From Actinosynnema sp. ALI-1.44 (GTDB taxonomy: Bacteria; Actinomycetota; Actinomycetes; Mycobacteriales; Pseudonocardiaceae): a DNA stretch of 64,000 nt. Below the pieces are notes generated by a model, which saw only the letters and a list, made by a program, of their open reading frames with translations, searched no databases and was not told the DNA's origin. Shown piece after piece: positions 1 through 64,000 of this stretch (position 1 is the first letter of the stretch; each line of letters starts with the position of its first letter). The translations under genes were made by a program, and so were the position numbers. Where the stretch lies: contig NZ_MTQO01000038.1 of the NCBI RefSeq assembly GCF_001984155.1, positions 62,001 through 126,000 on the forward strand, given 5' to 3'.

Positions 1-1
1 C

Positions 2-589
2 GACGACATCGCGAACCTGGTGCCGACCAACCTGGTGATCGTCTACGGCAACGAGCCGGGCAAGGGCTACAAGCCGGCGTTCTGCGTGGGCCCCAAGTTC
101 ACCAACGAGGACCACCCGGTCAACGCGTCCAACTTCGACTTCGTCCTGATCGCCAAGGCGGAAACGGCGTGGAAGTACCGGGCGTCGCCCGCGGACCTGA
201 CCCCGCAGGTCGAGGAGTACGTCCTGGCCTACGACGCGCAGGCGGCCAAGGACTACCCCGACAGCGTGCCGCGACGCGGTGCCGTGCCGGACAAGCTGGC
301 GACGGGCGAGATCGTGCTGTCGCTCGGTGGGATAGTCGCGGCCTGTGTCGCGGTGTTCTTCCTGCTGCACCTGGCGGCCAGGGCTGTCGGCAGGCGCACC
401 CCGCGCAACCGCAGGCAGTTGGCGACGGGAGCCCGGCTGAGCAGGATCGGCGAGTACGTGATGTCGGCCGATCCGCAGGGCGCCGAGCAGGCGGAAGTGG
501 CCAGGCAGTACGTGCTCGTGTTGCAGGGGCACGAGTCCGGCGCGAACGTGGAGCGGCAGGTCGAGGAGTTGGAGAGGCGGATCCGGTGA
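2..589 (+). CDS. Membrane-anchored protein of unknown function, 5' end cut by window
   Basis: The reading frame is open from the first bases, and the first in-window start (GTG at 20) falls inside a conserved part, so the gene begins upstream of the window. It is a paralogue of the protein at 2112-3038: both share a V-P-R-R-(G/A)-A-V-P motif followed by one membrane segment (VLSLGG to FFLLHL), then a basic stretch and a cytoplasmic helical tail with S-A-D-P and the conserved R-Q-Y-V-L. In the paralogue the part before the membrane segment is extracytoplasmic with a signal anchor, so a bitopic topology is inferred. Its stop overlaps the next start by 4 bp (GTGA), indicating one operon with the next three genes. 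No enzyme motif is recognisable. Confidence 0.75.
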   Translation, partial: DDIANLVPTNLVIVYGNEPGKGYKPAFCVGPKFTNEDHPVNASNFDFVLIAKAETAWKYRASPADLTPQVEEYVLAYDAQAAKDYPDSVPRRGAVPDKLATGEIVLSLGGIVAACVAVFFLLHLAARAVGRRTPRNRRQLATGARLSRIGEYVMSADPQGAEQAEVARQYVLVLQGHESGANVERQVEELERRIR

Positions 590-903
590 CGTGGGTGCTG
601 ATCGCGGGCGCGGTCGCCCTGCTGGGTGCGGGCGCGCTGGTACCCGTGTTGCTCGGCAGGCGCGAACACAGCAGCAACGACGAGGCGATCGCGGCGAGAT
701 CACGGCACAACCAGCTCGGCGTGCACGTCGAGGTCCTGCCGCCAACTGCTGACGAACGCGCGGTCGCCCTGCTCAAGCAGGCCAGGGAACGCTGGGTCAC
801 CGCAGGTGGCGTGCTCGCCGAAGCCCGCACCGAGGAGGAGTTCGACCTGGCGGAGCGGATCTGCCTCGAAGGCCTCGACCTGGTGGCCCGAGCCGGGCGC
901 TGA
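586..903 (+). CDS. Small bitopic protein of unknown function
   Basis: This 105-residue protein starts at a GTG that overlaps the previous stop by 4 bp. Residues 2-22 form one hydrophobic helix ending in R-R-E, so the protein is probably N-terminally anchored with a cytoplasmic tail. The tail ends in an amphipathic helix resembling the C-terminal helix of the next gene product (both have an E/A-rich A-E-R run before the end). The tight coupling to its neighbours suggests that the four proteins at 1-3038 act in one complex. No function is recognised. Confidence 0.65.
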   Translation: MTWVLIAGAVALLGAGALVPVLLGRREHSSNDEAIAARSRHNQLGVHVEVLPPTADERAVALLKQARERWVTAGGVLAEARTEEEFDLAERICLEGLDLVARAGR

Positions 904-948
904 GCGCGCACCCGGTTCGCCGTCCCCGGAAAGCGCCGACGCGATCGG

Positions 949-2115
949 GTGATCACTGCCAAAGTGGGTGGGGTGGTTCCCCTGATCGGCCTCGCGCTCG
1001 GCCTCGCCGTCCTGCAACCCCCGTCGCCACCCGGAAAGCTGGATGTCGCCGCCGCGATCAGCGCGTTGGAGACGCAACCGGTGTACCGAGCGCCCGGGGC
1101 CGTCGCCGACGTCGACGTCGCCGCGGTCACCCGTGAGATGAAGCCGAACATGAGGCTGGTCATCGCACCCTTCGCCACCAATGACTGGCAGTACGTCGAC
1201 AACGTGTACAAGCCGTTGCAGAAATGGGGCGACAGCAAGGGCATACGTGTGATCACGGTGACGGGTTTGCTGGGCTGGCGCCAACCGCCGGGCGTGACGC
1301 AGTTGCGGCAACAGACGGCGTACATGGACCTCACTGGGCCCACGCTGAGCTGGATCCGCGAGGAGGCCAAGGCGCCGATCGGCGAAGCGTGGCCGTCCTA
1401 CCGGGTGATCCCGCCGACTGCGGACCAGGTCGCTGATCTCGCCGAGAAGCTGCGGCGCGATCCTGTCCACAACGCGGAGGGGCTGACGGACAGGGTCACC
1501 CGGAGTTACGGCTCCACCCGGGTCGTGGTGTTGCCCCCGCTCAAGGCCGGTGAGCCGTTCGTGGATTACGCGCCCGCACTGGCCAAGGAGTTCCCCGACG
1601 ACATCGTCCTGGTGGCACAGGGCTATTGGGTCGAGGTGGCGGGTGAGGACCAGGACCGCCTCGTCGCGGCGCGGAACTACGTCTACGCCGAGTCCGAGCG
1701 AGGCTTCATGTTCGAAGGGTCGACGGTCGGCAGCCGGGTCGACAGGGTGCTGAGCCGGATCGCCGAACTGAACCACCGCAAGCCTTTCGGCGCGCCGCCC
1801 GCGGCGCCCCGCGGCTTGGCGCAGCGGATCGCCGACTACGCGCCGGGGGTGATGGGTGGCGCGGCCGTGATCCTCGGCGCCGGAGCCTTGGCCAGCGCAC
1901 TCACCCGGCGCAGACGGCGTCGAAGGGCGGACGAAGCCGCGCTGCGCATGGCGAAAGCAACGGCGTACGCCAGAATCACCGAGCTGGCCGCGGCACTGGA
2001 CCTGATCACCCGTCCCGACGCGGCCGACCAGTACGCCAGGGCACGGGACCACTTCGCGCAGGGGCGTGTGGCCGAGGCGGAACGCGCGGCCGAGAAGGGG
2101 CTGGCCCTGCTGTGA
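949..2115 (+). CDS. Secreted or membrane-anchored protein of unknown function
   Basis: This is a 388-residue protein with an N-terminal hydrophobic signal or anchor (about residues 8-22) and a second membrane segment near residues 300-320 that is followed by a run of arginines (R-R-R-R-R-R) and a cytoplasmic helical tail. The extracytoplasmic part shows two similar modules, each with a short L-R-R-D-P-V-like element and a hydrophobic strand ending in P (V-V-V-L-P-P). The P-V-Y-V-E element of the 2112-3038 protein matches this pattern. The start is a GTG at 949. The 4-bp overlap with the next gene indicates translational coupling. The family is not recognised; a role at the cell envelope is inferred from topology only. 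Confidence 0.65.
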   Translation: MITAKVGGVVPLIGLALGLAVLQPPSPPGKLDVAAAISALETQPVYRAPGAVADVDVAAVTREMKPNMRLVIAPFATNDWQYVDNVYKPLQKWGDSKGIRVITVTGLLGWRQPPGVTQLRQQTAYMDLTGPTLSWIREEAKAPIGEAWPSYRVIPPTADQVADLAEKLRRDPVHNAEGLTDRVTRSYGSTRVVVLPPLKAGEPFVDYAPALAKEFPDDIVLVAQGYWVEVAGEDQDRLVAARNYVYAESERGFMFEGSTVGSRVDRVLSRIAELNHRKPFGAPPAAPRGLAQRIADYAPGVMGGAAVILGAGALASALTRRRRRRRADEAALRMAKATAYARITELAAALDLITRPDAADQYARARDHFAQGRVAEAERAAEKGLALL

Positions 2116-3038
2116 AACGCTTTCTGTCGCGCGAGAAGTACTTCGGTGTGCCGCGCTGGCTCGTCGCGGGTCTGCTGGCCGGTGTGATCGCGTGCATCGC
2201 CTTGCCGCAGCCCGAGGGTGCCACCGGCCAGGTGAGCGCGATCATCGAGGGGTTCCGGCACGGTCCGGTGTACGTGGAACAGGACGCGCCCGCGGTGGCC
2301 CCGGATCGGATCCGGCAGGTGCTCGGTGACCGGCCGATCGTCGTGGCGGTGCTGTCGGAGAAGTCACCGGTACGGCACCAGCTGCCGACCGGTATGGACG
2401 CGCTGTGCGGCGAGGTCGCAGCGCTGCTGCCGGGCAATGTGGTGGTCGTCTACGGCTACAGCTGGAACTACTACCGCTTCACTTCGTGCGCTGGCACCGG
2501 TTTCCGCGCCGACTTCGGTGCCGACGTCGATGCCGGGGCCAAGAAGGTCCTGGAGTTCCGTGTCCCGCGCCGGGAAACAGCCGACGAGCTCAAGACGATC
2601 CGGCCGGATGTGATCACGACGCAGGTGGAGGAGTTCGCCAGGTCCTTCGACGCCGTGGCAGGCAAGGAATTCCCGACCAGCGTGCCACGCCGTGCCGCTG
2701 TACCCGAGGAGCCGACGACAGGCGCGTACGTGCTGTCACTCGCCGGGGCCCTCACGGCCTGTGTGGTGCTGTTCTTCCTGCTGCACCTCGTTTTCGTCGC
2801 GGTCCGTCACCGGCGTCGGCGCGACCGCGGACACGCGGAGCGGGAGGTCAGACTGCGCAAGCTCGGCGACTACGTGGTGTCGGCCGACCCGGGCGAACCC
2901 CACCAGGCCGAACTGGCCAGGCAGTACGTACTCGCTTTGCGGGCGCACGAAACAGGCACGAACGCGCACAGCCACGTCGAGCGGTTGGAGTGGCTGATCG
3001 ACAACCCGGGCGCCGACCAGGCCGACCGGGTTCTCTGA
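2112..3038 (+). CDS. Membrane-anchored protein of unknown function, paralogue of the first gene
   Basis: This 308-residue protein begins at a GTG overlapping the preceding stop. A hydrophobic segment lies at about residues 15-32, then an extracytoplasmic domain of about 170 residues, the V-P-R-R-A-A-V-P motif, a second membrane segment (about 205-230), a basic patch and a helical cytoplasmic tail with S-A-D-P and A-R-Q-Y-V-L. The C-terminal half aligns almost residue by residue with the truncated first gene, so the operon contains a duplicated gene flanking two other membrane proteins. No catalytic residues can be assigned. It is the last gene of the operon, followed by 228 bp before the transporter operon. 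Confidence 0.7.
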   Translation: MKRFLSREKYFGVPRWLVAGLLAGVIACIALPQPEGATGQVSAIIEGFRHGPVYVEQDAPAVAPDRIRQVLGDRPIVVAVLSEKSPVRHQLPTGMDALCGEVAALLPGNVVVVYGYSWNYYRFTSCAGTGFRADFGADVDAGAKKVLEFRVPRRETADELKTIRPDVITTQVEEFARSFDAVAGKEFPTSVPRRAAVPEEPTTGAYVLSLAGALTACVVLFFLLHLVFVAVRHRRRRDRGHAEREVRLRKLGDYVVSADPGEPHQAELARQYVLALRAHETGTNAHSHVERLEWLIDNPGADQADRVL

Positions 3039-3266
3039 GTCCGCGGCCCGCCCTGACCAGGGCCGTTCTGGTACGAGCGTGCCAAATGGATCACCCTGTG
3101 TGTTCGGGCGGAATCCGAGCGGCGTAGACGGCAAACGATTAGGTTACGCCCGGCCAGTGGTGTGCTGACCTGGTCAACGGGACGGGTACGGTTCGCCAAT
3201 TCGCAAGTTCCCGGCGAGTAGGGCCGGGGTTCGTCGCCGCTCACCGAGCGGGGAGGGAGACACGTC

Positions 3267-4415
3267 GTGCGTCGATCGCGCGTTACCACGTTGGCGGCCG
3301 TCGCGCTGACCGGTGCTCTCGCACTGGCCGGCTGCGCCAAGGACACCGGGGGAGGCTCCACCCCGCCCGCCGGAGGCGGCAACCAGGCCGCGGGCTGCAA
3401 GCTCAGCCCGGTTCCGCAGGGCGGTGGCGCCACATCGGGCAGCGGCACCGCGCCCGGCGCCAAGGTGGACGCCAGCGCGCTGAAGGTCGGCCTCGCCTTC
3501 GACATCGGCGGCCGTGGCGACGCGTCGTTCAACGACTCCGCCGCCGCCGGGCTCGACAAGGCCAAGACCGACTTCGGTCTCAAGGAGGCCAAGGAGCTCA
3601 CCGCCGCGCCGAACGAGACCGAGGACGCCAAGCAGAGCCGTCTTCGCCAGCTCGCGCAGGAAGGCTTCAGCCCGATCATCGCGGTCGGTTTCGCGTACGC
3701 CAAGTCGGTCGAGGCGGTCGCCAAGAGCTTCCCGAACGTGAAGTTCGCGGTCGTCGACGACGACACCGTCAAGCTGCCGAACGTCACCGGCCTGGTCTTC
3801 GCCGAGGAGCAGGGCTCGTTCCTGGTCGGCGTCGCCGCCGCCCACAAGAGCAAGGGCTGCCACGTCGGCTTCGTCGGCGGCGTGAACGTCCCGCTGATCC
3901 AGAAGTTCGAGGCGGGCTTCAAGCAGGGCGTGAAGGCCGCCGCCCCGGACGCCAAGATCGAGTCCGAGTACATCACCCCGGCCGGTGACTTCACCGGCTT
4001 CCAGGACCCCGCCAAGGGCAACGTGGTCGCCGCCGGTGAGATCAGCCGTGGCGCCGACGTCGTCTACCAGGCCGCGGGCGCGTCGGGCAAGGGCGTGTTC
4101 GAGGCCGCGAAGTCCAAGAACGCGCTGGCCATCGGGGTCGACTCCGACCAGTACAACCAGAAGACGGTCGAGAACTCCAAGGACGTGATCATCACGTCCA
4201 TGCTCAAGCGTGTAGACGTCGCGGTGTACGACTTCGTCCGCGCCGTCGCGGGCAACACGCTGGACTCGCTGCCCAAGCGCTTCGACCTGAAGGTCGACGG
4301 CATCGGCTACGCCACCTCCGGCGGCAAGGTCGACGACATCAAGGCCACGCTGGACGCGTACAAGCAGCAGATCATCGACGGCAAGATCACAGTCTCGGAC
4401 AAGCCGTCCAACTGA
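3267..4415 (+). CDS. BMP/PnrA-type nucleoside-binding lipoprotein of an ABC transporter
   Basis: This 382-residue lipoprotein is the substrate-binding component of a nucleoside importer. A type II signal peptide ends at a lipobox (L-A-L-A-G-C, Cys about 23) and is followed by a Gly/Pro-rich linker, then the Bmp fold: V-G-L-A-F-D-I-G-G-R-G-D-A-S-F-N-D near residue 75 is the family signature and G-V-D-S-D-Q sits near residue 290. The GTG start is chosen because of the strong GGGAGGGAG ribosome site 7 bp upstream. The following ATPase and two permeases plus cytidine deaminase agree with nucleoside uptake. A hairpin lies between this gene and the ATPase, which may lower downstream transcription so that binding protein is made in excess. 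Confidence 0.92.
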   Translation: MRRSRVTTLAAVALTGALALAGCAKDTGGGSTPPAGGGNQAAGCKLSPVPQGGGATSGSGTAPGAKVDASALKVGLAFDIGGRGDASFNDSAAAGLDKAKTDFGLKEAKELTAAPNETEDAKQSRLRQLAQEGFSPIIAVGFAYAKSVEAVAKSFPNVKFAVVDDDTVKLPNVTGLVFAEEQGSFLVGVAAAHKSKGCHVGFVGGVNVPLIQKFEAGFKQGVKAAAPDAKIESEYITPAGDFTGFQDPAKGNVVAAGEISRGADVVYQAAGASGKGVFEAAKSKNALAIGVDSDQYNQKTVENSKDVIITSMLKRVDVAVYDFVRAVAGNTLDSLPKRFDLKVDGIGYATSGGKVDDIKATLDAYKQQIIDGKITVSDKPSN

Positions 4416-4433
4416 AGTCCGTACAAGCTGGTG

Positions 4434-4488
4434 AACCTCGTGAGTGTTGTCCCGGGTTAGAACCCGTGGAAACACTCACGAGGTTTTT
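4434..4488 (+). terminator. Bipartite palindrome with T-tract after the BMP gene (repeat family 1, copy A)
   Basis: An outer perfect 15-bp stem (AACCTCGTGAGTGTT at 4434-4448 with its complement at 4471-4485) encloses an inner 6-bp stem (CGGGTT / AACCCG) and ends in TTTTT. It has the form of an intrinsic terminator or attenuator inside the operon. The same design recurs at 14607 and 29741. Confidence 0.8.
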
Positions 4489-4502
4489 CCTGGGAGGCGA
4501 AG

Positions 4503-6023
<1,521 letters not shown>

Positions 6024-6024
6024 A

Positions 6025-7119
6025 GTGAAGACGACCCTGCGGGGCAAGCTGCTGCCGCCCGCGCTGGCGATCCTGTTCTCGGTCCTGCTGTGCACCATCG
6101 CGCTGCTGATCTCGGGCGACAACCCGCTCGACGCGTTCGGCGCGATGCTCGGTCAGCTCTTCCGCGGCACCACCGCGATCGACACGCTCAACAGCGGCGC
6201 CGTGTACTACCTGGCCGGTCTGGCCGTGGCCATCGGCTTCCAGATGAACCTGTTCAACATCGGTGTCGAGGGCCAGTACCGGTTCGCCGCGGTGATCGCG
6301 GCCATCGTCGGCGGCGGGACAGTGCTGCCGCCCGTGCTGCACACTCTGTTGATCATCATCGTCGCCGTGCTGGCCGGTGCGTTGTACGCGCTGGTCCCGG
6401 CGTTGTTGAAGGTCTACCGCGGGGTGTCCGAGGTGATCTCGACGATCATGCTGAACGCCATCGCGATCGGCCTGATCGCGTACCTGGTCAGCACGGACGC
6501 GTTCGGTGTGCAGATCGGCAACAACATCGCCACCAAGCCGATTCCGGAGTCGGGCTGGATGCCGGGCATCCCGTTCGGCGAGGGCGGCACGCTGTTCGGG
6601 TTCGTGTTCGTCGCCGCGCTCGTCGGCATCGGCTACTGGGTCCTGCTCAACCGGACCAGGTTCGGCTTCGAGCTCAGGGCCAGCGGCGAGTCGCCGACCG
6701 CGGCGACTGCCGGGGGTGTGGACGCCCGCAAGATGATCCTGACGGCCATGCTGCTGTCCGGCGGTGTCGCCGGGCTGACGGCGTTGCCGGAACTGCTGGG
6801 CCGTGACCACGAGTACCTGCAGACTTCGCCTGCCGGTTACGGGTTCGCCGGTATCGCGGTCGCGTTGCTGGGCCGCAACCACCCGGGCGGTATCGCGCTG
6901 GGTGCCGTGCTGTGGGCGTTCCTGGACAAGTCGGCGGTGTCGCTGGACAACGTCGGTGTGCCGCAGGAGATCACGACGATCATGCAGGGAGCGATCGTGC
7001 TGTCCGTGGTCATCGCGTACGAGATCGTGCGCCGGATGGAACTGGCCGCCGAGCAACGCCGTGTCGGCCGCCAACTCGGCAGGGACACGAGTGACGTCGC
7101 TGCCGGAGGGAGTGTCTGA
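6025..7119 (+). CDS. Nucleoside ABC transporter permease, first subunit
   Basis: This 364-residue integral membrane protein belongs to the BPD_transp_2 family (YufP/NupP-like). It has about 8-10 hydrophobic segments and the family loop G-V-E-G-Q (near residue 80), which contacts the ATPase side in this class, followed by G-V-S-E-V-I-S-T-I-M-L-N near 135-150. The GTG start directly follows the ATPase stop by one base. Its stop overlaps the next start (TGATG). It forms a heterodimeric membrane channel with the following permease. Confidence 0.92.
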   Translation: MKTTLRGKLLPPALAILFSVLLCTIALLISGDNPLDAFGAMLGQLFRGTTAIDTLNSGAVYYLAGLAVAIGFQMNLFNIGVEGQYRFAAVIAAIVGGGTVLPPVLHTLLIIIVAVLAGALYALVPALLKVYRGVSEVISTIMLNAIAIGLIAYLVSTDAFGVQIGNNIATKPIPESGWMPGIPFGEGGTLFGFVFVAALVGIGYWVLLNRTRFGFELRASGESPTAATAGGVDARKMILTAMLLSGGVAGLTALPELLGRDHEYLQTSPAGYGFAGIAVALLGRNHPGGIALGAVLWAFLDKSAVSLDNVGVPQEITTIMQGAIVLSVVIAYEIVRRMELAAEQRRVGRQLGRDTSDVAAGGSV

Positions 7120-8396
7120 TGGCCGCCGGTATCGCGGACAACCCGGTCACCGGGCCGGTCCACGTCGCCCCGCCGCCGAAGCGCCGCAGGATCCCCGGCT
7201 GGCTCACCGGTGTGCTCTGGGCCGTCGGGGCGATCGCCGTGCTGGCCACGGCTTCGTACCTGACCGGCAACGTCGACCTGACGTCGTCGACCACCACGCA
7301 GACCGCGCTGCGGCTGGCGCTGCCGATCCTGCTCGCCGCGCTCGGTGGCTTGTGGGCGGAACGCGCGGGCGTGGTGAACATCGGTCTCGAGGGCATGATG
7401 ATCCTCGGGACGTGGGGTGCCGCGTTCGGTTCGTACTACGGCGGGGTGTGGGTCGGCCTGCTGGCGGCGATCCTGTTCGGCGCGGTCGGCGGTCTGCTGC
7501 ACGCCATCGCGACCGTGACGTTCGGCGTGAACCACATCGTGTCCGGCGTGGCGATCAACCTGTTGGGCCTCGGTGTCGCGAAATACCTGGCGCACCTGGT
7601 CTTCCAGCCGATGTCGGGCAACCCGCGGCAGTCGCCGGTCGTGCCGAAGTTCGACACGTACTCCGCGACCGGGATCACCAGCTGGCTGGCTGATCTGGAA
7701 TCCGAGCAGCGCGTGGTCGTGTCGGACGTGGCGGGGATCCTGCGCGGCCTGCTGACCCAGGTCGCGCCGCTGACGATGATCGCGATCCTGCTGGTGCCGA
7801 TCAGCTACCTGATCCTGTGGCGCACCAGGTTCGGCCTGCGGCTGCGGTCGTGCGGTGAGAACCCGACGGCGGCGGAGTCGTTGGGTGTCAACGTGTACGC
7901 CTTCAAGTACACGGCGGTGCTGATCTCCGGCGGCCTCGCCGGTATGGGTGGCGCGTCGCTGGTGCTGCTCAAGGACGGCGCCGACTACCTGGAGAACCAG
8001 ACCAACGGCCGGGGCTACATCGGCCTCGCGGCGATGATCTTCGGCAACTGGCGGCCTGGTGGTCTGCTGGGTGGTTCGGCGTTGTTCGGCTACACGGACG
8101 GTTTGCAGCTGTCCGGTCGTGGCCCGGCCGTGTTGGCGTTGCTGTACGCGGCGGTCCTGCTGCTTGTGGTCGTGGTCGTCGTGCAACTGTTCCGCCGCAA
8201 GTGGTTCGCTGCGGGCGCGGCTGTGCTGGCCGCCGGGTTGTTGTACGCGATCTACTACTCGGTGGACGAGTTGCCGCGTGACCTCACGCCGTACGCACCG
8301 CACTTCGTCACGCTGATCGTGCTTGCCGTTGCCTCGCAACGGTTGCGCATGCCTCAAGCGGACGGGTTCATCTACCGCCGGGGCCAGGGCACATGA
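7119..8396 (+). CDS. Nucleoside ABC transporter permease, second subunit
   Basis: This 425-residue permease of the YufQ/NupQ type carries the paired motif N-I-G-L-E-G-M-M near residue 88 and N-H-I-V-S-G-V-A-I-N near 130, and about 10 membrane segments. Two extra hydrophobic segments at the C-terminus (about 345-400) lengthen it compared with usual members of about 310-350 residues. Start ATG shares one base with the preceding stop, and the stop overlaps the cytidine deaminase start by 4 bp, so transport and first metabolic step are translationally coupled. Confidence 0.92.
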   Translation: MAAGIADNPVTGPVHVAPPPKRRRIPGWLTGVLWAVGAIAVLATASYLTGNVDLTSSTTTQTALRLALPILLAALGGLWAERAGVVNIGLEGMMILGTWGAAFGSYYGGVWVGLLAAILFGAVGGLLHAIATVTFGVNHIVSGVAINLLGLGVAKYLAHLVFQPMSGNPRQSPVVPKFDTYSATGITSWLADLESEQRVVVSDVAGILRGLLTQVAPLTMIAILLVPISYLILWRTRFGLRLRSCGENPTAAESLGVNVYAFKYTAVLISGGLAGMGGASLVLLKDGADYLENQTNGRGYIGLAAMIFGNWRPGGLLGGSALFGYTDGLQLSGRGPAVLALLYAAVLLLVVVVVVQLFRRKWFAAGAAVLAAGLLYAIYYSVDELPRDLTPYAPHFVTLIVLAVASQRLRMPQADGFIYRRGQGT

Positions 8397-8791
8397 CCCC
8401 GGACTGGGACAAGTTGCGGGCGGCGGCTGTCGAAGCCGCCGCCCAGGCGTACTGCCCGTACTCCGGTCTCCAGGTCGGCGCGGCCGCGTTGGTCTCGGAC
8501 GGCCGGACCGTGGCCGGGTGCAACGTCGAGAACGCTTCGTACGGCTTGGGTTTGTGTGCCGAGTGCACGATGGCGGGACAGTTGCAGCTGACGGGCGGTG
8601 GCCGTTTCGTCGCCGTGGCTTGCCGCAGCGGCACGGGGGAACTGCTGATGCCCTGCGGCCGGTGCCGTCAGATCATCTACGAGTTCGGCGGCCCGGACTG
8701 CCTGCTGGACACGCCTCGCGGGATTCTGCCTATGAGCGAAGTGCTTCCGGACGCTTTCGGTCCCGAAGACCTGCCCGGTCGAGGAGGATGA
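8393..8791 (+). CDS. cdd: Cytidine deaminase
   Basis: This 132-residue enzyme hydrolyses cytidine and deoxycytidine to uridine and deoxyuridine. The zinc site is visible as C-A-E (residues about 53-55, with catalytic Glu) and P-C-G-R-C (about 86-90), the arrangement of small homotetrameric cytidine deaminases. The substrate motif N-V-E-N-A-S-Y-G precedes it. It is the last gene of the nucleoside importer operon, starting inside the stop of the second permease. The 3' end overlaps the convergent MFS gene by 62 bp; the normal family ending (L-P-D-A-F-G-P) is present, so the overlap appears real rather than a frameshift. Confidence 0.95.
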   Translation: MTPDWDKLRAAAVEAAAQAYCPYSGLQVGAAALVSDGRTVAGCNVENASYGLGLCAECTMAGQLQLTGGGRFVAVACRSGTGELLMPCGRCRQIIYEFGGPDCLLDTPRGILPMSEVLPDAFGPEDLPGRGG

Positions 8792-9908
8792 CCGGGACGG
8801 CGACCAGGGCCATGGCGGCGCCGATCAGGCTCACGGACGTCAGCGCGGCGCCTTGCGTGAGCGACACCGCCGCGAAGACGGGCGTGAGGCTGATCCCCAG
8901 TTGGAACGCGGACACAGTGGTGGCCCCGGCGAGCGTCGGCGCGGCGGACGCGATCGCGAAGACCCGCCCGTAGATCGCCGGGTTCAGCAGGAACGCGCCG
9001 ACACCCAGCAGGAACACCACGGGCACCACCACCAGGACGTGCTCGATCCCGGCCACCAGGACGAGCGACAGCACCACGGTCGACGCCGCGCCGGTGAGCA
9101 ACGCGAAGTGCGGGCGCCGGTCGGAGATCCTGCCGCCGATCGACAGACCGGCGAAGGCACCGACGCCGAACAGGGCGAGGACGGCCGGGATCCACACCTC
9201 GGGCACGCCCGTGATGCCGGCGAGGATGGCCGCGAGGTAGTTGAACGTGATCATGTACGCCGCCGTGGTCAGGATCGTGATCGCGAACATGCCCCAGAGC
9301 CGCGGTTCGCGCATCGTGGCCAGCTCACGGGACACGCTCGGCCGTGCCGCGCTCCTGGTCGCGGGAAGCCCGAGCAGGCACCCGGCCATGCCCGCGGCGG
9401 TCAGTGCCACCACGACCCAGAAGCCGCCGCGCCAGTCGGTGAAATGGCTGATCAGCGTGCCCACGGGGCCACCGGCGACCATGGCGACGCTCAGGCCGCT
9501 GACCACGACTCCGGACGCGCGGGCGTTGCGGTCCGGCGTGACCAGGCTGATCGCGGTCACGGACGCGACGGCGAAGAAGCCGGCGTAGGCGATACCCGAG
9601 ATCACCCTCGTGACCAGCAGGGTCTGGTAGTCGCCGAGCAGCCCGACGGCGACACTGGCCGCGAACACGGCCTGGCTGGCGACCAGTGCCGTGCGACGCG
9701 GCCAGCGCAGGCTCAGCACCGCGAACGGCGGCCCGCCGACCACGACACCCAACGCGAACGCCGTGATCAACATCCCGGCCGACGACAACGTGACCTCCAG
9801 GTCCGCCGCGACCGCCGGGAGCACCCCGGCCAGCAGGAACTCCGCCGTGCCCATCGCGAACAGGCTGAACCCCAGCAGGTACACCCCGACCGGCACCCTC
9901 TTGTCCAT
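8730..9908 (-). CDS. MFS efflux transporter (chloramphenicol/arabinose-efflux type)
   Basis: This 392-residue protein has twelve hydrophobic segments and motifs of the drug:H+ antiporter-1 branch (AraJ/Cmx-like): the N-terminal M-G-T-A-E-F in helix 1 and V-S-G-L-S-V-A-M-V-A-G-G-P-V-G in the antiporter motif C region of helix 5. The substrate cannot be told from sequence. It is transcribed divergently from a cupin-type regulator at 9992, with a shared 83-bp promoter region, so that regulator is the likely controller. Ribosome site GGAGGTG lies just upstream of the ATG. It ends inside the end of cdd. Confidence 0.88.
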   Translation of the reverse strand: MDKRVPVGVYLLGFSLFAMGTAEFLLAGVLPAVAADLEVTLSSAGMLITAFALGVVVGGPPFAVLSLRWPRRTALVASQAVFAASVAVGLLGDYQTLLVTRVISGIAYAGFFAVASVTAISLVTPDRNARASGVVVSGLSVAMVAGGPVGTLISHFTDWRGGFWVVVALTAAGMAGCLLGLPATRSAARPSVSRELATMREPRLWGMFAITILTTAAYMITFNYLAAILAGITGVPEVWIPAVLALFGVGAFAGLSIGGRISDRRPHFALLTGAASTVVLSLVLVAGIEHVLVVVPVVFLLGVGAFLLNPAIYGRVFAIASAAPTLAGATTVSAFQLGISLTPVFAAVSLTQGAALTSVSLIGAAMALVAVPVILLDRAGLRDRKRPEALRS

Positions 9909-9979
9909 TTCGGATCACCTCCACCGGAAGGATCGGGACAGCGACCGACTTCCGGCAAAGGGCGTTGCCGATTCCGGGA

Positions 9980-9985
9980 TACATT
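9980..9985 (+). promoter_or_regulatory. Probable -10 element (TACATT) for leaderless cupin regulator
   Basis: The hexamer fits the actinobacterial -10 pattern TANNNT and ends 6 bp before the ATG at 9992, which would place transcription start at the start codon. No ribosome site is visible. Confidence 0.45.
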
Positions 9986-9991
9986 GGTGGC

Positions 9992-10570
9992 ATGGACGGC
10001 CAGCCGACAGTCGACGCCGTGATCGAGCAGATCGCCCCGCGCCTGCGCCGCGCCCGGGAGAAGAAGGGCGTCAGCCTCGCCGACCTCACACGGGTGACCG
10101 GCATCTCGACCAGCACGCTGTCCAGACTGGAGTCGGGACAGCGCAAACCGAGCCTTGAGCTGCTCCTGCCGGTCACGGCGGCGCTGGGCATCCCGCTCGA
10201 CGAGATCGTCGCCGCGCCCCGGATCGTGGACCCGCGGATCCCCCAGCAGCCGTCGAAGTCGGGCGGCCGGGTCCTGATCCCGTTGTCACGCCACCAAAGC
10301 GAGCCCCGCGCGTACAAACTGACCATCCCCGCGCACGACGAGGAACCGCATCTGCGGGTGCACGCGGGTTACGAATGGCTCTACGTGCTCTCCGGGAAAC
10401 TCCGGGTGCGGCTGGGCGAGCAGGACTTCGTCATGGGCGCGGGCGAGGCGGCGGAGTTCGACTGCCAGATCCCGCACTGGTTCGGTGCGGCCGGGCGCGG
10501 CGGCTGCGAGGTGCTCAGCCTGTTCGGCAAGCAGGGTGAACGCATCCACCTGCGGACACAACGCCGCTGA
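9992..10570 (+). CDS. XRE-family regulator with cupin sensor domain
   Basis: This 192-residue transcription factor has an N-terminal helix-turn-helix (about residues 14-68, with S-T-S-T-L-S-R-L-E-S-G in the recognition region) and a C-terminal cupin barrel (about 105-185) that would bind a small ligand. The ATG at 9992 is preferred to an in-frame TTG further upstream because the helix-turn-helix is complete and a -10-like hexamer sits 6 bp before it. Its divergent position next to the MFS exporter suggests that it senses a compound and controls the exporter. Confidence 0.87.
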   Translation: MDGQPTVDAVIEQIAPRLRRAREKKGVSLADLTRVTGISTSTLSRLESGQRKPSLELLLPVTAALGIPLDEIVAAPRIVDPRIPQQPSKSGGRVLIPLSRHQSEPRAYKLTIPAHDEEPHLRVHAGYEWLYVLSGKLRVRLGEQDFVMGAGEAAEFDCQIPHWFGAAGRGGCEVLSLFGKQGERIHLRTQRR

Positions 10571-10660
10571 AGGACAGGTCGGCAGACCTGTCGAAAGCAA
10601 AGGGTGACCGGTGCCTTCGGGCAGCGGTGGGGGCAAGGTGATTTCCATAGCGTCGAATGC

Positions 10661-11164
10661 ATGGAGGAAATCGCCAACACTGCCGCCGAGGCGATCATCG
10701 GTGGATTCGTTCTGACTTACGCGATTGTCTGGTTCCGTGCACGGCGCCAAGGCCCGGCGCGGATGTCGCTGGCGGTCGTCGCTCCGCTGATGGTCGCGTT
10801 CGCGTACCTGGTCAGCGAGGTCCTCAAGGTCCTCGTCAAGGAGGAACGGCCGTGTCGCGGACTCGCGGCCTGCCCGGAGGTCGGCGACTGGTCGTTTCCG
10901 AGCAATCACGCCACAATCGCCGGTGCCGCCGCGGTCGGGCTGATATTGGTGCATCGAGTACTCGGCGTTGTTGCCGTCGTCCTGGCGGTTCTGGTTGCTG
11001 TGGCCCGTGTTGTCGAGGGCGTGCATTATCCGCACGATGTTCTCGTCGGTTTGCTGTTGGGTGCGGGCGTTGCATTGGTCGCAGGGCCGTTGGCGCGGGT
11101 GATGACTCCCGTTGTGGCACGAATGCGGGCGCGGTCAGGCGGCGCGCTGCTGTTGGGGAGATGA
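10661..11164 (+). CDS. PAP2-family membrane phosphatase
   Basis: This 167-residue membrane protein shows the three PAP2 motifs in order: K-E-E-R-P (about residue 62-67), P-S-N-H-A (about 80-84) and V-V-E-G-V-H-Y-P-H-D-V (about 120-130), between about five hydrophobic segments. Such enzymes remove phosphate from lipid phosphates such as undecaprenyl diphosphate or phosphatidate at the outer membrane face. The ATG at 10661 is chosen; a GTG at 10604 would add 19 residues without a hydrophobic or conserved feature. The stop overlaps the start of the sensor kinase gene, so the three genes to 13302 form one operon. Confidence 0.88.
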   Translation: MEEIANTAAEAIIGGFVLTYAIVWFRARRQGPARMSLAVVAPLMVAFAYLVSEVLKVLVKEERPCRGLAACPEVGDWSFPSNHATIAGAAAVGLILVHRVLGVVAVVLAVLVAVARVVEGVHYPHDVLVGLLLGAGVALVAGPLARVMTPVVARMRARSGGALLLGR

Positions 11165-12639
11165 TGCAGATCGTGCGTGCGTTGAGCCTGTGGGTACTGA
11201 CCGCCCTGCCGGTCTTGTGGGCCGTGGTGACCTCGTTGCCTGGGCGCATGCCCGTGTGGGAGGCGATCGCGTACTTGGCTGTGCTCGCGGCGTGCGTGGT
11301 GCTGGTTCGCCGCAGGCCCGTTGCTGTGGTCGTCGTGGCGCTCGCCGCGTGGCAGGTTTCCTTCTTCTCCCGGGTGTCGGTGGACAGCACCGTGAGCACG
11401 TTCACGCTGTCCTTCGGGCTCATCACGCTCAGCTTCCTCGCTGGCAAGCACGCGACAACCGGTCATCAGGGCGTTGTCGCGTTGTCGGCAGCCGTTGCCA
11501 CCGGGGTGCTCGGCGGCCTTGTGTGGGGTGGGGCGGACACGTCCATCGCCGCTGTGGCGGGTACTGCGGTGTTCGGCGTGGTGCCGTGGTCGATCGGTCG
11601 CTATCGACGCCGGTACGCCGAGATGGTCCAGGCAGGCTGGGACCGCGCCGAACAGTGGGAGCGGGAGGCCGACCAGGCGCGTATCCGGGAACGGGCACGG
11701 CTCGCCGCGGAGATGCACGACCTGGTCGGCCACGAACTCGCTCGGGCGGCGGTGACGGTCGGGGCGCTCGAGGTCTCGGCCAGCCTTCCCGCTGAACAGC
11801 GTGCGGCTGCCGGTGCGGCACGGGCGAGTGTCACCGCGGCTGCGGAACGCCTTGCCGACGTCGTCCGGTTGCTGCGCGCCGAGAGCGACGACGTCGTCGA
11901 GTCCGTTGAGGACGTCGTGGACCGCGTACGGAAGTCCGGGGTGGACATCGACCTGACCGTAACCGGCGCAGGACAACCGGATGCCGTGATCGCACGCACG
12001 ATCCACCGAGTGCTCACCGAAGCACTCACCAACGCGATCAAGCACGCCCCCGGCTCCGCTGTCGACGTGTCCCTGCGGTCCACACGCGACGGCATCGACC
12101 TGAACGTCGTTAACGAACCAGCACAACGGTCCGCCGACACGACGGGGAGTGGCTATGGACTGCTCGGGCTCGCGGAGCGAGTCACGCTCGTCGGCGGCCG
12201 GTTCGACGCGAGACCCACGTCCAATGGCGGGTTCGCGGTCGTCGTGCACCTGCCGGACGAACCCGTCACAACGATCACGTCGACCAGTCACCGCAGGCTC
12301 GTGGAACAACGAGTGCGGCACAGCGCCCGGCGCACGATGTTGCTCGCCGCCGGGATCGCCGGTGCGCTGGTGATCCCGGCGCTGGCCTACCTCGTGTACG
12401 ACGCGGTGTCCTCGACGCTGGCCCCCGCCGACTTCGAACGCCTGCGGATCGGGCAGCCCGAGGCCGAGGTCCTCGACCTGGTGCCGTCGAGGACCAGGGT
12501 GGACGACACAGCCAACCCGACCTGTCGGCACTACGGCACGCACGTCAACCCGTTCGACGAGCGTCGCCTTGACTTGTACAGGCTGTGCTTCCGTGACGGT
12601 GTCCTCGTGGACAAGACCCTGCTCGTACGAGGTCCATAG
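11161..12639 (+). CDS. NarL-type sensor histidine kinase with extra C-terminal membrane-anchored domain
   Basis: This 492-residue kinase has four to five N-terminal membrane segments (about 8-145), a HisKA_3 dimerisation box with E-M-H-D-L-V-G-H (phospho-His about 186), the ATPase N box T-E-A-L-T-N-A-I-K-H (about 286-295) and the G box G-S-G-Y-G-L-L-G-L (about 329-337). Unusually, after the ATPase domain comes another membrane segment (about 392-414) and about 75 residues containing two cysteines, with a G-Q-P-E-A-E-V-L stretch like the start of BamE/SmpA-type domains. That tail should lie outside the cell. Start could be 11161 or 11164 (ATGATG), both behind GGGGAG. It pairs with the following regulator. 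Confidence 0.9.
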   Translation: MMQIVRALSLWVLTALPVLWAVVTSLPGRMPVWEAIAYLAVLAACVVLVRRRPVAVVVVALAAWQVSFFSRVSVDSTVSTFTLSFGLITLSFLAGKHATTGHQGVVALSAAVATGVLGGLVWGGADTSIAAVAGTAVFGVVPWSIGRYRRRYAEMVQAGWDRAEQWEREADQARIRERARLAAEMHDLVGHELARAAVTVGALEVSASLPAEQRAAAGAARASVTAAAERLADVVRLLRAESDDVVESVEDVVDRVRKSGVDIDLTVTGAGQPDAVIARTIHRVLTEALTNAIKHAPGSAVDVSLRSTRDGIDLNVVNEPAQRSADTTGSGYGLLGLAERVTLVGGRFDARPTSNGGFAVVVHLPDEPVTTITSTSHRRLVEQRVRHSARRTMLLAAGIAGALVIPALAYLVYDAVSSTLAPADFERLRIGQPEAEVLDLVPSRTRVDDTANPTCRHYGTHVNPFDERRLDLYRLCFRDGVLVDKTLLVRGP

Positions 12640-12648
12640 GATGTGAAG

Positions 12649-13302
12649 ATGATCCGAGTCGTGCTCGCCGACGACGAGCCTGTCGTACGCATGGGTGTAC
12701 GCACGATTCTCGCGTCAGCCGGGGACATCGAGGTCGTCGCCGAGGCGGGCACCGGGCGTGCCGTGGTCGAGCAGGTGCTGGCGCACCGGCCGGACGTGGC
12801 CGTGCTCGACATCCGGATGCCCGACCTCGACGGGCTCGATGCCGCCGCCGAGATCCGCGAACGGGACACCGGGACAGCGGCGTTGATCCTCACGACCTTC
12901 GCCGATGACGCCAATGTGTCCCGCGCGCTCACCGAGGGCGCGAGCGGGTTCGTGCTGAAAACCGGCGACCCGCACGAGATCATCGCGGGCGTCCGCGCGG
13001 TCGCCGCCGGTGCCGCGTACCTGTCGCCGCTGGTCGCCCGGCGTGTCGTCGACCACCTTTCCGGTGGCGGCCCGCGGCTGCGGACGTCCCAGCAGGTCAC
13101 CAGGCTGACCGAACGGGAACGCGAGGTGCTCGGTCTGATCGGCACCGGCATGTCCAACGCCGAGATCGCCGGGCACATCCACGTGGTGGAGGGGACCGTG
13201 AAGGTCTACGTGAGTACGATCTTCAAGCAGCTCAACGTGCGCAACCGGGTACAGGCGGCGATCGTCGCCTACGAGGCGGGACTCATCCCGCCCAGCGTCT
13301 AG
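12649..13302 (+). CDS. LuxR/NarL-family response regulator
   Basis: The receiver domain (about 1-118) has the acidic pair D-D-E at 8-10, the phosphorylation Asp in V-L-D-I-R-M-P-D (about 53) and the conserved K in V-L-K-T-G near 104. The C-terminal LuxR helix-turn-helix (about 148-212) has L-T-E-R-E-R-E-V-L-G and V-E-G-T-V-K-V-Y-V. The ATG at 12649 is chosen; a GTG 6 bp upstream is an alternative. It lies 9 bp after the histidine kinase and is its likely partner. Target genes are unknown; the PAP2 gene in the same operon suggests an envelope-stress role (inference). Confidence 0.93.
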   Translation: MIRVVLADDEPVVRMGVRTILASAGDIEVVAEAGTGRAVVEQVLAHRPDVAVLDIRMPDLDGLDAAAEIRERDTGTAALILTTFADDANVSRALTEGASGFVLKTGDPHEIIAGVRAVAAGAAYLSPLVARRVVDHLSGGGPRLRTSQQVTRLTEREREVLGLIGTGMSNAEIAGHIHVVEGTVKVYVSTIFKQLNVRNRVQAAIVAYEAGLIPPSV

Positions 13303-13313
13303 GGTTGACGGTC

Positions 13314-14591
13314 ATGAGCCGAGAACGACTGTCCGCTGTGGACGTTATCAGGGCCAAGCGGGATGGTCACCGCCTGACCGACGACCAGATCGACTGGGTG
13401 GTGGACGCGTACACCCGCGGTGTGGTGGCCGACGAGCAGATGTCCGCGTTGGCGATGGCGATCTTCCTCAACGGGATGGACACCGCGGAGGCCGCGCGGC
13501 TGACCCAGGCGATGATCGACTCAGGGGAACGACTCGACCTGCGGGTCGACCGGCCGACGGTGGACAAGCACTCGACCGGCGGCGTCGGTGACAAGATCAC
13601 ACTTCCGCTGGCCCCCTTGGTCGCCGCGTGCGGCGCGGCCGTCCCCCAGCTGTCCGGGCGTGGCCTCGGCCACACCGGCGGAACGCTGGACAAGCTGGAG
13701 TCGATCCCGGGCTGGCGCGCCCAGCTGTCGACCGACGAGATCACCAGGCAGCTCACCGAGGTGGGCGCGGTCGTCTGCGCGGCGACCGACGGCCTGGCGC
13801 CCGCCGACAAGAAGCTCTACGCGCTGCGGGACGTCACGTCGACGGTGGAGTCGATCCCGCTGATCGCCAGCTCGATCATGAGCAAGAAGATCGCCGAGGG
13901 CGCCGACGCGCTCGTGCTGGACGTGAAGGTCGGCTCCGGCGCGTTCATGAAGAACGTCGACGACGCCCGCGCACTGGCCGAAGCCCTTGTCGGAATTGGC
14001 AAGCAGCACGGCCGCAAGGTGACGGCGTTGCTGACGGACATGTCGGTGCCGCTCGGCCGCGCGGTCGGCAACGCCGTCGAGGTCGAGGAATCCGTCGAGG
14101 TCCTCAAGGGCGGAGGCCCGCAGGACGTCATCGACCTGACGGTGGCTCTGGCAAGGGAAATGCTCACCCTGGCGGGAATCGGCACAGACCCAGCCGAGGT
14201 CCTGGCGAACGGCGGGGCATACGAAACGTGGGCGCGAATGATCAGCGCCCAGCGCGGCGATCCTGAAGCCGCGCTCCCGAAAGCGAAACACGTGCACACC
14301 GTGACCGCCCCCGAGACAGGTGTCCTGGCGAACCTGAACGCCTACGCCGTCGGCGTAGCGGCGTGGAGACTGGGAGCGGGACGAGCCCGCAAGGAAGACG
14401 CCGTGCAGCACGCTGCGGGCGTCATGTGCCTCGCGAAGCCCGGCGACCAGGTCGCCCAGGGCGACCCGCTCCTGGAACTGCGCACGGACACACCTGACGC
14501 TGTTTCAGCCGCACTGGAAGCGCTGGAAGGCGCGTACAGCATCGGAAACGCGCCAGCCGAGCGGAAACTCGTGATCGACACTGTCCGCTGA
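13314..14591 (+). CDS. deoA: Thymidine phosphorylase
   Basis: This 425-residue enzyme splits thymidine and deoxyuridine with phosphate to the base and deoxyribose-1-phosphate. The phosphate and substrate motifs are clear: K-H-S-T-G-G-V-G-D-K (about 84-93), S-G-R-G-L-G-H-T-G-G-T-L-D-K-L-E (about 115-130, the family signature) and S-S-I-M-S-K-K (about 185-191). The C-terminal barrel-sandwich part has the usual A-G-V-M/L-A-K-P-G-D region. ATG at 13314 is preferred to a TTG at 13305. It follows the response regulator closely but belongs functionally to the nucleoside set. A palindromic terminator follows. Confidence 0.96.
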   Translation: MSRERLSAVDVIRAKRDGHRLTDDQIDWVVDAYTRGVVADEQMSALAMAIFLNGMDTAEAARLTQAMIDSGERLDLRVDRPTVDKHSTGGVGDKITLPLAPLVAACGAAVPQLSGRGLGHTGGTLDKLESIPGWRAQLSTDEITRQLTEVGAVVCAATDGLAPADKKLYALRDVTSTVESIPLIASSIMSKKIAEGADALVLDVKVGSGAFMKNVDDARALAEALVGIGKQHGRKVTALLTDMSVPLGRAVGNAVEVEESVEVLKGGGPQDVIDLTVALAREMLTLAGIGTDPAEVLANGGAYETWARMISAQRGDPEAALPKAKHVHTVTAPETGVLANLNAYAVGVAAWRLGAGRARKEDAVQHAAGVMCLAKPGDQVAQGDPLLELRTDTPDAVSAALEALEGAYSIGNAPAERKLVIDTVR

Positions 14592-14598
14592 ACACCCG

Positions 14599-14658
14599 GC
14601 TCAGCCCTCGTGAGTGTTTCACGGGTTCCAACCCGTTTTCCACTCACGAGAGCTGAGC
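14599..14658. terminator. Bidirectional bipartite palindrome between deoA and the coiled-coil gene (repeat family 1, copy B)
   Basis: CTCGTGAGTG at 14607-14616 pairs with CACTCACGAG at 14641-14650, enclosing an inner stem ACGGGTT / AACCCGT. The outer arms extend with GCTCAGC (14599-14605) and GCTGAGC (14652-14658). It sits between two convergent stops and has the same layout as the copies at 4434 and 29741. Confidence 0.78.
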
Positions 14659-14667
14659 TGGGGTTTG

Positions 14668-16071
14668 TCAGTTGTCGTCGCCGGAGTCGGCTTCCTCGAG
14701 CTCTTCCATGCGCGGCTTCTCGCCGTTGACCTTCTTGCTGCCACGGGCGCGGCGCTGCTGACGAGGCAGCGTCGAAGGCGGAGCCGCGGGCATGGCCGGG
14801 CCACCACCCATCATCAGCTCGGCAAAGGTAGCCATGGCCTCGTCGAGGTGACCGCCGATCCGCCGCTCGGTCTCCTCGTTGCTCTTCTTCACCAGCGAGG
14901 TGACCACGGTGGTGTCCGGCTGAGCGGCCAGCGTCCCCTGGACCTTGGTCAGGCTCTGCTCCAAGGTCCCGCCGAGCTCACCGAGGCGGGCCGCGAAGCC
15001 GTCCTCCACGGTGTCCAGCCTGGTCGCCATGTCGTCGAGACGGCCGAGAGCCTGCTCCAGGCGCTGCGCGAGGGCTTCGAGCCGGTCGCTGGCGTCCATC
15101 GTCTCCTTGGTCTCCTCCAGCGCGGCGTTGAGCGCGGTGCGGGCCTCGTCCAGGGAGTGGGTGATTCCCGCGCGGGTGTCGCCGAGCGAGCTCACCAGCG
15201 AGTCGCGAGAGTCGGTGACAGCCGACGAAAGCGAGTCGTGGGAGTCGCTGACGGCCGACGAGAGCGAGTCACGCGACTCGGCGACCGCGGAGTTCAGGGC
15301 TTCGCGGGAGTCGGACACGGCCGAAGTGAGCTTGTCGCGGGTCGAGTTGACCGTGTCGCGGGTCTCGTCGAGCTTGTGCGCGAGCCCGTCGTTGACCTCG
15401 GTGACATGCCGGTGCAGCGCGTCCTTGGTGCCGTCGAGGTGCTCGTGCACGCCTTCGTCGACCTCGTCAAGACGGCCGCGCAGCGCGGTTTCGAGCGTGT
15501 CGATGCGCTCCTTGACCGGCACGTGGACCTGGCCGGGCAGGGTGTCGATCCGGGCGTCCTGCTTGTCGAGGTGCCCGTCGAGGGAGTCGATCCGCCGGTG
15601 GATGTTCGCCAGCTTGTCCTCGAGACCGTCCATCCGGCCGACGACGCCCTCCATCTTGCCGACGACGCCGTCGAGGCGGCCGTCGAGCTGGGCGAAGGGG
15701 GTGGCCAGTTTGTCGACGATCGACTCGACCGCACGCGCGAGACTGGCGATGGCCGTGTCCTGGGCCTCGAGCTTCGCCATCGCCTCGTCCAGGCGCTCGG
15801 CGATCACGCCGACCTCGGTGCGGTCCGGCAGCTCGGACAAGCGTTTGCGCACCGAACCGAGCGAGTCCAGCGGCGAGAGCCGCGCGTGGATCTCGTCCAG
15901 TGCGTCGAACACCTGCTGCTGTTCGCTTTCACGGATCTCGGCCGCGCGCGTCAGCATGTTGCGCATCCGGTCGAACGACACCGTGGCGTTGTTGTTCTCG
16001 TTCACGGAGGTGACCTTCGTCCTGGGGAGGGGAGACGCAGGGGAGCCTAGCCAGTCCCAAAACGCGTCCAT
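14668..16071 (-). CDS. Long coiled-coil protein with 11-residue repeats
   Basis: This 467-residue, strongly helical, charged protein has no membrane segment. Residues about 45-235 look like heptad and mixed coiled coil. Residues about 239-326 are eight consecutive 11-residue repeats of the type S-A-V-S-D-S-R-D-S-L-S, a periodicity seen in apolipoprotein-like and right-handed coiled coils. The tail is rich in Pro, Arg and Lys, then acidic. The ATG at 16071 has a GGGTGG site 5 bp upstream; a GTG at 16014 is a possible later start. Function is unknown; a scaffold or membrane-surface binding role in polar growth is a guess. It lies between deoA and add, convergent with deoA. Confidence 0.7.
   Translation of the reverse strand: MDAFWDWLGSPASPLPRTKVTSVNENNNATVSFDRMRNMLTRAAEIRESEQQQVFDALDEIHARLSPLDSLGSVRKRLSELPDRTEVGVIAERLDEAMAKLEAQDTAIASLARAVESIVDKLATPFAQLDGRLDGVVGKMEGVVGRMDGLEDKLANIHRRIDSLDGHLDKQDARIDTLPGQVHVPVKERIDTLETALRGRLDEVDEGVHEHLDGTKDALHRHVTEVNDGLAHKLDETRDTVNSTRDKLTSAVSDSREALNSAVAESRDSLSSAVSDSHDSLSSAVTDSRDSLVSSLGDTRAGITHSLDEARTALNAALEETKETMDASDRLEALAQRLEQALGRLDDMATRLDTVEDGFAARLGELGGTLEQSLTKVQGTLAAQPDTTVVTSLVKKSNEETERRIGGHLDEAMATFAELMMGGGPAMPAAPPSTLPRQQRRARGSKKVNGEKPRMEELEEADSGDDN
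15094..15357 (-). repeat. 33-bp tandem repeats inside the coiled-coil gene
   Basis: Eight degenerate 33-bp units encode the 11-residue repeats (consensus S-A-V-x-D-S-R-D-S-L-x). The middle four, which encode residues 250-293 at about 15193-15324, are the most alike at DNA level. This suggests recent internal duplication and possible length variation between strains. Confidence 0.7.
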
Positions 16072-16208
16072 ACACCACCCGTTAGTTTCGTGTTAGATGA
16101 TCTCGGCCGATTGGGCCGTTCGGCGGTACGGCGCCCGGTACGGGCGATGACCGAGTGGACACAGTACGTGGGCACGGTTGGACACGATCGGGTGACGGCA
16201 GGGGCGGG

Positions 16209-16214
16209 TAACGT
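16209..16214 (+). promoter_or_regulatory. Probable -10 element (TAACGT) for leaderless add
   Basis: TAACGT fits TANNNT and ends 6 bp before the adenosine deaminase ATG. No Shine-Dalgarno sequence is seen, consistent with a leaderless transcript. Confidence 0.45.
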
Positions 16215-16220
16215 ACTGGC

Positions 16221-17333
16221 ATGTCGAACCCGAACCCGGTCACCCCCGACGCGATCAGACGTGCCCCCAAAGTGTTGCTGCACGACCATCTGGACGGCGG
16301 CCTGCGGCCGAGCACGGTGATCGAACTCGCCGACGCGTCAGGCTATGTCGATCTTCCCACGACCGACGAGGCCGAGCTGGGGCAGTGGTTCACCGAAGCG
16401 GCCAACGCGGGCACGCTCGAGCGTTACCTGGAGACTTTCGCGCACACGTGCGGGGTGATGCAGAGTGAGGAAGCCCTCGTTCGGGTGGCATCCGAATGCG
16501 CACAGGACCTCGCGGACGACGGTGTCGTCTACGCCGAAGTCCGCTACGCCCCCGAGCTGTTCACCGAGAAGGGCCTGAACCTCGACACGGTCATCCAGGC
16601 GGTCGAAGCGGGCTTCCGCGAGGGGGAGAAGGCGACCGGCGGCAAGATCAGGATCGGCACGCTGCTGTGCGCGATGCGGCAGAACGCCCGCTCGGCGGAG
16701 ATCGCGGAAATGGCCGTGCGGTACCGCGACCACGGCGTGGTCGGGTTCGACATCGCCGGGCCGGAAGCCGGGTTCCCCCCCACGCGCAACCTGGACGCCT
16801 TCGAGTATTTGCGCCAGCAGAACGCACATTTCACCATCCACGCCGGTGAGTCGTTCGGCCTGCCGTCGATCTGGGAGGCGATCCAGCACTGCGGCGCCGA
16901 ACGGCTCGGGCACGGCGTGCGGATCATGGACGACATCAAGGTCGACCCCGACGGCACGGCCCACCTCGGCAGGCTGGCCAGCTACGTGCGGGACCGCCGG
17001 ATCCCGCTGGAGATGTGCCCGTCGTCGAACATCCAGACCGGTGCGGCGGCGTCGATCGCCGAGCACCCGATCGGCCTGCTGACCGAGCTCCGGTTCCGGG
17101 TGACGGTCAACACGGACAACCGCCTGATGAGCGGGTGCAGCGTGTCCAGCGAGATGGCCGCGCTGGTGGACACCTTCGGCTACGGCTGGGCCGATCTGCG
17201 GTGGTTCACCGTGAACGCGATGAAGTCGGCGTTCATCGGTTTCGACGAGCGGCTCGACCTGATCAACACCGTGATCAAGCCCGGCTACGCGGCACTGGTC
17301 GACGAAGCGAGCCGCCACCCCTCCGAGGCCTGA
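16221..17333 (+). CDS. add: Adenosine deaminase
   Basis: This 370-residue TIM-barrel metallohydrolase converts adenosine and deoxyadenosine to inosine and deoxyinosine. Zinc ligands and catalytic residues are visible: H-D-H near residues 21-23, H-A-G-E near 209-212 (proton-shuttling Glu), the conserved H-G in L-G-H-G-V-R near 232 and N-T-D-N near 294-297 (zinc Asp). The product feeds the purine nucleoside phosphorylase encoded at 47199. A -10-like hexamer is placed 6 bp before the ATG, so the mRNA is probably leaderless. Confidence 0.95.
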
Positions 17334-17348
17334 CCCCCTGCCAGTTGT

Positions 17349-17401
17349 GCAACGAAGGCCACATTGGTTGCGTCTGGTGCACCCAATGTGGCCTTCGTTG
17401 C
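17349..17401. repeat. Inverted pair of the 23-bp repeat unit (repeat family 2)
   Basis: A 23-bp unit (starts GCAACGAAGG, ends CATTGGTTGC) at 17349-17371 faces an inverted copy at 17379-17401 with one mismatch, giving a perfect 19-bp stem and short loop between the convergent stops of add and the acidic protein gene. It probably works as a bidirectional terminator here. Identical units occur in direct tandem at 58506-58588. Confidence 0.82.
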
Positions 17402-17408
17402 TCAAACC

Positions 17409-18647
17409 TCAGTGGGTTTCGAGGCGGTCCTCGAACGCGTTCACCAGCGCCTGCCACGCCTCGACCTCGGCGTCGAACGGCGGGCTCGGCACCAGCCTGG
17501 TCGGGTCGGGCGAGAGCACGAACGACACCAGCCAGCCGAGGGTCTCCGACTCGGCGAGCGCCTCGTCGACGGACTTGTCCTCGGCCCAGTCGGCGGCGTC
17601 CCGCAGCAGTTCGACCGCGAGTTCGAGCTGGGTCGGGTCGATCGAGTTCGGGCCTTCGGCCAGGTCGTCGGCCAGGCCCTGGAACACGTAGGTGTTCTCC
17701 TCGCCGACCTCGATCTCCAGCGCGCCGTCGGTGGCCTTCGTGACCACGTCGTCCCAGGTCGAGACCTCGGCGAGGTCGTTGTCGCCGATCTCACCGGACG
17801 CGATGTACCGGCCGAGTGCCCGTGCGGTCGGGAAGACGTCGATCTTGCCTTCGCTGCCGAGGAAGATCGGCTCGTCGTCGAGGTAGCAGCGCAAGGTGTA
17901 GTGCTCGGACCCGTCGGTGACGATCTTGATCGGGTCGATGCCGACCTCGCCCCAGAAGCCGACCGGCTCCGGCTCGGCGTCCTCGTCGTCGACCGCTTCG
18001 GCTTCGTCGTCCTCGACGTCCGCTTCCTCGGCCGCCTCGGCCTCGGCCTGGATCTTGGCCAGCTCCTCGGCCGCGACGGCCAGCGTGGCCTCGTCCACCT
18101 CGGGCACGGCGACCACGTCGTCGATCGCGTCGAGGACCTCGTCCCAGCGCTCGACGATCGTCTCGGCCAGTTCGGTCCAGCGCCGCTCGCCGTCCCGGCC
18201 GGTGAACGCCAGGGTGCCCTGGTCGAGCACGTCGAAGCCCTCGGCGGCGCCCAGGACCTCGTTGACCACGTCGAGTTCGCACACGTCCGCGAGCGAACGC
18301 ACGATCGCCACGATCCCGGCGAGTTCGTCGAGCGTCCACGTGTCCGGCTCCTGTGCCGCCAGCTCGGGCACGCCGACCAGGTCGTACTGGTGCTCCTCGT
18401 CGGGCAGCAGTTCGCCGACAGTCAGCTTCGGCACGACCGGCCACGCGGGGTGGTCGATCAGGTCGTGCTCTTGTGCTGTCCTTACGAACGCCGCGAGGTG
18501 AGCCGCGTCTGGGAACCCGTACAGGTCTTCCTCGTCACCGAGGAACGCCTCCCAGTCCTCGCCTTCCTCCCGCCAGCGCGGTGCCCAGAGGGTGACGACG
18601 TCGCCCTGGGGCAGCCCGAGCTCGATCGGGACGATGTCCTGAGCCAT
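17409..18647 (-). CDS. Acidic conserved actinobacterial protein of unknown function
   Basis: This 412-residue protein is very acidic, with an Asp/Glu run at about residues 195-225 separating two halves that look like related domains: each half includes a D-V-V-T or I-D-P-I-K start and an aromatic D-L-Y-G-F-P / K-I-D-V-F-P-T-A motif followed by L-A-A-F-V or L-G-R-Y-I. Homologues in actinobacteria are often labelled primosomal protein, a label I cannot support from any motif. The ATG follows a GGAGGG site. It is convergent with add and lies downstream of the YbaB-like pair on the same strand. Confidence 0.7.
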   Translation of the reverse strand: MAQDIVPIELGLPQGDVVTLWAPRWREEGEDWEAFLGDEEDLYGFPDAAHLAAFVRTAQEHDLIDHPAWPVVPKLTVGELLPDEEHQYDLVGVPELAAQEPDTWTLDELAGIVAIVRSLADVCELDVVNEVLGAAEGFDVLDQGTLAFTGRDGERRWTELAETIVERWDEVLDAIDDVVAVPEVDEATLAVAAEELAKIQAEAEAAEEADVEDDEAEAVDDEDAEPEPVGFWGEVGIDPIKIVTDGSEHYTLRCYLDDEPIFLGSEGKIDVFPTARALGRYIASGEIGDNDLAEVSTWDDVVTKATDGALEIEVGEENTYVFQGLADDLAEGPNSIDPTQLELAVELLRDAADWAEDKSVDEALAESETLGWLVSFVLSPDPTRLVPSPPFDAEVEAWQALVNAFEDRLETH

Positions 18648-18747
18648 TGGCCCTCCGCCTTCTCCTGCACGATCCCAGTCGATCCCGCCGGTGCGATTGT
18701 GGGCACACCGGTCGCGGGCAGCCTACGGGTTTTGGCAATACCGTCGA

Positions 18748-19239
18748 TCACCGGTCGCTGCGCAGCGACGAAGGATCGAACGTGAACACGTCGTCGTCCT
18801 CTTCCTCGACATGGGCGGGCCCAGCAGGCGACCTGGCAGTTGTCCCTGGGTACGACGGGGTGGCCGGGGCTCGGTCGCCGATGACGTCCCAGCCGGCGGC
18901 GCGTGCGGGCGCCACGCCCATCGCCCCTTCCAGCTGCGCCGCGGCGTCGTCGCCGAGGACGAGCGCGAGTTGGTTGAGGCTGCGTTGCCTGGCGAACTCG
19001 GCGGCCTGGTGCGCTGTCGCCATGATCGTCTCGGACAGCCAGCGGACGCCCCGGTGCAGCGCGGCCTGCTGCAGGCGCAGTGACTTCAACTCGCCGCTTG
19101 CCGTAGTGGTCGCCTCGACAAGGCCTTCGGGGTCGCGTGCGGTCGCGACGATCGAGGCGACCCGGCGCTGCAGGTCCGCACTGGCCCTGCGGCGCAGTTC
19201 GGCCTGCTGGACGAGTTCGTCGACGGGCGGCTCGGTCAC
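18748..19239 (-). CDS. YbaB/EbfC-like nucleoid or secretion-associated protein
   Basis: This 163-residue protein has a helical N-terminal half (about 1-105) with a central strand V-E-A-T-T-T-A-S-G-E-L-K-S-L like the YbaB/EbfC dimer fold, and a disordered C-terminal tail with an acidic E-E-E-D-D-D cluster. YbaB proteins bind DNA as dimers, but in actinomycetes relatives are often next to WXG100 or type VII secretion genes. The GTG start overlaps the upstream gene stop by 4 bp, so the two YbaB-like proteins are made together and may form a heterodimer (inference). Confidence 0.65.
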   Translation of the reverse strand: MTEPPVDELVQQAELRRRASADLQRRVASIVATARDPEGLVEATTTASGELKSLRLQQAALHRGVRWLSETIMATAHQAAEFARQRSLNQLALVLGDDAAAQLEGAMGVAPARAAGWDVIGDRAPATPSYPGTTARSPAGPAHVEEEDDDVFTFDPSSLRSDR

Positions 19240-19637
19240 GACAGCACACCGCCGAACTCGTCGGGCTCGTGCTCGTCGTGGGGCAGCGGCTCGTCCGGCA
19301 TGCCGAGCTCGGCCAGGTTCCGGCTCGCTGCCGGGCTGACCACCTGGCGCATCGACGTGTGCATCCGGTTGTTGGCGATCTTGGTCGCCTGCGCCGCCAG
19401 TCGCATCACCTCGCGCGCGACCTCGTCCGCGTGCCTGGCGAGCACGGCGGGCTGCAGGTCGACGGCGCGCAACATCCCGCCAGGGCTGACCGACACGCTG
19501 ATCGCGTTGTCACCGGAGGCCGCCTTGCCGATGATCGGGCCGGACCGGCCGACGACGGCGGCGACGCGGTCCCCCGTCTCGGCGACGCTGCGGCCGAGCC
19601 GGTCCAGTTCGTCCTGGACGTGATCCTCATTCCCCAC
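19236..19637 (-). CDS. YbaB/EbfC-like protein
   Basis: This 133-residue protein has a YbaB-like layout: an N-terminal helix, a central beta segment I-S-V-S-V-S-P-G-G-M-L and a long following helix that contains V-A-R-E-V-M-R-L-A. The tail is acidic (H-D-E-H-E-P-D-E). It starts at a GTG at 19637 and its stop overlaps the next start by 4 bp. The pair sits 2.5 kb from the WXG100/NlpC gene pair, consistent with a role around secretion, but direct evidence is missing. Confidence 0.65.
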   Translation of the reverse strand: MGNEDHVQDELDRLGRSVAETGDRVAAVVGRSGPIIGKAASGDNAISVSVSPGGMLRAVDLQPAVLARHADEVAREVMRLAAQATKIANNRMHTSMRQVVSPAASRNLAELGMPDEPLPHDEHEPDEFGGVLS

Positions 19638-19788
19638 ACGCGGAGTCTATGGCTCGCGGCGTTCCCGGCGCAGGCAAAGCCCCGTTTGCGCTAGCCCGCG
19701 CCCGGCTCGGTCCGGTAACCTGGGCGACGCGCTATGACTGCCGCGCGGGGGAGGCGATCCAGCTACTCAGGCAGTCAGAGGAGCCCTT

Positions 19789-20061
19789 GTGGCGACTTTC
19801 ACCCTGCTCGTCCTGCTCATCTTCCTTGTGGTGGAACAGATCCTGGCGTTGCCCGGACGCGAGTTCCACGTGCGGATCAGGCTGCTGCCGGTGCCGTCGA
19901 TCGAGGTCGGCGGTTCCTCACGCGGCCAGGACCGCCTCCAATTGGCCCGGCCGGGCGTTCGCCCCGGTGAGCACGACCGCGACCCGTTCACCGGGGACAC
20001 CGCCGACGGCTGCGAGGCCTGCGGCGCCCGAGGGTTCGAGGAGGATGCCGAGGCCGCGTAG
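19789..20061 (+). CDS. Small possible membrane protein, doubtful
   Basis: A GTG at 19789 behind GAGGAG opens a 90-residue frame whose first 40 residues are convincing (a hydrophobic helix T-L-L-V-L-L-I-F-L-V-V-E, then strand-like R-I-R-L-L-P-V-P-S). From about residue 43 the frame runs antisense through the end of the PLP enzyme gene and becomes low-complexity, so the 3' part is probably not original. It may be a gene truncated when the neighbouring dehydratase/Lrp pair arrived, or spurious. Confidence 0.3.
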   Translation: MATFTLLVLLIFLVVEQILALPGREFHVRIRLLPVPSIEVGGSSRGQDRLQLARPGVRPGEHDRDPFTGDTADGCEACGARGFEEDAEAA

Positions 20062-20838
20062 TGCTTGTCCCATCGCGGTGAGGATCGCGGAATCGTCGAC
20101 GAGCACCATGTCGTCGACGAGTTCGTGCACCCACCGCACGGATTGCGGCAGCGGGTCGCCGATCGCGATGCCTTCGGCGATCGTGTCGGCCGGGTGCGCG
20201 ACGGACCTGCCCGCCCGCCAGCTCCGCACCATGGCGGGCGCGCCGGTCGAGCCGACGCCGATGACCTGTGTGGACGGTGAGTGGGCCTTGACCCAGCGGG
20301 CGATCCCGTTGATCAGGGCCCCGTCGCCGACCGGAACCACCACTGTGTCCAGTGGCCCGGACCGCAGCAGTTCCACGCCGATGGTCCCGGCGCCTTCGGC
20401 GATCAGGGACTCGTTGCCGTCGCGGACCATCAGCCGGTCGGATCGTTGGCCCGCGTACTCGTGGGCGTTCCGCTTGGCGGCGTCCGTGTCCACTCCGGAC
20501 AGGTGGACTTTCGCGCCGAAGGAGCGGATCGCGGCGAGCTTGGCCGGGTTGACGTTCTCCGGCAGGAACACCTCGATCGGGATTTCCCTTCGGCCGCAGG
20601 CGTAGGCCATCGCCTGGCCGAAGTTCCCGCTCGACGCGACGATCACGGTGACGCCCCACTCGACCGAGTCGACGAAGGCGAGCGCACCACGGCCCTTGAA
20701 GCAGCGCAACGGGTTCATCGTCTCGACCTTCAGCAGGACGTCTCGTGTCCCGAAGGTGGCGGTGAACTGCGGGCTGTCGCGGAACACCGGGTCGAGGGTC
20801 TGGGCGAGGCGTTCGATCTGGTCGAGTCTGAGATCCAT
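19918..20838 (-). CDS. PLP-dependent threonine/serine dehydratase-like enzyme
   Basis: This 306-residue fold-type II PLP enzyme has the Schiff-base lysine in L-R-C-F-K-G-R-G (about 44-51), the phosphate/substrate loop S-S-G-N-F-G-Q-A (about 72-79) and a Gly-rich P-V-G-D-G-A-L-I-N-G loop (about 176-185, matching the usual V-G-G-G-G-L). It probably deaminates threonine, serine or a related hydroxy amino acid. Its ATG at 20838 is preceded by a -10-like TAGCGT 7 bp upstream. A Lrp/AsnC regulator is transcribed divergently, the standard arrangement for amino-acid responsive control. Confidence 0.85.
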   Translation of the reverse strand: MDLRLDQIERLAQTLDPVFRDSPQFTATFGTRDVLLKVETMNPLRCFKGRGALAFVDSVEWGVTVIVASSGNFGQAMAYACGRREIPIEVFLPENVNPAKLAAIRSFGAKVHLSGVDTDAAKRNAHEYAGQRSDRLMVRDGNESLIAEGAGTIGVELLRSGPLDTVVVPVGDGALINGIARWVKAHSPSTQVIGVGSTGAPAMVRSWRAGRSVAHPADTIAEGIAIGDPLPQSVRWVHELVDDMVLVDDSAILTAMGQALRGLGILLEPSGAAGLAAVGGVPGERVAVVLTGANARPGQLEAVLAA

Positions 20839-20845
20839 GGCCGTG

Positions 20846-20851
20846 ACGCTA
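20846..20851 (-). promoter_or_regulatory. Probable -10 element (TAGCGT on minus strand) for the dehydratase-like gene
   Basis: TAGCGT on the minus strand ends 7 bp before the ATG at 20838, suggesting a leaderless transcript. It lies close to the candidate Lrp sites at 20875-20909. Confidence 0.4.
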
Positions 20852-20894
20852 GCCAGCGCGGACGTGATCGCGATTGAAAGTTTTCGCGCCGAGA

Positions 20895-20909
20895 CGCAAA
20901 ATTGTTGCG
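20895..20909. promoter_or_regulatory. Candidate Lrp/AsnC operator
   Basis: CGCAAAATTGTTGCG is a 5-5-5 inverted repeat (CGCAA / TTGCG around an AT-rich centre) ending at the first base of the regulator start codon. This is the shape of AsnC/Lrp binding sites. A second small palindrome GAAAGTTTTC lies just upstream at 20876-20885. Confidence 0.5.
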
Positions 20910-21364
20910 TGACGCTGGACGACATCGACCGCCACCTGCTGACCCTCCTGCAGCGCGACTCCACCCAGACTCTGCACGACCTCGGCGAGCGGGTCGGGCT
21001 CTCGCCGAGTGCGGTGCAACGCAGGATCACGCGTTACCGCAAGGAAGGGCTGATCGCCAGGCAGGTCGAGGTGCTCGACCAGGAACGGGTGGGCGGCATG
21101 CTCGCGCTCGTGCTGGTCACGATCGACCGCGAGTCGGTCGAGCACCACGCGGAGATCCGCGACCGGATGACCGCCGACCCGAACGTCCAGCAGTGCTACG
21201 CGACCGCGGGCGAATGGGACTACGCGGTCATCCTGGCGTGCGACAGCATGGCGCACTGCCGTGACCTGGTGCGCGGCATGTTCCTCGAGGACCCGAACGT
21301 GAAGCGGTTCGACACGATGCCGGTGTTCGACCTGGTCAAGGTCAGTCTCGAGCTGCCGTTGTGA
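20909..21364 (+). CDS. Lrp/AsnC-family transcriptional regulator
   Basis: This 151-residue regulator has an N-terminal helix-turn-helix (about 2-60; L-G-E-R-V-G-L-S-P-S-A-V-Q-R-R-I) and a C-terminal RAM ligand-binding domain (about 68-145; V-L-V-T-I-D-R and A-T-A-G-E-W-D-Y-A-V-I-L). The GTG at 20909 begins exactly at the conserved start (T-L-D-D-I-D). It is divergent to the dehydratase-like gene, which it likely regulates in response to an amino acid. The 3' end overlaps the convergent HxlR gene by 23 bp. Confidence 0.92.
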   Translation: MTLDDIDRHLLTLLQRDSTQTLHDLGERVGLSPSAVQRRITRYRKEGLIARQVEVLDQERVGGMLALVLVTIDRESVEHHAEIRDRMTADPNVQQCYATAGEWDYAVILACDSMAHCRDLVRGMFLEDPNVKRFDTMPVFDLVKVSLELPL

Positions 21365-21713
21365 GCAGCTCGCTGCCGACGTCGTAGAGCGCGATCAGCA
21401 ACGGCCGCAAGGCAAGCCCGCGCTCGGTCAGCCGGTAGCCGGTGTGCGTCGGGAAGCCGGTGGTGCGGGAACGTTCGGCGAGCCCCCGGTCGGCCAGTCC
21501 GTGCAGCCGCTCGCTGAGGACCTTGGCGGACAACGAAGGCAGCCGTGATCGCAGCTCGCTGAACGACAGCGGTCCGTGCATCAGCTCACGCAGCACCAGC
21601 GTCGTCCACCGGCCGGAGATCGCGTCGAGCGCGACCTCGACCGGGCAGTCCGGTGACGGCCGGTCGGTGCGGCCCCGTGTGTCGGGAACCAGCGCGGAGT
21701 CCCAGGTTTCCAT
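21342..21713 (-). CDS. HxlR-family transcriptional regulator
   Basis: This 123-residue winged helix protein shows the HxlR pattern: C-P-V at about 22-24 with the conserved cysteine, I-S-G-R-W-T-T-L-V-L-R-E-L, then L-S-F-S-E-L-R-S-R-L-P-S-L-S-A-K-V-L-S-E-R-L and the wing Y-R-L-T-E-R-G. Such proteins respond to oxidants, electrophiles or drugs. The ATG at 21713 is chosen because the N-terminus before the Cys is then of usual length. It is divergent from the NTF2-like gene at 21750, with only 36 bp between the starts, so the pair likely shares control. Confidence 0.9.
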   Translation of the reverse strand: METWDSALVPDTRGRTDRPSPDCPVEVALDAISGRWTTLVLRELMHGPLSFSELRSRLPSLSAKVLSERLHGLADRGLAERSRTTGFPTHTGYRLTERGLALRPLLIALYDVGSELLTTAARD

Positions 21714-21749
21714 TTGGTGACCTGCGTACGCGTTCGCTTCGCTGTCCAC

Positions 21750-22115
21750 ATGACCAGTGTCCACGAAGCAGCCGACATGCCGCACGCCTTCGCGCGTGCC
21801 TTCAACTCGTTCGACCCCGACGAGGTCGAACGGCTCTACGAACCGGATGGCCTGCTGGTGATGGCGGGCAAACCGTTGACAGGAGCCGCCCGTGCGCTGG
21901 CGAACGCCGAGCTGCAGGCGCTGGGCAAGCCGATGACGGTGGCGCCCCGCGACGTCCACGTCCGCGGTGACATCGCACTGCTGATCGTGGACTGGGCGAT
22001 CCCGGACGCGGGCGTGTCCGGCACCGCGACGGACGTCGTCCGCCGCGGCCCGGACGGGTGCTGGCGTTACGTGATCGACAACCCCGGTGTCGCGACTCAG
22101 CCGGTCGGCCGGTAG
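21750..22115 (+). CDS. SnoaL/DUF4440-like protein (NTF2 fold)
   Basis: This 121-residue protein matches the small cone-shaped NTF2-like fold: helix A-F-A-R-A-F-N-S-F-D, then Y-E-P-D-G-L-L, and a C-terminal strand pair ending in G-C-W-R-Y-V-I-D-N-P. Members are small-molecule binding proteins or polyketide cyclase-like enzymes; no catalytic pair can be named. The start at 21750 is preferred because the upstream in-frame part would run over the HxlR start. Its divergent HxlR partner suggests stress- or substrate-inducible expression. The last 19 bp overlap the convergent NlpC/P60 gene. Confidence 0.75.
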   Translation: MTSVHEAADMPHAFARAFNSFDPDEVERLYEPDGLLVMAGKPLTGAARALANAELQALGKPMTVAPRDVHVRGDIALLIVDWAIPDAGVSGTATDVVRRGPDGCWRYVIDNPGVATQPVGR

Positions 22116-23272
22116 AAGCCCATGAACGGCATGCCGATGTTGGACGTCCGGATCGGGTTGATCTGCACCGGGTCACCGGCCTCGATCATCTGCCCGTTGC
22201 CGATCACCATCGCCACGTGGCCCTTCCAGACCACCAGGTCACCGGGGAGAAGCTGGCTCTGATCCGGTACGGAGGCGCCGATCGCCTGCGCGGACGAGTG
22301 CCGTGGCAGCTCCTGGCCCGCCGCGGCGTAGGCCCAGGACGTCAGGCCACTGCAGTCCGTGCCGGATGGCGGGTTCGACGCACCCCAGACGTAAGGCGTG
22401 CCCAACGCGGACAACGCCTGCCGGACCGCGGCCGCGGCGACCTCGTTCGGAGCTTCGACCGACGCACCGCCCGGCAGGTTGATGCCGACACCGCTGCCCG
22501 GCTGCGGGGGGATCGCGACGGGCAGACGTGGACCGACGGGCGTGCCGCCGCCTCCGCCACCACCGCCGCCTCCGCCACCGCCACCACCGTGGCCGCCGCC
22601 GGACCCGGAGCCACCGTGGCTACCGCTTTGCGCGGACTCGATGCCGCTGCGGCCGTCGGAACCCGCGCTGGCGGTGGAGGTGCCGGTGTTCGGCGCGCCG
22701 ACGCCACCGCCGAGCGAGCCCATCGCGCCGGTGTCCACCTTGGCCAGCCCGTTGAGCTTGCCGACCAGCGGCGTCAGCTGGTCCTTGACGTTCTGCAGCT
22801 CCTGCGCGGTCTTCGTGGCGTAGTCGTCGGCCTTCGCCTTGGCGTCGGCGGCCGCCTGGCCCCACGCGGCCTCGTTGCCCGCCTGCTTGGCCACCTCGGC
22901 GGCCTGCATGAGCGGGGTCGCCCAGCCGACGAACTCGTCGATCAGGCCCTGGATCTTGGTGCGGCCGCCGGTCACCGCGGTCGTCGCGCTGCTGGCCGCC
23001 TGCTGCGCGGCGGTGCAGTTGGCGCTCAACGTGTTCATCGCGTTGGTGAACGCGGCCGACTTGCCCTGGAACGCGTTCGCCTGTTCGCCGTACCAGCCCT
23101 GCATGGTCGACTTGGCCTGCGACTCCTGGCGACTGGACATCTCGGTCAACGCGGTCGCGCTGCGGCCGAACGACTCACCGGCCCTGCTGCCGGAGCCGGT
23201 GTCGCCGTCCAGTTTGGCCAGGTGCTGCTTCATCGGCTCGACCAGGCTGCCGACGAACCCCGCCGCGCTCAT
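22097..23272 (-). CDS. WXG100-like protein fused to an NlpC/P60 peptidase
   Basis: This is a 391-residue protein of three parts. Residues about 1-175 are helical and include a W-x-G motif (G-W-Y-G-E-Q-A-N-A-F-Q, about 59-69), as in type VII secretion substrates. A Gly/Ser linker follows with a run of 15 glycines near 230-245. The C-terminal NlpC/P60 domain (about 275-391) has catalytic Cys in T-D-C-S-G-L-T-S-W and His in K-G-H-V-A-M-V-I-G-N-G. It should cleave stem peptides of peptidoglycan, either as a wall-remodelling enzyme or an anti-bacterial effector. There is no classic signal peptide. It shares one base with the upstream WXG-like gene. Confidence 0.85.
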   Translation of the reverse strand: MSAAGFVGSLVEPMKQHLAKLDGDTGSGSRAGESFGRSATALTEMSSRQESQAKSTMQGWYGEQANAFQGKSAAFTNAMNTLSANCTAAQQAASSATTAVTGGRTKIQGLIDEFVGWATPLMQAAEVAKQAGNEAAWGQAAADAKAKADDYATKTAQELQNVKDQLTPLVGKLNGLAKVDTGAMGSLGGGVGAPNTGTSTASAGSDGRSGIESAQSGSHGGSGSGGGHGGGGGGGGGGGGGGGTPVGPRLPVAIPPQPGSGVGINLPGGASVEAPNEVAAAAVRQALSALGTPYVWGASNPPSGTDCSGLTSWAYAAAGQELPRHSSAQAIGASVPDQSQLLPGDLVVWKGHVAMVIGNGQMIEAGDPVQINPIRTSNIGMPFMGFYRPTG

Positions 23273-23595
23273 CAGACGTTCTCCGAGCGCCGGATCGACT
23301 GCGCGGTGTCCTTCTGCTGGTTCTGGTAGCCGACCAGCGCGTCACCCACGGCCTTCGCCAGGTCGGCGAGACCCGTCGACGCCGCCTTCACGCCGTCCAA
23401 CTGGGCCGTGGCGGCCTGCTGGAACGCGGCGTTGAGCCCGACCTCGGCGCCGATCTTGCCGAAGCAGTCGCCGGGCAACGCGTTCACGCCGCTCAGCGTG
23501 CCCGTGCCGACCGTGCCGATCTCGTTGGACAGTGCGGTCATCGTGGTCTTGTACGCCTCGAGCGCCTCGGGTTCGACCCTGAAGCCGTCCGGCAT
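23272..23595 (-). CDS. WXG100/ESX-like small helical protein
   Basis: This 107-residue protein has the length and two-helix character of ESAT-6/WXG100 family members (helix about 8-30, helix about 55-95), though the W-x-G turn is replaced by a G-D-C-F-G-K region. The ATG at 23595 is preceded by GGGGGGAG. Its stop and the next start share one base, so it is co-translated with the WXG/NlpC protein and is its likely partner for export. No ESX core genes (EccC etc.) are in this window. Confidence 0.75.
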   Translation of the reverse strand: MPDGFRVEPEALEAYKTTMTALSNEIGTVGTGTLSGVNALPGDCFGKIGAEVGLNAAFQQAATAQLDGVKAASTGLADLAKAVGDALVGYQNQQKDTAQSIRRSENV

Positions 23596-23669
23596 GTTCT
23601 CCCCCCGTGCAGTCCTCTGTGCTGGCCTCACTCTGCCCTACGACGCACGCGGGTGTTGCCCAGTTCCCC

Positions 23670-24338
23670 CTAATTGAGGTAGTCGGACAGGCCGCGCAAC
23701 AGCGCCCACGACTTGACCGTACCGCTGCCGCCACCCCAGTCCAGCTCGTCGGCGAACCCGGGAAAATGGTCGGTGACCTGCGCGTTGTTCACCGTCACCT
23801 CGGTCGCCTCGACCCCGCAGACCCGGCTGCACGTGGTGAACAACCAGGTGGGGCGTTCGGGTAACCGCCCGCCGGTGGCCAGCCACTCCGCCACGATCAT
23901 CGTCGGCGGATTCGCGGCGACCCGTTCGTCGAACCCCTCCGGCAGACCGTGGAAGTTGCGGGTGACCACCGGCCCGGCCAGGATCTCGCCGCTCGGCACA
24001 GCCCGCCGGACCACGACCCCGGTCAACGGGTGATCGGGCTGCCGCAACGCGATGAACAACGGCAGCACGTAGTGCGTCCAGGCGAGCACGGCCTCGCCGA
24101 CCGGGTGGCTGCCGTCGCGGCTGACGCCGACCGACCGGTCCCACGCGTATCCGCCCCACTGGGGATCGCCGACGCCGATGAGCACCTCGACGAACGACTC
24201 GTCGTGCTGCATCACGCCACCGACCTCGATCCGGTACCCGAGATCGGGGAGTTCGAGCACGTGATCGCGCCGCACGGATTCGGTGGCGATCATGCTCGCG
24301 ATGAACTGGGCGACCTGTTCCGGTTCGAACTCAGTCAC
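23670..24338 (-). CDS. Conserved protein of unknown function, tandem paralogue 1
   Basis: This 222-residue protein has no signal or membrane segment. It aligns along its length with the next upstream gene product: both share L-E-L-P-(D/E)-L, a region with V-G-D-P-x-W, V-L-P-L-F-I-A-L-R-x-P-D, V-N-N-A, D-F-P-G-F and the ending D-W-G-x-x-S-G-T-V-K-S-W. The two genes overlap by 8 bp and follow the WXG100 pair on the same strand, which suggests immunity or chaperone proteins for a secretion substrate (inference). No named family is certain. Confidence 0.65.
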   Translation of the reverse strand: MTEFEPEQVAQFIASMIATESVRRDHVLELPDLGYRIEVGGVMQHDESFVEVLIGVGDPQWGGYAWDRSVGVSRDGSHPVGEAVLAWTHYVLPLFIALRQPDHPLTGVVVRRAVPSGEILAGPVVTRNFHGLPEGFDERVAANPPTMIVAEWLATGGRLPERPTWLFTTCSRVCGVEATEVTVNNAQVTDHFPGFADELDWGGGSGTVKSWALLRGLSDYLN

Positions 24339-25011
24339 GGCGGCGCAACACCACCCACGACTTCACCGTGCCGCTGGCCTCGCCCCAGTCGAGCACGGCG
24401 TCGAATCCGGGGAAGTCGTCCGTTGCCGAGGCGTTGTTGACGGCGACGTCCCTGACCGCTTCGCCGTCCGCCATGCCGGACATGGTGTAGAGCCACGTCG
24501 GCTGGCTGGTGAGCTCGGTGTCGCGCAACAGCCGCTCGGCCACCAGCAGACTGGGCGGGTCGTCCGCGAGCACCTGCTGGAACGACTCTCCCGGCTGACC
24601 GAACATGCGCATCATCACCGGCGCCGCAAGCAGTTCGGCTTCCGTGCCCGCCGTGTCTTTCGTGTTCATCCGGAAGATCGGGCCTGCCAGCTCGTTGTCC
24701 GGGTCCCGCAGGGCGATGAACAGCGGCAGCACGTGGTGTACCCAGGCCAGCAACGCCTGCGCGAGCGGGGGCGTTTCCTCGCCTGCGACACCCACTGCCT
24801 GGTCCCAGGCGAGCGTCGACCACGCCGGGTCACCGATCCCGACCGGCAACTGGACGAGTTGGCCGTCGTGGTGCCAGATCGGCTGCCCGACCTCGACCCG
24901 TAACGCCAGTTCGGGCAGTTCAACGCCGTCGCCGCGCTGAACCGCCGCGATGCCATGACTTTCGGTCAGCATCGCGGCGATCAGTTCGGCGATTTTCTCA
25001 ACGGTCGTCAT
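24331..25011 (-). CDS. Conserved protein of unknown function, tandem paralogue 2
   Basis: This 226-residue protein is a paralogue of the 23670-24338 product, with shared blocks L-E-L-P/V-E-L-P, A-W-D-x-(A/S)-V-G-V, H-(Y/H)-V-L-P-L-F-I-A-L-R and F-P-G-F-D-x-x-L-D-W-G. The start at ATG 25011 is chosen since upstream residues are not conserved. It is the first gene of the pair. A tandem duplication with moderate divergence is evident. Function is unknown. Confidence 0.65.
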   Translation of the reverse strand: MTTVEKIAELIAAMLTESHGIAAVQRGDGVELPELALRVEVGQPIWHHDGQLVQLPVGIGDPAWSTLAWDQAVGVAGEETPPLAQALLAWVHHVLPLFIALRDPDNELAGPIFRMNTKDTAGTEAELLAAPVMMRMFGQPGESFQQVLADDPPSLLVAERLLRDTELTSQPTWLYTMSGMADGEAVRDVAVNNASATDDFPGFDAVLDWGEASGTVKSWVVLRRRD

Positions 25012-25062
25012 AGCGGCCACAGCGTATCGCCTTGACCGCACCGTTGTTGATCAATCGGTCGG

Positions 25063-25932
25063 TCAGACGCCCATCGGATGCCAGACCGTCTTGGACTCCA
25101 GGTAGGCGCGCAGCCGGGAGATGTCGGGCTGCTTGGTCCAGTCCGGTTCGTCGACCGGTGCGCGCAGCACGCGCTTCACGGTCCCCGCCGCGGCTTTCTC
25201 CAGTTCGGCGCGCAGGATCGTGGGTGCGCCGGTCAGGTCGAGCGCGTTCACGTCGGCGTGCGACGCCAGCCACGGCGCCAGTTCGACCGCGCTTCCGGTC
25301 AGGATGTTGACCACACCGCCCGGCACGTCCGAGGTCGCGAGCACCTCGGACAGCGTGATCGACGGCAGCGGCCGGTCTTTGCTCGTCACGACGACGGCCG
25401 TGTTGCCGCTCGCGATCACCGGCGCCACCACGCTCACCAGCCCGAGCAGTGACGACTCCTGCGGTGCGAAGACGGCCACGACACCGGTCGGCTCGGGGAC
25501 CGTGAACGAGAAGTACGGCCCCGCAACGGGATTGGCCGCACCGAGCACGGTCGCGATCTTGTCCGTCCAGCCCGCGTACCAGACCCAGCGGTCGATCGCC
25601 GCGTCCACGGCGGACTGGGCGCGCTTGACCGGAATCCCTTCACTGGCAGCGACTTCGCCGACGAACTGGTCCCGGCGGCCCTCCATCAGCTCGGCGACCC
25701 GGTAGAGCACCTGGCCCCGGTTGTACGCCGTCGCACCCGACCACTTGCCGAACGCCTTGCGCGCGGCGGCGACCGCTTCGCGCGCGTCCTTGCGGGACGC
25801 CTGCGCCGCGTTGGCCAGGAACTTGCCCTTGCTGTCGTTCACCGCGTACGAACGACCGGACTCCGAACGTGGGAACGCTCCGCCGATGTAGAGCTTGTAG
25901 GTTTTCGCCACACCCAAACGGTTCTCAGACAT
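25063..25932 (-). CDS. Aldehyde dehydrogenase-like protein without catalytic domain
   Basis: This 289-residue protein matches only the N-terminal NAD-binding half of aldehyde dehydrogenases (about 8-240: Y-I-G-G-A-F-P-R-S-E, the F-A-P-Q-E-S-S region in place of W-N-F-P, G-G-V-V-N-I-L-T-G). The part that normally holds the catalytic Glu and Cys (E-L-G-G-K and G-Q-x-C) is absent; after L-D-L-T-G-A-P the protein ends in a short unrelated tail. It overlaps the full-length enzyme gene by 8 bp. Stable coding frame and co-translation suggest a structural or regulatory partner of that enzyme rather than decay. Confidence 0.8.
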   Translation of the reverse strand: MSENRLGVAKTYKLYIGGAFPRSESGRSYAVNDSKGKFLANAAQASRKDAREAVAAARKAFGKWSGATAYNRGQVLYRVAELMEGRRDQFVGEVAASEGIPVKRAQSAVDAAIDRWVWYAGWTDKIATVLGAANPVAGPYFSFTVPEPTGVVAVFAPQESSLLGLVSVVAPVIASGNTAVVVTSKDRPLPSITLSEVLATSDVPGGVVNILTGSAVELAPWLASHADVNALDLTGAPTILRAELEKAAAGTVKRVLRAPVDEPDWTKQPDISRLRAYLESKTVWHPMGV

Positions 25933-27358
25933 CGAGGTACGCCTCCAGCCCGGCCCGTCCGCCCTCGCGGCCGAAGCCCGACTCCTGGTAGCCACCGAAC
26001 GGCGCGGTGGGATCGAAGCGGTTGAACGTGTTGGCCCAGACCACACCGGCCCGCATCCTGTTCGCCATGTGCAGGATCCGGGAGCCCTTCTCGGTCCAGA
26101 TACCGGCCGACAGCCCGTACGGCGTGTTGTTCGCCTTGGCCACGGCCTCCTCCGGGGTGCGGAACGTCAGCACCGACAGCACCGGGCCGAAGATCTCCTC
26201 GCGGGCGATCCGCATCGCCTGGCTGACGTTCGAGAACACCGTGGGGGCGAAGAAGAAACCCTTCTCCGGCAACGGGCACGGGCTGGTCCACCGGGAAGCG
26301 CCCTCGTCGTCGCCCGCCTGGGTCAGTTCGCGGATCTTGGCCAGCTGCTCACCGGAGTTGATCGCGCCGACGTCGGTGTTCTTGTCGAGCGGGTCACCGA
26401 CGCGCAGCGTCGACACGCGGGTGTGCAGCTTCTCGAGCAGTTCGTCCGCGATCGACTCCTGGACCAGCAGCCGTGATCCGGCGCAGCAGACGTGCCCCTG
26501 GTTGAAGAAGATCCCGTTGACGATGCCTTCGACGGCCTGGTCGAGCGGCGCGTCGTCGAACACGATGTTCGCGGCCTTGCCGCCGAGCTCCAGGGTGAGC
26601 TTCTTGCCGGTTCCGGCCAGCGAGCCCTGGATCAGCTTGCCGACCTCGGTCGACCCGGTGAACGCGACCTTGTCGACCTGCGGGTGGTTCACGAGCTCGG
26701 CGCCGATGCCCCCGGCGCCGGGGATGATGTTCACGACACCGGGCGGCAGGTCCGCCTGCTGGATGATCTCGGCGAGCACCAGCGCGGTCAGCGGCGTCGT
26801 CTCCGCGGGCTTGAGCACGACCGTGTTGCCGCACGCCAACGCCGGCGCGATCTTCCACGCGGCCATCAGCAGCGGGAAGTTCCACGGGATCACCTGGCCC
26901 GCGACGCCCAGCGGCTGCGGCGACGGGCCGTAACCCGCGTACTCCAGCTTGTCCGCCCAACCGGCGTGGTAGAAGAAGTGCGCGGACGCGGTGGGGATGT
27001 CGGTGTCGCGCGATTCCTTGATCGGCTTGCCGTTGTCCAGGCTCTCCAGCACCGCGAGCTCACGGCCGCGCTCGGCGATCATCCGCGCGATCCGGAAGAT
27101 GTACTTGGCCCGTTCGACGCCGGGCATCCTGCCCCAGACCTTGTCGTACGCCCGCCTCGCGGCCTTGACCGCTGTGTCCACATCGGCCGGTGACGCGGTC
27201 GAGACCTCGGCGAGCACTTCCTCGGTCGCCGGGTTGATCGACTTCAGCGGTTCGCCGGTGCCCTCGACGAACTTGCCGTCGACGAACATCCGGTAGCTCG
27301 GCTTGAGGTTGGCGATGTCCCGTGACTCGGGGGCGGGTGCGTAGTCCCAGGTAATCAT
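25925..27358 (-). CDS. NAD-dependent aldehyde dehydrogenase
   Basis: This 477-residue enzyme oxidises an aldehyde to the acid. Visible motifs are P-W-N-F-P (about 158-162), F-T-G-S-T-E-V-G-K (about 233-241), L-E-L-G-G-K (about 255-260, catalytic Glu) and G-H-V-C-C-A-G-S-R (about 289-297, catalytic Cys doubled). It lies 3 bp after deoC, whose product acetaldehyde (from deoxyribose-5-phosphate) is the obvious substrate. The pair deoC-aldehyde dehydrogenase completes deoxynucleoside sugar catabolism. The start codon is an ATG. Confidence 0.94.
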   Translation of the reverse strand: MITWDYAPAPESRDIANLKPSYRMFVDGKFVEGTGEPLKSINPATEEVLAEVSTASPADVDTAVKAARRAYDKVWGRMPGVERAKYIFRIARMIAERGRELAVLESLDNGKPIKESRDTDIPTASAHFFYHAGWADKLEYAGYGPSPQPLGVAGQVIPWNFPLLMAAWKIAPALACGNTVVLKPAETTPLTALVLAEIIQQADLPPGVVNIIPGAGGIGAELVNHPQVDKVAFTGSTEVGKLIQGSLAGTGKKLTLELGGKAANIVFDDAPLDQAVEGIVNGIFFNQGHVCCAGSRLLVQESIADELLEKLHTRVSTLRVGDPLDKNTDVGAINSGEQLAKIRELTQAGDDEGASRWTSPCPLPEKGFFFAPTVFSNVSQAMRIAREEIFGPVLSVLTFRTPEEAVAKANNTPYGLSAGIWTEKGSRILHMANRMRAGVVWANTFNRFDPTAPFGGYQESGFGREGGRAGLEAYLDV

Positions 27359-27361
27359 TTC

Positions 27362-28336
27362 TCAGTCCACCGTCACATAGTCCGGGCCGCTGTAGTGGCC
27401 TTCGAGTTGGGTCCGCCGCTGCATCAGCAGGTCGTTGAGCAGGCTGGACGCGCCGAACCGGAACAGCTTCGGGTCGAGCCACTGCGGCCCGGCGACCTCG
27501 TGCACCGCGACCAGGTAGCGGACCGCCGTCTTCGTGTCCCGGATGCCGCCAGCGGGTTTGACGCCGCGCAGCTCACCGGTGGTGTTGTGCCAGTCGTGCA
27601 CGGCCTGCAACATCACGTGCGTGACCGGGAGCGTCGCCGCGGGCGAGACCTTGCCGGTCGAGGTCTTGATGAAGTCGCCACCGGCCAGCAGCGCCAGCCA
27701 GGACGCGCGGCGCACGTTGTCGTACGTGACCAGCTCGCCCGTCTCCAGGATGACCTTCAGGTGCGCGTCGCCGCACGCCGCCTTGACCGCTTTGATCTCG
27801 TCGAACACCTGACCGTAGCGGCCGGACAGGAACGCGCCCCTGTCGATCACCATGTCCACTTCGGACGCACCGGCGTCGACGGCTTCCTTGACGTCGGCCA
27901 GTTTGATCGCCGGGGCGACCCGGCCCGCGGGGAACGCGGTGGCCACGCTCGCCACCCCGATCGGCGCACCGGCCAGCGCCTCGACAGCGGTCGCGACGAG
28001 GTCGGAGTAGACACACACCGCGGCGACCTGGGGAACGTCCGGGCGCTCGGGGTCGGGGCGCCGAGCCTTCGCGCACAGCGACCGCACCTTGCCCGGGGTG
28101 TCCGCGCCTTCCAGCGTGGTCAGGTCGACCATCGCGATGGCCATGTCGATGGCCTGCAGCTTGGCCGCCTTCTTGATGCTCCGCGTGGCCAGGCCCGCCG
28201 CCCGCTGCTCGACGCCGACCTGGTCCACACCGGGCAGCCCGTGCAGGAATCTGCGCAGGGACGTCTCGTCACGTGTCGCGTCGGCGAGTTCGGGCGGTAG
28301 CCCCGCGTCCGACCTCGCTGTCGTGGGTGTGGCCAT
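27362..28336 (-). CDS. deoC: Deoxyribose-phosphate aldolase
   Basis: This 324-residue class I aldolase splits 2-deoxyribose-5-phosphate to glyceraldehyde-3-phosphate and acetaldehyde. The Schiff-base lysine lies in G-D-F-I-K-T-S-T-G-K (about 213-222) and the proton relay lysine in V-K-P-A-G-G-I-R (about 248-255). It is longer than the bacterial norm of about 220-260 because of N- and C-terminal extensions, as in the longer eukaryote-like branch. The ATG at 28336 has a -10-like TAGACT 7 bp upstream, so the operon is likely led by a leaderless mRNA. It heads the operon with two aldehyde dehydrogenase genes. Confidence 0.95.
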   Translation of the reverse strand: MATPTTARSDAGLPPELADATRDETSLRRFLHGLPGVDQVGVEQRAAGLATRSIKKAAKLQAIDMAIAMVDLTTLEGADTPGKVRSLCAKARRPDPERPDVPQVAAVCVYSDLVATAVEALAGAPIGVASVATAFPAGRVAPAIKLADVKEAVDAGASEVDMVIDRGAFLSGRYGQVFDEIKAVKAACGDAHLKVILETGELVTYDNVRRASWLALLAGGDFIKTSTGKVSPAATLPVTHVMLQAVHDWHNTTGELRGVKPAGGIRDTKTAVRYLVAVHEVAGPQWLDPKLFRFGASSLLNDLLMQRRTQLEGHYSGPDYVTVD

Positions 28337-28343
28337 GCCAGCG

Positions 28344-28349
28344 AGTCTA
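28344..28349 (-). promoter_or_regulatory. Probable -10 element (TAGACT on minus strand) for leaderless deoC operon
   Basis: TAGACT on the minus strand ends 7 bp before the deoC ATG. No ribosome site is present between them. Confidence 0.45.
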
Positions 28350-28388
28350 TGTGCTCGCAGGTCGGACGCCGGTTGACTCCGGTGCGGC

Positions 28389-29051
28389 TCAGTCCTCGAT
28401 CTCGCGGCGGTCGCTGCCCCTGAGGTGCCGCTTCTTGGGTGGCTTGACCTCGACCGCGCCCATCATGGCGAAGCCGGTGATCCGCACGACCGGGCGGCCG
28501 GGCGCCTGCGCACCCATCGACTTGTCCTCGAACGCGCCCATGAAGCCGAAACCGTCCACGATGACGTGGATGTCCTCGGGGACGTAGATCTCGATGCCGC
28601 CCATGAAGGCGAAGCACTGGATGGTCGTCTCCGGGGCGGTGAACCGGGCGTGCGTCAGGTTGATCTCGACACCGCCCATGACCGCGACGGCGTTGTGGCG
28701 CTCCGGCACCACCCAGTCACCCTTGCGTTCGACGCCCGACATCACCGCGATGGAGTTGCCGGGGCCGGGCATCGCGCCGGGCACGATCCGGCTGCCCGAG
28801 ACCGGGCTGTACACCGGTGCGGGCGCCGACGGCGGCCGTGGCACCGGGGTCGACGTGACCGGCAGGTCGCGGGTGATCGGTTCGAGGTCGGCGAACGTCT
28901 TCGCGGCGTACACCGCGTCCAGGCGTTCCTCGAGCTCGGCCACCTCGATGCGGCCCTCGGACATCGCGTTGTGCAGTATCTGCGCCACCCGCTCGCGGTC
29001 CTCGTTCGAGATCCGGATGCTCAGGTGGTCCCCCGGCTGGTCTTGGCTCAC
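28389..29051 (-). CDS. DUF1707 domain protein with LiaF-like C-terminal domain
   Basis: This 220-residue protein has the short actinobacterial DUF1707 domain at about 10-62 ([13 protein letters not shown] and [13 protein letters not shown]), a Pro-rich linker, then a repetitive beta region (about 115-205) with recurring G-G-V/I-E units (V-M-G-G-V-E-I, F-M-G-G-I-E-I), typical of the DUF2154/LiaF-like cell-wall-active antibiotic response domain. No membrane segment is seen. The GTG at 29051 is chosen as start of the conserved part. It is divergent from upp with 61 bp between. Role unknown, possibly envelope stress. Confidence 0.82.
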
Positions 29052-29099
29052 GTGCTGCAGGGTAGTACTGCGGACCACGCGTGGGGAGCGGCTGCCAAG

Positions 29100-29105
29100 T
29101 ACGGT
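29100..29105 (+). promoter_or_regulatory. Probable -10 element (TACGGT) for leaderless upp
   Basis: TACGGT ends 7 bp before the ATG at 29113. There is no Shine-Dalgarno sequence in between. Confidence 0.4.
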
Positions 29106-29112
29106 GTGCCGC

Positions 29113-29736
29113 ATGGACGTCGTCGAGGTCGATCACCCGCTTGCGAAAGCCCGTCTCACCACCATGCGGGACGCACGCACCGACAGCGCCGCCTTCCGCG
29201 CCGCGTTGCAGGAACTGACACTGATCCTGATCTACGAGGCGTTGCGCGACGCGCCCGTGCGCGTCGAGCGCATCCACACCCCGGTCGCCCGCACCGACGG
29301 CTTCTGGCTGGCGAACCCGCCGCTGCTGGTCCCGGTGCTCCGGGCCGGCCTCGGCATGGCCGACCAGGCGCAGAAGCTGATCCCGGACGCGCAGATGGGC
29401 TTCGTCGGGATGAGCCGCGACGAGACGACGCTGCAGCCGACGCCGTACATGGAGTCGCTGCCGGACGACCTCGCCGGTCGGCCCGTGTTCGTGCTCGACC
29501 CGATGCTGGCCACCGGCGGCTCGATGAAGCACACGATCGAACTGCTGACCACGCGCGGCGCGACCGACGTCACGGCGGTGTGCGTGCTCGCCGCGCCGGA
29601 GGGCATCCAGGCGCTGGCCGAGTCCGGGCTCCCGGTCCGGTTGGTCACGTCGAGCGTCGACGAACGGCTCAACGACTCCGGCTTCATCGTGCCCGGCCTC
29701 GGCGACGCGGGCGACCGCCAGTACGGCTCGGTCTAG
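29113..29736 (+). CDS. upp: Uracil phosphoribosyltransferase
   Basis: This 207-residue enzyme makes UMP from uracil and PRPP, recovering the base released by nucleoside phosphorolysis. The PRPP loop is [12 protein letters not shown] (about 127-138), and the uracil-binding end G-D-A-G-D-R-Q-Y-G is at the C-terminus. The P-V-L-R-A-G-L-G-M motif near residue 75 is also diagnostic. The ATG at 29113 gives the normal family length. A palindromic terminator of repeat family 1 follows 4 bp after the stop. Confidence 0.96.
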
Positions 29737-29740
29737 GCCC

Positions 29741-29784
29741 TCGTGAGTGGTTCGTCCGGTTGGAACCGGCCAAACCACTCACGA
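29741..29784. terminator. Bidirectional bipartite palindrome after upp (repeat family 1, copy C)
   Basis: TCGTGAGTGGTT at 29741-29752 pairs perfectly with 29773-29784, enclosing an inner stem CCGGTT / AACCGG. It lies between the convergent stops of upp and the TetR gene and matches copies A and B in sequence and design. Confidence 0.8.
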
Positions 29785-29791
29785 CAGTCAG

Positions 29792-30379
29792 CTAGGCGTA
29801 AGGACTCGCGGTTCGCTGCATGGCCACCGAAATACTGAAGCCGGCCAGTCCTGCGCGCAGTACGCGCTCGACGTGGCCGGCGTCGGTGAGGTTCCCGTTC
29901 AGTTCGAGGGAGACCAACCCGTGCACGAGTCCCCAGACCGTCATGGCGGCGGTCTCGGGGTCGGGTAAGCCCGCCAGGCGGCCGACCTCGACCATCGGCC
30001 CCAGCACGTGGGCCGCGGTCTCGTTGTCCGGCTCGAAACCGGCGACCGCCTTGGTGAACATGATCAGGTAGAGGTGGGGCTCGGCCAGCGCGGCGCGGCG
30101 GTAGGCCAGGCCGAGTTGGACGAGGTCCTCGGCGGGATCGCCGGAGAGGCTCACTTGCGTGAGTCTGCTGCCGAACCTGTGGAACGCATCGACGTACAGC
30201 TCTCGCACGAGCGCGGGCTTTCCCCCGAACAGCGAGTAGACAGCTGTGGTCGACGTTCCGACGTCGGCTGCGAGTCTGCGTAAGCTCAGCGCGTCTGGGC
30301 CTTCACCGGACAACAGCTCCCCGGCTCGGTCGAGCAGACGAACGCGCAGAGCGTCGTCATGTGTCTTTGGGCGCGGCAC
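29792..30379 (-). CDS. TetR-family transcriptional regulator
   Basis: This 195-residue regulator has an N-terminal TetR helix-turn-helix (about 8-55: L-S-L-R-R-L-A-A-D-V-G-T-S-T-T-A-V-Y-S-L-F) and a C-terminal all-helical domain of the WHG type (about 85-190, A-M-T-V-W-G-L-V-H-G-L-V-S-L-E). It stands alone, convergent with upp and divergent from the small gene pair at 30496, so its target is not evident. The ATG at 30379 is followed by the basic tail M-P-R-P-K. Confidence 0.9.
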   Translation of the reverse strand: MPRPKTHDDALRVRLLDRAGELLSGEGPDALSLRRLAADVGTSTTAVYSLFGGKPALVRELYVDAFHRFGSRLTQVSLSGDPAEDLVQLGLAYRRAALAEPHLYLIMFTKAVAGFEPDNETAAHVLGPMVEVGRLAGLPDPETAAMTVWGLVHGLVSLELNGNLTDAGHVERVLRAGLAGFSISVAMQRTASPYA

Positions 30380-30495
30380 TTGTCGAGATTAGCCCGGTTT
30401 CCCGTAGTCGGAACCGACTGTGCACAAAGGGGCAAACTGGAGGGCAACGGCCACAGCCCCTCTGCTTTTCGAGATGGAACCGTTAAGATGCCTCG

Positions 30496-30702
30496 GTGGC
30501 CATGACCTTGCGCCTGAGTGACGAGGAGAGCGAGCAGCTGGAAGCGCTCGCCGAGGCCGAGGGACGCTCCTCCGAGGAGATCCTCCGGCTGGCACTCTCC
30601 GAACGATGGTCGAAGCTGCACAAACAGCAGCAGATCGGCGACGTACTTGAACGCATTCTGCCTCGCTACCAGGGGCTGCTGGAGCGACTCGGGACCGGCT
30701 GA
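30496..30702 (+). CDS. Ribbon-helix-helix antitoxin-like protein
   Basis: This small protein (68 residues from GTG 30496, or 66 from ATG 30502) has the ribbon-helix-helix layout: a strand T-L-R-L-S, helix E-E-S-E-Q-L-E-A-L-A-E-A-E-G, then the S-S-E-E-I-L-R-L-A-L-S-E-R helix. The C-terminal helix would bind a toxin partner. It precedes a Doc-like gene by 15 bp, the usual antitoxin-first order. It probably represses its own operon. The start choice is open as neither has a strong ribosome site. Confidence 0.75.
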   Translation: MAMTLRLSDEESEQLEALAEAEGRSSEEILRLALSERWSKLHKQQQIGDVLERILPRYQGLLERLGTG

Positions 30703-30717
30703 CGATATAAGTCTGCG

Positions 30718-31098
30718 GTGATCACCTACCTGGACGCCAGCGATTTGCTGGTGCTCGCGGCGGCGGTGACCGGGGGAGATCTGGTGGTTCGCGACCTCGG
30801 CCTGCTCGATTCCGCCGCTCACCGGCCCCAGGCGACCGTGCTCGGCGTCGAAGCGTACGGAACCCTCTGGCTGAAGTCGGCCGCGCTGATGGAGTCCATC
30901 ATCCGGAACAGGCCGCTCGCCGAGGGCAACTGGCGCCTCGGCTGGGTCGCGGCCGTCACGTTGTGCGACATCAACGGCTACTGGGTGGACGCGGACGAGG
31001 ACGCCGCGCTCGACCTGGTCCGCGAGGTGGACAGGGGCGCGATCGACATCGCCACGATCGGCGCGCGGTTCGAGGGGTGGAGCCACCCACACCAGTGA
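30718..31098 (+). CDS. Doc/Fic-like toxin component with degenerate active motif
   Basis: This 126-residue protein resembles Doc-type Fic toxins: the region R-P-L-A-E-G-N-W-R-L-G-W (about 62-73) aligns with the Doc motif H-P-F-x-x-G-N-K-R, and the following L-C-D-I-N-G-Y-W-V-D-A-D-E-D-A matches the conserved L-x-x-N-G-Y-x-x-x-x-x-E-D-A helix. The catalytic His is Arg and the K of G-N-K-R is Trp, so phosphotransfer activity may be lost or changed. The N-terminus I-T-Y-L-D-A-S-D-L-L is also typical. GTG start. It forms a putative toxin-antitoxin pair with the preceding gene. Confidence 0.7.
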   Translation: MITYLDASDLLVLAAAVTGGDLVVRDLGLLDSAAHRPQATVLGVEAYGTLWLKSAALMESIIRNRPLAEGNWRLGWVAAVTLCDINGYWVDADEDAALDLVREVDRGAIDIATIGARFEGWSHPHQ

Positions 31099-31113
31099 CA
31101 CCGGGCAATGAAC

Positions 31114-31144
31114 TTGACCTGGAGTGCACTCCAGGTTCTAGCGT
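31114..31144 (+). promoter_or_regulatory. MerR-type promoter with 20-bp perfect palindrome
   Basis: A -35 TTGACC (31114-31119) and -10 TAGCGT (31139-31144) are 19 bp apart, the long spacing typical of MerR-activated promoters. The spacer holds a perfect palindrome ACCTGGAGTG/CACTCCAGGT (31117-31136). The -10 ends 6 bp before the GTG of the MerR gene, so the mRNA is probably leaderless and autoregulated. Confidence 0.8.
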
Positions 31145-31150
31145 CGAAGG

Positions 31151-31521
31151 GTGACATACGCGATCGCCCAAGCTGCCGAACGCAGTGGGTTGTCGATTGA
31201 CACCCTGCGTTACTACGAACGGATCGGCCTGGTCGAGCCCCCAGCCAGGGACTCGGGTGGCAGGCGCAGCTACACCGACGAGGACCTGGCCTGGCTGGAG
31301 TTCCTCACCAAGCTGCGCACCACCGGCATGCCGATCCGGATGATGCGCGAATACGCGCAGCTGCGGATGCGCGGGCTCGGCACCCGGGCCCGCCGCCAGC
31401 AGATCCTCGTCGACCACCGCACGGACGTGCTCAACCGGATCGCCGAGTTGCAGACCTGCGTGGCGGCGCTCAACTACAAGATCGGCATGTACGACGAGCA
31501 ACTCCAGGAGGAGGCCACCGC

Positions 31522-31525
<4 letters not shown>
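31151..31525 (+). CDS. MerR-family transcriptional regulator
   Basis: This 124-residue regulator has an N-terminal MerR winged helix (about 2-70: [19 protein letters not shown], then R-S-Y-T-D-E-D-L) and a dimerisation coiled coil (about 80-118). No metal-binding cysteine cluster is seen, so it probably senses an organic compound or aldehyde. It overlaps the aldo/keto reductase start by 4 bp (ATGA) and both are expressed from the palindromic promoter just upstream. Confidence 0.93.
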
Positions 31526-32499
<974 letters not shown>

Positions 32500-32507
32500 C
32501 CCGAGAA

Positions 32508-33020
32508 CTACCCGGCGGCGGCGTTGCTCAGCATCGGTGGGCATTCGCCGCCGGGTGTGGTGGCCAGTTCGATGTGCCACATCTCGTTGGAGTAGATCTG
32601 GCACAGGCCGTACGCGGCTGCTTTCCGGCTGAACCAGTCGGCGGCGTCGGTCGGTCCGATGTCGACCGCCTTGCCGTTGACATGGGTCGACTTCTCCGGC
32701 GTGTTCACGAACTTCCGGGCCTCGTCGAGGCTGCCGTACTTCTCGACGGCCTCGTCGAGCAGCCGCTGCTGGTACTGCCTGCTGCGCCAGCCGGACGTGA
32801 TCTTGGCGTCGATCCCCCTGGTGGCCTTGGCTTCCTTCGCCGCCTGCCGGACAGCGTCGCGCAGCGCCGGGTCGAGGTTGCGGATGGCCGGGTGGTCGTT
32901 GTCGAACGGCGAGATGCCCCCTTTCTCGATTTCACCGTCCGCCTGCGTGGCCGCGGGGGCGGCCTGCGCGCTGCACGCGGCGGAAAGGACGAGGACCAGA
33001 ACGACGAGAGCCGATTTCAC
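32508..33020 (-). CDS. M15 (VanY-type) D-alanyl-D-alanine carboxypeptidase, lipoprotein
   Basis: This 170-residue exported peptidase begins with a signal peptide and lipobox (L-S-A-A-C, Cys about 16). The VanY fold is shown by I-T-S-G-W-R-S-R-Q-Y-Q-Q (about 74-85), the zinc ligands H and D in S-T-H-V-N-G-K-A-V-D-I-G (about 111-122) and H in E-M-W-H-I-E-L (about 146-152), and the catalytic Glu of that last motif. It trims the terminal D-Ala of wall precursors or muropeptides. The GTG start is used. It is convergent with the aldo/keto reductase. Confidence 0.9.
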   Translation of the reverse strand: MKSALVVLVLVLSAACSAQAAPAATQADGEIEKGGISPFDNDHPAIRNLDPALRDAVRQAAKEAKATRGIDAKITSGWRSRQYQQRLLDEAVEKYGSLDEARKFVNTPEKSTHVNGKAVDIGPTDAADWFSRKAAAYGLCQIYSNEMWHIELATTPGGECPPMLSNAAAG

Positions 33021-33083
33021 AGCGACGACTCTCGTGTGCTGGTGTCCTCGTCCGATCCGTGGAATGTCCGCGTTCGGTAACAG

Positions 33084-36000
33084 CTACCTGATGGCGTAGG
33101 CCCGGACGACCGTCTCGGTCACCGAGTTGCCCTCGATGTCACGCGCGGTGGCCCGCAGCGACGCGAATCCGGCTTGGCCTGCCGGGAGTTCCACGCGGTC
33201 GCCGTGGGCCTTGACGCGCTGCCAGGTCCTGCCGTCGTCGAACGAGATCTCGACCGCCGTGTCGATGATCCATGACTGCCTCGCGCCCGGCTGATGGGTC
33301 GCACTGACCTTGCCGGACACCGGTTTGCCCGCCGTGGCGGTGTTGTTGTCGTCGAGCGGCAGGTCGAAGCGGATGTCCAGCAACGGCAGCGCTGTGCGCT
33401 CGGTGTTGCCCGCGGGGGCGTTGAACGTCCACTCCGCGCGGGTGCGTGGCGACAGCGGCGGAACCAGCAGTTCCGACTGCGGCCGGTTGGCATCCGCGAC
33501 CAGCTTGAACCTGCCCGGCCCTGCGGGAACGGCGAACTCGCCCAGCGCCGGGCGGTCGTCGCGCCGCCCGATCTCCTTGCCGTCCTTGAGCAACACCGTG
33601 CTGCCCGCGTTGGTCTTGTCGAACTCGGCCGCGTTGCCGGGGTCGCTGTCGGCGAACATCGGAATCGCCAGGGTGACCTTGTCCCCGATCCGGTACGCGG
33701 ACGGGACAGGCTTGCCGTCCTGGCGGCTGGCCGGAGGCTGCGTCAGCTCCGGGCCGAACGGAGCCGCGAACAGCTCGGACGCCCGCCGCTCACCCGGCTT
33801 GAGCTTGACCGGAAGCGTCACCTCACCACCGAAGCCGCCGTGTTCGAAGATCCCGGCCACCGAGAACAACGACAGCTCCGCGCCCGCGGTCACGTAGTCG
33901 GTGCGGCGCTGCGGCCACTTCGTCTCCACGTCCATGTTGGCGATCAGCCCGTTCGCGACGAGCGACGCAGGCTGGTAGCGGTACGTGCCCTTCGGCAAGG
34001 TGTTGTTGATCTGCCGGTCGATCCGGCCGAGTGAGTCCTTGTGGAACCGGAAGTCGTGCCCGGTCGGCACGACGCCCCGCACCACGTCGCTGACGAAGTA
34101 CGCGACCGGACTGTTGGGTCGCGTGGTGAGCGTGAGCTCGACCGGGCGCTGTTTCATCAGGTTCTGCAGGGCCTGCATGTCGTCCGGCCGGAACGCGAGC
34201 AGCGTGTTCAACGCGGGTGGCGCGGGGTTCTCGATGGCAGGGTTGAAGAACGAGACGACAGCGCGTGCGCCCTTGCTCTTCAACAACTCGATCCCGTCGC
34301 GCAACTGGGATTCCGGCGGGTAGACCGGGGCGTTGTAGTCCTTCGGCGTGATCAACGCGATCGCGCCGGTGACATCACCGGCCTTGGCGATCGACTCGGC
34401 ATCGGCCTCACCGACGTCGGCCACCCGCGCGGTCACCTGCCCCGGCAGGTCGAGGTCGAAGGGGGCGTAGGCGTCGCGGAACTCGTAGCCTCCTTCGCCG
34501 TTGGCCGTGATCCTTGCCCACGGGTGGGTCCAGTAGAGCGAGGTGTTCAGGCTCAGGCCCCGCATCCGCTGGTCGCCGAGGGTGTACAAGTTGTGCGGCG
34601 GCCCGCCCCACAGCACAGCCGCCCCGAGCCGCGGCCCGGTGTCGTCCACATCGGACAAGATGCCGATACCGCCGCCGAGCTGCGGGCGGGCTTCGGGATC
34701 GTCGATGCCCGCGGTGACTGCCTTGCCCTGCTTGGTGTCCACCACGAGTTCGGTGTTGCCCGCGACGTTGACCGGGATTGCGAACATGGTGGTCGCGAAC
34801 GACGGGTCCACGATCTGCCCGAGCGCGCGGTACTTGCCAGAGGGGAGCTCGAACTTCGCTTCGCCGGTGCGCGTCACGACGGCGTCCGACACGCCGGTTT
34901 CTTCGTTCTGCACGATGACGAGAGCGGAGTAGGGCGCGCCTTCCCTCGATGGAACCTTGACCGTCAAGGTGTTCTTGGCACCCTTGAGGTTCGCGGTCAA
35001 CGGCGTGGTCAGCACGACGTCGTCGGCCTGCGCGCGCAGCACGCCGTGGAGCTCACCACCTGGCTGCTCGGTCGCTTTGGCGGTGACTGCCACCGTCGCG
35101 GTTGCCTTGGCGGGAACGATCACGGACTTGTCTGTGGCGAACAGGTTCGTGGACCCGCCGTACTTCTTCTGCGCGTCGATCGTCAGGGTGAGCTGGATGG
35201 GCTTCGAGCTTTCGTTGGTGTAGGTGACCTTGCGGGTGGCGTCCTGCTTGCCCCACACGTTGCCGAATGCGAGCAGGCCGTCCGCCCTGACCTGCTGGCT
35301 GACGCCTCGGGCGATGTCGAGCCGCCCGGATCCCTGTGCGTGGGTGTCGATGCCTGACAAGCGCCTGGCCGTGCCGATCAGGGCGCTCTTGACCTGCTCG
35401 CCGGTCCACTGTGGATGCTGTCCGGCCAGGATCGCGGCAGCCCCGGCGACGTGCGGGGTGGCCATCGAAGTGCCGGAGATCCTGGCGTACTTCTCGTTGA
35501 CGGAGAACGGGGTGAGGGTGCCTTCGGCGCGTGCGGCGACGATGTCGGTGCCGGGTGCGGAGATCTCGGGCTTGAGCCCGTAGTCCCCGGCCCGTGGGCC
35601 TTGGCTGGAGGTGACGCTGAGCTGGTCGGACTTGGTGACGTTGGCAACCGTGAGCGCACGGTCGGCGGCACCGGGAGACCCGACGCTTTCCGGCGCACCG
35701 TTGTTGCCCGCCGCGATGACGAACAGGGCGCCGCTGGACGCCGAGAGTTCGTTCACGGTTTGGGACATCAGATCGGTGCCATCGGTGACGCCGCCACCCA
35801 GGCTCATGTTCACCACTTTGGCACCGTTCTCGACGGCCCAACGCATGCCGTCGATGATCCACGACTCCCGGCCGCCGTATTCGCCGAGTACCTTGCCGAC
35901 CATGAGCCGCGCCCCAGGCGCGACGCCGGTGTACTTGCCGTTCGACGCCGCCCCCGTACCCGCGATCGTGCTGGCCACGTGCGTGCCGTGACCCGAGCGG

Positions 36001-36662
36001 TCCCGGTCGTCCTCGTCGGTGAAGTTCCGCGTGGCGTCGACTTGGGACTTGAGGTCCGGATGGCTGAGGTCGACACCGGTGTCGAGGACGGCGACCTTGA
36101 CGCCGTCTGCCCGTAAACCCCGCTCCCACGCCTTGGGTGCGCCGACCTGCTTGACACTCTGGTCGAGGGTGGGCTCAACCCTGCCGTTGAGCCAGACCTT
36201 CTGTGAATCGGAAGCCCGGTTCAGTGACGCCCACGCCCTGGCGGCATCAGCCTTGGGAACGTCGACGGCCTGCGTACCGCGGTTGGCCCCACCCGTGACG
36301 ATGGTGGGGACGACGGAAACCCTTGCGTCGTCGTAACCCTGCCGGACAAGCCCGGTGACGTCGAACAACCGCTTGTCCAGGGTGTTCGCGGAAACCCGGA
36401 GCATGGCGTCATCGGGAACGGCGTAGTCATGGCCGTTCAACTGGTACCGCCACACCCGGACATGCTCCCGGCCCTTGGCCATCCGCACCCCGGCAGCCCG
36501 ATCACCCCTCACCCGGACCTGATCCCCGGTGATGAGAGTGACCGTCCCCGACGACTCGGCGGCATCACCCGGCGCGGGCGCGGCGACCCCGGAAACAGGT
36601 GAAACCACCAACCCCGCAGCGGTCAACGCGGCTGTCAGGACCGCGCACTGCTTTCTGCCCAT
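33084..36662 (-). CDS. Secreted subtilisin-like serine protease with large C-terminal region
   Basis: This is a 1192-residue S8 protease. A signal peptide covers about 1-28, a propeptide with I9-like character about 38-150, and the catalytic domain about 175-455 with Asp in V-A-V-L-D-T-G-V-D (about 194), His in G-H-G-T-H-V-A (about 225) and Ser in S-G-T-S-M-A-T-P-H (about 399). The remaining 730 residues are beta-rich, contain several Ig-like stretches and end with a typical fibronectin-like strand. No sortase or membrane anchor is seen, so it is probably released. The ATG at 36662 follows a weak ribosome site. Confidence 0.93.
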   Translation of the reverse strand: MGRKQCAVLTAALTAAGLVVSPVSGVAAPAPGDAAESSGTVTLITGDQVRVRGDRAAGVRMAKGREHVRVWRYQLNGHDYAVPDDAMLRVSANTLDKRLFDVTGLVRQGYDDARVSVVPTIVTGGANRGTQAVDVPKADAARAWASLNRASDSQKVWLNGRVEPTLDQSVKQVGAPKAWERGLRADGVKVAVLDTGVDLSHPDLKSQVDATRNFTDEDDRDRSGHGTHVASTIAGTGAASNGKYTGVAPGARLMVGKVLGEYGGRESWIIDGMRWAVENGAKVVNMSLGGGVTDGTDLMSQTVNELSASSGALFVIAAGNNGAPESVGSPGAADRALTVANVTKSDQLSVTSSQGPRAGDYGLKPEISAPGTDIVAARAEGTLTPFSVNEKYARISGTSMATPHVAGAAAILAGQHPQWTGEQVKSALIGTARRLSGIDTHAQGSGRLDIARGVSQQVRADGLLAFGNVWGKQDATRKVTYTNESSKPIQLTLTIDAQKKYGGSTNLFATDKSVIVPAKATATVAVTAKATEQPGGELHGVLRAQADDVVLTTPLTANLKGAKNTLTVKVPSREGAPYSALVIVQNEETGVSDAVVTRTGEAKFELPSGKYRALGQIVDPSFATTMFAIPVNVAGNTELVVDTKQGKAVTAGIDDPEARPQLGGGIGILSDVDDTGPRLGAAVLWGGPPHNLYTLGDQRMRGLSLNTSLYWTHPWARITANGEGGYEFRDAYAPFDLDLPGQVTARVADVGEADAESIAKAGDVTGAIALITPKDYNAPVYPPESQLRDGIELLKSKGARAVVSFFNPAIENPAPPALNTLLAFRPDDMQALQNLMKQRPVELTLTTRPNSPVAYFVSDVVRGVVPTGHDFRFHKDSLGRIDRQINNTLPKGTYRYQPASLVANGLIANMDVETKWPQRRTDYVTAGAELSLFSVAGIFEHGGFGGEVTLPVKLKPGERRASELFAAPFGPELTQPPASRQDGKPVPSAYRIGDKVTLAIPMFADSDPGNAAEFDKTNAGSTVLLKDGKEIGRRDDRPALGEFAVPAGPGRFKLVADANRPQSELLVPPLSPRTRAEWTFNAPAGNTERTALPLLDIRFDLPLDDNNTATAGKPVSGKVSATHQPGARQSWIIDTAVEISFDDGRTWQRVKAHGDRVELPAGQAGFASLRATARDIEGNSVTETVVRAYAIR

Positions 36663-36744
36663 GGAAGTCCTCAGCTAGACGTAAGCCGACGCCCACCGCC
36701 GGCACACATCTGCTCACGCCCCGTAGCCTCACAGGGTTGCATGG

Positions 36745-37371
36745 TCAGCGAGCTTCCAGAGCGGTGACGAGACAGCTGCGAAGCTCCCGGACCAGGCCAG
36801 TGGCCAGGATCCAACGAGCAGTGGGGCTTTCGAATGTCGTGATCGCCTTGCCGACTGCCCTGGGGAACAGGTCTGCGCCGGTGTGGAGTTGGCCATGGAA
36901 GCCGACGAGTGGGTACCCCTGAGCGCGAACGGTGACGGCACCCTTGCGCAAGGCGGGACAGAGCTTGAGCGACAGGGGAACGCAGGCCCGGCAGATCGGA
37001 GGTTCGGTGACCGCCATGGCCTCCGGCCAGCCGACCCAGTCCTGCCGGTGGTCCTGGAGCAGCCACAGCACTCCTGCTTCTGTCCGGTCAGCTGGTCCAC
37101 CGCACACCTGACACAGCAGTTGCCGCATTGCGCGGCGTTGCCGCATCGGATGGACGATTCCGTAATCCGGTTTTCCCTGCCCAGGGCAATACGCCGTTCG
37201 CGCCCACAAGTTCCCTCGGGAGTCTCGATCGGTGAGCGTTTCATCCGGATACGCAACACCGCCAAGCGGGTGTGTCACCAGTTTGGGGCAAACAATCGAC
37301 TCAGCGCTCCACGCCGTGACATACGGCACGGTGAACTGAGGAAGAGGACGTGACTTCTGTGAAACGATCAC
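36745..37371 (-). CDS. CxxC-containing actinobacterial protein of unknown function
   Basis: This 208-residue protein has two cysteine pairs, L-L-C-Q-V-C-G (about 85-91) and I-C-R-A-C-V-P (about 126-132), with W-L-L-Q-D and a P-L-V-G-F-H-G region between and after; the pairs look able to bind zinc. Similar proteins are found next to XRE regulators with TPR-like domains in actinomycetes, which is also the case here. A GTG at 37371 gives the conserved start P-x-F-T-V-P-Y-V-T-A-W. It is divergent from the XRE gene. Base composition is slightly lower in GC than the flanking protease. Confidence 0.65.
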   Translation of the reverse strand: MIVSQKSRPLPQFTVPYVTAWSAESIVCPKLVTHPLGGVAYPDETLTDRDSRGNLWARTAYCPGQGKPDYGIVHPMRQRRAMRQLLCQVCGGPADRTEAGVLWLLQDHRQDWVGWPEAMAVTEPPICRACVPLSLKLCPALRKGAVTVRAQGYPLVGFHGQLHTGADLFPRAVGKAITTFESPTARWILATGLVRELRSCLVTALEAR

Positions 37372-37401
37372 CTGTCGGTTCTACCGCTTGTGGCCATCAC
37401 C

Positions 37402-37435
37402 TATGCTGATTTGAGCGTCCACAAACGTCCACAAA
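37402..37435 (+). promoter_or_regulatory. Promoter with tandem 10-bp direct repeat upstream of the XRE gene
   Basis: A -10-like TATGCT (37402-37407) is followed by two adjacent copies of CGTCCACAAA (37416-37425 and 37426-37435), 11 bp before the ATG of the XRE gene. The 10-bp repeat spacing puts both copies on the same helix face, which suits autoregulation. Confidence 0.5.
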
Positions 37436-37446
37436 GTCGGTGATCC

Positions 37447-38379
37447 ATGAACGGTCTCGGCGGGGTCATGCGCAGTGCTCGTACGGCTGCGGGCCTGAGT
37501 TTGGCCAAAATGGCGGAGCGGGCGCACTACTCCAAGACTCTCCTGGCGTACCTGGAGAGTGGTGAGAGAACCATTCTGCCTGAACACGTCCGGGCGTACC
37601 AGCGAGTTCTGGGAGTTGATCTCGAACGTCTGGCAGCCATAGCCGTGAAGCCGACGCGGGTGGACCTCGCCAGTCTGGAACACATCGCCTCGATCCTCGG
37701 TGCGACTCGCCGTCTTGAGGACACCGTGGGACCCGCGCTCGTGCGGTCAACTGTGCGTGGCTTGCGTGACCTTTCACTCGCGGCGGTCCATGAGGCAGGC
37801 AGCAGGCTGGACAGGTCAACGAAATCACTGGCCAGTGAGGTGAGCCAGTATCTCGGCTGGCTGGAATTGGCCAATGGCAACGGGCACGCTGCTGATCAGA
37901 ACCTTGATCGAGCGGTCGCACTGGCCGAGCAAGCCCAAGACCCGGACCGCTTGTTTCATGGTTTGAGTTTCAAGGCGTACACGGCGCAGTTTCACAAGAG
38001 AGGGTCAGAAGCCTGCGACTACGCCGAGGCTGCTTCTCAGATCAGGGGCGTGCACCCACGTCTGCGCACGTATAACGAATACGACCTTGCCAGGGTGCTT
38101 GCGGACAAAGGTGAGCGCGGTGCCGCACAGAGACGCCTCGTTCTTGCTGACCGGACTGCGGATGCGGCATCGGTGGAACAACCACCTTCGTCTGGTTACT
38201 GGTATACGGATGGATTCTGGGGTCTGGAGCGAGGCCACGTATTGGGGATCCTCGGATACGAAGAACAAGCTCGCAAGGAAGCCGAGGATGGCTTCTCGGC
38301 CTTGCCGAAAGAACATCGCACTACCGATTGGGCGGTCGACCTCGTGAAACGGGTACAGCGGGCCGTCGAAGACCGCTAA
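37447..38379 (+). CDS. XRE-family regulator with TPR-like helical domain
   Basis: This 310-residue protein has an N-terminal helix-turn-helix (about 5-60: M-R-S-A-R-T-A-A-G-L-S-L-A-K-M-A, L-A-Y-L-E-S-G-E-R) and about 230 residues of helical repeats (L-G-W-L-E-L-A, A-V-A-L-A-E-Q-A-Q-D-P, Y-N-E-Y-D-L-A-R-V-L-A). This is the design of peptide-sensing regulators with TPR repeats. It is followed 9 bp later by an HD hydrolase gene and is divergent from the CxxC protein gene, forming a small accessory module. The ligand is unknown. Confidence 0.85.
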   Translation: MNGLGGVMRSARTAAGLSLAKMAERAHYSKTLLAYLESGERTILPEHVRAYQRVLGVDLERLAAIAVKPTRVDLASLEHIASILGATRRLEDTVGPALVRSTVRGLRDLSLAAVHEAGSRLDRSTKSLASEVSQYLGWLELANGNGHAADQNLDRAVALAEQAQDPDRLFHGLSFKAYTAQFHKRGSEACDYAEAASQIRGVHPRLRTYNEYDLARVLADKGERGAAQRRLVLADRTADAASVEQPPSSGYWYTDGFWGLERGHVLGILGYEEQARKEAEDGFSALPKEHRTTDWAVDLVKRVQRAVEDR

Positions 38380-38388
38380 GGAGCAACT

Positions 38389-38949
38389 GTGGCAGACCCA
38401 GCGGCCGAGATCGCGGCCTTCGGATACGAGCTCGGCTTGCTGAAGCGGATGCGGCGTACCGGTTGGTGGCACGTGGGAGTCCGGGATCCGGAATCCGTCG
38501 CCGAACACAGCATGCGAGTGGCGCAGTTGGCCGGTTTGCTCGCCGCGGAAGAAGGTGCTGATCCAGCGAAAGCGGCCTATCTGGCGTTGTGGCACGACAC
38601 CCAGGAGACCCGGACGGGCGACGTGCCGCACACCGCGAGGCCATACATGGACAAGCCCGATCCGCGAAGGATCACGGCTGACCAGACAGCGGGTCTGCCA
38701 GACCGGGCGCGGGAATCGGTTCGTCGAGCTGTCGACGAGTACGAAACTGGCGAATCGGCGGAAGCGTTGTACGCCAGGGACGCGGACAAGCTGGAGATGT
38801 TGCTGCAGGCAGTGGAGTACCGCGATACAGGCGCGCTGCGGGTGGACGGGTGGATCGAATCCGCTCGCAAGAGTCTGCGCACCGACACGGCGAAGCGGGT
38901 CGCTGATGCCGCGACCTCGGTGTCGCCTTTGGCGTGGCGCGAACGTTAG
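38389..38949 (+). CDS. HD-domain hydrolase (YfbR/HDDC2-like nucleotidase)
   Basis: This 186-residue protein has the HD domain: E-H-S-M-R-V-A (about 38-44, first His), L-W-H-D-T-Q-E (about 67-73, the H-D pair) and D-A-D-K-L-E-M-L-L-Q-A-V-E-Y (about 127-140, metal Asp). The pattern is nearest to YfbR/HDDC2 proteins, which dephosphorylate deoxynucleoside monophosphates. The GTG start has an AAGGAG site 6 bp upstream and lies just after the XRE gene stop. A nucleotidase fits the nucleoside theme but linkage to it is not proven. Confidence 0.85.
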   Translation: MADPAAEIAAFGYELGLLKRMRRTGWWHVGVRDPESVAEHSMRVAQLAGLLAAEEGADPAKAAYLALWHDTQETRTGDVPHTARPYMDKPDPRRITADQTAGLPDRARESVRRAVDEYETGESAEALYARDADKLEMLLQAVEYRDTGALRVDGWIESARKSLRTDTAKRVADAATSVSPLAWRER

Positions 38950-38965
38950 AGCAAGGCAGAAGCAG

Positions 38966-39889
38966 TCACCTGTCTTCGTTCGGTGGGGTGCGTTGCTGCG
39001 TGGCCCGTGAAGCCGTGGATCGGTTCAACGGCACGTCCACGTTGCCGTCGACGATATCGGCGCGTAGGCGGTTGGTGGTCTTCCAGCCGTCCAGTGCGCG
39101 GTCCGGGTCGGTCGCGGCCACGCCGAGCAGCAGTGCGTCGACGATCAGCAGGTGTCCGATCTGGGTGCTGGGCAGCAGGTCCTCGGTCGATGGGGCGACG
39201 AGGACAGCCGCGACCCGGTCGGCGAAGTGGCTGGCCAGCACTTCGGTGATCAGGATGACCGGGCAGCCGATCCTGGCTGCTTCACTGATCGCGACGTCGT
39301 GTTCACGTACGTGGCGCAGTGGGGCGACGAGCACCAGTGCGGAGTCGGTGGTGAGCTGGCCGAGTTCGTCGGCGAAGTTGTAGCCCGTCAGGTTGGTCGC
39401 GCCCGCGGTTCTGCCGATGCGCCTGAGGCCGAGCGACAACGAGTCGGCAACCGGCCAGGCGGATCCGTAGCCCACGACCAGGGTTCTCTTGGCCTCCACG
39501 AGGATTCGTACGGCGGTCTCGAGCGCTTCGGGGGGCAGCGTTGACGGCAGGGTCCTGGCTATGCGTGCCGCGTCCACGCTGATCTTGGCGACGAGTTGGC
39601 TGGTGTCGTCGGACTGCGTCAGCCGTTCGGCCAAGGTCTGCTCCGGGTCGCGGACCGGGTTGAGCATCGCTGCCGCTGCGCGGCGCAGTTCGCCGAGGCC
39701 GCTGTAGCCCAGCTGTTTGACGGTACGGATGACCGTCGCGTCGCTGACGTCTGTCTGGCGAGCGATCTCCTGCGCGGAGAACACCGACGCGTCCGCGGGG
39801 CGCAGGGCGAAGAAGTCGACCACCCGGAGGCCGCCCGCGCTCAGTTGGTCCCTGACCTGGGCGATTCGCTTCATCAACGACGGTTCCAT
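38966..39889 (-). CDS. MurR/RpiR-family transcriptional regulator with SIS domain
   Basis: This 307-residue regulator has the RpiR helix-turn-helix (about 1-77: A-Q-E-I-A-R-Q-T-D-V-S-D-A-T-V-I-R) and a C-terminal SIS domain (about 120-260: V-V-G-Y-G-S-A-W-P-V-A-D and the phosphosugar-type loop L-V-A-P-L-R-H-V-R-E). SIS domains usually bind phosphosugars. Here it is divergent from an amino-acid ABC transporter with an FAD oxidase, so its effector may be different (inference). A palindrome lies immediately before its start. Confidence 0.9.
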   Translation of the reverse strand: MEPSLMKRIAQVRDQLSAGGLRVVDFFALRPADASVFSAQEIARQTDVSDATVIRTVKQLGYSGLGELRRAAAAMLNPVRDPEQTLAERLTQSDDTSQLVAKISVDAARIARTLPSTLPPEALETAVRILVEAKRTLVVGYGSAWPVADSLSLGLRRIGRTAGATNLTGYNFADELGQLTTDSALVLVAPLRHVREHDVAISEAARIGCPVILITEVLASHFADRVAAVLVAPSTEDLLPSTQIGHLLIVDALLLGVAATDPDRALDGWKTTNRLRADIVDGNVDVPLNRSTASRATQQRTPPNEDR

Positions 39890-39922
39890 CTAGTCGCCAC
39901 TAGACTTTCGAGATTTCACGAA
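39890..39922. promoter_or_regulatory. Candidate operators between the RpiR gene and the ABC operon
   Basis: Two palindromes are visible: CTAGT-cgcc-ACTAG (39890-39903), directly next to the RpiR start codon, and TTCG-agatttca-CGAA (39907-39922). Both are possible binding sites controlling the divergent genes. Confidence 0.45.
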
Positions 39923-39979
39923 GTACACACTACATCACGCAAGCCGATACGACGCCGAGTTGGCGGCGGAGGTGGTGAA

Positions 39980-40876
39980 ATGCGACAAATCCCCCAGATG
40001 GTCACGTGGTCGCTGGTGATGGTGATGGTGTTGACCGGATGCGCGTTGAGTGCGACGGACCACGCCGACTCCATGCTGGTGGACCGTCCACAAGGGCGCT
40101 GCGATCCGGTTCTGGCCTCGACATTGCCCACGCCGATCCGCCAAAGCACCGTGCTCAAGGTCGCGATGGTGCCGAACACGCCCCCGATGGCGTACCACGC
40201 CGAGGACAACACGACCATCGTCGGCTTCGACCGTGACATGAGCCAGGCGATCGCCGACGTCCTCTGCCTTGTCGCGCAACCGATCTCCACCGGGATCGAC
40301 GCGATCGTCCCCGGCCTGGCCGCCGGGCGCTACGACGTGGCACTCGCGTCGCTCAGCCCGACCGAGGAACGGCAGCGCAACGCCGACTTCGTCACCTACT
40401 ACAAGGGCGGGCAGGGCTTTCTCACCAGAAGCGGCACGACCTTCCCGGTGACCACCTACCTGGACCTCTGTGACCGCACGGTCGGCGTCATCATGGGGTC
40501 CGTCCAACAGGGACAGTTGGAGCAAGCGGCCGGCACCTGCGAACGGGCCAACCGCCCCTCGTGGCGGCTCAACCTCTTCCCCGATGGATCAGCCGCCGTG
40601 CTCTCGTTGCGCAGCAGCCGTATCGAAGTGCTGTACGCCTCGATTTCGAGCACGCAGTACGTGGCACACAAGGCGCCCAACCTGTTTCGCCTGGCCGGTC
40701 AGTACAAGCGGTCGCTTGTCGCCGTCGCGCTGGCCAAGAACTCACCGTTGACCGTTCCCGTCCACCAGGCCGTCCACGCGCTGATGCAGGACGGCACCTA
40801 TCGCAAGATCCTTGAGAAATGGGGCCTTCAGGACAATGACCTCGACACCACGGACATTCTGAACGGAAGGTCGTGA
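39980..40876 (+). CDS. Amino-acid ABC transporter substrate-binding lipoprotein
   Basis: This 298-residue lipoprotein has a type II signal with lipobox L-T-G-C (Cys about 21). The body is a periplasmic-binding-protein fold of the polar amino acid class (SBP_bac_3): L-K-V-A-M-V-P-N-T-P-P-M (about 56-67), V-G-F-D-R-D-M-S-Q-A-I-A (about 77-88), A-G-R-Y-D-V-A-L-A-S-L-S and the ending Y-R-K-I-L-E-K-W-G-L. The ATG has a GGAGGTGG site upstream. It precedes the permease, ATPase and FAD oxidase genes. The ligand is presumably the amine or amino acid oxidised by that enzyme. Confidence 0.9.
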   Translation: MRQIPQMVTWSLVMVMVLTGCALSATDHADSMLVDRPQGRCDPVLASTLPTPIRQSTVLKVAMVPNTPPMAYHAEDNTTIVGFDRDMSQAIADVLCLVAQPISTGIDAIVPGLAAGRYDVALASLSPTEERQRNADFVTYYKGGQGFLTRSGTTFPVTTYLDLCDRTVGVIMGSVQQGQLEQAAGTCERANRPSWRLNLFPDGSAAVLSLRSSRIEVLYASISSTQYVAHKAPNLFRLAGQYKRSLVAVALAKNSPLTVPVHQAVHALMQDGTYRKILEKWGLQDNDLDTTDILNGRS

Positions 40877-40878
40877 CA

Positions 40879-41775
40879 ATGACGTCGGACACCGCGACCT
40901 CCCGCAACGAGGTCGTCCCAGACCAGATCCTGGCCAGAAAGCGGTACGGGAACTGGATCGCGGGCGCAGCCGTCGCGCTCCTCGTCCTCCTCGCCGTCAG
41001 ATCGGCACTCACGAACGACAACTTCGCGTGGCCGGTGTTCGGCCGCTACCTGTTCAGCTCCTCCGTGCTGCTCGGCCTCGCCAGGACTGTCGAACTGGCC
41101 GTGATCGCGATGGCATTGTCCATTGTGGTCGGCGTGGCCCTTGCCATCATGCGGCAGTCGTCCAACAAGGTGCTGAACGTGGTCTCGGGCGCGTACATCT
41201 GGTTGTTCCGGGCAACGCCACTGCTTGTGCTGCTGCTCCTGCTCTACAACATGGCCGCGCTCTACCCGACCATTTCGCTTGGCTTGTTCACCATGGAAAC
41301 CAACCAGGTCATCACGGTCACCGGTGCGGCCATCATCGGGCTCACGCTGCACGAGTCGGCCTACTGCGCGGAGATCTTCCGAGCCGGGCTGATCTCGGTC
41401 GACCACGGCCAGCGGGAAGCGGCGGAGGCGTTGGGCATTCCCGGCGGCCTGATGATCCGGCGGATCGTTCTGCCCCAGGCGATGCGGGCGATCGTGCCGC
41501 CGTTGACGAACCAGTTCGTGAGCGTCGTGAAGACGACGTCGATCGTCAGCGTGATCTCGATGCCGGAGCTGCTCTACAGCGTCCAGGCGATCTCGGCGCG
41601 GACGTACGACACGATCCCGCTCCTGCTGGTGGTGACGTTCTGGTACCTGGTGCTGACCGCGGTGCTCACCATCGCCCAGCGCTACGTCGAGCAGTACTTC
41701 AACCGCGGCAGGGCGGGAGTCTCGTCGGCCGCGTCCCGGAAACTGTCCCGGCTGGCGATGGAGGCGGGCCGATGA
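40879..41775 (+). CDS. Amino-acid ABC transporter permease
   Basis: This 298-residue permease has about five to six membrane segments and the HisM-type motif at about residues 165-195 (E-A-A-E-A-L-G-I-P with R-R-I-V-L-P-Q-A-M-R). L-F-R-A-T-P-L-L-V-L-L is the N-terminal signature of this class. The ATG at 40879, 8 bp after GGAAGG, is preferred to a GTG at 40873 that overlaps the previous stop. As there is one permease gene, it probably acts as a homodimer. Confidence 0.92.
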   Translation: MTSDTATSRNEVVPDQILARKRYGNWIAGAAVALLVLLAVRSALTNDNFAWPVFGRYLFSSSVLLGLARTVELAVIAMALSIVVGVALAIMRQSSNKVLNVVSGAYIWLFRATPLLVLLLLLYNMAALYPTISLGLFTMETNQVITVTGAAIIGLTLHESAYCAEIFRAGLISVDHGQREAAEALGIPGGLMIRRIVLPQAMRAIVPPLTNQFVSVVKTTSIVSVISMPELLYSVQAISARTYDTIPLLLVVTFWYLVLTAVLTIAQRYVEQYFNRGRAGVSSAASRKLSRLAMEAGR

Positions 41776-42533
41776 CCGCGGCGGTCGATGTTCGGGGTGT
41801 GCACAAGCTCTACGGGCCGCTGCACGTGCTGCACGGGGTGGATCTCGTGGTCGAACCAGGCGAGGTCGTCTGCCTGATCGGGCCGTCGGGATCCGGCAAG
41901 AGCACCCTGCTGCGGTGCATCAACAACCTGGAGAAGATCCAGGCCGGGATCATCCACGTGAACGGCGAACTGGTCGGCTACCGGTGGGTCGGCCACGACC
42001 TGGTCGAGGCGACGCCACGGCAGACGCGCATGGCACGCCGGAACATCGGGATGGTCTTCCAGCAGTTCAACCTGTTCGGCCATCTCACGGTTCTGCAGAA
42101 CATCATCGAGGCGCCGATCCACGTCCTCGGCACGCCGCGTGCCAAGGCAGTGGAGCGTGCCAAGACGTTGCTCGCACGAGTCGGCCTCGCGGACAAGCAC
42201 GCCGACTACCCCGCACAGCTGTCCGGCGGTCAGCAGCAGCGAGTCGCGATCGCCCGTGCGCTGTGCATGCAACCGAAGTTGATGCTGTTCGACGAGCCGA
42301 CCAGCGCGTTGGACCCCGAGCTCGTCGGCGAAGTGCTCGACGTCCTGCGCGACCTGGCACGCAACGAGATGACGATGGTGATCGTGACTCACGAGATCGG
42401 GTTCGCCCGCCAGGTCGCGGACACCGTCGTGTTCATGGACCAGGGGCGGATCGTCGAGCACGGCCCGGCCGCGCAGGTGCTCGATTCACCCCGGCACGAA
42501 CGCACCCGACGTTTCCTGGAAAGGGTCAGCTGA
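41772..42533 (+). CDS. Amino-acid ABC transporter ATPase
   Basis: This 253-residue GlnQ-type ATPase shows Walker A G-P-S-G-S-G-K-S-T (about 38-46), Q-loop V-F-Q-Q-F-N-L-F (about 94-101), signature L-S-G-G-Q-Q-Q (about 152-158) and Walker B L-M-L-F-D-E-P-T-S-A-L-D (about 172-183). The start overlaps the permease stop by 4 bp. It is followed by the FAD oxidase gene after one base. Confidence 0.95.
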   Translation: MTAAVDVRGVHKLYGPLHVLHGVDLVVEPGEVVCLIGPSGSGKSTLLRCINNLEKIQAGIIHVNGELVGYRWVGHDLVEATPRQTRMARRNIGMVFQQFNLFGHLTVLQNIIEAPIHVLGTPRAKAVERAKTLLARVGLADKHADYPAQLSGGQQQRVAIARALCMQPKLMLFDEPTSALDPELVGEVLDVLRDLARNEMTMVIVTHEIGFARQVADTVVFMDQGRIVEHGPAAQVLDSPRHERTRRFLERVS

Positions 42534-42534
42534 C

Positions 42535-43680
42535 ATGGTCGAGTACGTGGTCATCGGCGGAGGGGTGGTCGGCGCGGCCACCGCGTGGAGTCTCGCCAGT
42601 CGCGGCGCGGAAGTCACGCTGCTGGAAGCGAACGAGCTCGCGTCAGGAGCCTCGGGCGGACCCGGCCGCCGAGGTGTTCGCGCCAACGGGCGTGACCTGC
42701 GGGAACTGCCGCTGGCACGCCGGGCCCTTGAGCTGTGGCCGGAGCTGGACGGCATCCTCGGCGCCCCAACGGGTTACCGCCGCAACGGACTGCTGCGGGT
42801 CTACGACGTGGAGATCGCAGGGGTTTCCGGTTGGCAGAGCCTGCCCGCGCGGGTCCAGGCGCAGCGGGCGGCCGGTGTGCCGTGCGAGATCGTCGACCGG
42901 GCAAGGCTCGACGAGATGCAACCGGGAATCGCCGAACAGGTGCGCTTCGCGCTCTACGCGCCCAACGACGGCACAGCCGACCACCCCGCGACGACAAGGG
43001 CGTTCGCCAAGGCGGCGGTGGAACTGGGAGCCATCATCATCGAGCAGTCCATGGTGGACAAACTCGCTGCGGGCCGTGACGGCTCGGTAGTGGTGCACCT
43101 GGCCACCGGCGACCGGTTGCGGGCGACTCGCGGGGTGATCCTGGCGGCGAACCGGTCGGCCCCACGCCTGCTGGGTGACTCGGCCGGGCTGAGCCTGCCG
43201 ATGTGGGAGAAGGCCACGCAGATCACGTTCGTGACGGCACCGCCGGGATTCACGCTCAACCACCAGATCGGCCACAGCCGGCGGTCGCTGTCGGTGAAGA
43301 TGACCGACGAAGGCCACGTCATGCTCTCCGGCGGACGGCCCGGCGGCTGGGACCCGGTCAGCGGCGTCGGAACCCCCGATCCCGAGGTGCTCCGCAGCAC
43401 CATGGCCGACGTCGCCGCCACCCTGCCCGCGTTGGCCGACGCGGAAGTCGTCGCCGTGGACAACAGCCGCGCCGACACCAGCACGATCGACCTGATCCCG
43501 GTGATCGACACCGTGCCGGGGATGGAGTCCGTGTTCGTGGCGGCTGGTTGGAGCGGGCACGGGTTCGCGCTGGCTCCTGCCGTGGCCGAAGCACTCACCA
43601 CCTGGGCACTCGACGGCACGCGGCCAGAATCACTTCGGCCGTTCACGCTCGACCGGCTCGGCGCGGCCAGCCGGAACTGA
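42535..43680 (+). CDS. FAD-dependent amine/amino-acid oxidoreductase (DAO family)
   Basis: This 381-residue flavoenzyme has the N-terminal dinucleotide motif V-I-G-G-G-V-V-G-A-A-T-A-W (about 5-17) ending with the acidic L-L-E-A, and the C-terminal FAD motif A-A-G-W-S-G-H-G-F-A-L-A-P (about 336-348) of sarcosine/glycine/D-amino-acid oxidases. It likely oxidises the compound taken up by the co-encoded ABC transporter, with the imine hydrolysing to a keto acid or aldehyde. It starts one base after the ATPase gene and ends 6 bp before the convergent flavodoxin gene. Confidence 0.9.
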   Translation: MVEYVVIGGGVVGAATAWSLASRGAEVTLLEANELASGASGGPGRRGVRANGRDLRELPLARRALELWPELDGILGAPTGYRRNGLLRVYDVEIAGVSGWQSLPARVQAQRAAGVPCEIVDRARLDEMQPGIAEQVRFALYAPNDGTADHPATTRAFAKAAVELGAIIIEQSMVDKLAAGRDGSVVVHLATGDRLRATRGVILAANRSAPRLLGDSAGLSLPMWEKATQITFVTAPPGFTLNHQIGHSRRSLSVKMTDEGHVMLSGGRPGGWDPVSGVGTPDPEVLRSTMADVAATLPALADAEVVAVDNSRADTSTIDLIPVIDTVPGMESVFVAAGWSGHGFALAPAVAEALTTWALDGTRPESLRPFTLDRLGAASRN

Positions 43681-43686
43681 GCCGAT

Positions 43687-44139
43687 TCAGGGCATCAAGC
43701 TCGCGGCGACGGTGGCACCGAGTTCCCAGCAGGCCTCGGTGTCCTGTTTCGTCGGTGTGCCAAGGACATTGACCGGTTCGGTGGCCTTCGCCCACCCCAG
43801 CGCGGCCGCGATCGACTCGACGGCGCGAACGGCACCCTCCGTGCCTTCGTTGCCGTGGATGTAGAGCGCGTACGGACGACCACGGGTGGAATCGAGGCAG
43901 GGGTAGTAGATCTGGTCGAAGAAGTGCTTCAACGCTCCGGACATGTAACCGATGTTGGCCGGAGTTCCGAGGATGTAGCCGTCCGCGTGGAGCGCGTCCG
44001 ACGCCGAAGCGGCCAAAGCCGCGCGGCGAACCACTTCGACGCCTTCGATCTCCGGCGCGGTCGCGCCGGAGACGGCGGCTTCGAACATCGCTTGTGTGGC
44101 TGGTGATGGCGTGTGGTGCACGATCAACAGGCGTGGCAT
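43687..44139 (-). CDS. Flavodoxin-like FMN protein (NADPH-dependent FMN reductase type)
   Basis: This 150-residue protein has the flavodoxin fold: phosphate loop region V-H-H-T-P-S-P-A-T-Q (about 7-16), then Y-I-L-G-T-P-A-N-I-G-Y-M-S-G-A-L-K-H-F-F-D (about 57-77), the FMN isoalloxazine loop. It may carry electrons or reduce quinones. The ATG at 44139 is used; the TTG 6 bp before is less likely. Its first 11 codons are duplicated at 45540-45571 on the far side of the inserted cassette, which separates it from its former upstream neighbour, the phosphomutase gene (2 bp gap in the ancestral order). Confidence 0.87.
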   Translation of the reverse strand: MPRLLIVHHTPSPATQAMFEAAVSGATAPEIEGVEVVRRAALAASASDALHADGYILGTPANIGYMSGALKHFFDQIYYPCLDSTRGRPYALYIHGNEGTEGAVRAVESIAAALGWAKATEPVNVLGTPTKQDTEACWELGATVAASLMP

Positions 44140-44258
44140 GCTCAAGCTCCCAGCAGTTGTGAGATCTCCGCCCGCAGTTCGCCCATTTTCGCCTGTGCGG
44201 CGGATCGCGCGGTGACCAGGTCGGTGTCGACGAGGGTGACGATCTCCAGGTACGCCTT
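44108..44258. repeat. 151-bp direct repeat, left copy, flanking the toxin/immunity cassette
   Basis: This copy matches 45540-45690 with a constant offset of 1432 bp, no gaps and about 11 mismatches by eye, most of them in the right third. It covers the first 11 codons of the flavodoxin gene, the 2-bp gap and the last 38 codons of the phosphomutase gene. The immunity gene stop lies exactly at its right border (44257-44259). Confidence 0.92.
44142..44258 (-). pseudogene. Duplicated 3' end of the phosphomutase gene
   Basis: On the minus strand this reads 38 codons plus stop, ending E-I-S-Q-L-L-G-A, the same end as the intact phosphomutase at 45574-47202. It differs from the intact copy at six residues near its start (for example I-V-T-L-V-D-T-D in place of I-V-A-P-V-D-T-N). 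It has no start and is a remnant created when the cassette was inserted. Confidence 0.85.
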
Positions 44259-44697
44259 AGAACCAGTCTGATTCATCGGGGTCGGTCCGTTCAGGCATCG
44301 GCTGCCACTCGACAGACGTTGGCCGCCGCGCCGTTGCCATGAATTCTTCTGCCGCTTGGCGCACCGCCACGATCGGGATTTCAGAATCAGACGGATATGC
44401 GGTGTCTGACCCCATGTAGTAGTAGAGAACGTCCGTCTCGTCTGTTGTCGCCTGGCCCTTGCTGTAACAACCTTCCTGGTGGTCCGTGCCCGTGTAGTAC
44501 AGGGCGCCTCGGTCGCCGTTCATGCCGACATCAAGGAAGGCCACAGGCTTGTCCTTAGGCGCCGCAAGCTGTGCAAGCACACGACCGTGTGTTGACAGAT
44601 CGTGCACCTGGTCCAGGATCGTGCGCAACTCGGTTGCGGTCCGGACAACCACCGGTTCATCGTGTTCATCCCGCCAATACGCTTCTAGCGCCACCAC
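44257..44697 (-). CDS. Imm1-type immunity protein
   Basis: This 146-residue acidic protein resembles the Imm1 family: V-L-A-Q-L-A region, D-V-G-M-N-G-D-R-G-A-L-Y-Y-T-G, a strand with V-L-Y-Y-Y-M-G, and the diagnostic A-A-E-E-F-M-A-T-A-R-R-P-T-S-V-E-W near residues 114-130. Imm1 proteins neutralise deaminase or nuclease toxins, DddI of the DddA pair being one. Its GTG at 44697 lies inside the end of the toxin gene (13-bp overlap), with a consensus AGGAGGTG site at 44706-44713. Its stop falls on the border of the left direct repeat. Codon use is less GC-biased than in neighbours, a sign of transfer. Confidence 0.8.
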   Translation of the reverse strand: MVALEAYWRDEHDEPVVVRTATELRTILDQVHDLSTHGRVLAQLAAPKDKPVAFLDVGMNGDRGALYYTGTDHQEGCYSKGQATTDETDVLYYYMGSDTAYPSDSEIPIVAVRQAAEEFMATARRPTSVEWQPMPERTDPDESDWF

Positions 44698-45446
44698 GGT
44701 TCCGCACCTCCTGTGTATTTTTTGTAAAAAGTCCGGCCGTCTGTATATTGACCATGAACAGTTAGACTATAGCCCGTGGGTAGTATCACCGGAACGAGCG
44801 TGTCACAACCCATCCGGCCCTTGCACGGTACATGGTTAATGACAACCGTCGCATGTTTCGTGCCGGTTGTTCGCTGCCAAGCGGCTGTTTTCATTTCAAC
44901 GTCACTCGCGCGCTGCGGCTTACCAGGGCTACCCATTGAGGCCAGGATGGAAATGACCTTGTCTGACATCGAATCCTTACCGCTCACCAGGTTCCTGACT
45001 TTGTCGCCAACAACGAGGCGGCCGTGTGTCTTGCTGCCCACGCCAGAGGTCACAGGCGGAGGGAGCTCTTCGCGAAGCTGTTTGATCTTCTCCGCAGGGA
45101 CAGGGCCGAAATCGGTGCCCGGCGAAGACGGGGCCGCCGCAGGCTCAGGGGGCGCGCGGCGCGTGGCTTCGGCGGCGGCAGCCCCAGGCCCGAGGCGCTT
45201 GACGTAGTCCTCCAAGATCTGTACAACGCGGTCCAGGTGATTCGACACCATGGCCACGATGTCGAGCGCTGCCGTGTGTTGCTCAATGACTTGACCGGCT
45301 TCCGGTGCGCTAGCTCCCTGCATTGCCCCCTGAGCAATAGACCGAGCTTCGTCCACGTGCGCCGTCACCTCGGCGAGAGTGGCCCGACCAGCTACGATCT
45401 TGTCCTTGATTTCACGCACGTCATTGCGCAATCCGCCAATGGACAT
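44685..45446 (-). CDS. DddA/SCP1.201-like cytidine deaminase toxin
   Basis: This is a 253-residue protein. Residues 1-87 are helical without signal peptide, like the delivery domains of small type VII-exported toxins. A Pro/Ala linker follows (about 88-130). The C-terminal domain (about 135-253) matches SCP1.201-like deaminases, the family of the double-stranded DNA cytidine deaminase DddA: S-D-V-E-M-K-T-A-A-W (about 181-190), A-T-V-V-I-N-H-V-P-C-K-G-R-M-G-C (Cys about 208 and 214) and I-L-P-T-G-Y-S-L-T-V. The first zinc ligand, usually His in H-(V/A)-E, is Asp here. The immunity gene follows directly. GC content drops at the 3' end (for example TATTTTTTGTAAAAAG). Confidence 0.78.
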   Translation of the reverse strand: MSIGGLRNDVREIKDKIVAGRATLAEVTAHVDEARSIAQGAMQGASAPEAGQVIEQHTAALDIVAMVSNHLDRVVQILEDYVKRLGPGAAAAEATRRAPPEPAAAPSSPGTDFGPVPAEKIKQLREELPPPVTSGVGSKTHGRLVVGDKVRNLVSGKDSMSDKVISILASMGSPGKPQRASDVEMKTAAWQRTTGTKHATVVINHVPCKGRMGCDTLVPVILPTGYSLTVHGQYTDGRTFYKKYTGGAEPWWR

Positions 45447-45540
45447 TGCCGATCATCCTACGCAGGCCGTCATAGGCGAGCACAATACGCAAACGGAGCG
45501 CCCGAACTTCCTCAGGCGCCCCGGTGGCGTCACCGCTCAG
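45421..45540 (-). pseudogene. Truncated 3' end of an unknown gene at the cassette border
   Basis: A frame on the minus strand reads S-G-D-A-T-G-A-P-E-E-V-R-A-L-R-L then I-V-L-A-Y-D-G-L-R-R-M-I-G and stops 26 bp inside the toxin gene. It has no start because it is cut where the right direct repeat begins. It looks like the end of a gene that preceded the toxin in the donor locus. Confidence 0.4.
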
Positions 45541-45690
45541 GCGTGTGGTGCACGATCAACAGGCGCGGCATGCTCAAGCTCCCAGCAGTTGTGAGATCTC
45601 CGCCCGCAGTTCGCCCATTTTCGCCTGTGCAGCGGATCGCGCGGCGGTCAGGTTCGTGTCGACCGGAGCGACGATCTCCAGGTACGCCTT
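45540..45690. repeat. 151-bp direct repeat, right copy, flanking the toxin/immunity cassette
   Basis: This is the partner of 44108-44258. It carries the true end of the phosphomutase gene plus the first 11 codons of the flavodoxin frame, which then runs into a stop (H-H-T-P-E-R then TGA). Confidence 0.92.
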
Positions 45691-47202
45691 CAGCTTCGGT
45701 TCCGTGCCCGACGGGCGCACAACCACCCGTACTCCGTCGCCCTTGAGCCGCAACACGTCCGCCTCGGGAAGCAAGTCCTCGGCGGTGACCGGCACCCCGG
45801 CGAGTGTCGAGGGCGGGTCGGCCCGCAGCTTCGCCATCAGACGGCCGATCAGCGGCAATTCGGTCACCCGCAACGAAACCTGGTCAGTCAGGTGCACGCC
45901 GTGCGCCAGGGCCAGGTCGTCGAGGACGTCCAGCAGTGTCCGCTCGGACGCCTTCAGGGTCGCCACGAGGTCGCAAGCCACCACGGCCGCTGATATCCCG
46001 TCCTTGTCACGCACGTAGGACGGGTCGACGCTGTTGCCGAGGGCTTCCTCGTAGGCGAAGACCAGGCCGTCGCCCGCTCGGACCAGCCATTTGAAGCCGG
46101 TGAGGGTTTCGGTGTACCTGGCTCCGTGCGCCGCCGCGATCGCGCCGAGCATCGAGGACGAGACGATGGTGGTCGCGACCAGTGCGTCCGGCACGCCGGC
46201 CGCGAGGATGTGCTCTCCAAGCAGGACGCCGGTTTCGTCGCCGCGGAGCATTCGCCATTTGCCGTTCTCCGGCACGCCCAACGCGCACCTGTCCGCGTCC
46301 GGGTCCAGTGCGATCGCCAGGTCCGCGCCTGCTTGCTCGGCCGCGGCCAGCAACAGGTCCGCCGCACCTGGTTCTTCCGGGTTCGGGAACGTCACCGTCG
46401 GGAACGCGGGATCCGGCTCGGCCTGGGCCGCTACCAGTGTGACGTCGGTGAAACCGGCCTGGTGCAAGGCCTTTGTCGCGGTCTCGCCGCCGACGCCGTG
46501 CATCGGCGTCAGGACCACCTTGATGTCCTTGGCGGTTCCGCGTGGCAGTGTGGCCACACGGGACAGATAGGCGTCGACGACGTCCTGGCGGGTCGATGCC
46601 GGGGCTTCCGCCCGGGGGATCGACACCGCCGGTGATGCGTCCCGGATCGCCGCTTCGATGATGCGGTCGTCCGGCGGCACGATCTGGGTGCCGTCCGCGT
46701 CGTAGAGCTTGTATCCGTTGTCCGCCGGTGGGTTGTGCGACGCCGTGATCTGGATCCCCGCCACCGCACCGAGGTGGCGCACGGCGAACGCCGTGATCGG
46801 TGTCGGCAAGGGCCCGTCGAGCTGGCAGACCTGGAATCCGGCCGCCGTCAGGACCCCGACCACGTCGCGGAAGAACTCCGCCGAGCCGGTGCGGGCGTCC
46901 CTGCCGACGACGACAAGACCGCCGGTGTGTCCCTTGTGGACGAGCCAGGTCGCCACGCCGTACGTGGTCCGCACGACCACGGACCGGTTCATCCCGTTGA
47001 CACCGGCGCGGACCGGGCCGCGCAGCCCGGCCGTGCCGAACGTCAGCGGGCCGGACATCCGGTCTTCCAGTTCGGCCAGTGCTTCCGGTGCGCCGCCCAT
47101 GGCCCGAGCGAGCACTTGCTGCAACTCGGTGCGGGCGGCAGGGTCGACGTCGTCGGCGATCCAGTGGAACGTCCTGTCGCGCAGTTCCGGCGTCAGCCTC
47201 AC
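45574..47202 (-). CDS. pmmB: Phosphohexomutase/phosphopentomutase (PmmB type)
   Basis: This 542-residue enzyme of the alpha-D-phosphohexomutase superfamily moves phosphate between C1 and C6 (or C1 and C5 for pentoses). The phosphoserine loop is I-T-A-S-H-N-P-P (about 152-159), the metal loop D-P-D-A-D-R-C (about 297-303) and the sugar loop near E-E-A-L-G-N-S-V-D (about 383-391), with the C-terminal phosphate motif V-R-P-S-G-T-E-P-K. Its GTG start overlaps the purine nucleoside phosphorylase stop by 4 bp. In that setting conversion of (deoxy)ribose-1-P to the 5-P for deoC is a sound inference. Its 3' end is duplicated at 44142. Confidence 0.93.
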
Positions 47203-48005
47203 GCGCGGACCACCAGTTCACGCAGCAGCTTGCCGGTCTTCGTCGCGGCCTGCTTGCCCGCTTCCAGCACCTCGAGGTGGTTGAGCGGCTCACCGCTCAG
47301 CCCGGCCGCCAGGTTGGTCACCATCGACAGGCCGAACACCTCCATCCCGACGGCACGCGCGGCGATCGCCTCGAGCACGGTCGACATGCCGACCAGGTCC
47401 GCGCCGAGCACGCGGAGCATCCGGATCTCCGCCGGGGTCTCGAAGTGCGGACCCGGCAGACCCGCGTACACGCCTTCCTGCAGCGACGAGTCGATGCCGC
47501 GGGCCACGTCGCGCAGCCGCGCCGAGTAGAGGTCCGTCAGGTCCACGAACTGGGCGCCCACCAGCGGTGACGCGGCCGTCAGGTTGAGGTGGTCGCTGAT
47601 CAGCACCGGCTGGCCGACCCGGTAGCCCTCACGGATTCCGCCTGCCGCGTTGGTCAGCACGATCGTCTTGCAGCCTGCCGCCGCCGCGGTGCGCACGCCG
47701 TGCACGACCTGGTGCACAGCGTGTCCTTCGTAACGGTGTGTCCGGCCCAGCATCAGCAGGACCCGCTTGTCGCCGACCTCGACCGACCGGATGGTCGCGC
47801 CGTGCCCCGCCACCACGGGCGGCAGGAAACCGGGCAGGTCGGCAACCGGTATCTCGGTGTCGTCCGCGCCGATCTCGTCGGCCGCGGGCCGCCAGCCCGA
47901 GCCGAGCACCACGGCGACGTCGTGCGCGGCCGAGCCGGTCCGTTCGGCCAGCGCCTCGGCGGCCGATTTCGCGAGGATCTGAGGGTCTTGCTGAGTGCCG
48001 GTCAC
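47199..48005 (-). CDS. deoD: Purine nucleoside phosphorylase
   Basis: This 268-residue enzyme of the trimeric NP-I class splits inosine and guanosine (and deoxy forms) into base and sugar-1-phosphate. Motifs: V-V-L-G-S-G-W (about 31-37, phosphate loop), G-R-T-H-R-Y-E-G-H (about 86-94), L-T-N-A-A-G-G-I (about 116-123), [10 protein letters not shown] (about 185-194) and M-S-T-V-x-E (about 208-213), with V-T-N for purine binding. The GTG start overlaps the end of the ABA4-like remnant. Gene symbol follows the mycobacterial usage. Confidence 0.95.
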
Positions 48006-48181
48006 GGCCGCGAGCCTACGTCAATCCGCGGGCGTTCCCTTGCGGACTGGCGCACCGCGACGAAGACGAGGAACCCGATGGGCGCGAGCAGGATCGTCAG
48101 CACCAGGATCGGTGCCATCACCAGCGGGTGCACCCGGCCGCGCGACTCGAGGTACATCCACCGGCCCACGAACAGGACATC
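48002..48181 (-). pseudogene. Remnant of an ABA4-like membrane protein gene
   Basis: Read on the minus strand, this stretch gives F-V-G-R-W-M-Y-L-E-S-R followed by H-P-L-V-M-A-P-I-L-V-L-T and a final P-I-G-F-L segment, the C-terminal third of ABA4-like (neoxanthin synthase-related) membrane proteins. The first two thirds are missing; upstream the frame runs directly into the end of the 48180-49106 gene. It may be a deletion remnant or a tiny gene from the GTG at 48169. The frame has stayed open to a TGA at 48002-48004. Confidence 0.5.
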
Positions 48182-49106
48182 ACACCAGCGCTTTCTCTCT
48201 CGTGCGGACGGCTGCCGCGCCCGCGCCCGCGGATCCGATCACCAGTACTGCCAGTGCACCCAGCGTGAGGCCGTCCGGCGCGATCAGTGACTGCCCGCGC
48301 AATGCCTGCCACAGCAGCAGAGCGAGCAGACCGGCGTAGCAGACACCGCCGATCAGCACGAGTCGGGTGCGCACCAGGTCCGACTCGAACCGTTGCCGCA
48401 GAAGCAGCGCCAGCAACGGAAGTGCCTGCATGGCGTGGATTCCGATGAAGTGCGGGATGCGCAGGTCGCCGCCGACCGTGCTCCAGCCGGTGATCGGCAT
48501 GCTCGGGCCGCCGTCGGGGACGCCGACCGAGTGCGAGCCGATCATGCCGGGCTCGACGTCGTTGCGCAGCAGTTCGAGTTGCTCCGGCGTCGGCGTGGGC
48601 ATCAGGAACGCCACCGCCATGCCGATCAGCGCCAGCACGAGTCCGATTCGGATCGCCCAGCGCATCGGCGCGTCCAGGACCCGTTGCGTCATCAGCATCA
48701 CCGCGATCACGACGTTGGCCACCCACAGCGCCGCGATGGCGCTGCCCATCACCGAGAACACGAACCCGTCGAAGCCCGGCGACGAGTTGAAGTGGCTGGG
48801 CACGCCGCGGACGGTCTGCAGGACCAGCGCGACCATCTCGAGCACCATCGCGGCCACGGTCACCCAGATCATCACCGTGGCGACCCGTTTCCCCTTGTGC
48901 AGCAGGGAAATCATCCAGGCGAGGGTGGCGGAGTACACCGCGATGGACACGGCGAACTTGAACGGCTTGAGCCAGATCGGGTCACCGATCAGGACTCGGT
49001 CGTCGAACAGCAGCCCACCGGTCGACAGCACCAGTTGGACGACCGCCAGGCAGGCGAGCACGAGTAAAGGCCGGTTCCACGTGCGGATTTCCTGTCGTAA
49101 CGACAT
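48180..49106 (-). CDS. Multi-pass membrane protein of unknown function
   Basis: This 308-residue protein has about eight hydrophobic segments. Polar motifs between them include P-I-W-L-K-P-F-K-F (about 43-51) and a long loop (about 170-205) ending in I-P-H-F-I-G-I-H-A-M-Q (about 207-217) with two histidines at the start of a membrane helix. Homologues in actinobacteria are only described as hypothetical membrane proteins. It is divergent from a MerR regulator with an inverted-repeat rich spacer, so it is probably that regulator's target. Confidence 0.75.
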   Translation of the reverse strand: MSLRQEIRTWNRPLLVLACLAVVQLVLSTGGLLFDDRVLIGDPIWLKPFKFAVSIAVYSATLAWMISLLHKGKRVATVMIWVTVAAMVLEMVALVLQTVRGVPSHFNSSPGFDGFVFSVMGSAIAALWVANVVIAVMLMTQRVLDAPMRWAIRIGLVLALIGMAVAFLMPTPTPEQLELLRNDVEPGMIGSHSVGVPDGGPSMPITGWSTVGGDLRIPHFIGIHAMQALPLLALLLRQRFESDLVRTRLVLIGGVCYAGLLALLLWQALRGQSLIAPDGLTLGALAVLVIGSAGAGAAAVRTREKALV

Positions 49107-49144
49107 CAGGTTCCCCTCAGAACACGAATATGGACAGCGTTTTA

Positions 49145-49159
49145 GATAGTAAAGCTATC
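49145..49159. promoter_or_regulatory. Candidate MerR operator between the membrane protein and MerR genes
   Basis: GATAG-taaag-CTATC is a 5-bp inverted repeat in an AT-rich spot (49141-49182) that also holds two more CTATC copies. It is unlike the GC-rich surroundings and well placed to control both divergent genes. Confidence 0.5.
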
Positions 49160-49217
49160 CGCTATCGATATGTACACTATCCATCCTGAGGGGTACCAGC
49201 AAGTCCCGGAGGCGCGG

Positions 49218-49886
49218 ATGCGGATGGCCGAACTGAGCAGGCGGACCGGGGTACCGGTTCCGACGATCAAGTACTACCTGCGTGAAGGCCTGCTGCTGCC
49301 CGGCGAACGGACCAGTCCCAACCAGGCTTTCTACGACGAGTCCCACATCCGCAGGCTGCGGATGATCCGGGCGCTCGCCGAGGTCGGCGGCCTGCCGATC
49401 GCCAAGGTCAGAGACGTGCTCGACGCGGTCGACTCACCCGAGGAGCCGTTCGAGGTGCTCGGCGCGGTCCAGCACAGCATCGAGCCGCCGACCGGGAACC
49501 GGGAAGGCGTCCACTGGGAGGCCGCGACGCGGCGGGTCAGCCAGTTGCTGGCCGACCACGGCTGGCGGGCGAACGTCCACAGCCCGCCCGCGCAGACGTT
49601 GATCGCGGCACTGGCGTCGCTGCACGAACTGGGCCGTGACGACCTCGCCGACCTGATCGAGCGCTACGCCCCCCACGTCGAGAAGATCGCCGAGGAGGAC
49701 GTCAAACGGGTGGCACGGGGCCGCGGCATCGAGGACACGGTCGAAGGCGTCGTGATCGGGACCGTCCTCGGCGAGACCATGCTCGGCGCGCTGCGCAGGC
49801 TGGCGCACCAGCACGCCACCGCGAACGCGCTCGGCGTCTCCGCCGACTACGAGGACCGCAAGCGGTCAGGGAGCGGTCGTGAATGA
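49218..49886 (+). CDS. MerR-family transcriptional regulator
   Basis: This 222-residue regulator has the MerR winged helix at about 1-70 (L-S-R-R-T-G-V-P-V-P-T-I-K-Y-Y-L-R-E-G-L-L, then H-I-R-R-L-R-M-I-R-A-L-A-E) and a larger C-terminal helical domain (about 85-200) of unknown ligand. ATG 49218 is preferred since GGAGG lies 5 bp upstream; an earlier ATG at 49170 would add 16 residues with no conservation and would sit within the operator region. The last 21 bp overlap the convergent kinase gene. Confidence 0.88.
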   Translation: MRMAELSRRTGVPVPTIKYYLREGLLLPGERTSPNQAFYDESHIRRLRMIRALAEVGGLPIAKVRDVLDAVDSPEEPFEVLGAVQHSIEPPTGNREGVHWEAATRRVSQLLADHGWRANVHSPPAQTLIAALASLHELGRDDLADLIERYAPHVEKIAEEDVKRVARGRGIEDTVEGVVIGTVLGETMLGALRRLAHQHATANALGVSADYEDRKRSGSGRE

Positions 49887-51608
49887 CGGCGCGACCTGGT
49901 CGAACGTGCCCTTGCCTGTGTCTTCCTCGACCGTCGGCACAGTCAGGCTGACCACCCACAGGTCCGTGGTCATCGGGATCATGTCGCTGTAGGTCGTCCG
50001 CCGCGACGACCCGGCGTCGACGGTGGCGTACTTCAGGTACTGGCCCTGTTCGGACCCCGACCCGGCTTGGATCGGCTGAGGATCGCTCTGGTTGAAGGCG
50101 TCCTTCGGCCAGTTCGACGCCAGCGCGGACACGTAGTCCTTGACGATCTTGCGGGTGGGGTAGAAGCCGGGGTAGCGCTCGACCGAGAGCTGGTACCGGC
50201 CGTCCGGCGACAGGTAGATCACGCGGGTGCTCTCCGGGAGCGTCTTGGACGGCTTCTCCTGCACGACGAACTCCTCCCAGCCGGGCGGCACCTTGATGTT
50301 GAAGGTCCCGCCCGCCTTGCCCTTCACCGTCGCCGCTTCGCCGGTGCGGACCGCGAGGTCACCGGCGGGCCCCGGCGTCGGCGGTGGCTCGACGACCGGC
50401 TGCTCGATCACCGTGGGCTTGGCGGGTAGCAGGGGTTTCCCGTTCGCGTACCTGGCCGCGGCGAACCCACCGCCCGCCGCTGCCACGAACAACACGAACG
50501 CCGCGGCGTAGACCAACGGCCGGGGAACGCCGCGGCGGGCCTTGGGCTCGTCGACGTAGGTCATCGGGGTCGGGGTGAACGGCAAGGGCCCGGGGTCCGC
50601 GGCCAGCGACGGCCCGGTCCCGTCGTCCGGCTGGACCGCGGGCACCGGAACCGGTTCCGGCTCGGGTTCGGGTTCCGGCTCGGGCTGCTTGTGCTCCGGG
50701 ACGAAGTTGTCCGCCTGCGCGAGCTGCTCCATCGAGAACGGTGACGTGCCGGGCTCCGGCAGCAGACCGTAGATCCGCCTGCGGACCTCGTTGAGCGGCA
50801 TCCGCCCGGACGGTTCCCTGGTCATCAGCCCCGAGACGACGTCGGTCATCTCCCCGGCCGACTCGGGCTGCGGGATCTCGCCGTTGACCACTTCGAGCAG
50901 GGTGGCGATGACGTCGCCGTTGGGGTCGTACGGCGCGCGGCCCTCGAAGGCCGCGAACAGCGTCGCGCCGAGGCTCCACAGGTCCGCGTTGAACGTCACC
51001 TCGCCGCCGGAGGCCACCTCCGGCGCGATGTACGCGGGCGATCCGAGCGTGATCCCGGTCTTGGTCAGCGTGTTCTCGGAGATGTTGCGGGCGATGCCGA
51101 AGTCGGCCAGCTTGATCCGGCCGTCCGTGGCGACCAGCACGTTCGCCGGTTTGACGTCCCGGTGTGTGATGCCCGCCTGGTGTGCGGCCTGTAACGCGGC
51201 CGCCACCGCGTCGGCGACGGCCGCCGCCTGGGTCATGTCCAACGGCCCCAGCGAACGGATCAGGTGCGCGAGGCTGCTGCCGGGCACGAGCTCCATCACG
51301 ACATAGGGGTCGCCGTTCTCTTGCGCGATGTCATGCAGGGTGACCACGTTCGGGTGCGAGAGCGAACCGATCGCGCGTGCTTCCCGCAATGTGCGCTCAC
51401 GGACCTCGTCAGCGTGCTCCTCGGGCATGCCAGGGGGCAGGCGAACCTCCTTGACCGCGACCGGGCGGTGCAGGAACTCGTCGTACGCGCGCCACACCGT
51501 GCCCATCGAGCCGTGCCCGATCTCGCTGACCAGGCGATAGCGCCCAGCGATCAGCCGCTCGTCTGGCTGCGTCTGCTGCGCGTCGGTCTCGGACACCACG
51601 TCCCCCAT
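49866..51608 (-). CDS. PknB-like serine/threonine protein kinase with extracellular domain
   Basis: This 580-residue kinase has its catalytic domain at about 22-285: glycine loop G-H-G-S-M-G-T-V (about 31-38), Lys in V-A-V-K-E-V (about 53), H-R-D-V-K-P-A-N (about 149-156), D-F-G-I-A (about 169-173) and S-P-A-Y-I-A-P-E. A linker with P-E-P-E-P-E repeats (about 309-322) leads to one membrane segment (about 364-386) and an external domain of about 190 residues with no PASTA repeats. That domain resembles the sensor parts of other actinobacterial kinases (V-P-P-G-W-E near its start). It is convergent with the MerR gene. Confidence 0.93.
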   Translation of the reverse strand: MGDVVSETDAQQTQPDERLIAGRYRLVSEIGHGSMGTVWRAYDEFLHRPVAVKEVRLPPGMPEEHADEVRERTLREARAIGSLSHPNVVTLHDIAQENGDPYVVMELVPGSSLAHLIRSLGPLDMTQAAAVADAVAAALQAAHQAGITHRDVKPANVLVATDGRIKLADFGIARNISENTLTKTGITLGSPAYIAPEVASGGEVTFNADLWSLGATLFAAFEGRAPYDPNGDVIATLLEVVNGEIPQPESAGEMTDVVSGLMTREPSGRMPLNEVRRRIYGLLPEPGTSPFSMEQLAQADNFVPEHKQPEPEPEPEPEPVPVPAVQPDDGTGPSLAADPGPLPFTPTPMTYVDEPKARRGVPRPLVYAAAFVLFVAAAGGGFAAARYANGKPLLPAKPTVIEQPVVEPPPTPGPAGDLAVRTGEAATVKGKAGGTFNIKVPPGWEEFVVQEKPSKTLPESTRVIYLSPDGRYQLSVERYPGFYPTRKIVKDYVSALASNWPKDAFNQSDPQPIQAGSGSEQGQYLKYATVDAGSSRRTTYSDMIPMTTDLWVVSLTVPTVEEDTGKGTFDQVAPSFTTAP

Positions 51609-51675
51609 TGTGCCGACACCCCAATCCTTGCCCCTGAGATGGTCTGAGTCACATGCTCGTGCACCGAACCGTCGT

Positions 51676-51681
51676 TAGCAT
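51676..51681 (+). promoter_or_regulatory. Probable -10 element (TAGCAT) for the mutA operon
   Basis: TAGCAT ends 8 bp before the ATG at 51690, suggesting a leaderless or nearly leaderless mRNA for mutA-mutB-meaB. The short GCAAGG before the ATG could also be a weak ribosome site. Confidence 0.4.
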
Positions 51682-51689
51682 CGCAAGGT

Positions 51690-53534
51690 ATGAGTCAGGC
51701 GCCCGAGCTGGAAGAGCTCGTCCTCGCCGCGCAGTTCCCCACGGCCCAGCACGCGCAGTGGCAGGAACTGGTCGCGGGTGTGCTGCGCAAGTCCGGACGC
51801 TTGCCCGCCGACTTCGACGGCGACGCTGCCGGGAAGATCGCGACGAAGACCTACGACGACATCCTTGTGCACCCGCTGTATACACGGCAGGACGCGGCGC
51901 CCGCGGCAGGCATGCCGGGTCTGGCGCCGTTCGTACGGGGAAGCCGTCCGGAAGGCGCGGTCGACACCGGCTGGGACGTCCGCCAACGGCACGCGCACCC
52001 CGACCCGGCGGCTGCGAAGAAAGCCATCCTCGCCGACCTCGAACACGGCGTGACCTCGCTGTGGCTGGTTGTCGGCGACGCTGGGCTGCCCATCAACGCG
52101 CTGGCAGACGTGCTCGACGAGGTCTACGTCGACCTGGCCCCGGTCGTGCTCGACGCGGGACCGGACTTCCTGGCGGCCGCCGACGCCCTGCTCGAGGTGC
52201 ACTCGGACAAGGCTGTCCCGGCCAGCGCGGTCGGCGGGAACCTGGGGGCCGACCCAATTGGCCTCTTCGTGCGCACCGGCGACGACCATCCCGTCGCCGA
52301 CGCCGTCCAGCTCGCCGTACGCGTGTCCGGTGAGTTCCCGAAACTCCGCACGATCGTCGTGGACGCCCTGCCCTACCACCAGGCAGGCGGATCCGACTCG
52401 CAGGAACTGGGGTTGTCCATCGCGACCGGTCTCGTGTACCTGCGGGCGTTGACCGACGCGGGGCTGACCGTCGAGCAAGCCGCCGACCAGTTGGAGTTCC
52501 GGTACGCCGCGACCGCGGACCAGTTCCTCACGATCGCCAAACTGCGTGCGGCACGACGCCTGTGGGCGCGGGTGCTTGAGGTTTCCGGGGCCCCTGCCGT
52601 GCCGCAACGCCAGCACGTGGTCACGTCGCCGGTGATGATGACCCGCCGTGACCCCTGGGTGAACATGCTGCGGACCACGCTGGCCTGTTTCGGCGCCGGG
52701 GTCGGTGGCGCGAACTCCGTGACCGTGTTGCCGTTCGACGACGCGATCGGCCTGCCCGACGCGTTCGCGCGGCGGATCGCCCGCAACACCCAGGCCGTGC
52801 TGCTGGACGAGTCCAAGGTGGCGGGGGTGATCGACCCGGCGGGCGGCTCGTACTACGTCGAACGCCTCACCGACGACCTCGCGCACGCCGCGTGGGCGTT
52901 CTTCCAGGAGACCGAGCGCATGGGCGGGCTGCTGCCCGCCCTGGTCAACGGCCTGGTGGAGGACCGGCTCGGCGAGACGTGGGCGCGTCGGTCCAAGAAC
53001 CTGGCCCGTCGCAAGGACCCGCTCACCGGCGTCAGCGAGTTCCCGAACATCACCGAGAAGCTCCCGGTCCGAGAGCAGGCGCCCGCCGGGCCGTCCGGTG
53101 GGTTGCCGCAGGTCCGGCTGGCCGAGGCGTACGAGGAACTGCGCGACCTGGCCGACGAGCAGCCGCAGCGCCCGAAGGTCTTCCTCGCCACGCTCGGCCC
53201 GGTCGCCGCACACACCGCCCGCGGCACCTTCGCGGCGAACCTGTTCCAGGCGGGTGGGATCGAGACACCGAACGCGGGCGCCACGGCCACAGCCGACGAG
53301 GTCGCCGAGGCGTTCGCGGCGAGCGGCACGTCTGTCGCGTGCGTCTGCGGACCGGACACGCTGTACGCCGAGCGCGTACCGGACACCGTGCGAGCGCTGC
53401 GAGCAGCGGGCGCGAAGAAGATCCTCCTGGCGGGCAAGGGCGAGTACGAGGGCGTCGACGGGTACATCCACATCGGCTGCGACGTGCTGACCGTGCTGCG
53501 GGATACCCTCAGGACGTTGGGAGTGGGCGCATGA
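51690..53534 (+). CDS. mutA: Methylmalonyl-CoA mutase small (beta) subunit
   Basis: This 614-residue subunit has the TIM-barrel domain (about 60-440, with D-P-A-G-G-S-Y-Y near 383-390) and the cobalamin-binding type fold (about 485-610), but it lacks the D-x-H-x-x-G cobalt ligand motif, as is normal for the non-catalytic subunit. It stabilises the MutB subunit in the heterodimer. It heads a three-gene operon; its stop overlaps the mutB start by 4 bp. The complex interconverts methylmalonyl-CoA and succinyl-CoA, linking propionate, odd-chain and branched-chain degradation to the citric acid cycle and supplying extender units for polyketides. Confidence 0.95.
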
Positions 53535-55708
53535 CGATCCCCGATTTCACGAACGTCTCACTGGGCGAGCCGACGCCGGTCGGCCTGGGCGAGTGGCAGG
53601 CCGCGCTGGCCGAGTCCACCGGCAAGGGCGCGGACGCGCTGGTCTGGGAGACGCCGGAGGGCATCGGGATCAAACCCGTGTACACCGCCGAGGACCTCGA
53701 CGGACTCGACTTCCTCGACACGTATCCGGGCATCGCGCCGTACCTGCGTGGCCCCTACCCGGCGATGTACGTGACCCAGCCGTGGACCATCCGCCAGTAC
53801 GCGGGTTTCTCCACCGCCGAGGAGTCCAACGCGTTCTACCGGCGTAACCTCGCGGCCGGCCAGAAGGGCCTCTCGGTCGCGTTCGACCTGGCCACGCACC
53901 GCGGCTACGACTCCGACCACCCGCGCGTGACCGGCGACGTCGGCATGGCCGGTGTCGCGATCGACTCCATCTACGACATGCGGCAACTGTTCGAGGGCAT
54001 TCCGCTCGACCAGATGAGCGTGTCGATGACCATGAACGGCGCCGTGCTGCCGGTGCTCGCGCTGTACGTGGTCGCCGCGGAGGAGCAGGGTGTGCCGCCG
54101 GAGAAGCTGGCGGGGACCATCCAGAACGACATCCTCAAGGAGTTCATGGTCCGCAACACCTACATCTACCCGCCGGCGAACTCGATGCGGATCATCTCCG
54201 ACATCTTCGCCTTCACCTCGCAGCACATGCCGAAGTACAACTCGATCTCGATCTCCGGCTACCACATGCAGGAAGCCGGGGCCACGGCCGATCTGGAGCT
54301 GGCGTACACGCTGGCCGACGGCGTCGAGTACATCCGGGCGGGCCGGGCGGCCGGACTGGACATCGACAAGTTCGCGCCGAGGCTGTCGTTCTTCTGGGCG
54401 ATCGGGATGAACTTCTTCATGGAGGTCGCCAAGCTGCGCGCGGCGCGGCTGCTGTGGTCCAAGCTCGTCGCCCGGTTCGACCCGAAATCGCCGAAGTCGT
54501 TGTCGCTGCGGACGCACAGCCAGACTTCCGGCTGGTCGCTGACCGCGCAGGACGTCTACAACAACGTCGTGCGCACGTGCGTCGAAGCGATGGCGGCGAC
54601 CCAGGGCCACACGCAGTCGTTGCACACCAACGCCTTGGATGAGGCGTTGGCGTTGCCGACGGACTTCTCCGCGCGCATCGCGCGCAACACCCAGCTCGTG
54701 CTGCAACAGGAGTCCGGAACGACGCGTGTGATCGACCCGTGGGGTGGCAGCGCGTTCGTCGAGCGGTTGACCTACGAGCTGGCCCGCAAGGCGTGGGGGC
54801 ACATCTCCGAGGTCGAGACCGCGGGCGGGATGGCCAAGGCGATCGACGCGGGGATCCCGAAGTTGCGCATCGAGGAAGCGGCGGCGCGGACCCAGGCGCG
54901 GATCGACTCCGGCCGCCAGCCGGTGATCGGCGTCAACAAGTACCGCCTCGACACCGAGGAGCAGATCGACGTCCTCAAAGTGGACAACGCGGGCGTGCGG
55001 GCCCAGCAGCTGGCCAAACTCGAACGGCTGCGCGCCGAGCGGGACGCCGGAGCGGTCGACGACGCGTTGCGGCGGCTGAAGTCCGCCGCGGCGGGCGACG
55101 GCAACCTGCTGGAGCTGGCGATCGGCGCCGCGCGGGCGAAGGCGACGGTCGGCGAGATCTCCGGGGCGCTCGAGCAGGTCTGGGGCAGGCACTCCGGCCA
55201 GATCCGTACGATTTCCGGTGTCTACCGCGAGGAGGTCGGAACCGGCGTGTCCAATGTAGACGCCGCGCGCGGTGTCGTCGACGAGTTCGCCGACGCCGAG
55301 GGCCGCAGGCCGCGCATCCTGGTCGCCAAGATGGGCCAGGACGGCCACGACCGCGGCCAGAAGGTGATCGCGACCGCCTTCGCCGACCTCGGCTTCGACG
55401 TGGACGTCGGCCCGCTGTTCCAGACCCCGGCCGAGGTCGCCCGCCAGGCGATCGAGGCGGACGTGCACGTCGTCGGCGTGTCCTCGCTGGCCGCCGGTCA
55501 CCTGACGCTGGTGCCCGCCCTGCGCGAGGAACTGGCCGCGCACGGCAGGCCGGACATCATGGTCGTGGTCGGTGGCGTGATCCCGCCGCAGGACTTCGAG
55601 GCGCTGCACGAGGCGGGCGCGGCCGCGATCTTCCCGCCGGGCACCGTGATCGCGGACGCGGTCGTGGACCTGCTGGGCAAGCTGCGGGTGCAACTCGGGC
55701 ATGCCTGA
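53531..55708 (+). CDS. mutB: Methylmalonyl-CoA mutase large (alpha) subunit
   Basis: This 725-residue catalytic subunit has the TIM barrel (about 40-560) with Y-P-A-M-Y-V (active-site Tyr about 81), R-T-H-S-Q-T-S-G-W (about 329-337) and the substrate region, followed by the B12-binding domain (about 595-720) with the base-off ligand motif D-G-H-D-R-G (His about 606) and later G-G-V-I-P. Length and motifs are complete. The start ATG lies in the mutA end, and the last 8 bp overlap meaB, so the three proteins are co-translated. Confidence 0.97.
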
Positions 55709-56678
55709 CACCGGTGACTACGCGCGCGCCGTCCTCGCGGGCGAGCGCGCCGTCCTGTCCAGGGCGATCACGCTGGTCGAGTCGACCCGTGCCGACCACC
55801 GCCACCAGGCGCAGCAGATGCTGGTCGAGCTGCTGCCGCACGCGGGCGGCGCGCACCGGGTCGGCATCACGGGCGTGCCCGGGGTCGGCAAGTCGACGTT
55901 CATCGACATGCTCGGCACACGGCTGACCGAAGCCGGGCACCGCGTGGCGGTGCTGGCTGTCGACCCGTCGTCCAGCCGGACCGGCGGCAGCATCCTCGGC
56001 GACAAAACCCGCATGGCCCGGCTCGCGGTCGACGAGAACGCGTTCATCCGGCCGTCGCCGACCTCCGGCACGCTCGGCGGTGTGGCCCGTGCCACCCGCG
56101 AGACGATCGTGCTGATGGAGGCGGCCGGGTACGACATCGTGCTGGTCGAGACCGTCGGCGTCGGGCAGTCGGAGATCACCGTGGCCGGGATGGTCGACTG
56201 CTTCCTGTTCCTCACGCTGGCCAGGACCGGCGACCAGTTGCAGGGCATCAAGAAGGGCGTACTGGAGCTGGCCGACGTCGTCGCGGTGAACAAGGCCGAC
56301 GGCGACCACGAGAAGGAAGCGCGCCGCGCGGCCCGTGAGCTCTCCGGCGCGATGCGGCTCCTGCGCAGTGGCGAGGAGCTGTGGACGCCGCCCGTGCTGA
56401 CGTGCAGCGGCCTGACCGGTTCGGGGCTCGACGAACTGTGGGGCGAGGTCAAGCGGCACCACCAGACGCTCGACGAGGCCGGGGCGCTCGCCGCCAAACG
56501 CCGCCAGCAGCAGGTCGACTGGACGTGGGCGATGGTCCGCGACACGCTGATGACCCGATTGCGTGACGCCGCCGAGGTCAGGTCCATCGCTCCCGAGCTG
56601 GAACAGGACGTCCGGGACGGGCGGCTGACGCCCACACTGGCCGCTGAGCGGATCCTCAAAGCGTTCGGTGTGCGCTAG
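55701..56678 (+). CDS. meaB: Methylmalonyl-CoA mutase-associated GTPase
   Basis: This 325-residue G3E-family GTPase has the P-loop G-V-P-G-V-G-K-S-T (about 55-63), metal motif E-T-V-G-V-G-Q-S-E (about 149-157) and base motif N-K-A-D (about 197-200). It guards the mutase by controlling loading of adenosylcobalamin and removal of damaged cofactor. It is the last gene of the mut operon, starting 8 bp inside mutB. Confidence 0.96.
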
Positions 56679-56687
56679 CCTCAAGGA

Positions 56688-56951
56688 ATGATGCGAGCTG
56701 TGGTCGCTTGTGTGCTCGTTGTGCTGTTCTTCCTGCCCGTCGGGGCAGCAACGGCTGCACCAGCCCAACTTGCTCCGTACGCGCAACAGGCCACGACCGC
56801 GCCGTCCGGACCCGACATCAGCCCCGCGCCGACCGAGCAGGACTCCGCCAACTCCAGGCAGCGTCTTGTGATCGGAATCGCCGCTGCGGTGCTGCTCGGC
56901 ATCGTGATCCTCGGCCACCGGGCGCGCCGCAAGCGGGCGAAGAAGTCGTGA
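56688..56951 (+). CDS. Small exported membrane protein of unknown function
   Basis: This 87-residue protein has an N-terminal signal-like segment (about 4-22, ending A-T-A-A-P), a short Pro/Thr/Ala region of about 35 residues and one membrane helix (about 60-77: L-V-I-G-I-A-A-A-V-L-L-G-I-V-I-L) followed by a very basic tail (R-A-R-R-K-R-A-K-K). It would be a type I membrane protein with a small external part. An AAGGA site precedes the ATG, 9 bp after meaB. No function is known. Confidence 0.6.
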   Translation: MMRAVVACVLVVLFFLPVGAATAAPAQLAPYAQQATTAPSGPDISPAPTEQDSANSRQRLVIGIAAAVLLGIVILGHRARRKRAKKS

Positions 56952-57186
56952 TCGGTCGTGGTTCAGCCTGACTGAATTCTGTCAACCGTTTGGCGCAGTC
57001 GCGCTACCGGCGACCGGTCTGATCATCTGTTTCACCACCCCCACTTGAGCCCGGTGGTGCAAGATGGTGGTGAGTGGCACTTATGTTGCGCCGACCGTGC
57101 ACGATGTTCACTCAAGAACCTGAAGCTCAACCCCGGTACCACTGATTCGTTGGTTTGTTTCCGTGGTGCTGCCGCGGAGGTGCGGC

Positions 57187-58452
57187 ATGACTGTTCTGGA
57201 CTCGCACGCCCAGGAGGGCGATCCTGACGTGCTGCTGGCGGATTCCGGCGTCAGTATGCCCACTGTGGATGACATCGGCGCCGGTCGCGGGCCGTCCTGG
57301 TTGGACGGTTGGCTTGCGGGCAACATCGGCGACATCGTCGCCTGGTACCGCCACATCCATGCGCACCCCGAGCTTTCGCGGCAGGAGTTCCAAACGACTC
57401 AGCTGCTCGCGACGATGCTGGCGTCGGCGGGTCTCCAGCCGGTCATCGGTCCAACCGGAACGGGCCTGATCTGTGACGTCGGCACGGGTGACCGTTGCGT
57501 CGCGCTGCGTGCGGACATCGACGCTTTGCCGTTGCACGAGGCAACTGGACTGCCTTTCGCGTCCAAGGTGGACGGCGTGGCGCACTCGTGTGGACACGAC
57601 GCGCACACGACGGTGCTGCTGGCAGCGGGACTGGCGCTGGCGTCGGCGCCGGAACTGCCCGGCCGGGTGCGGCTGATCTTCCAGCCCGCCGAGGAAGTCA
57701 TGCCAGGTGGCGCGCTCGACATGATCGAAGCGGGTGCGCTCAAGGGCGTCGAGCGGATCTTCGGCCTGCACTGCGACCCGCGCGTGGAGGTCGGCAGGGT
57801 CGGGACCAGGGTCGGCGCCATCACCTCGGCCGCGGACCTGCTGGAACTGCGCCTGACCTCGCCGGGCGGCCACACGTCCCGCCCCCACCTGACCGCCGAC
57901 CTGGTGCACGCACTGGGCACGGTCATCACAGGGCTGCCTGCGCTGCTGTCCCGCCGCGTCGACCCCCGCTCCGGAACCGTGCTGGTCTGGGGCGCGGTAC
58001 ACGCAGGTGAGGCGCCCAACGCCGTGCCCGAGGAAGGCGTCCTGCGCGGCACGCTGCGCACAGGCGACCACGAGGTGTGGGAAGACCTGGAGCCGCTGGT
58101 CGCGGGCCTGGTCCAGTCCCTGGTGACGCCGCTGGGCGTGGGCTACGAGCTGCACCACCGCCGTGGCGTGCCGCCGGTCGTCAACGACGGCGAAAGCACC
58201 GCGATCCTGCGTGCGGGCATCGAGTCCGCGCTGGGTGGCGACGCGCTGGCCGGTACCAAGCAGTCGTCCGGCGGTGAGGACTTCGGCTGGTACCTGGAGC
58301 ACGTCCCGGGTTCGTTCGCCCGCCTCGGCGTGTGGCCGGGCGACGGAATCATGCGTGACCTGCACCAACCCACGTTCCAATTGGACGAGCGCGCCCTGCT
58401 GACGGGGACCAGGGTGATGGTGCACACCGCGCTGACCGCGCTCGCCTCCTGA
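57187..58452 (+). CDS. M20-family amidohydrolase/peptidase (AmiA/HipO type)
   Basis: This 421-residue metallohydrolase has the M20D pattern: H-I-H-A-H-P-E-L-S (about 55-63), A-L-R-A-D-I-D-A-L-P (about 106-115), S-C-G-H-D-A-H-T (about 135-142, metal ligands), F-Q-P-A-E-E (about 169-174, catalytic Glu) and the C-terminal S-S-G-G-E-D-F metal motif. It hydrolyses N-acyl amino acids or amide bonds of indole- or hippurate-like compounds. The ATG 57187 is preferred because GGAGGTG lies 5 bp before it. The M. tuberculosis relatives amiA1/amiB1 occur at the same place in the conserved gene order. Confidence 0.9.
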   Translation: MTVLDSHAQEGDPDVLLADSGVSMPTVDDIGAGRGPSWLDGWLAGNIGDIVAWYRHIHAHPELSRQEFQTTQLLATMLASAGLQPVIGPTGTGLICDVGTGDRCVALRADIDALPLHEATGLPFASKVDGVAHSCGHDAHTTVLLAAGLALASAPELPGRVRLIFQPAEEVMPGGALDMIEAGALKGVERIFGLHCDPRVEVGRVGTRVGAITSAADLLELRLTSPGGHTSRPHLTADLVHALGTVITGLPALLSRRVDPRSGTVLVWGAVHAGEAPNAVPEEGVLRGTLRTGDHEVWEDLEPLVAGLVQSLVTPLGVGYELHHRRGVPPVVNDGESTAILRAGIESALGGDALAGTKQSSGGEDFGWYLEHVPGSFARLGVWPGDGIMRDLHQPTFQLDERALLTGTRVMVHTALTALAS

Positions 58453-58505
58453 GTTATCCCCAGGCGGACTACTCTGCGCTAGCTGTCACGCGGCGTACGC
58501 GGGAC

Positions 58506-58588
58506 GCAACGAATGCCGCCTTGGTTGCGTTTTTCGCAACGAAGGCCACATTGGTTGCCAATAGTGCAACGAAGGCCACATTGGTTGC
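58506..58588 (+). repeat. Three tandem direct copies of the 23-bp repeat unit (repeat family 2)
   Basis: Units start at 58506, 58536 and 58566, exactly 30 bp apart, separated by 7-bp spacers. The last two are identical to the unit at 17349; the first has three changes. Each unit begins GCAAC and ends GTTGC, so it can also fold on itself. It lies after the M20 gene and 27 bp before the convergent GGCT-like gene stop. Confidence 0.88.
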
Positions 58589-58615
58589 GGTGGCCTGCTC
58601 GTCGGTGTCTTGGTG

Positions 58616-59065
58616 TCAGGGGCCTATGCCCTGGCAGGGCCTGATTCGCAGGTCGGCGACATAGTCCGCTGGTGCTCCGGCGGCCTCGGCCGCGTCGGCG
58701 ACCACGCCCAAGTAGCGAGCGGAAGGGAGACCACCCTCGTACGCGTCGAGAACGTAGAGCCAGGCGACGACCGATCCTTCCAGCGTCTGTACCCGCAGTC
58801 GGATCTTCTTGTACAGACCCAGCGCGCCTTCCCAGCGGTCGAGCCGGGATTCGTCACGGGGACTGACGTCGTAGAGCACGCAGAACACCTGCGACTCGTT
58901 GTCCTCGACCACGGTGGCGAGCGCGCCCTCCCAGCTGAGGTCTTCGCCCCCGAAGGTCAAACGCCAGCCGACGAGCCACCCTGTACCCGCCATCGGCGAG
59001 TAGGGCGCTCGCTCGAGCATCTGGCTGGGATCCATGTTGGACCCGTACGCGGCATAGAGCGGCAC
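58616..59065 (-). CDS. Gamma-glutamylcyclotransferase-like protein
   Basis: This 149-residue protein has the GGCT/AIG2-like fold signature Y-A-A-Y-G-S-N-M (about 4-11, the substrate loop) and W-R-L-T-F-G, then V-x-C-V-L-Y-D-V-S with E near the catalytic position (D-E-S-R-L-D). The GTG at 59065 is chosen rather than the one at 59089 because the conserved start P-L-Y-A-A-Y-G-S-N follows at once and a -10-like TACGCT ends 6 bp before it. Members cut gamma-glutamyl amines or are uncharacterised. The gene sits beside lpdA, as in mycobacteria. Confidence 0.85.
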   Translation of the reverse strand: MPLYAAYGSNMDPSQMLERAPYSPMAGTGWLVGWRLTFGGEDLSWEGALATVVEDNESQVFCVLYDVSPRDESRLDRWEGALGLYKKIRLRVQTLEGSVVAWLYVLDAYEGGLPSARYLGVVADAAEAAGAPADYVADLRIRPCQGIGP

Positions 59066-59071
59066 CCGGAC

Positions 59072-59077
59072 AGCGTA
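59072..59077 (-). promoter_or_regulatory. Probable -10 element (TACGCT on minus strand) for the GGCT-like gene
   Basis: TACGCT on the minus strand ends 6 bp before the GTG at 59065, again a leaderless-type spacing. It decides the choice of start. Confidence 0.4.
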
Positions 59078-59266
59078 GCGACCCGACACATCCCGCGACG
59101 GGACGCGGGCCGGGGAGTCGCCCCACGAACGTGGTCATGATCCAGGCCGGGGTGGCGTTCGGGGCCTTGCGGTCCTCGGTCGGGAATCTCCCGGCTGTGG
59201 GTGCCGGAACGATCCAGCGTACGGTTTACGTGGATCAGATCGTGCGGTACAGGAGGAGCGAGCGCG

Positions 59267-60670
59267 TTGACCCGGATCGTGATCATGGGTGGTGGCGTCG
59301 GCGGTTACGAGGCTGCGCTTGTCGCGGCGCAGCATGGCGCTGACGTCACGATTGTCGAGCGGGACGGGCTCGGTGGCGCGTGCGTGCTGTACGACTGTGT
59401 TCCGTCGAAGACGTTCATCGCGTCAGCTGGTGCGCGTTCCGCGTTCCGCAACGCTGATGAGCTGGGGATCCGGACCAACGGTTCGCAGGCCGAGGTCGAG
59501 GTGCCGGTGGTGCACGGGCGGGTCCGTGGTCTTGCCCTCGCGCAGTCGGCGGATATCCGGGCGCGGTTGCAGCGGGAGGGCGTGCGGCTGATCGCGGGTT
59601 ACGGCCGGTTCGTCGACGACCGGCCAGGGATGGCCGAGCACCGCATCGGGGTGACGCCGCACAGCGGTGAGCCCGAGGTGCTCGCGGCGGACGTGACCTT
59701 GATCGCGACGGGTGCCACGCCGCGTGTGCTGCCGGGTGCTGTGCCCGATGGCGAGCGGATTCTCGACTGGCGGCAGCTGTACGACCTGACCGAGTTGCCG
59801 GAGCACCTGGTCGTGGTCGGTTCCGGTGTCACCGGCGCTGAGTTCGCCTCGGCGTACATCGAGATGGGCGTGAAGGTCAGTGTGGTCTCCAGCCGTGACC
59901 GCGTGCTGCCGCACGAGGACGCGGACGCGGCGGCTGTGCTTGAGGACGCCTTCGCCGAGCGTGGCACGACGTTGTACAAGCACGCGCGGGCCGAGAAGGT
60001 CGAGCGTGTGACCGACGGGGTCGTCGTGCACCTGCAGGACGGGCGCAAGATCGAGGCCAGTCACGCGCTGATGACGGTCGGCTCGATCCCCAACACCACC
60101 GACATCGGCCTGGAGAAGGTCGGGATCGAGCCGGGACCCGGCGGGTTCATCTCGGTCGACCGGGTCTCGCGGACGGGCGTGCCGGGCGTGTACGCGGCCG
60201 GTGACTGCACCGGCGTGCTGATGCTCGCCTCGGTCGCGGGCATGCAGGGGCGGATCGCGATGTGGCACGCGCTCGGTGAGGGCGTCGCGCCGATCAGGCT
60301 CAAGACTGTCGCGGCGAACGTGTTCACGCACCCGGAGATCGCCACCGTCGGCATCAGCCAGCAGGCGATCGACTCGGGTGAGGTGCCCGCCCGCACGATC
60401 ATGCTGCCGCTCGCCACCAACGCGCGGGCCAAGATGGTAGGCCTGCGCCGCGGCTTCGTGAAGCTGTTCTGCCGTCCGGCCACCGGTGTGGTGATCGGTG
60501 GTGTCGTGGTGGCGCCGACGGCGAGCGAGTTGATCCTGCCGATCGCGATCGCGGTGCAGAACCAGCTCACGGTCGAGCACCTCGCGTTGACGTTCTCGGT
60601 GTACCCCTCGCTGTCCGGGTCGATCACCGAGGCAGGCAGGCGGCTGATGAGGCACGACGACCTGGACTGA
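59267..60670 (+). CDS. lpdA: NAD(P)H-quinone dehydrogenase, LpdA type
   Basis: This 467-residue flavoprotein disulfide reductase-like enzyme begins at a TTG with AGGAGGAG 8 bp upstream. FAD motif M-G-G-G-V-G-G-Y-E-A-A (about 7-17), NAD motif V-V-G-S-G-V-T-G-A-E-F (about 181-191) and the second FAD motif Y-A-A-G-D-C-T-G-V (about 311-319) are clear. The pair G-G-A-C-V-L-Y-D-C-V-P-S-K (about 40-52) keeps both cysteines, while the C-terminal His-Glu pair of lipoamide dehydrogenases is lacking (Y-P-S-L-S-G-S). The mycobacterial homologue Rv3303c reduces quinones and protects from oxidants. Confidence 0.9.
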   Translation: MTRIVIMGGGVGGYEAALVAAQHGADVTIVERDGLGGACVLYDCVPSKTFIASAGARSAFRNADELGIRTNGSQAEVEVPVVHGRVRGLALAQSADIRARLQREGVRLIAGYGRFVDDRPGMAEHRIGVTPHSGEPEVLAADVTLIATGATPRVLPGAVPDGERILDWRQLYDLTELPEHLVVVGSGVTGAEFASAYIEMGVKVSVVSSRDRVLPHEDADAAAVLEDAFAERGTTLYKHARAEKVERVTDGVVVHLQDGRKIEASHALMTVGSIPNTTDIGLEKVGIEPGPGGFISVDRVSRTGVPGVYAAGDCTGVLMLASVAGMQGRIAMWHALGEGVAPIRLKTVAANVFTHPEIATVGISQQAIDSGEVPARTIMLPLATNARAKMVGLRRGFVKLFCRPATGVVIGGVVVAPTASELILPIAIAVQNQLTVEHLALTFSVYPSLSGSITEAGRRLMRHDDLD

Positions 60671-60761
60671 AACTTCTTCGAAACTCGGGGCAACCCGGAG
60701 ATCGGCTCGGGCGTGTGTGGTGCGAAGGCATGAACCCGCCTGAACCCATGAAAGGTCTCCG

Positions 60762-61148
60762 ATGCGTATTCGCTCCACTGTGGCCGGTGTCGTGTTCGGC
60801 GCAGCCGTCCTGATCCTCGGCGCGCCGATCGCCATGGCGAACAACGACAACGGCTCCACTCAGCCGGCGCCGGGTGCACCGTCGAGCCAGGTCACCACTT
60901 CGCCGGGCGCACCGGTCAAGGTGCCGACGACGGCACCGGCGCCGAAGGAAGCCGACATCCAGAAGAAGCGTGAGGCCGAGCAGGCAGGCAAGCCCACGGT
61001 CGTCAAGCCGAAGGGTGCCCCCGAGACCGGTGGTGGCATGGAGGACTCGTCGACGAACACCGGTGCGCTGGTGATCGGCGGCTTCGCGCTCGTCGCTGTC
61101 GCGGGTGGTGGAACGGTCGCCCTCCGGCGTGCCCGCAAGCAGAACTGA
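60762..61148 (+). CDS. Surface protein with C-terminal sorting-like signal
   Basis: This 128-residue protein has a signal peptide (about 1-26, ending A-M-A-N), a Pro/Thr/Lys-rich linker, then V-K-P-K-G-A-P-E-T-G-G-G (about 80-91), a hydrophobic helix (about 103-120) and a basic tail R-R-A-R-K-Q. This is the order of a sortase signal, but the motif is P-K-G-x-x-x-T-G-G-G, not L-P-x-T-G. A sortase-like gene follows after 6 bp, so this is its likely substrate. A second protein with the same motif lies at 63291. Confidence 0.8.
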   Translation: MRIRSTVAGVVFGAAVLILGAPIAMANNDNGSTQPAPGAPSSQVTTSPGAPVKVPTTAPAPKEADIQKKREAEQAGKPTVVKPKGAPETGGGMEDSSTNTGALVIGGFALVAVAGGGTVALRRARKQN

Positions 61149-61154
61149 TCGCTG

Positions 61155-61760
61155 ATGCGGACATGGCTTGGTGCCGCGGTCCTGGTGTTCGCACTGGCCG
61201 GATGCGGCAGCGACGCGGGTGAGCAGAAGCAGGCCGCACCGCCTGCTCAGGTGTCCACAGGGGACTCCGCGTCCGCCGCGCAGGGCGTTGCCTCGTTGCC
61301 CGCGTCGACACCGACCGAGATCTCCATTCCGAAGATCGGCGCCCGCTCCTCGCTCGTCCCGCTCGGCCTGAACGCGGACCAGACCATCCAAGTGCCACCG
61401 GTCGACCAGCCCATGCAGGCCGGCTGGTACGACAAGGCGCCGACGCCGGGTGAAGCCGGTCCCGCGGTCATCCTCGGCCACGTCGACGGCAACAAGAAGC
61501 CGGGGATCTTCTACCGGCTCAAGGAACTGGCCGTCGGCGACGAGATCGCCGTGTCCAGGCAGGACGGCAAGACAGCGCAGTTCAAGGTCACGCACGTCGA
61601 GCAGATCGCCAAGCGCGAGTTCCCGACCGACAAGGTGTATGGCGACACCCATGGTTCGGAACTGCGCCTGATCACGTGCGGCGGCCAGTTCGACCACGCG
61701 GCCCACAGCTACAAGGACAACATCATCGTCTACGCGACCCTGATCACCTCCAAGTCCTGA
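61155..61760 (+). CDS. Class F-like sortase, lipoprotein
   Basis: This 201-residue protein has a lipobox L-A-G-C (Cys about 16) and a sortase domain (about 55-198) with catalytic His in V-I-L-G-H-V-D-G (about 108) and Cys in L-R-L-I-T-C-G-G (about 174). The N-terminal T-E-I-S-I-P-K-I-G strand and the end Y-K-D-N-I-I-V-Y-A are class F features. After the Cys no arginine is present, although sortases normally use one (see findings). It probably attaches the 60762 and 63291 products to the wall or another acceptor. The ATG lies 6 bp after the substrate gene. Confidence 0.88.
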   Translation: MRTWLGAAVLVFALAGCGSDAGEQKQAAPPAQVSTGDSASAAQGVASLPASTPTEISIPKIGARSSLVPLGLNADQTIQVPPVDQPMQAGWYDKAPTPGEAGPAVILGHVDGNKKPGIFYRLKELAVGDEIAVSRQDGKTAQFKVTHVEQIAKREFPTDKVYGDTHGSELRLITCGGQFDHAAHSYKDNIIVYATLITSKS

Positions 61761-61805
61761 GTGGAGCCCGGATCGTGATGATCCGGTGTGGGGCCCCACA
61801 CCGGA

Positions 61806-62666
61806 TCACGCGACACTGGGCGGCCCTTGGTCGACACGCCGACGGATCGCGTCCGCGTTGTCGAGCAGCTCGCCGAAAGGCATGCGCTCGTCCCACCACG
61901 TCACGCCCGCGTCGGCCAACTGCTGGAGCACCGGCCACTTGCCGCCCGGGCTGGACCCGCCGATGATGAAGTCGAACGGCTGGTCGGCCAGCCCGGCCTC
62001 TTCACGCGCGGTCTGTAAGAACGTGCCCGCCGCGGTGACCTCGTCGAGCGGCGGCGGTTCCGCCTGCCATGCGCCGGACAACATCGGCATCGCCCCGTCC
62101 CACCTGGCCGCGCGGCGCATCGGCGGCAGGTTGGGCCACCTGCCACCCACCCAGATCGGCACACGCGGCCGTTGCACCGGCGTCGGCCGGAAGATCACAT
62201 CCCGCACTGTCACGTGCTTGCCTTCGAACGTGGTGCGTTCGCCCGACCAGAGCCGGTCGAGCACCGTCAGGCCTTCGTCGAGCCGCTCGGCCAGCACCCG
62301 CCGGGACGTCGGTTCGCCGAACGTGCCGTACTCGTCCTCCACCGGCTCGCCGAGGCCGACGCCGAGGACCATCCGACCGCCGGTGAGCCGGTCGAGCGTG
62401 GCCACTTCGCGGGCGAGTTTCTGCGGTCTGCGGCGGGCGACCGGGGTGATCATCGTGCCCAGCCTGATCCGGCTGGTGACCATGGCCGCCGCGGTGAGCA
62501 GGATCCACGGATCGGCGATCTCCCTGACCAAGCCCTTCTCGTGCACGACGTGGTCCCAGACGAACAGCGCGTCCCACCCGGCGTGCTCGACCGCCTGGGC
62601 GAGGACCGCGACGGCCTCCGGGTCGGCGAAGTCGCCGAAGTTGGGGATGTTCACCGAGAATCGCAT
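61806..62666 (-). CDS. LLM-class flavin-dependent oxidoreductase
   Basis: This 286-residue TIM-barrel protein belongs to the luciferase-like/F420-dependent family: I-P-N-F-G-D-F-A-D-P (about 7-16), A-V-E-H-A-G-W-D-A-L-F-V-W-D-H-V (about 26-41), T-S-R-I-R-L-G-T-M (about 69-77), L-D-R-L-T-G-G-R-M-V-L-G-V-G-L-G (about 93-108). Members use F420 or FMN. Substrate cannot be deduced. It stands alone between the sortase gene and the SixA-like gene, from which it is divergent by 49 bp. Confidence 0.9.
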   Translation of the reverse strand: MRFSVNIPNFGDFADPEAVAVLAQAVEHAGWDALFVWDHVVHEKGLVREIADPWILLTAAAMVTSRIRLGTMITPVARRRPQKLAREVATLDRLTGGRMVLGVGLGEPVEDEYGTFGEPTSRRVLAERLDEGLTVLDRLWSGERTTFEGKHVTVRDVIFRPTPVQRPRVPIWVGGRWPNLPPMRRAARWDGAMPMLSGAWQAEPPPLDEVTAAGTFLQTAREEAGLADQPFDFIIGGSSPGGKWPVLQQLADAGVTWWDERMPFGELLDNADAIRRRVDQGPPSVA

Positions 62667-62715
62667 GCCTCACACCATGCACCCACCCACCGACAAAACT
62701 GCGAGACTGGGTCGC

Positions 62716-63153
62716 ATGACCGTCCGCACGCTGCTGATACTCCGGCACGCCAGCGCCGCGAACGCGGTGGGCCTCGCCGACGTGGAGCGGCCGTTGACGC
62801 CGATCGGCCGCGAGGAGGCCACGAAGGTGGGCCGCGAGCTGGCGTCGATGCGCCCCGGGCACGTGCTGTGCTCACCGGCGCTGCGGACAAGGCAGACCTG
62901 GGACCGCGTGCGTGCCGAGTTGCCGAACCAGCCCGGGGTCACGTTCGACCAGAGCATGTATCTGGCTGGAGTGGACACTCTGCGCGAACTGGTCTGGCAG
63001 ACCGGCGACGAGGTGACCACGCTGCTGCTGATCGGCCACAACCCCGCTGTGCACGAGCTGGCCTGGGCCCTGCTCGGCGAGCTGGCGCCACAGCGCTTCC
63101 CACCTGCCAGTCTCGCGGCGGTCGAGTTCGACGGGGACTGGACGCAGCTCTAG
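62716..63153 (+). CDS. SixA-type histidine phosphatase
   Basis: This 145-residue protein has the histidine phosphatase superfamily motif L-I-L-R-H-A-S-A (about 6-13, catalytic R-H), L-T-P-I-G-R-E-E-A, V-L-C-S-P-A-L-R-T-R-Q-T-W (about 49-61) and the second His in L-L-I-G-H-N-P-A-V-H (about 99-108). SixA proteins remove phosphate from histidine residues; many actinobacterial members are uncharacterised. The ATG at 62716 gives the compact SixA length. Confidence 0.9.
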   Translation: MTVRTLLILRHASAANAVGLADVERPLTPIGREEATKVGRELASMRPGHVLCSPALRTRQTWDRVRAELPNQPGVTFDQSMYLAGVDTLRELVWQTGDEVTTLLLIGHNPAVHELAWALLGELAPQRFPPASLAAVEFDGDWTQL

Positions 63154-63173
63154 CGCGACGCGCGGCACCGGGC

Positions 63174-63192
63174 GAGGTTGCTGAGAAATTCC
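63174..63192 (+). promoter_or_regulatory. Possible shared upstream element of the surface protein genes
   Basis: GAGGTTGCTGAGAAATTCC lies 99 bp before the start of the 63291 gene. A near match, CGAGGTTGCTTCGAAAATCC, occurs at 63951-63970 after that gene, and TTCTTCGAAACTC at 60674 before the other surface protein gene. It may be a common regulatory site. Confidence 0.35.
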
Positions 63193-63290
63193 TGCCAATT
63201 CTTTTGCCTGCCCCACGCAACGGGGTCACAGCTCGGTACGTCTTCATGAGTGCGAAAAGCAAACAGGCAGAAATCAAAGGGGACTTTCTC

Positions 63291-63878
63291 ATGCGCAAGA
63301 ACACTCTCGCCGGTGCGGTCGCTTTCGGTATCGCTGGTCTGTTCATTGTCGGCGGCGTCGCGAATGCCGACCAGGGGCCGGGGACGGACGTCGTCGGCAA
63401 GGTCAGCGTCGACAAGAAGTCGTACAAGGCGGGCGACGTCGTCGACGTGAGCGGTGAGTGCCACAAGGCCGGTTCCAGGGACTACACGGTCACCTCGCCC
63501 GCCTTCGCGTCCGCGGTCAAGGTCGTCGACCCGCAGACCGACTTCTTCGCCGGGAAGACCAAGGTCGGCAAGGACGTCAAGCCCGGCTCCTACGCGGTCA
63601 GCTTCCAGTGCGGCGGCCAGGCCATCAGCACGAAGGTGACGGTGGTGGCGACCGAGAAGAAGCAGGTCAAGCCGGTCGAGACGACGAAGAAGGAGAGCGG
63701 CCAGGTCGCCGTCAAGCCGAAGGGCTCGGCGAACACCGGCGGGGGTGACGTGGTGGCGGCCCCGGCGCAGGAGTCCGGTTCGAACACCGGCCTGTACGTG
63801 CTGGGCGGCGCCGGTCTGCTGGCTGCCGGTGGTGCGGGCGCGTTCATGCTGCGCCGCCGCTCGCGTACCCAGAACTGA
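63291..63878 (+). CDS. Surface protein with sorting-like signal
   Basis: This 195-residue protein has a signal peptide (about 1-26, ending A-N-A-D), a beta-rich domain (about 33-125; D-K-K-S-Y-K-A-G-D-V-V and two cysteines that may form a disulfide), a Lys-rich linker, V-K-P-K-G-S-A-N-T-G-G-G (about 143-154), a hydrophobic helix (about 170-187) and the tail R-R-R-S-R-T-Q-N. The signal matches that of the 60762 product, so both are probable substrates of the sortase at 61155. ATG with AAAGGGG upstream; a strong terminator follows. Confidence 0.82.
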   Translation: MRKNTLAGAVAFGIAGLFIVGGVANADQGPGTDVVGKVSVDKKSYKAGDVVDVSGECHKAGSRDYTVTSPAFASAVKVVDPQTDFFAGKTKVGKDVKPGSYAVSFQCGGQAISTKVTVVATEKKQVKPVETTKKESGQVAVKPKGSANTGGGDVVAAPAQESGSNTGLYVLGGAGLLAAGGAGAFMLRRRSRTQN

Positions 63879-63896
63879 AAATCGACCGCACGCTGG

Positions 63897-63933
63897 GTGG
63901 CCCTGTCCCGGGGAAGGGGACAGGGCCACTTTT
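63897..63933 (+). terminator. Strong intrinsic terminator
   Basis: A perfect 13-bp stem GTGGCCCTGTCCC (63897-63909) pairs with 63917-63929 around a 7-bp loop and is followed by TTTT. It ends the 63291 transcript. Confidence 0.9.
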
Positions 63934-64000
63934 GTGTGTGCGGCCCGGCCCGAGGTTGCTTCGAAAATCCGACTTTTATGTGTCGATCCTCGGGCAACCG
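63934..64000. other. Window end, non-coding
   Basis: No coding frame is supported in these last bases. They include the GAGGTTGCTTCGAAAATCC element (63952-63970) and a GGTTGC / GCAACC inverted pair near the end, possibly the control region of another gene beyond the window. Confidence 0.4.

Follow-up and report, generated by a model that had tools for sequence, protein, structure and literature searches.

A deaminase toxin and immunity gene pair between long direct repeats at a phosphomutase–flavodoxin junction in Actinosynnema sp. ALI-1.44

The islet, its repeats and its genes

The window (the whole 64,000-nucleotide stretch of the contig that was analysed) contains, between a flavodoxin-like gene and a phosphomutase gene, a small islet in which a deaminase-family toxin gene and its immunity gene are enclosed by two direct repeats. 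Its features are as follows:

43687..44145, minus strand: flavodoxin-like/FMN reductase-like gene, intact neighbour
44108..44258: repeat copy 1, on the flavodoxin side; carries the beginning of the intact flavodoxin-like gene and, from the phosphomutase 3' end, a remnant of 38 codons and stop
44257..44697, minus strand: immunity gene, Imm1 (PF14430, by profile match), 146 aa; stop codon runs into repeat copy 1
44685..45446, minus strand: toxin gene, 253 aa; PF14428 deaminase domain at the C terminus, bearing the D-V-E and P-C...C motif
45447..45539: 93-nt stretch of cargo separating repeat copy 2 from the start codon of the toxin gene
45540..45690: repeat copy 2, on the phosphomutase side; carries the 3' end of the phosphomutase gene, here intact, and a remnant of the first part of the flavodoxin gene
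45574..47202, minus strand: phosphoglucomutase/phosphomannomutase gene, intact neighbour

As a sequence-only reading of this DNA had described, the repeats align without gaps over 151 nt each, with 140/151 positions identical (about 93%), and the gene coordinates bear out that both copies span the phosphomutase 3' end and the first part of the flavodoxin-like gene. The copies also differ mostly at one end, 10 of the 11 mismatches falling within the 39 nt at 44199-44237 (P = 1.6e-4 by simulation with random placement); they share one identical stretch of 64 nt, and 9/11 differences are transitions. The core between the repeats is 1281 nt long and has a G+C content of 60%, against 68% for the window, and the stop codon of the immunity gene takes one base from the cargo and two from repeat copy 1. 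Because the two copies differ and the islet (at approximately 106.1-107.7 kb) lies deep inside a contig of 247,967 bases, an assembly artefact is unlikely, and this explanation was discarded.

On the strength of its profile match (98.6 bits, curated cut-off 25), the toxin is a member of the PF14428 deaminase family, whilst its N-terminal part gives a weak, below cut-off match to DUF6244. The predicted zinc site of the family, [H/D]xE and PC...C, appears complete in the window toxin (DVE, PC and the second C); across 104 aligned domains the first position is D in 73, H in 30 and Q in one, and the remaining residues are E in 103, PC in 87 and the second C in 103. The aspartate at the zinc-ligand position is thus shared with 73/104 domains, and the pattern 'H[occasionally D]xE' is given for another deaminase toxin family, sce3516-like (PMC3482391). 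The earlier designation of a DddA-like cytidine deaminase stands as regards the deaminase family, but DddA-type double-strand activity is not implied by membership, since PF14428 includes both single-strand and double-strand DNA deaminases (PMC10847098); the window toxin had no sequence match among solved deaminase structures. The proposed Imm1 assignment of the partner was confirmed (94.9 bits against PF14430, curated cut-off 22.4), and a weak match links the immunity profile to DddI (E = 0.0072). In its PF14428 domain followed by an Imm1 gene, in toxin-immunity order, the pair resembles the SCP1.201/DddA-like polymorphic toxin systems, for which Imm1 is listed among the partners (PMC3482391); it differs from them in being small, stand-alone and set between long duplicated target ends.

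Besides the toxin and immunity genes, the core overlaps six open reading frames of at least 60 aa, none of which matches a Pfam family. The ORF list and Pfam search revealed no recombinase, transposase or integrase between the repeats, in agreement with the sequence-only reading, and of two inverted-repeat pairs found neither lies at the islet ends. Inspection of junctions by eye likewise revealed no conserved cargo ends.

Empty junctions and flanking repeats at related loci

A single repeat copy joins the two neighbouring genes in 6/7 other genomes of the genus (the gap is -151 in four of them and -150 and -149 in the other two), and accordingly the window islet is a real insertion between formerly adjacent genes, as had been proposed; both neighbours are whole, so that the conserved gene ends were indeed rebuilt. 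The suggested search for empty junctions carrying one 151-bp copy was therefore successful, whereas that for other toxin/immunity cargo at the same junction found none in the congeners compared; one species (G001) has a 589-bp spacer there. A further suggestion, that one copy could be recognised as native, gave a divided answer: of the 11 positions that differ, copy 1 matches the nearest species in four and copy 2 in three, and neither is picked out. The same comparison did not uphold the idea that the remnant arose by decay from a copy of the intact end of the phosphomutase gene. The best match of the window repeat to any other species compared is 78% over the full 151 nt, against 93% between the copies.

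Single-copy states recur at other islets. The L110 site has exactly one repeat in 23/23 congeners, and the L107 site one copy in 8/23, including the nearest relative, whose flanks are 96.6% and 97.7% identical; the L107 islet itself is present in two species, with the nearer relative empty. Different cargo within the same L107 repeats was considered and rejected, the genes of other species at that junction being without a duplicated repeat. Islet junctions vary between species at other sites too. Since empty relatives hold a single copy and the copies elsewhere are often nearly identical (58/58 at L110, 49/49 at L157, 173/174 at L179), these sites point to duplication of the target itself.

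At the survey threshold, direct repeats flank 15/100 related toxin loci and were not found at the other 85. Five of the 15 were set aside, three as tandem repeats (L094, L099, L103) and two as lying in the toxin gene (L096, whose repeat translation matches other toxins, and L131, with a repeat inside the toxin frame), leaving 10/100 loci in which the pair is enclosed by repeats, 20-174 nt long, of neither tandem nor toxin origin; at L050, an additional locus, they measure 308 nt. At L107 and L177 the first repeat lies in an open frame upstream of the first start codon of the toxin and is unlike other toxins. The repeat-flanked islets are inserted at many different genes, and once L148 is left aside, all but one of the nine other retained islets have a core of 1137-1556 nt, close to the length of the two genes. 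At L157 and L050 the duplicated piece derives from the interior of a neighbouring gene, and the three further deaminase-toxin loci carried by this genome have no flanking repeats beyond chance. Exact repeats of at least 18 nt occur at the islet edges of 9/100 loci (7/98 when the window and L096 are excluded), whereas the expectation from mismatched pairs is 0.00; this control corrects for base composition and does not reach local duplication. The 100 loci show little excess over mismatched pairs at 9-11 nt, and hence no sign of ordinary short duplications.

Comparisons with other positions and genes temper these counts. Displaced centres at the same loci yielded repeats of at least 25 nt in 8/100, against 15/100 at the true centres, and of at least 50 nt in five against eight; spacing-matched pairs numbered 10 flanking and eight not (L094 skipped), or six and four without L099, L103, L096 and L131. 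Housekeeping PurA loci had flanking repeats in 0/30, which differs from the unfiltered 15/100 (p = 0.015, one-sided) and not significantly from the filtered 10/100 (p = 0.065 one-sided, 0.115 two-sided); L075, an incomplete locus, was excluded from the 30-locus comparison. EndoU toxin loci gave 3/30 unfiltered and 1/30 kept, a weak control in that the L277 repeat overlaps the toxin ORF, for which reason L277 and its orthologue L278 (same coordinates) were dropped. For ParE toxins the figures were 5/28 unfiltered and up to 3/28 kept (L303, L308, L309), with L300 dropped as hairpin-like, L325 for its 71 repeat hits, and two of 30 loci too short to score.

Routes of insertion

Our tentative preference is for an illegitimate capture in which a two-gene fragment was inserted and its target duplicated, possibly at a staggered break that end joining then closed. 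A fragment bearing the complete toxin-immunity pair would enter the junction of two adjacent genes and duplicate the target, here 151 bp; neither gene would lose anything, because the duplication regenerates the upstream gene end and the downstream gene start. The break may have been a staggered double-strand one, whose overhangs were filled in while Ku-type end joining captured the fragment; Ku was found in 10/10 genomes tested, and after induced breaks in Streptomyces DNA of 30 bp to 18.8 kb was taken up at the healing site (PMC5869714). The cargo ends look ragged, with the window immunity stop codon shared with the repeat and the L117 immunity frame terminating within the second repeat copy. 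With just 93 nt between the repeat and the toxin start, expression may come from read-through from the upstream gene, and later divergence, or exchange between the copies, could have yielded the clustered mismatches. Against capture, these mismatches are not what simple decay of an initially identical pair of repeats would leave, the gene-interior duplicates at L157 and L050 are not expected from plain target duplication, and the 85/100 islets without a flanking repeat, the three other loci of this genome, the repeats at shifted centres and the filtered PurA comparison all count against it.

The mismatch cluster speaks for the mechanism originally suggested, in which homologous recombination brought in the pair, still embedded in its own flanking DNA, from a related strain, and one of the repeats is foreign. 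Each copy also has states absent from the nearest species, as two separate alleles would, and the distribution of the L107 islet, in two species with a nearer relative empty, is compatible with such transfer. The similarity of the copies, far above the 78% best match elsewhere, nevertheless means that only a donor of the same or almost the same species would do; the near-identical copies at L110, L157 and L179 also weigh against import, which leaves the first origin of the duplication unexplained. Of that proposal the insertion, the whole neighbours and the lack of a recombinase stand, whilst the foreign origin of a repeat is called into question by the near-identical copies elsewhere and the single-copy relatives, and we regard import as unlikely, if worth serious attention. 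A circle of the core and one repeat copy, excised between the repeats and returning to empty sites through one crossover within the repeat, would yield exactly the anatomy of the window together with clean empty sites, and the 64-nt identical stretch could host the crossover; the repeats of 20-30 nt at L107 and L117 are, however, short for homologous recombination, and the ragged joints, with the immunity genes of L117 and the window ending inside the repeat, fit it poorly, making this route decidedly less likely. Both import and the circle are retained as candidates alongside capture.

Movement in trans by a transposase, integrase or retroelement is improbable. The compact core favours it, and reverse transcription could produce target duplications of variable length, but the window islet has no terminal inverted repeats, no conserved cargo ends are visible by eye in the junctions inspected, short duplications are not in excess, the target genes differ and the repeats range from 20 to 308 nt. 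An insertion sequence or transposon was rejected for want of a transposase, terminal inverted repeats or an excess of short duplications, as was an integrase-borne island, there being no integrase ORF between the repeats and the islets lying at many different genes and not at one kind of site. That the deaminase itself opened the site, uracils on both strands leading to staggered breaks that capture its own gene, is very improbable, even though most window differences are transitions and a DNA deaminase toxin is known to mutagenise target cells that survive (PMC7901873). Similar repeats at an EndoU (RNase-type) locus, L272, and at ParE loci L308 and L309 lower its standing. DddA prefers a T-before-C context, which is found in only one of the nine transitions.

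Known systems and wider meaning

Flanking repeats on small inserts have precedent. In alignments of E. coli, S. aureus and S. pyogenes, Touzain et al. (2010) reported them on 10-18% of small variable segments, 66-94% of the repeats being shorter than 30 bp and discussed as deletion sites (PMC2884548). Some inserts here are similarly bordered by direct repeats; unlike those segments, several repeats are 50-300 nt long, the window repeat covers the ends of two genes, and the single-copy state is seen in relatives. In Streptomyces, DNA pieces are incorporated during Ku-dependent repair, and some of them are copies of sequence close to the break (Hoff et al. 2018, PMC5869714), a parallel in that an actinobacterium with Ku gains DNA at repaired sites; there, however, the breaks were induced and the DNA was endogenous, and long target duplications around foreign genes do not feature in the available text of that study. 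Homology-facilitated illegitimate recombination joins foreign DNA with one illegitimate end (PMC3240628) and, unlike our reading of the window islet, requires a homologous anchor beside the cargo. Repeat-bordered duplications can arise as merodiploids on transformation (PMC3784515), at approximately 100-900 kb as against 151 bp in the window.

The islet bears on how small toxin-immunity pairs spread without a visible mobility gene. It is conceivable, though we think it doubtful as a general rule, that Pseudonocardiaceae, and perhaps other end-joining bacteria, gain small accessory gene pairs by transposase-free insertion that duplicates a 20-300 bp target, the pair settling harmlessly between genes. 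If so, the long duplication would let a pair that brings hardly any promoter, or none, sit between tightly packed genes, just behind the host stop codon and with both neighbours unharmed. The duplicated target would be a readable scar that predicts one copy in empty relatives and can be counted across genomes, and, if end joining is the route, DNA repair would be linked to gene gain in Ku-bearing bacteria. The window toxin also adds a source of deaminase domains, of the kind used as base editors, in the version with aspartate at the zinc site.

The islet and its empty junction in the genus

The islet proved to be real and well described in the sequence-only reading, and its direct repeats lie, without gaps and 151 nt in length, where that reading had placed them. 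Its elements are as follows:

44108-44258, direct repeat, copy 1, 151 nt, gap-free
44257-44697, minus strand, immunity gene (Imm1, 94.9 bits, far above the cut-off)
44685-45446, minus strand, toxin gene (PF14428, 98.6 bits, far above the cut-off)
45540-45690, direct repeat, copy 2, 151 nt, gap-free

Read in the direction of the genes, an intact phosphomutase gene is followed by a repeat, 93 nt, the toxin gene, the immunity gene, the other repeat and an intact flavodoxin-like gene. The toxin and immunity genes each add a new member to a known family. The six other ORFs overlapping the core matched no Pfam family; G+C content is 60% in the core vs 68% in the whole window. The immunity stop codon is assembled from one cargo base and two repeat bases, and the protein is 1-2 residues shorter at its end than its three paralogues.

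The junction was compared across eight genomes of the genus, own genome included. A single 151-nt copy joins the two neighbour genes in six of the seven others (four with a gap of -151, the other two with -150 and -149), an empty state that bears out the earlier claim of insertion: the window islet is an insertion. The seventh genome (G001) has at this junction a 589-bp spacer (L022:3079-3667) with a possible 80-aa ORF and no repeats. The window copies are 93% alike and at most 78% identical to those of other species over their full length, which places the duplication in this species or one very closely related to it. PF14428 loci number four in the own genome, of which the other three have no flanking repeats beyond chance; among the seven other genomes G007 alone has one.

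Repeats and empty sites at related loci

Of the 390 family genomes, 169 contain PF14428 domains. We surveyed 100 of the listed PF14428 places, comparing left with right flanks over up to 3.5 kb each side, and found a direct repeat (E <=1e-4, within 1500 nt of the domain) at 15. Three of these matches (L094, L099, L103) are due to tandem or multiple repeats, that of L131 sits within the toxin frame and that of L096 translates to toxin-like sequence, leaving ten; the wider repeat pattern is thus smaller than first counted. At L096 (2706-4187) a toxin-like coding piece, which directly repeats the N-terminal part of the locus's own toxin, is situated 3' of the immunity gene; it is perhaps the remnant of an earlier toxin.

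Survey loci retained after filtering (repeat length, identity)
L107, 25 nt, 100%
L110, 58 nt, 100%
L117, 20 nt, 100%
L129, 100 nt, 97%
L145, 31 nt, 87%
L148, 29 nt, 93%
L157, 49 nt, 100%
L162, 27 nt, 93%
L177, 29 nt, 90%
L179, 174 nt, 99%

A second sample of 16 loci in named genomes, partly identical to the survey loci, added a 308-nt repeat of 99.7% identity in Saccharothrix deserti (L050) and weak matches of about 50 nt and 77-78% at L041 and L046.

Exact edge-zone matches were sought in 96 survey loci together with the window locus and the remaining three PF14428 loci of its genome. Matches of at least 18 nt occurred at 9/100 (7/98 without the window and L096), where mismatched left-right pairs, a control that corrects for base composition only, predict 0.00. 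At 9, 10 and 11 nt the observed numbers (99, 70 and 30) differ little from expectation (96.06, 63.98 and 27.55), and ordinary short target duplications are accordingly not seen in this set. Shifting the centres within the same loci still gave 8/100 matches vs 15/100 at >=25 nt, and 5 vs 8 at >=50 nt. Among loci of the housekeeping gene PurA, 0/30 had a flanking repeat, which compares with the unfiltered 15/100 at p = 0.015 (one-sided) and with the filtered 10/100 at p = 0.065 (one-sided) or 0.115 (two-sided). By themselves the repeat statistics are accordingly suggestive, and the case rests on the empty sites.

At L110 a 61-nt stretch (58 consecutive identical), made up of one gene's end and the 3' portion of a second, convergent gene, is present in exactly one copy in 23/23 congeners. 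The L110 toxin domain (genome G246) has an in-frame stop though the repeats look fresh, and the toxin gene is possibly already a pseudogene. At the L107 site exactly one 25-nt copy is found in 8/23 congeners, including the nearest, whose flanks are 96.6% and 97.7% identical; one further congener is near-empty (gap -7), and G234 shares the islet and its boundaries, with an 89% identical core and drifted repeats. In the remaining congeners either no left flank was found or other sequence is present, in three cases with a related gene of 429-493 aa; where other sequence is present there is no duplicated repeat. This junction (congener loci L245-L268) is hypervariable within one genus, another congener having a 256-aa gene. 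At a reductase-like junction in another genus (L215, L226, L237, L238, L239), related toxin and immunity genes occur in 4/25 species, and a fifth (L226) has just an immunity gene; L238 has two immunity genes. Of these loci, L157, which is the same place as L215, is where the 49-nt repeat derived from within the reductase-like gene was found.

Origin of the repeats

The sequence-only reading had the islet probably imported from a related strain on its own flanking DNA, one of the two window repeats being foreign. The 11 mismatches in 151 nt are indeed clustered (10 in 44199-44237; P = 1.6e-4), and the ancestral state is not simply that of either copy, copy 1 matching the nearest species at four of the differing positions and copy 2 at three; both features would be produced by two recombined alleles or by exchange between the copies at a later time. 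For the repeats the best reading is a duplicated target, one case of a scar found at some related loci.

The joints were compared in 14 islets (L096, L131 and a wider L122 included). In nine the toxin frame's first start codon lies 10-139 nt from the first repeat (93 nt in the window), and in nine the immunity stop is within the second repeat or at most 90 nt from it; at L117 the immunity frame enters the second copy and terminates there. Transposons and site-specific islands have fixed ends, which these ragged joints do not resemble. A codirectional upstream ORF ends within the first repeat in the window, L107, L117 and L162, and 3 nt beyond it at L110, which makes read-through expression of the islet genes plausible.

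In plants, long duplications arise after offset nicks. Duplication of a target by capture would begin with a staggered break; filling in of the overhangs would duplicate the target over a variable length with no loss, and a cargo fragment would be joined at the break, with ragged ends and without a recombinase. As the simplest process yielding these four features, staggered-break capture is put forward tentatively, at somewhat below an even chance. Ku genes are present in 10/10 genomes tested. In Streptomyces, repair of induced breaks incorporated DNA of 30 bp to 18.8 kb, and two of the pieces originated close to the break (PMC5869714). An origin of this kind would suit two odd loci, L157 and L050, whose duplicated piece derives from inside the next gene. 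In Touzain et al. (PMC2884548), 10-18% of small variable segments are repeat-flanked, mostly by <30 bp, and deletion between repeats is discussed; the titles, abstract openings and passages returned by searches of an open-licence library contained no description of long target duplications around toxin-immunity genes.

The toxin family and other toxin types

We aligned 104 domains (L085-L184, the window and the own paralogues), sampled from the top of the score list. At what we take to be the zinc-ligand position 73 domains carry Asp, 30 His and one Gln, the Asp form being the majority in this top-scoring sample; 103 retain the presumed catalytic Glu. Only the own genome's paralogue on contig C12 (L026:9703-10455) departs from this, having DVD there; it retains its immunity gene, and its toxin, to judge by this motif, may be inactive. 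Zhang et al. (PMC3482391) list Imm1 as a partner of SCP1.201 deaminases and give the motif 'H[occasionally D]xE' for a different family of deaminase toxins. PF14428 members are described as acting on single- or double-stranded DNA (PMC10847098), so that family membership alone fits either substrate for the window toxin.

Matches were also found at 3/30 loci of the RNase-type toxin EndoU and at 5/28 ParE loci. The orthologous EndoU pair L277/L278 has a repeat overlapping the toxin ORF, which leaves L272 (914-2419), where an EndoU toxin and a probable immunity gene lie between 99-nt repeats (99%) around a 1308-nt core: the anatomy of the window islet with a different toxin. Once L300 (a hairpin-like repeat) and L325 (a multi-repeat locus) are removed, up to three ParE loci are left, among them L308 (1154-2928; 212-nt repeats, 96%) and L309 (82-nt repeat, 79%). 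Neither rate differs significantly from that of the deaminase set. Repeat-flanked insertion is not clearly special to deaminases, and the EndoU and ParE cases, small as these control sets are, argue against insertion driven by the deaminase and for a general gain of small accessory modules.
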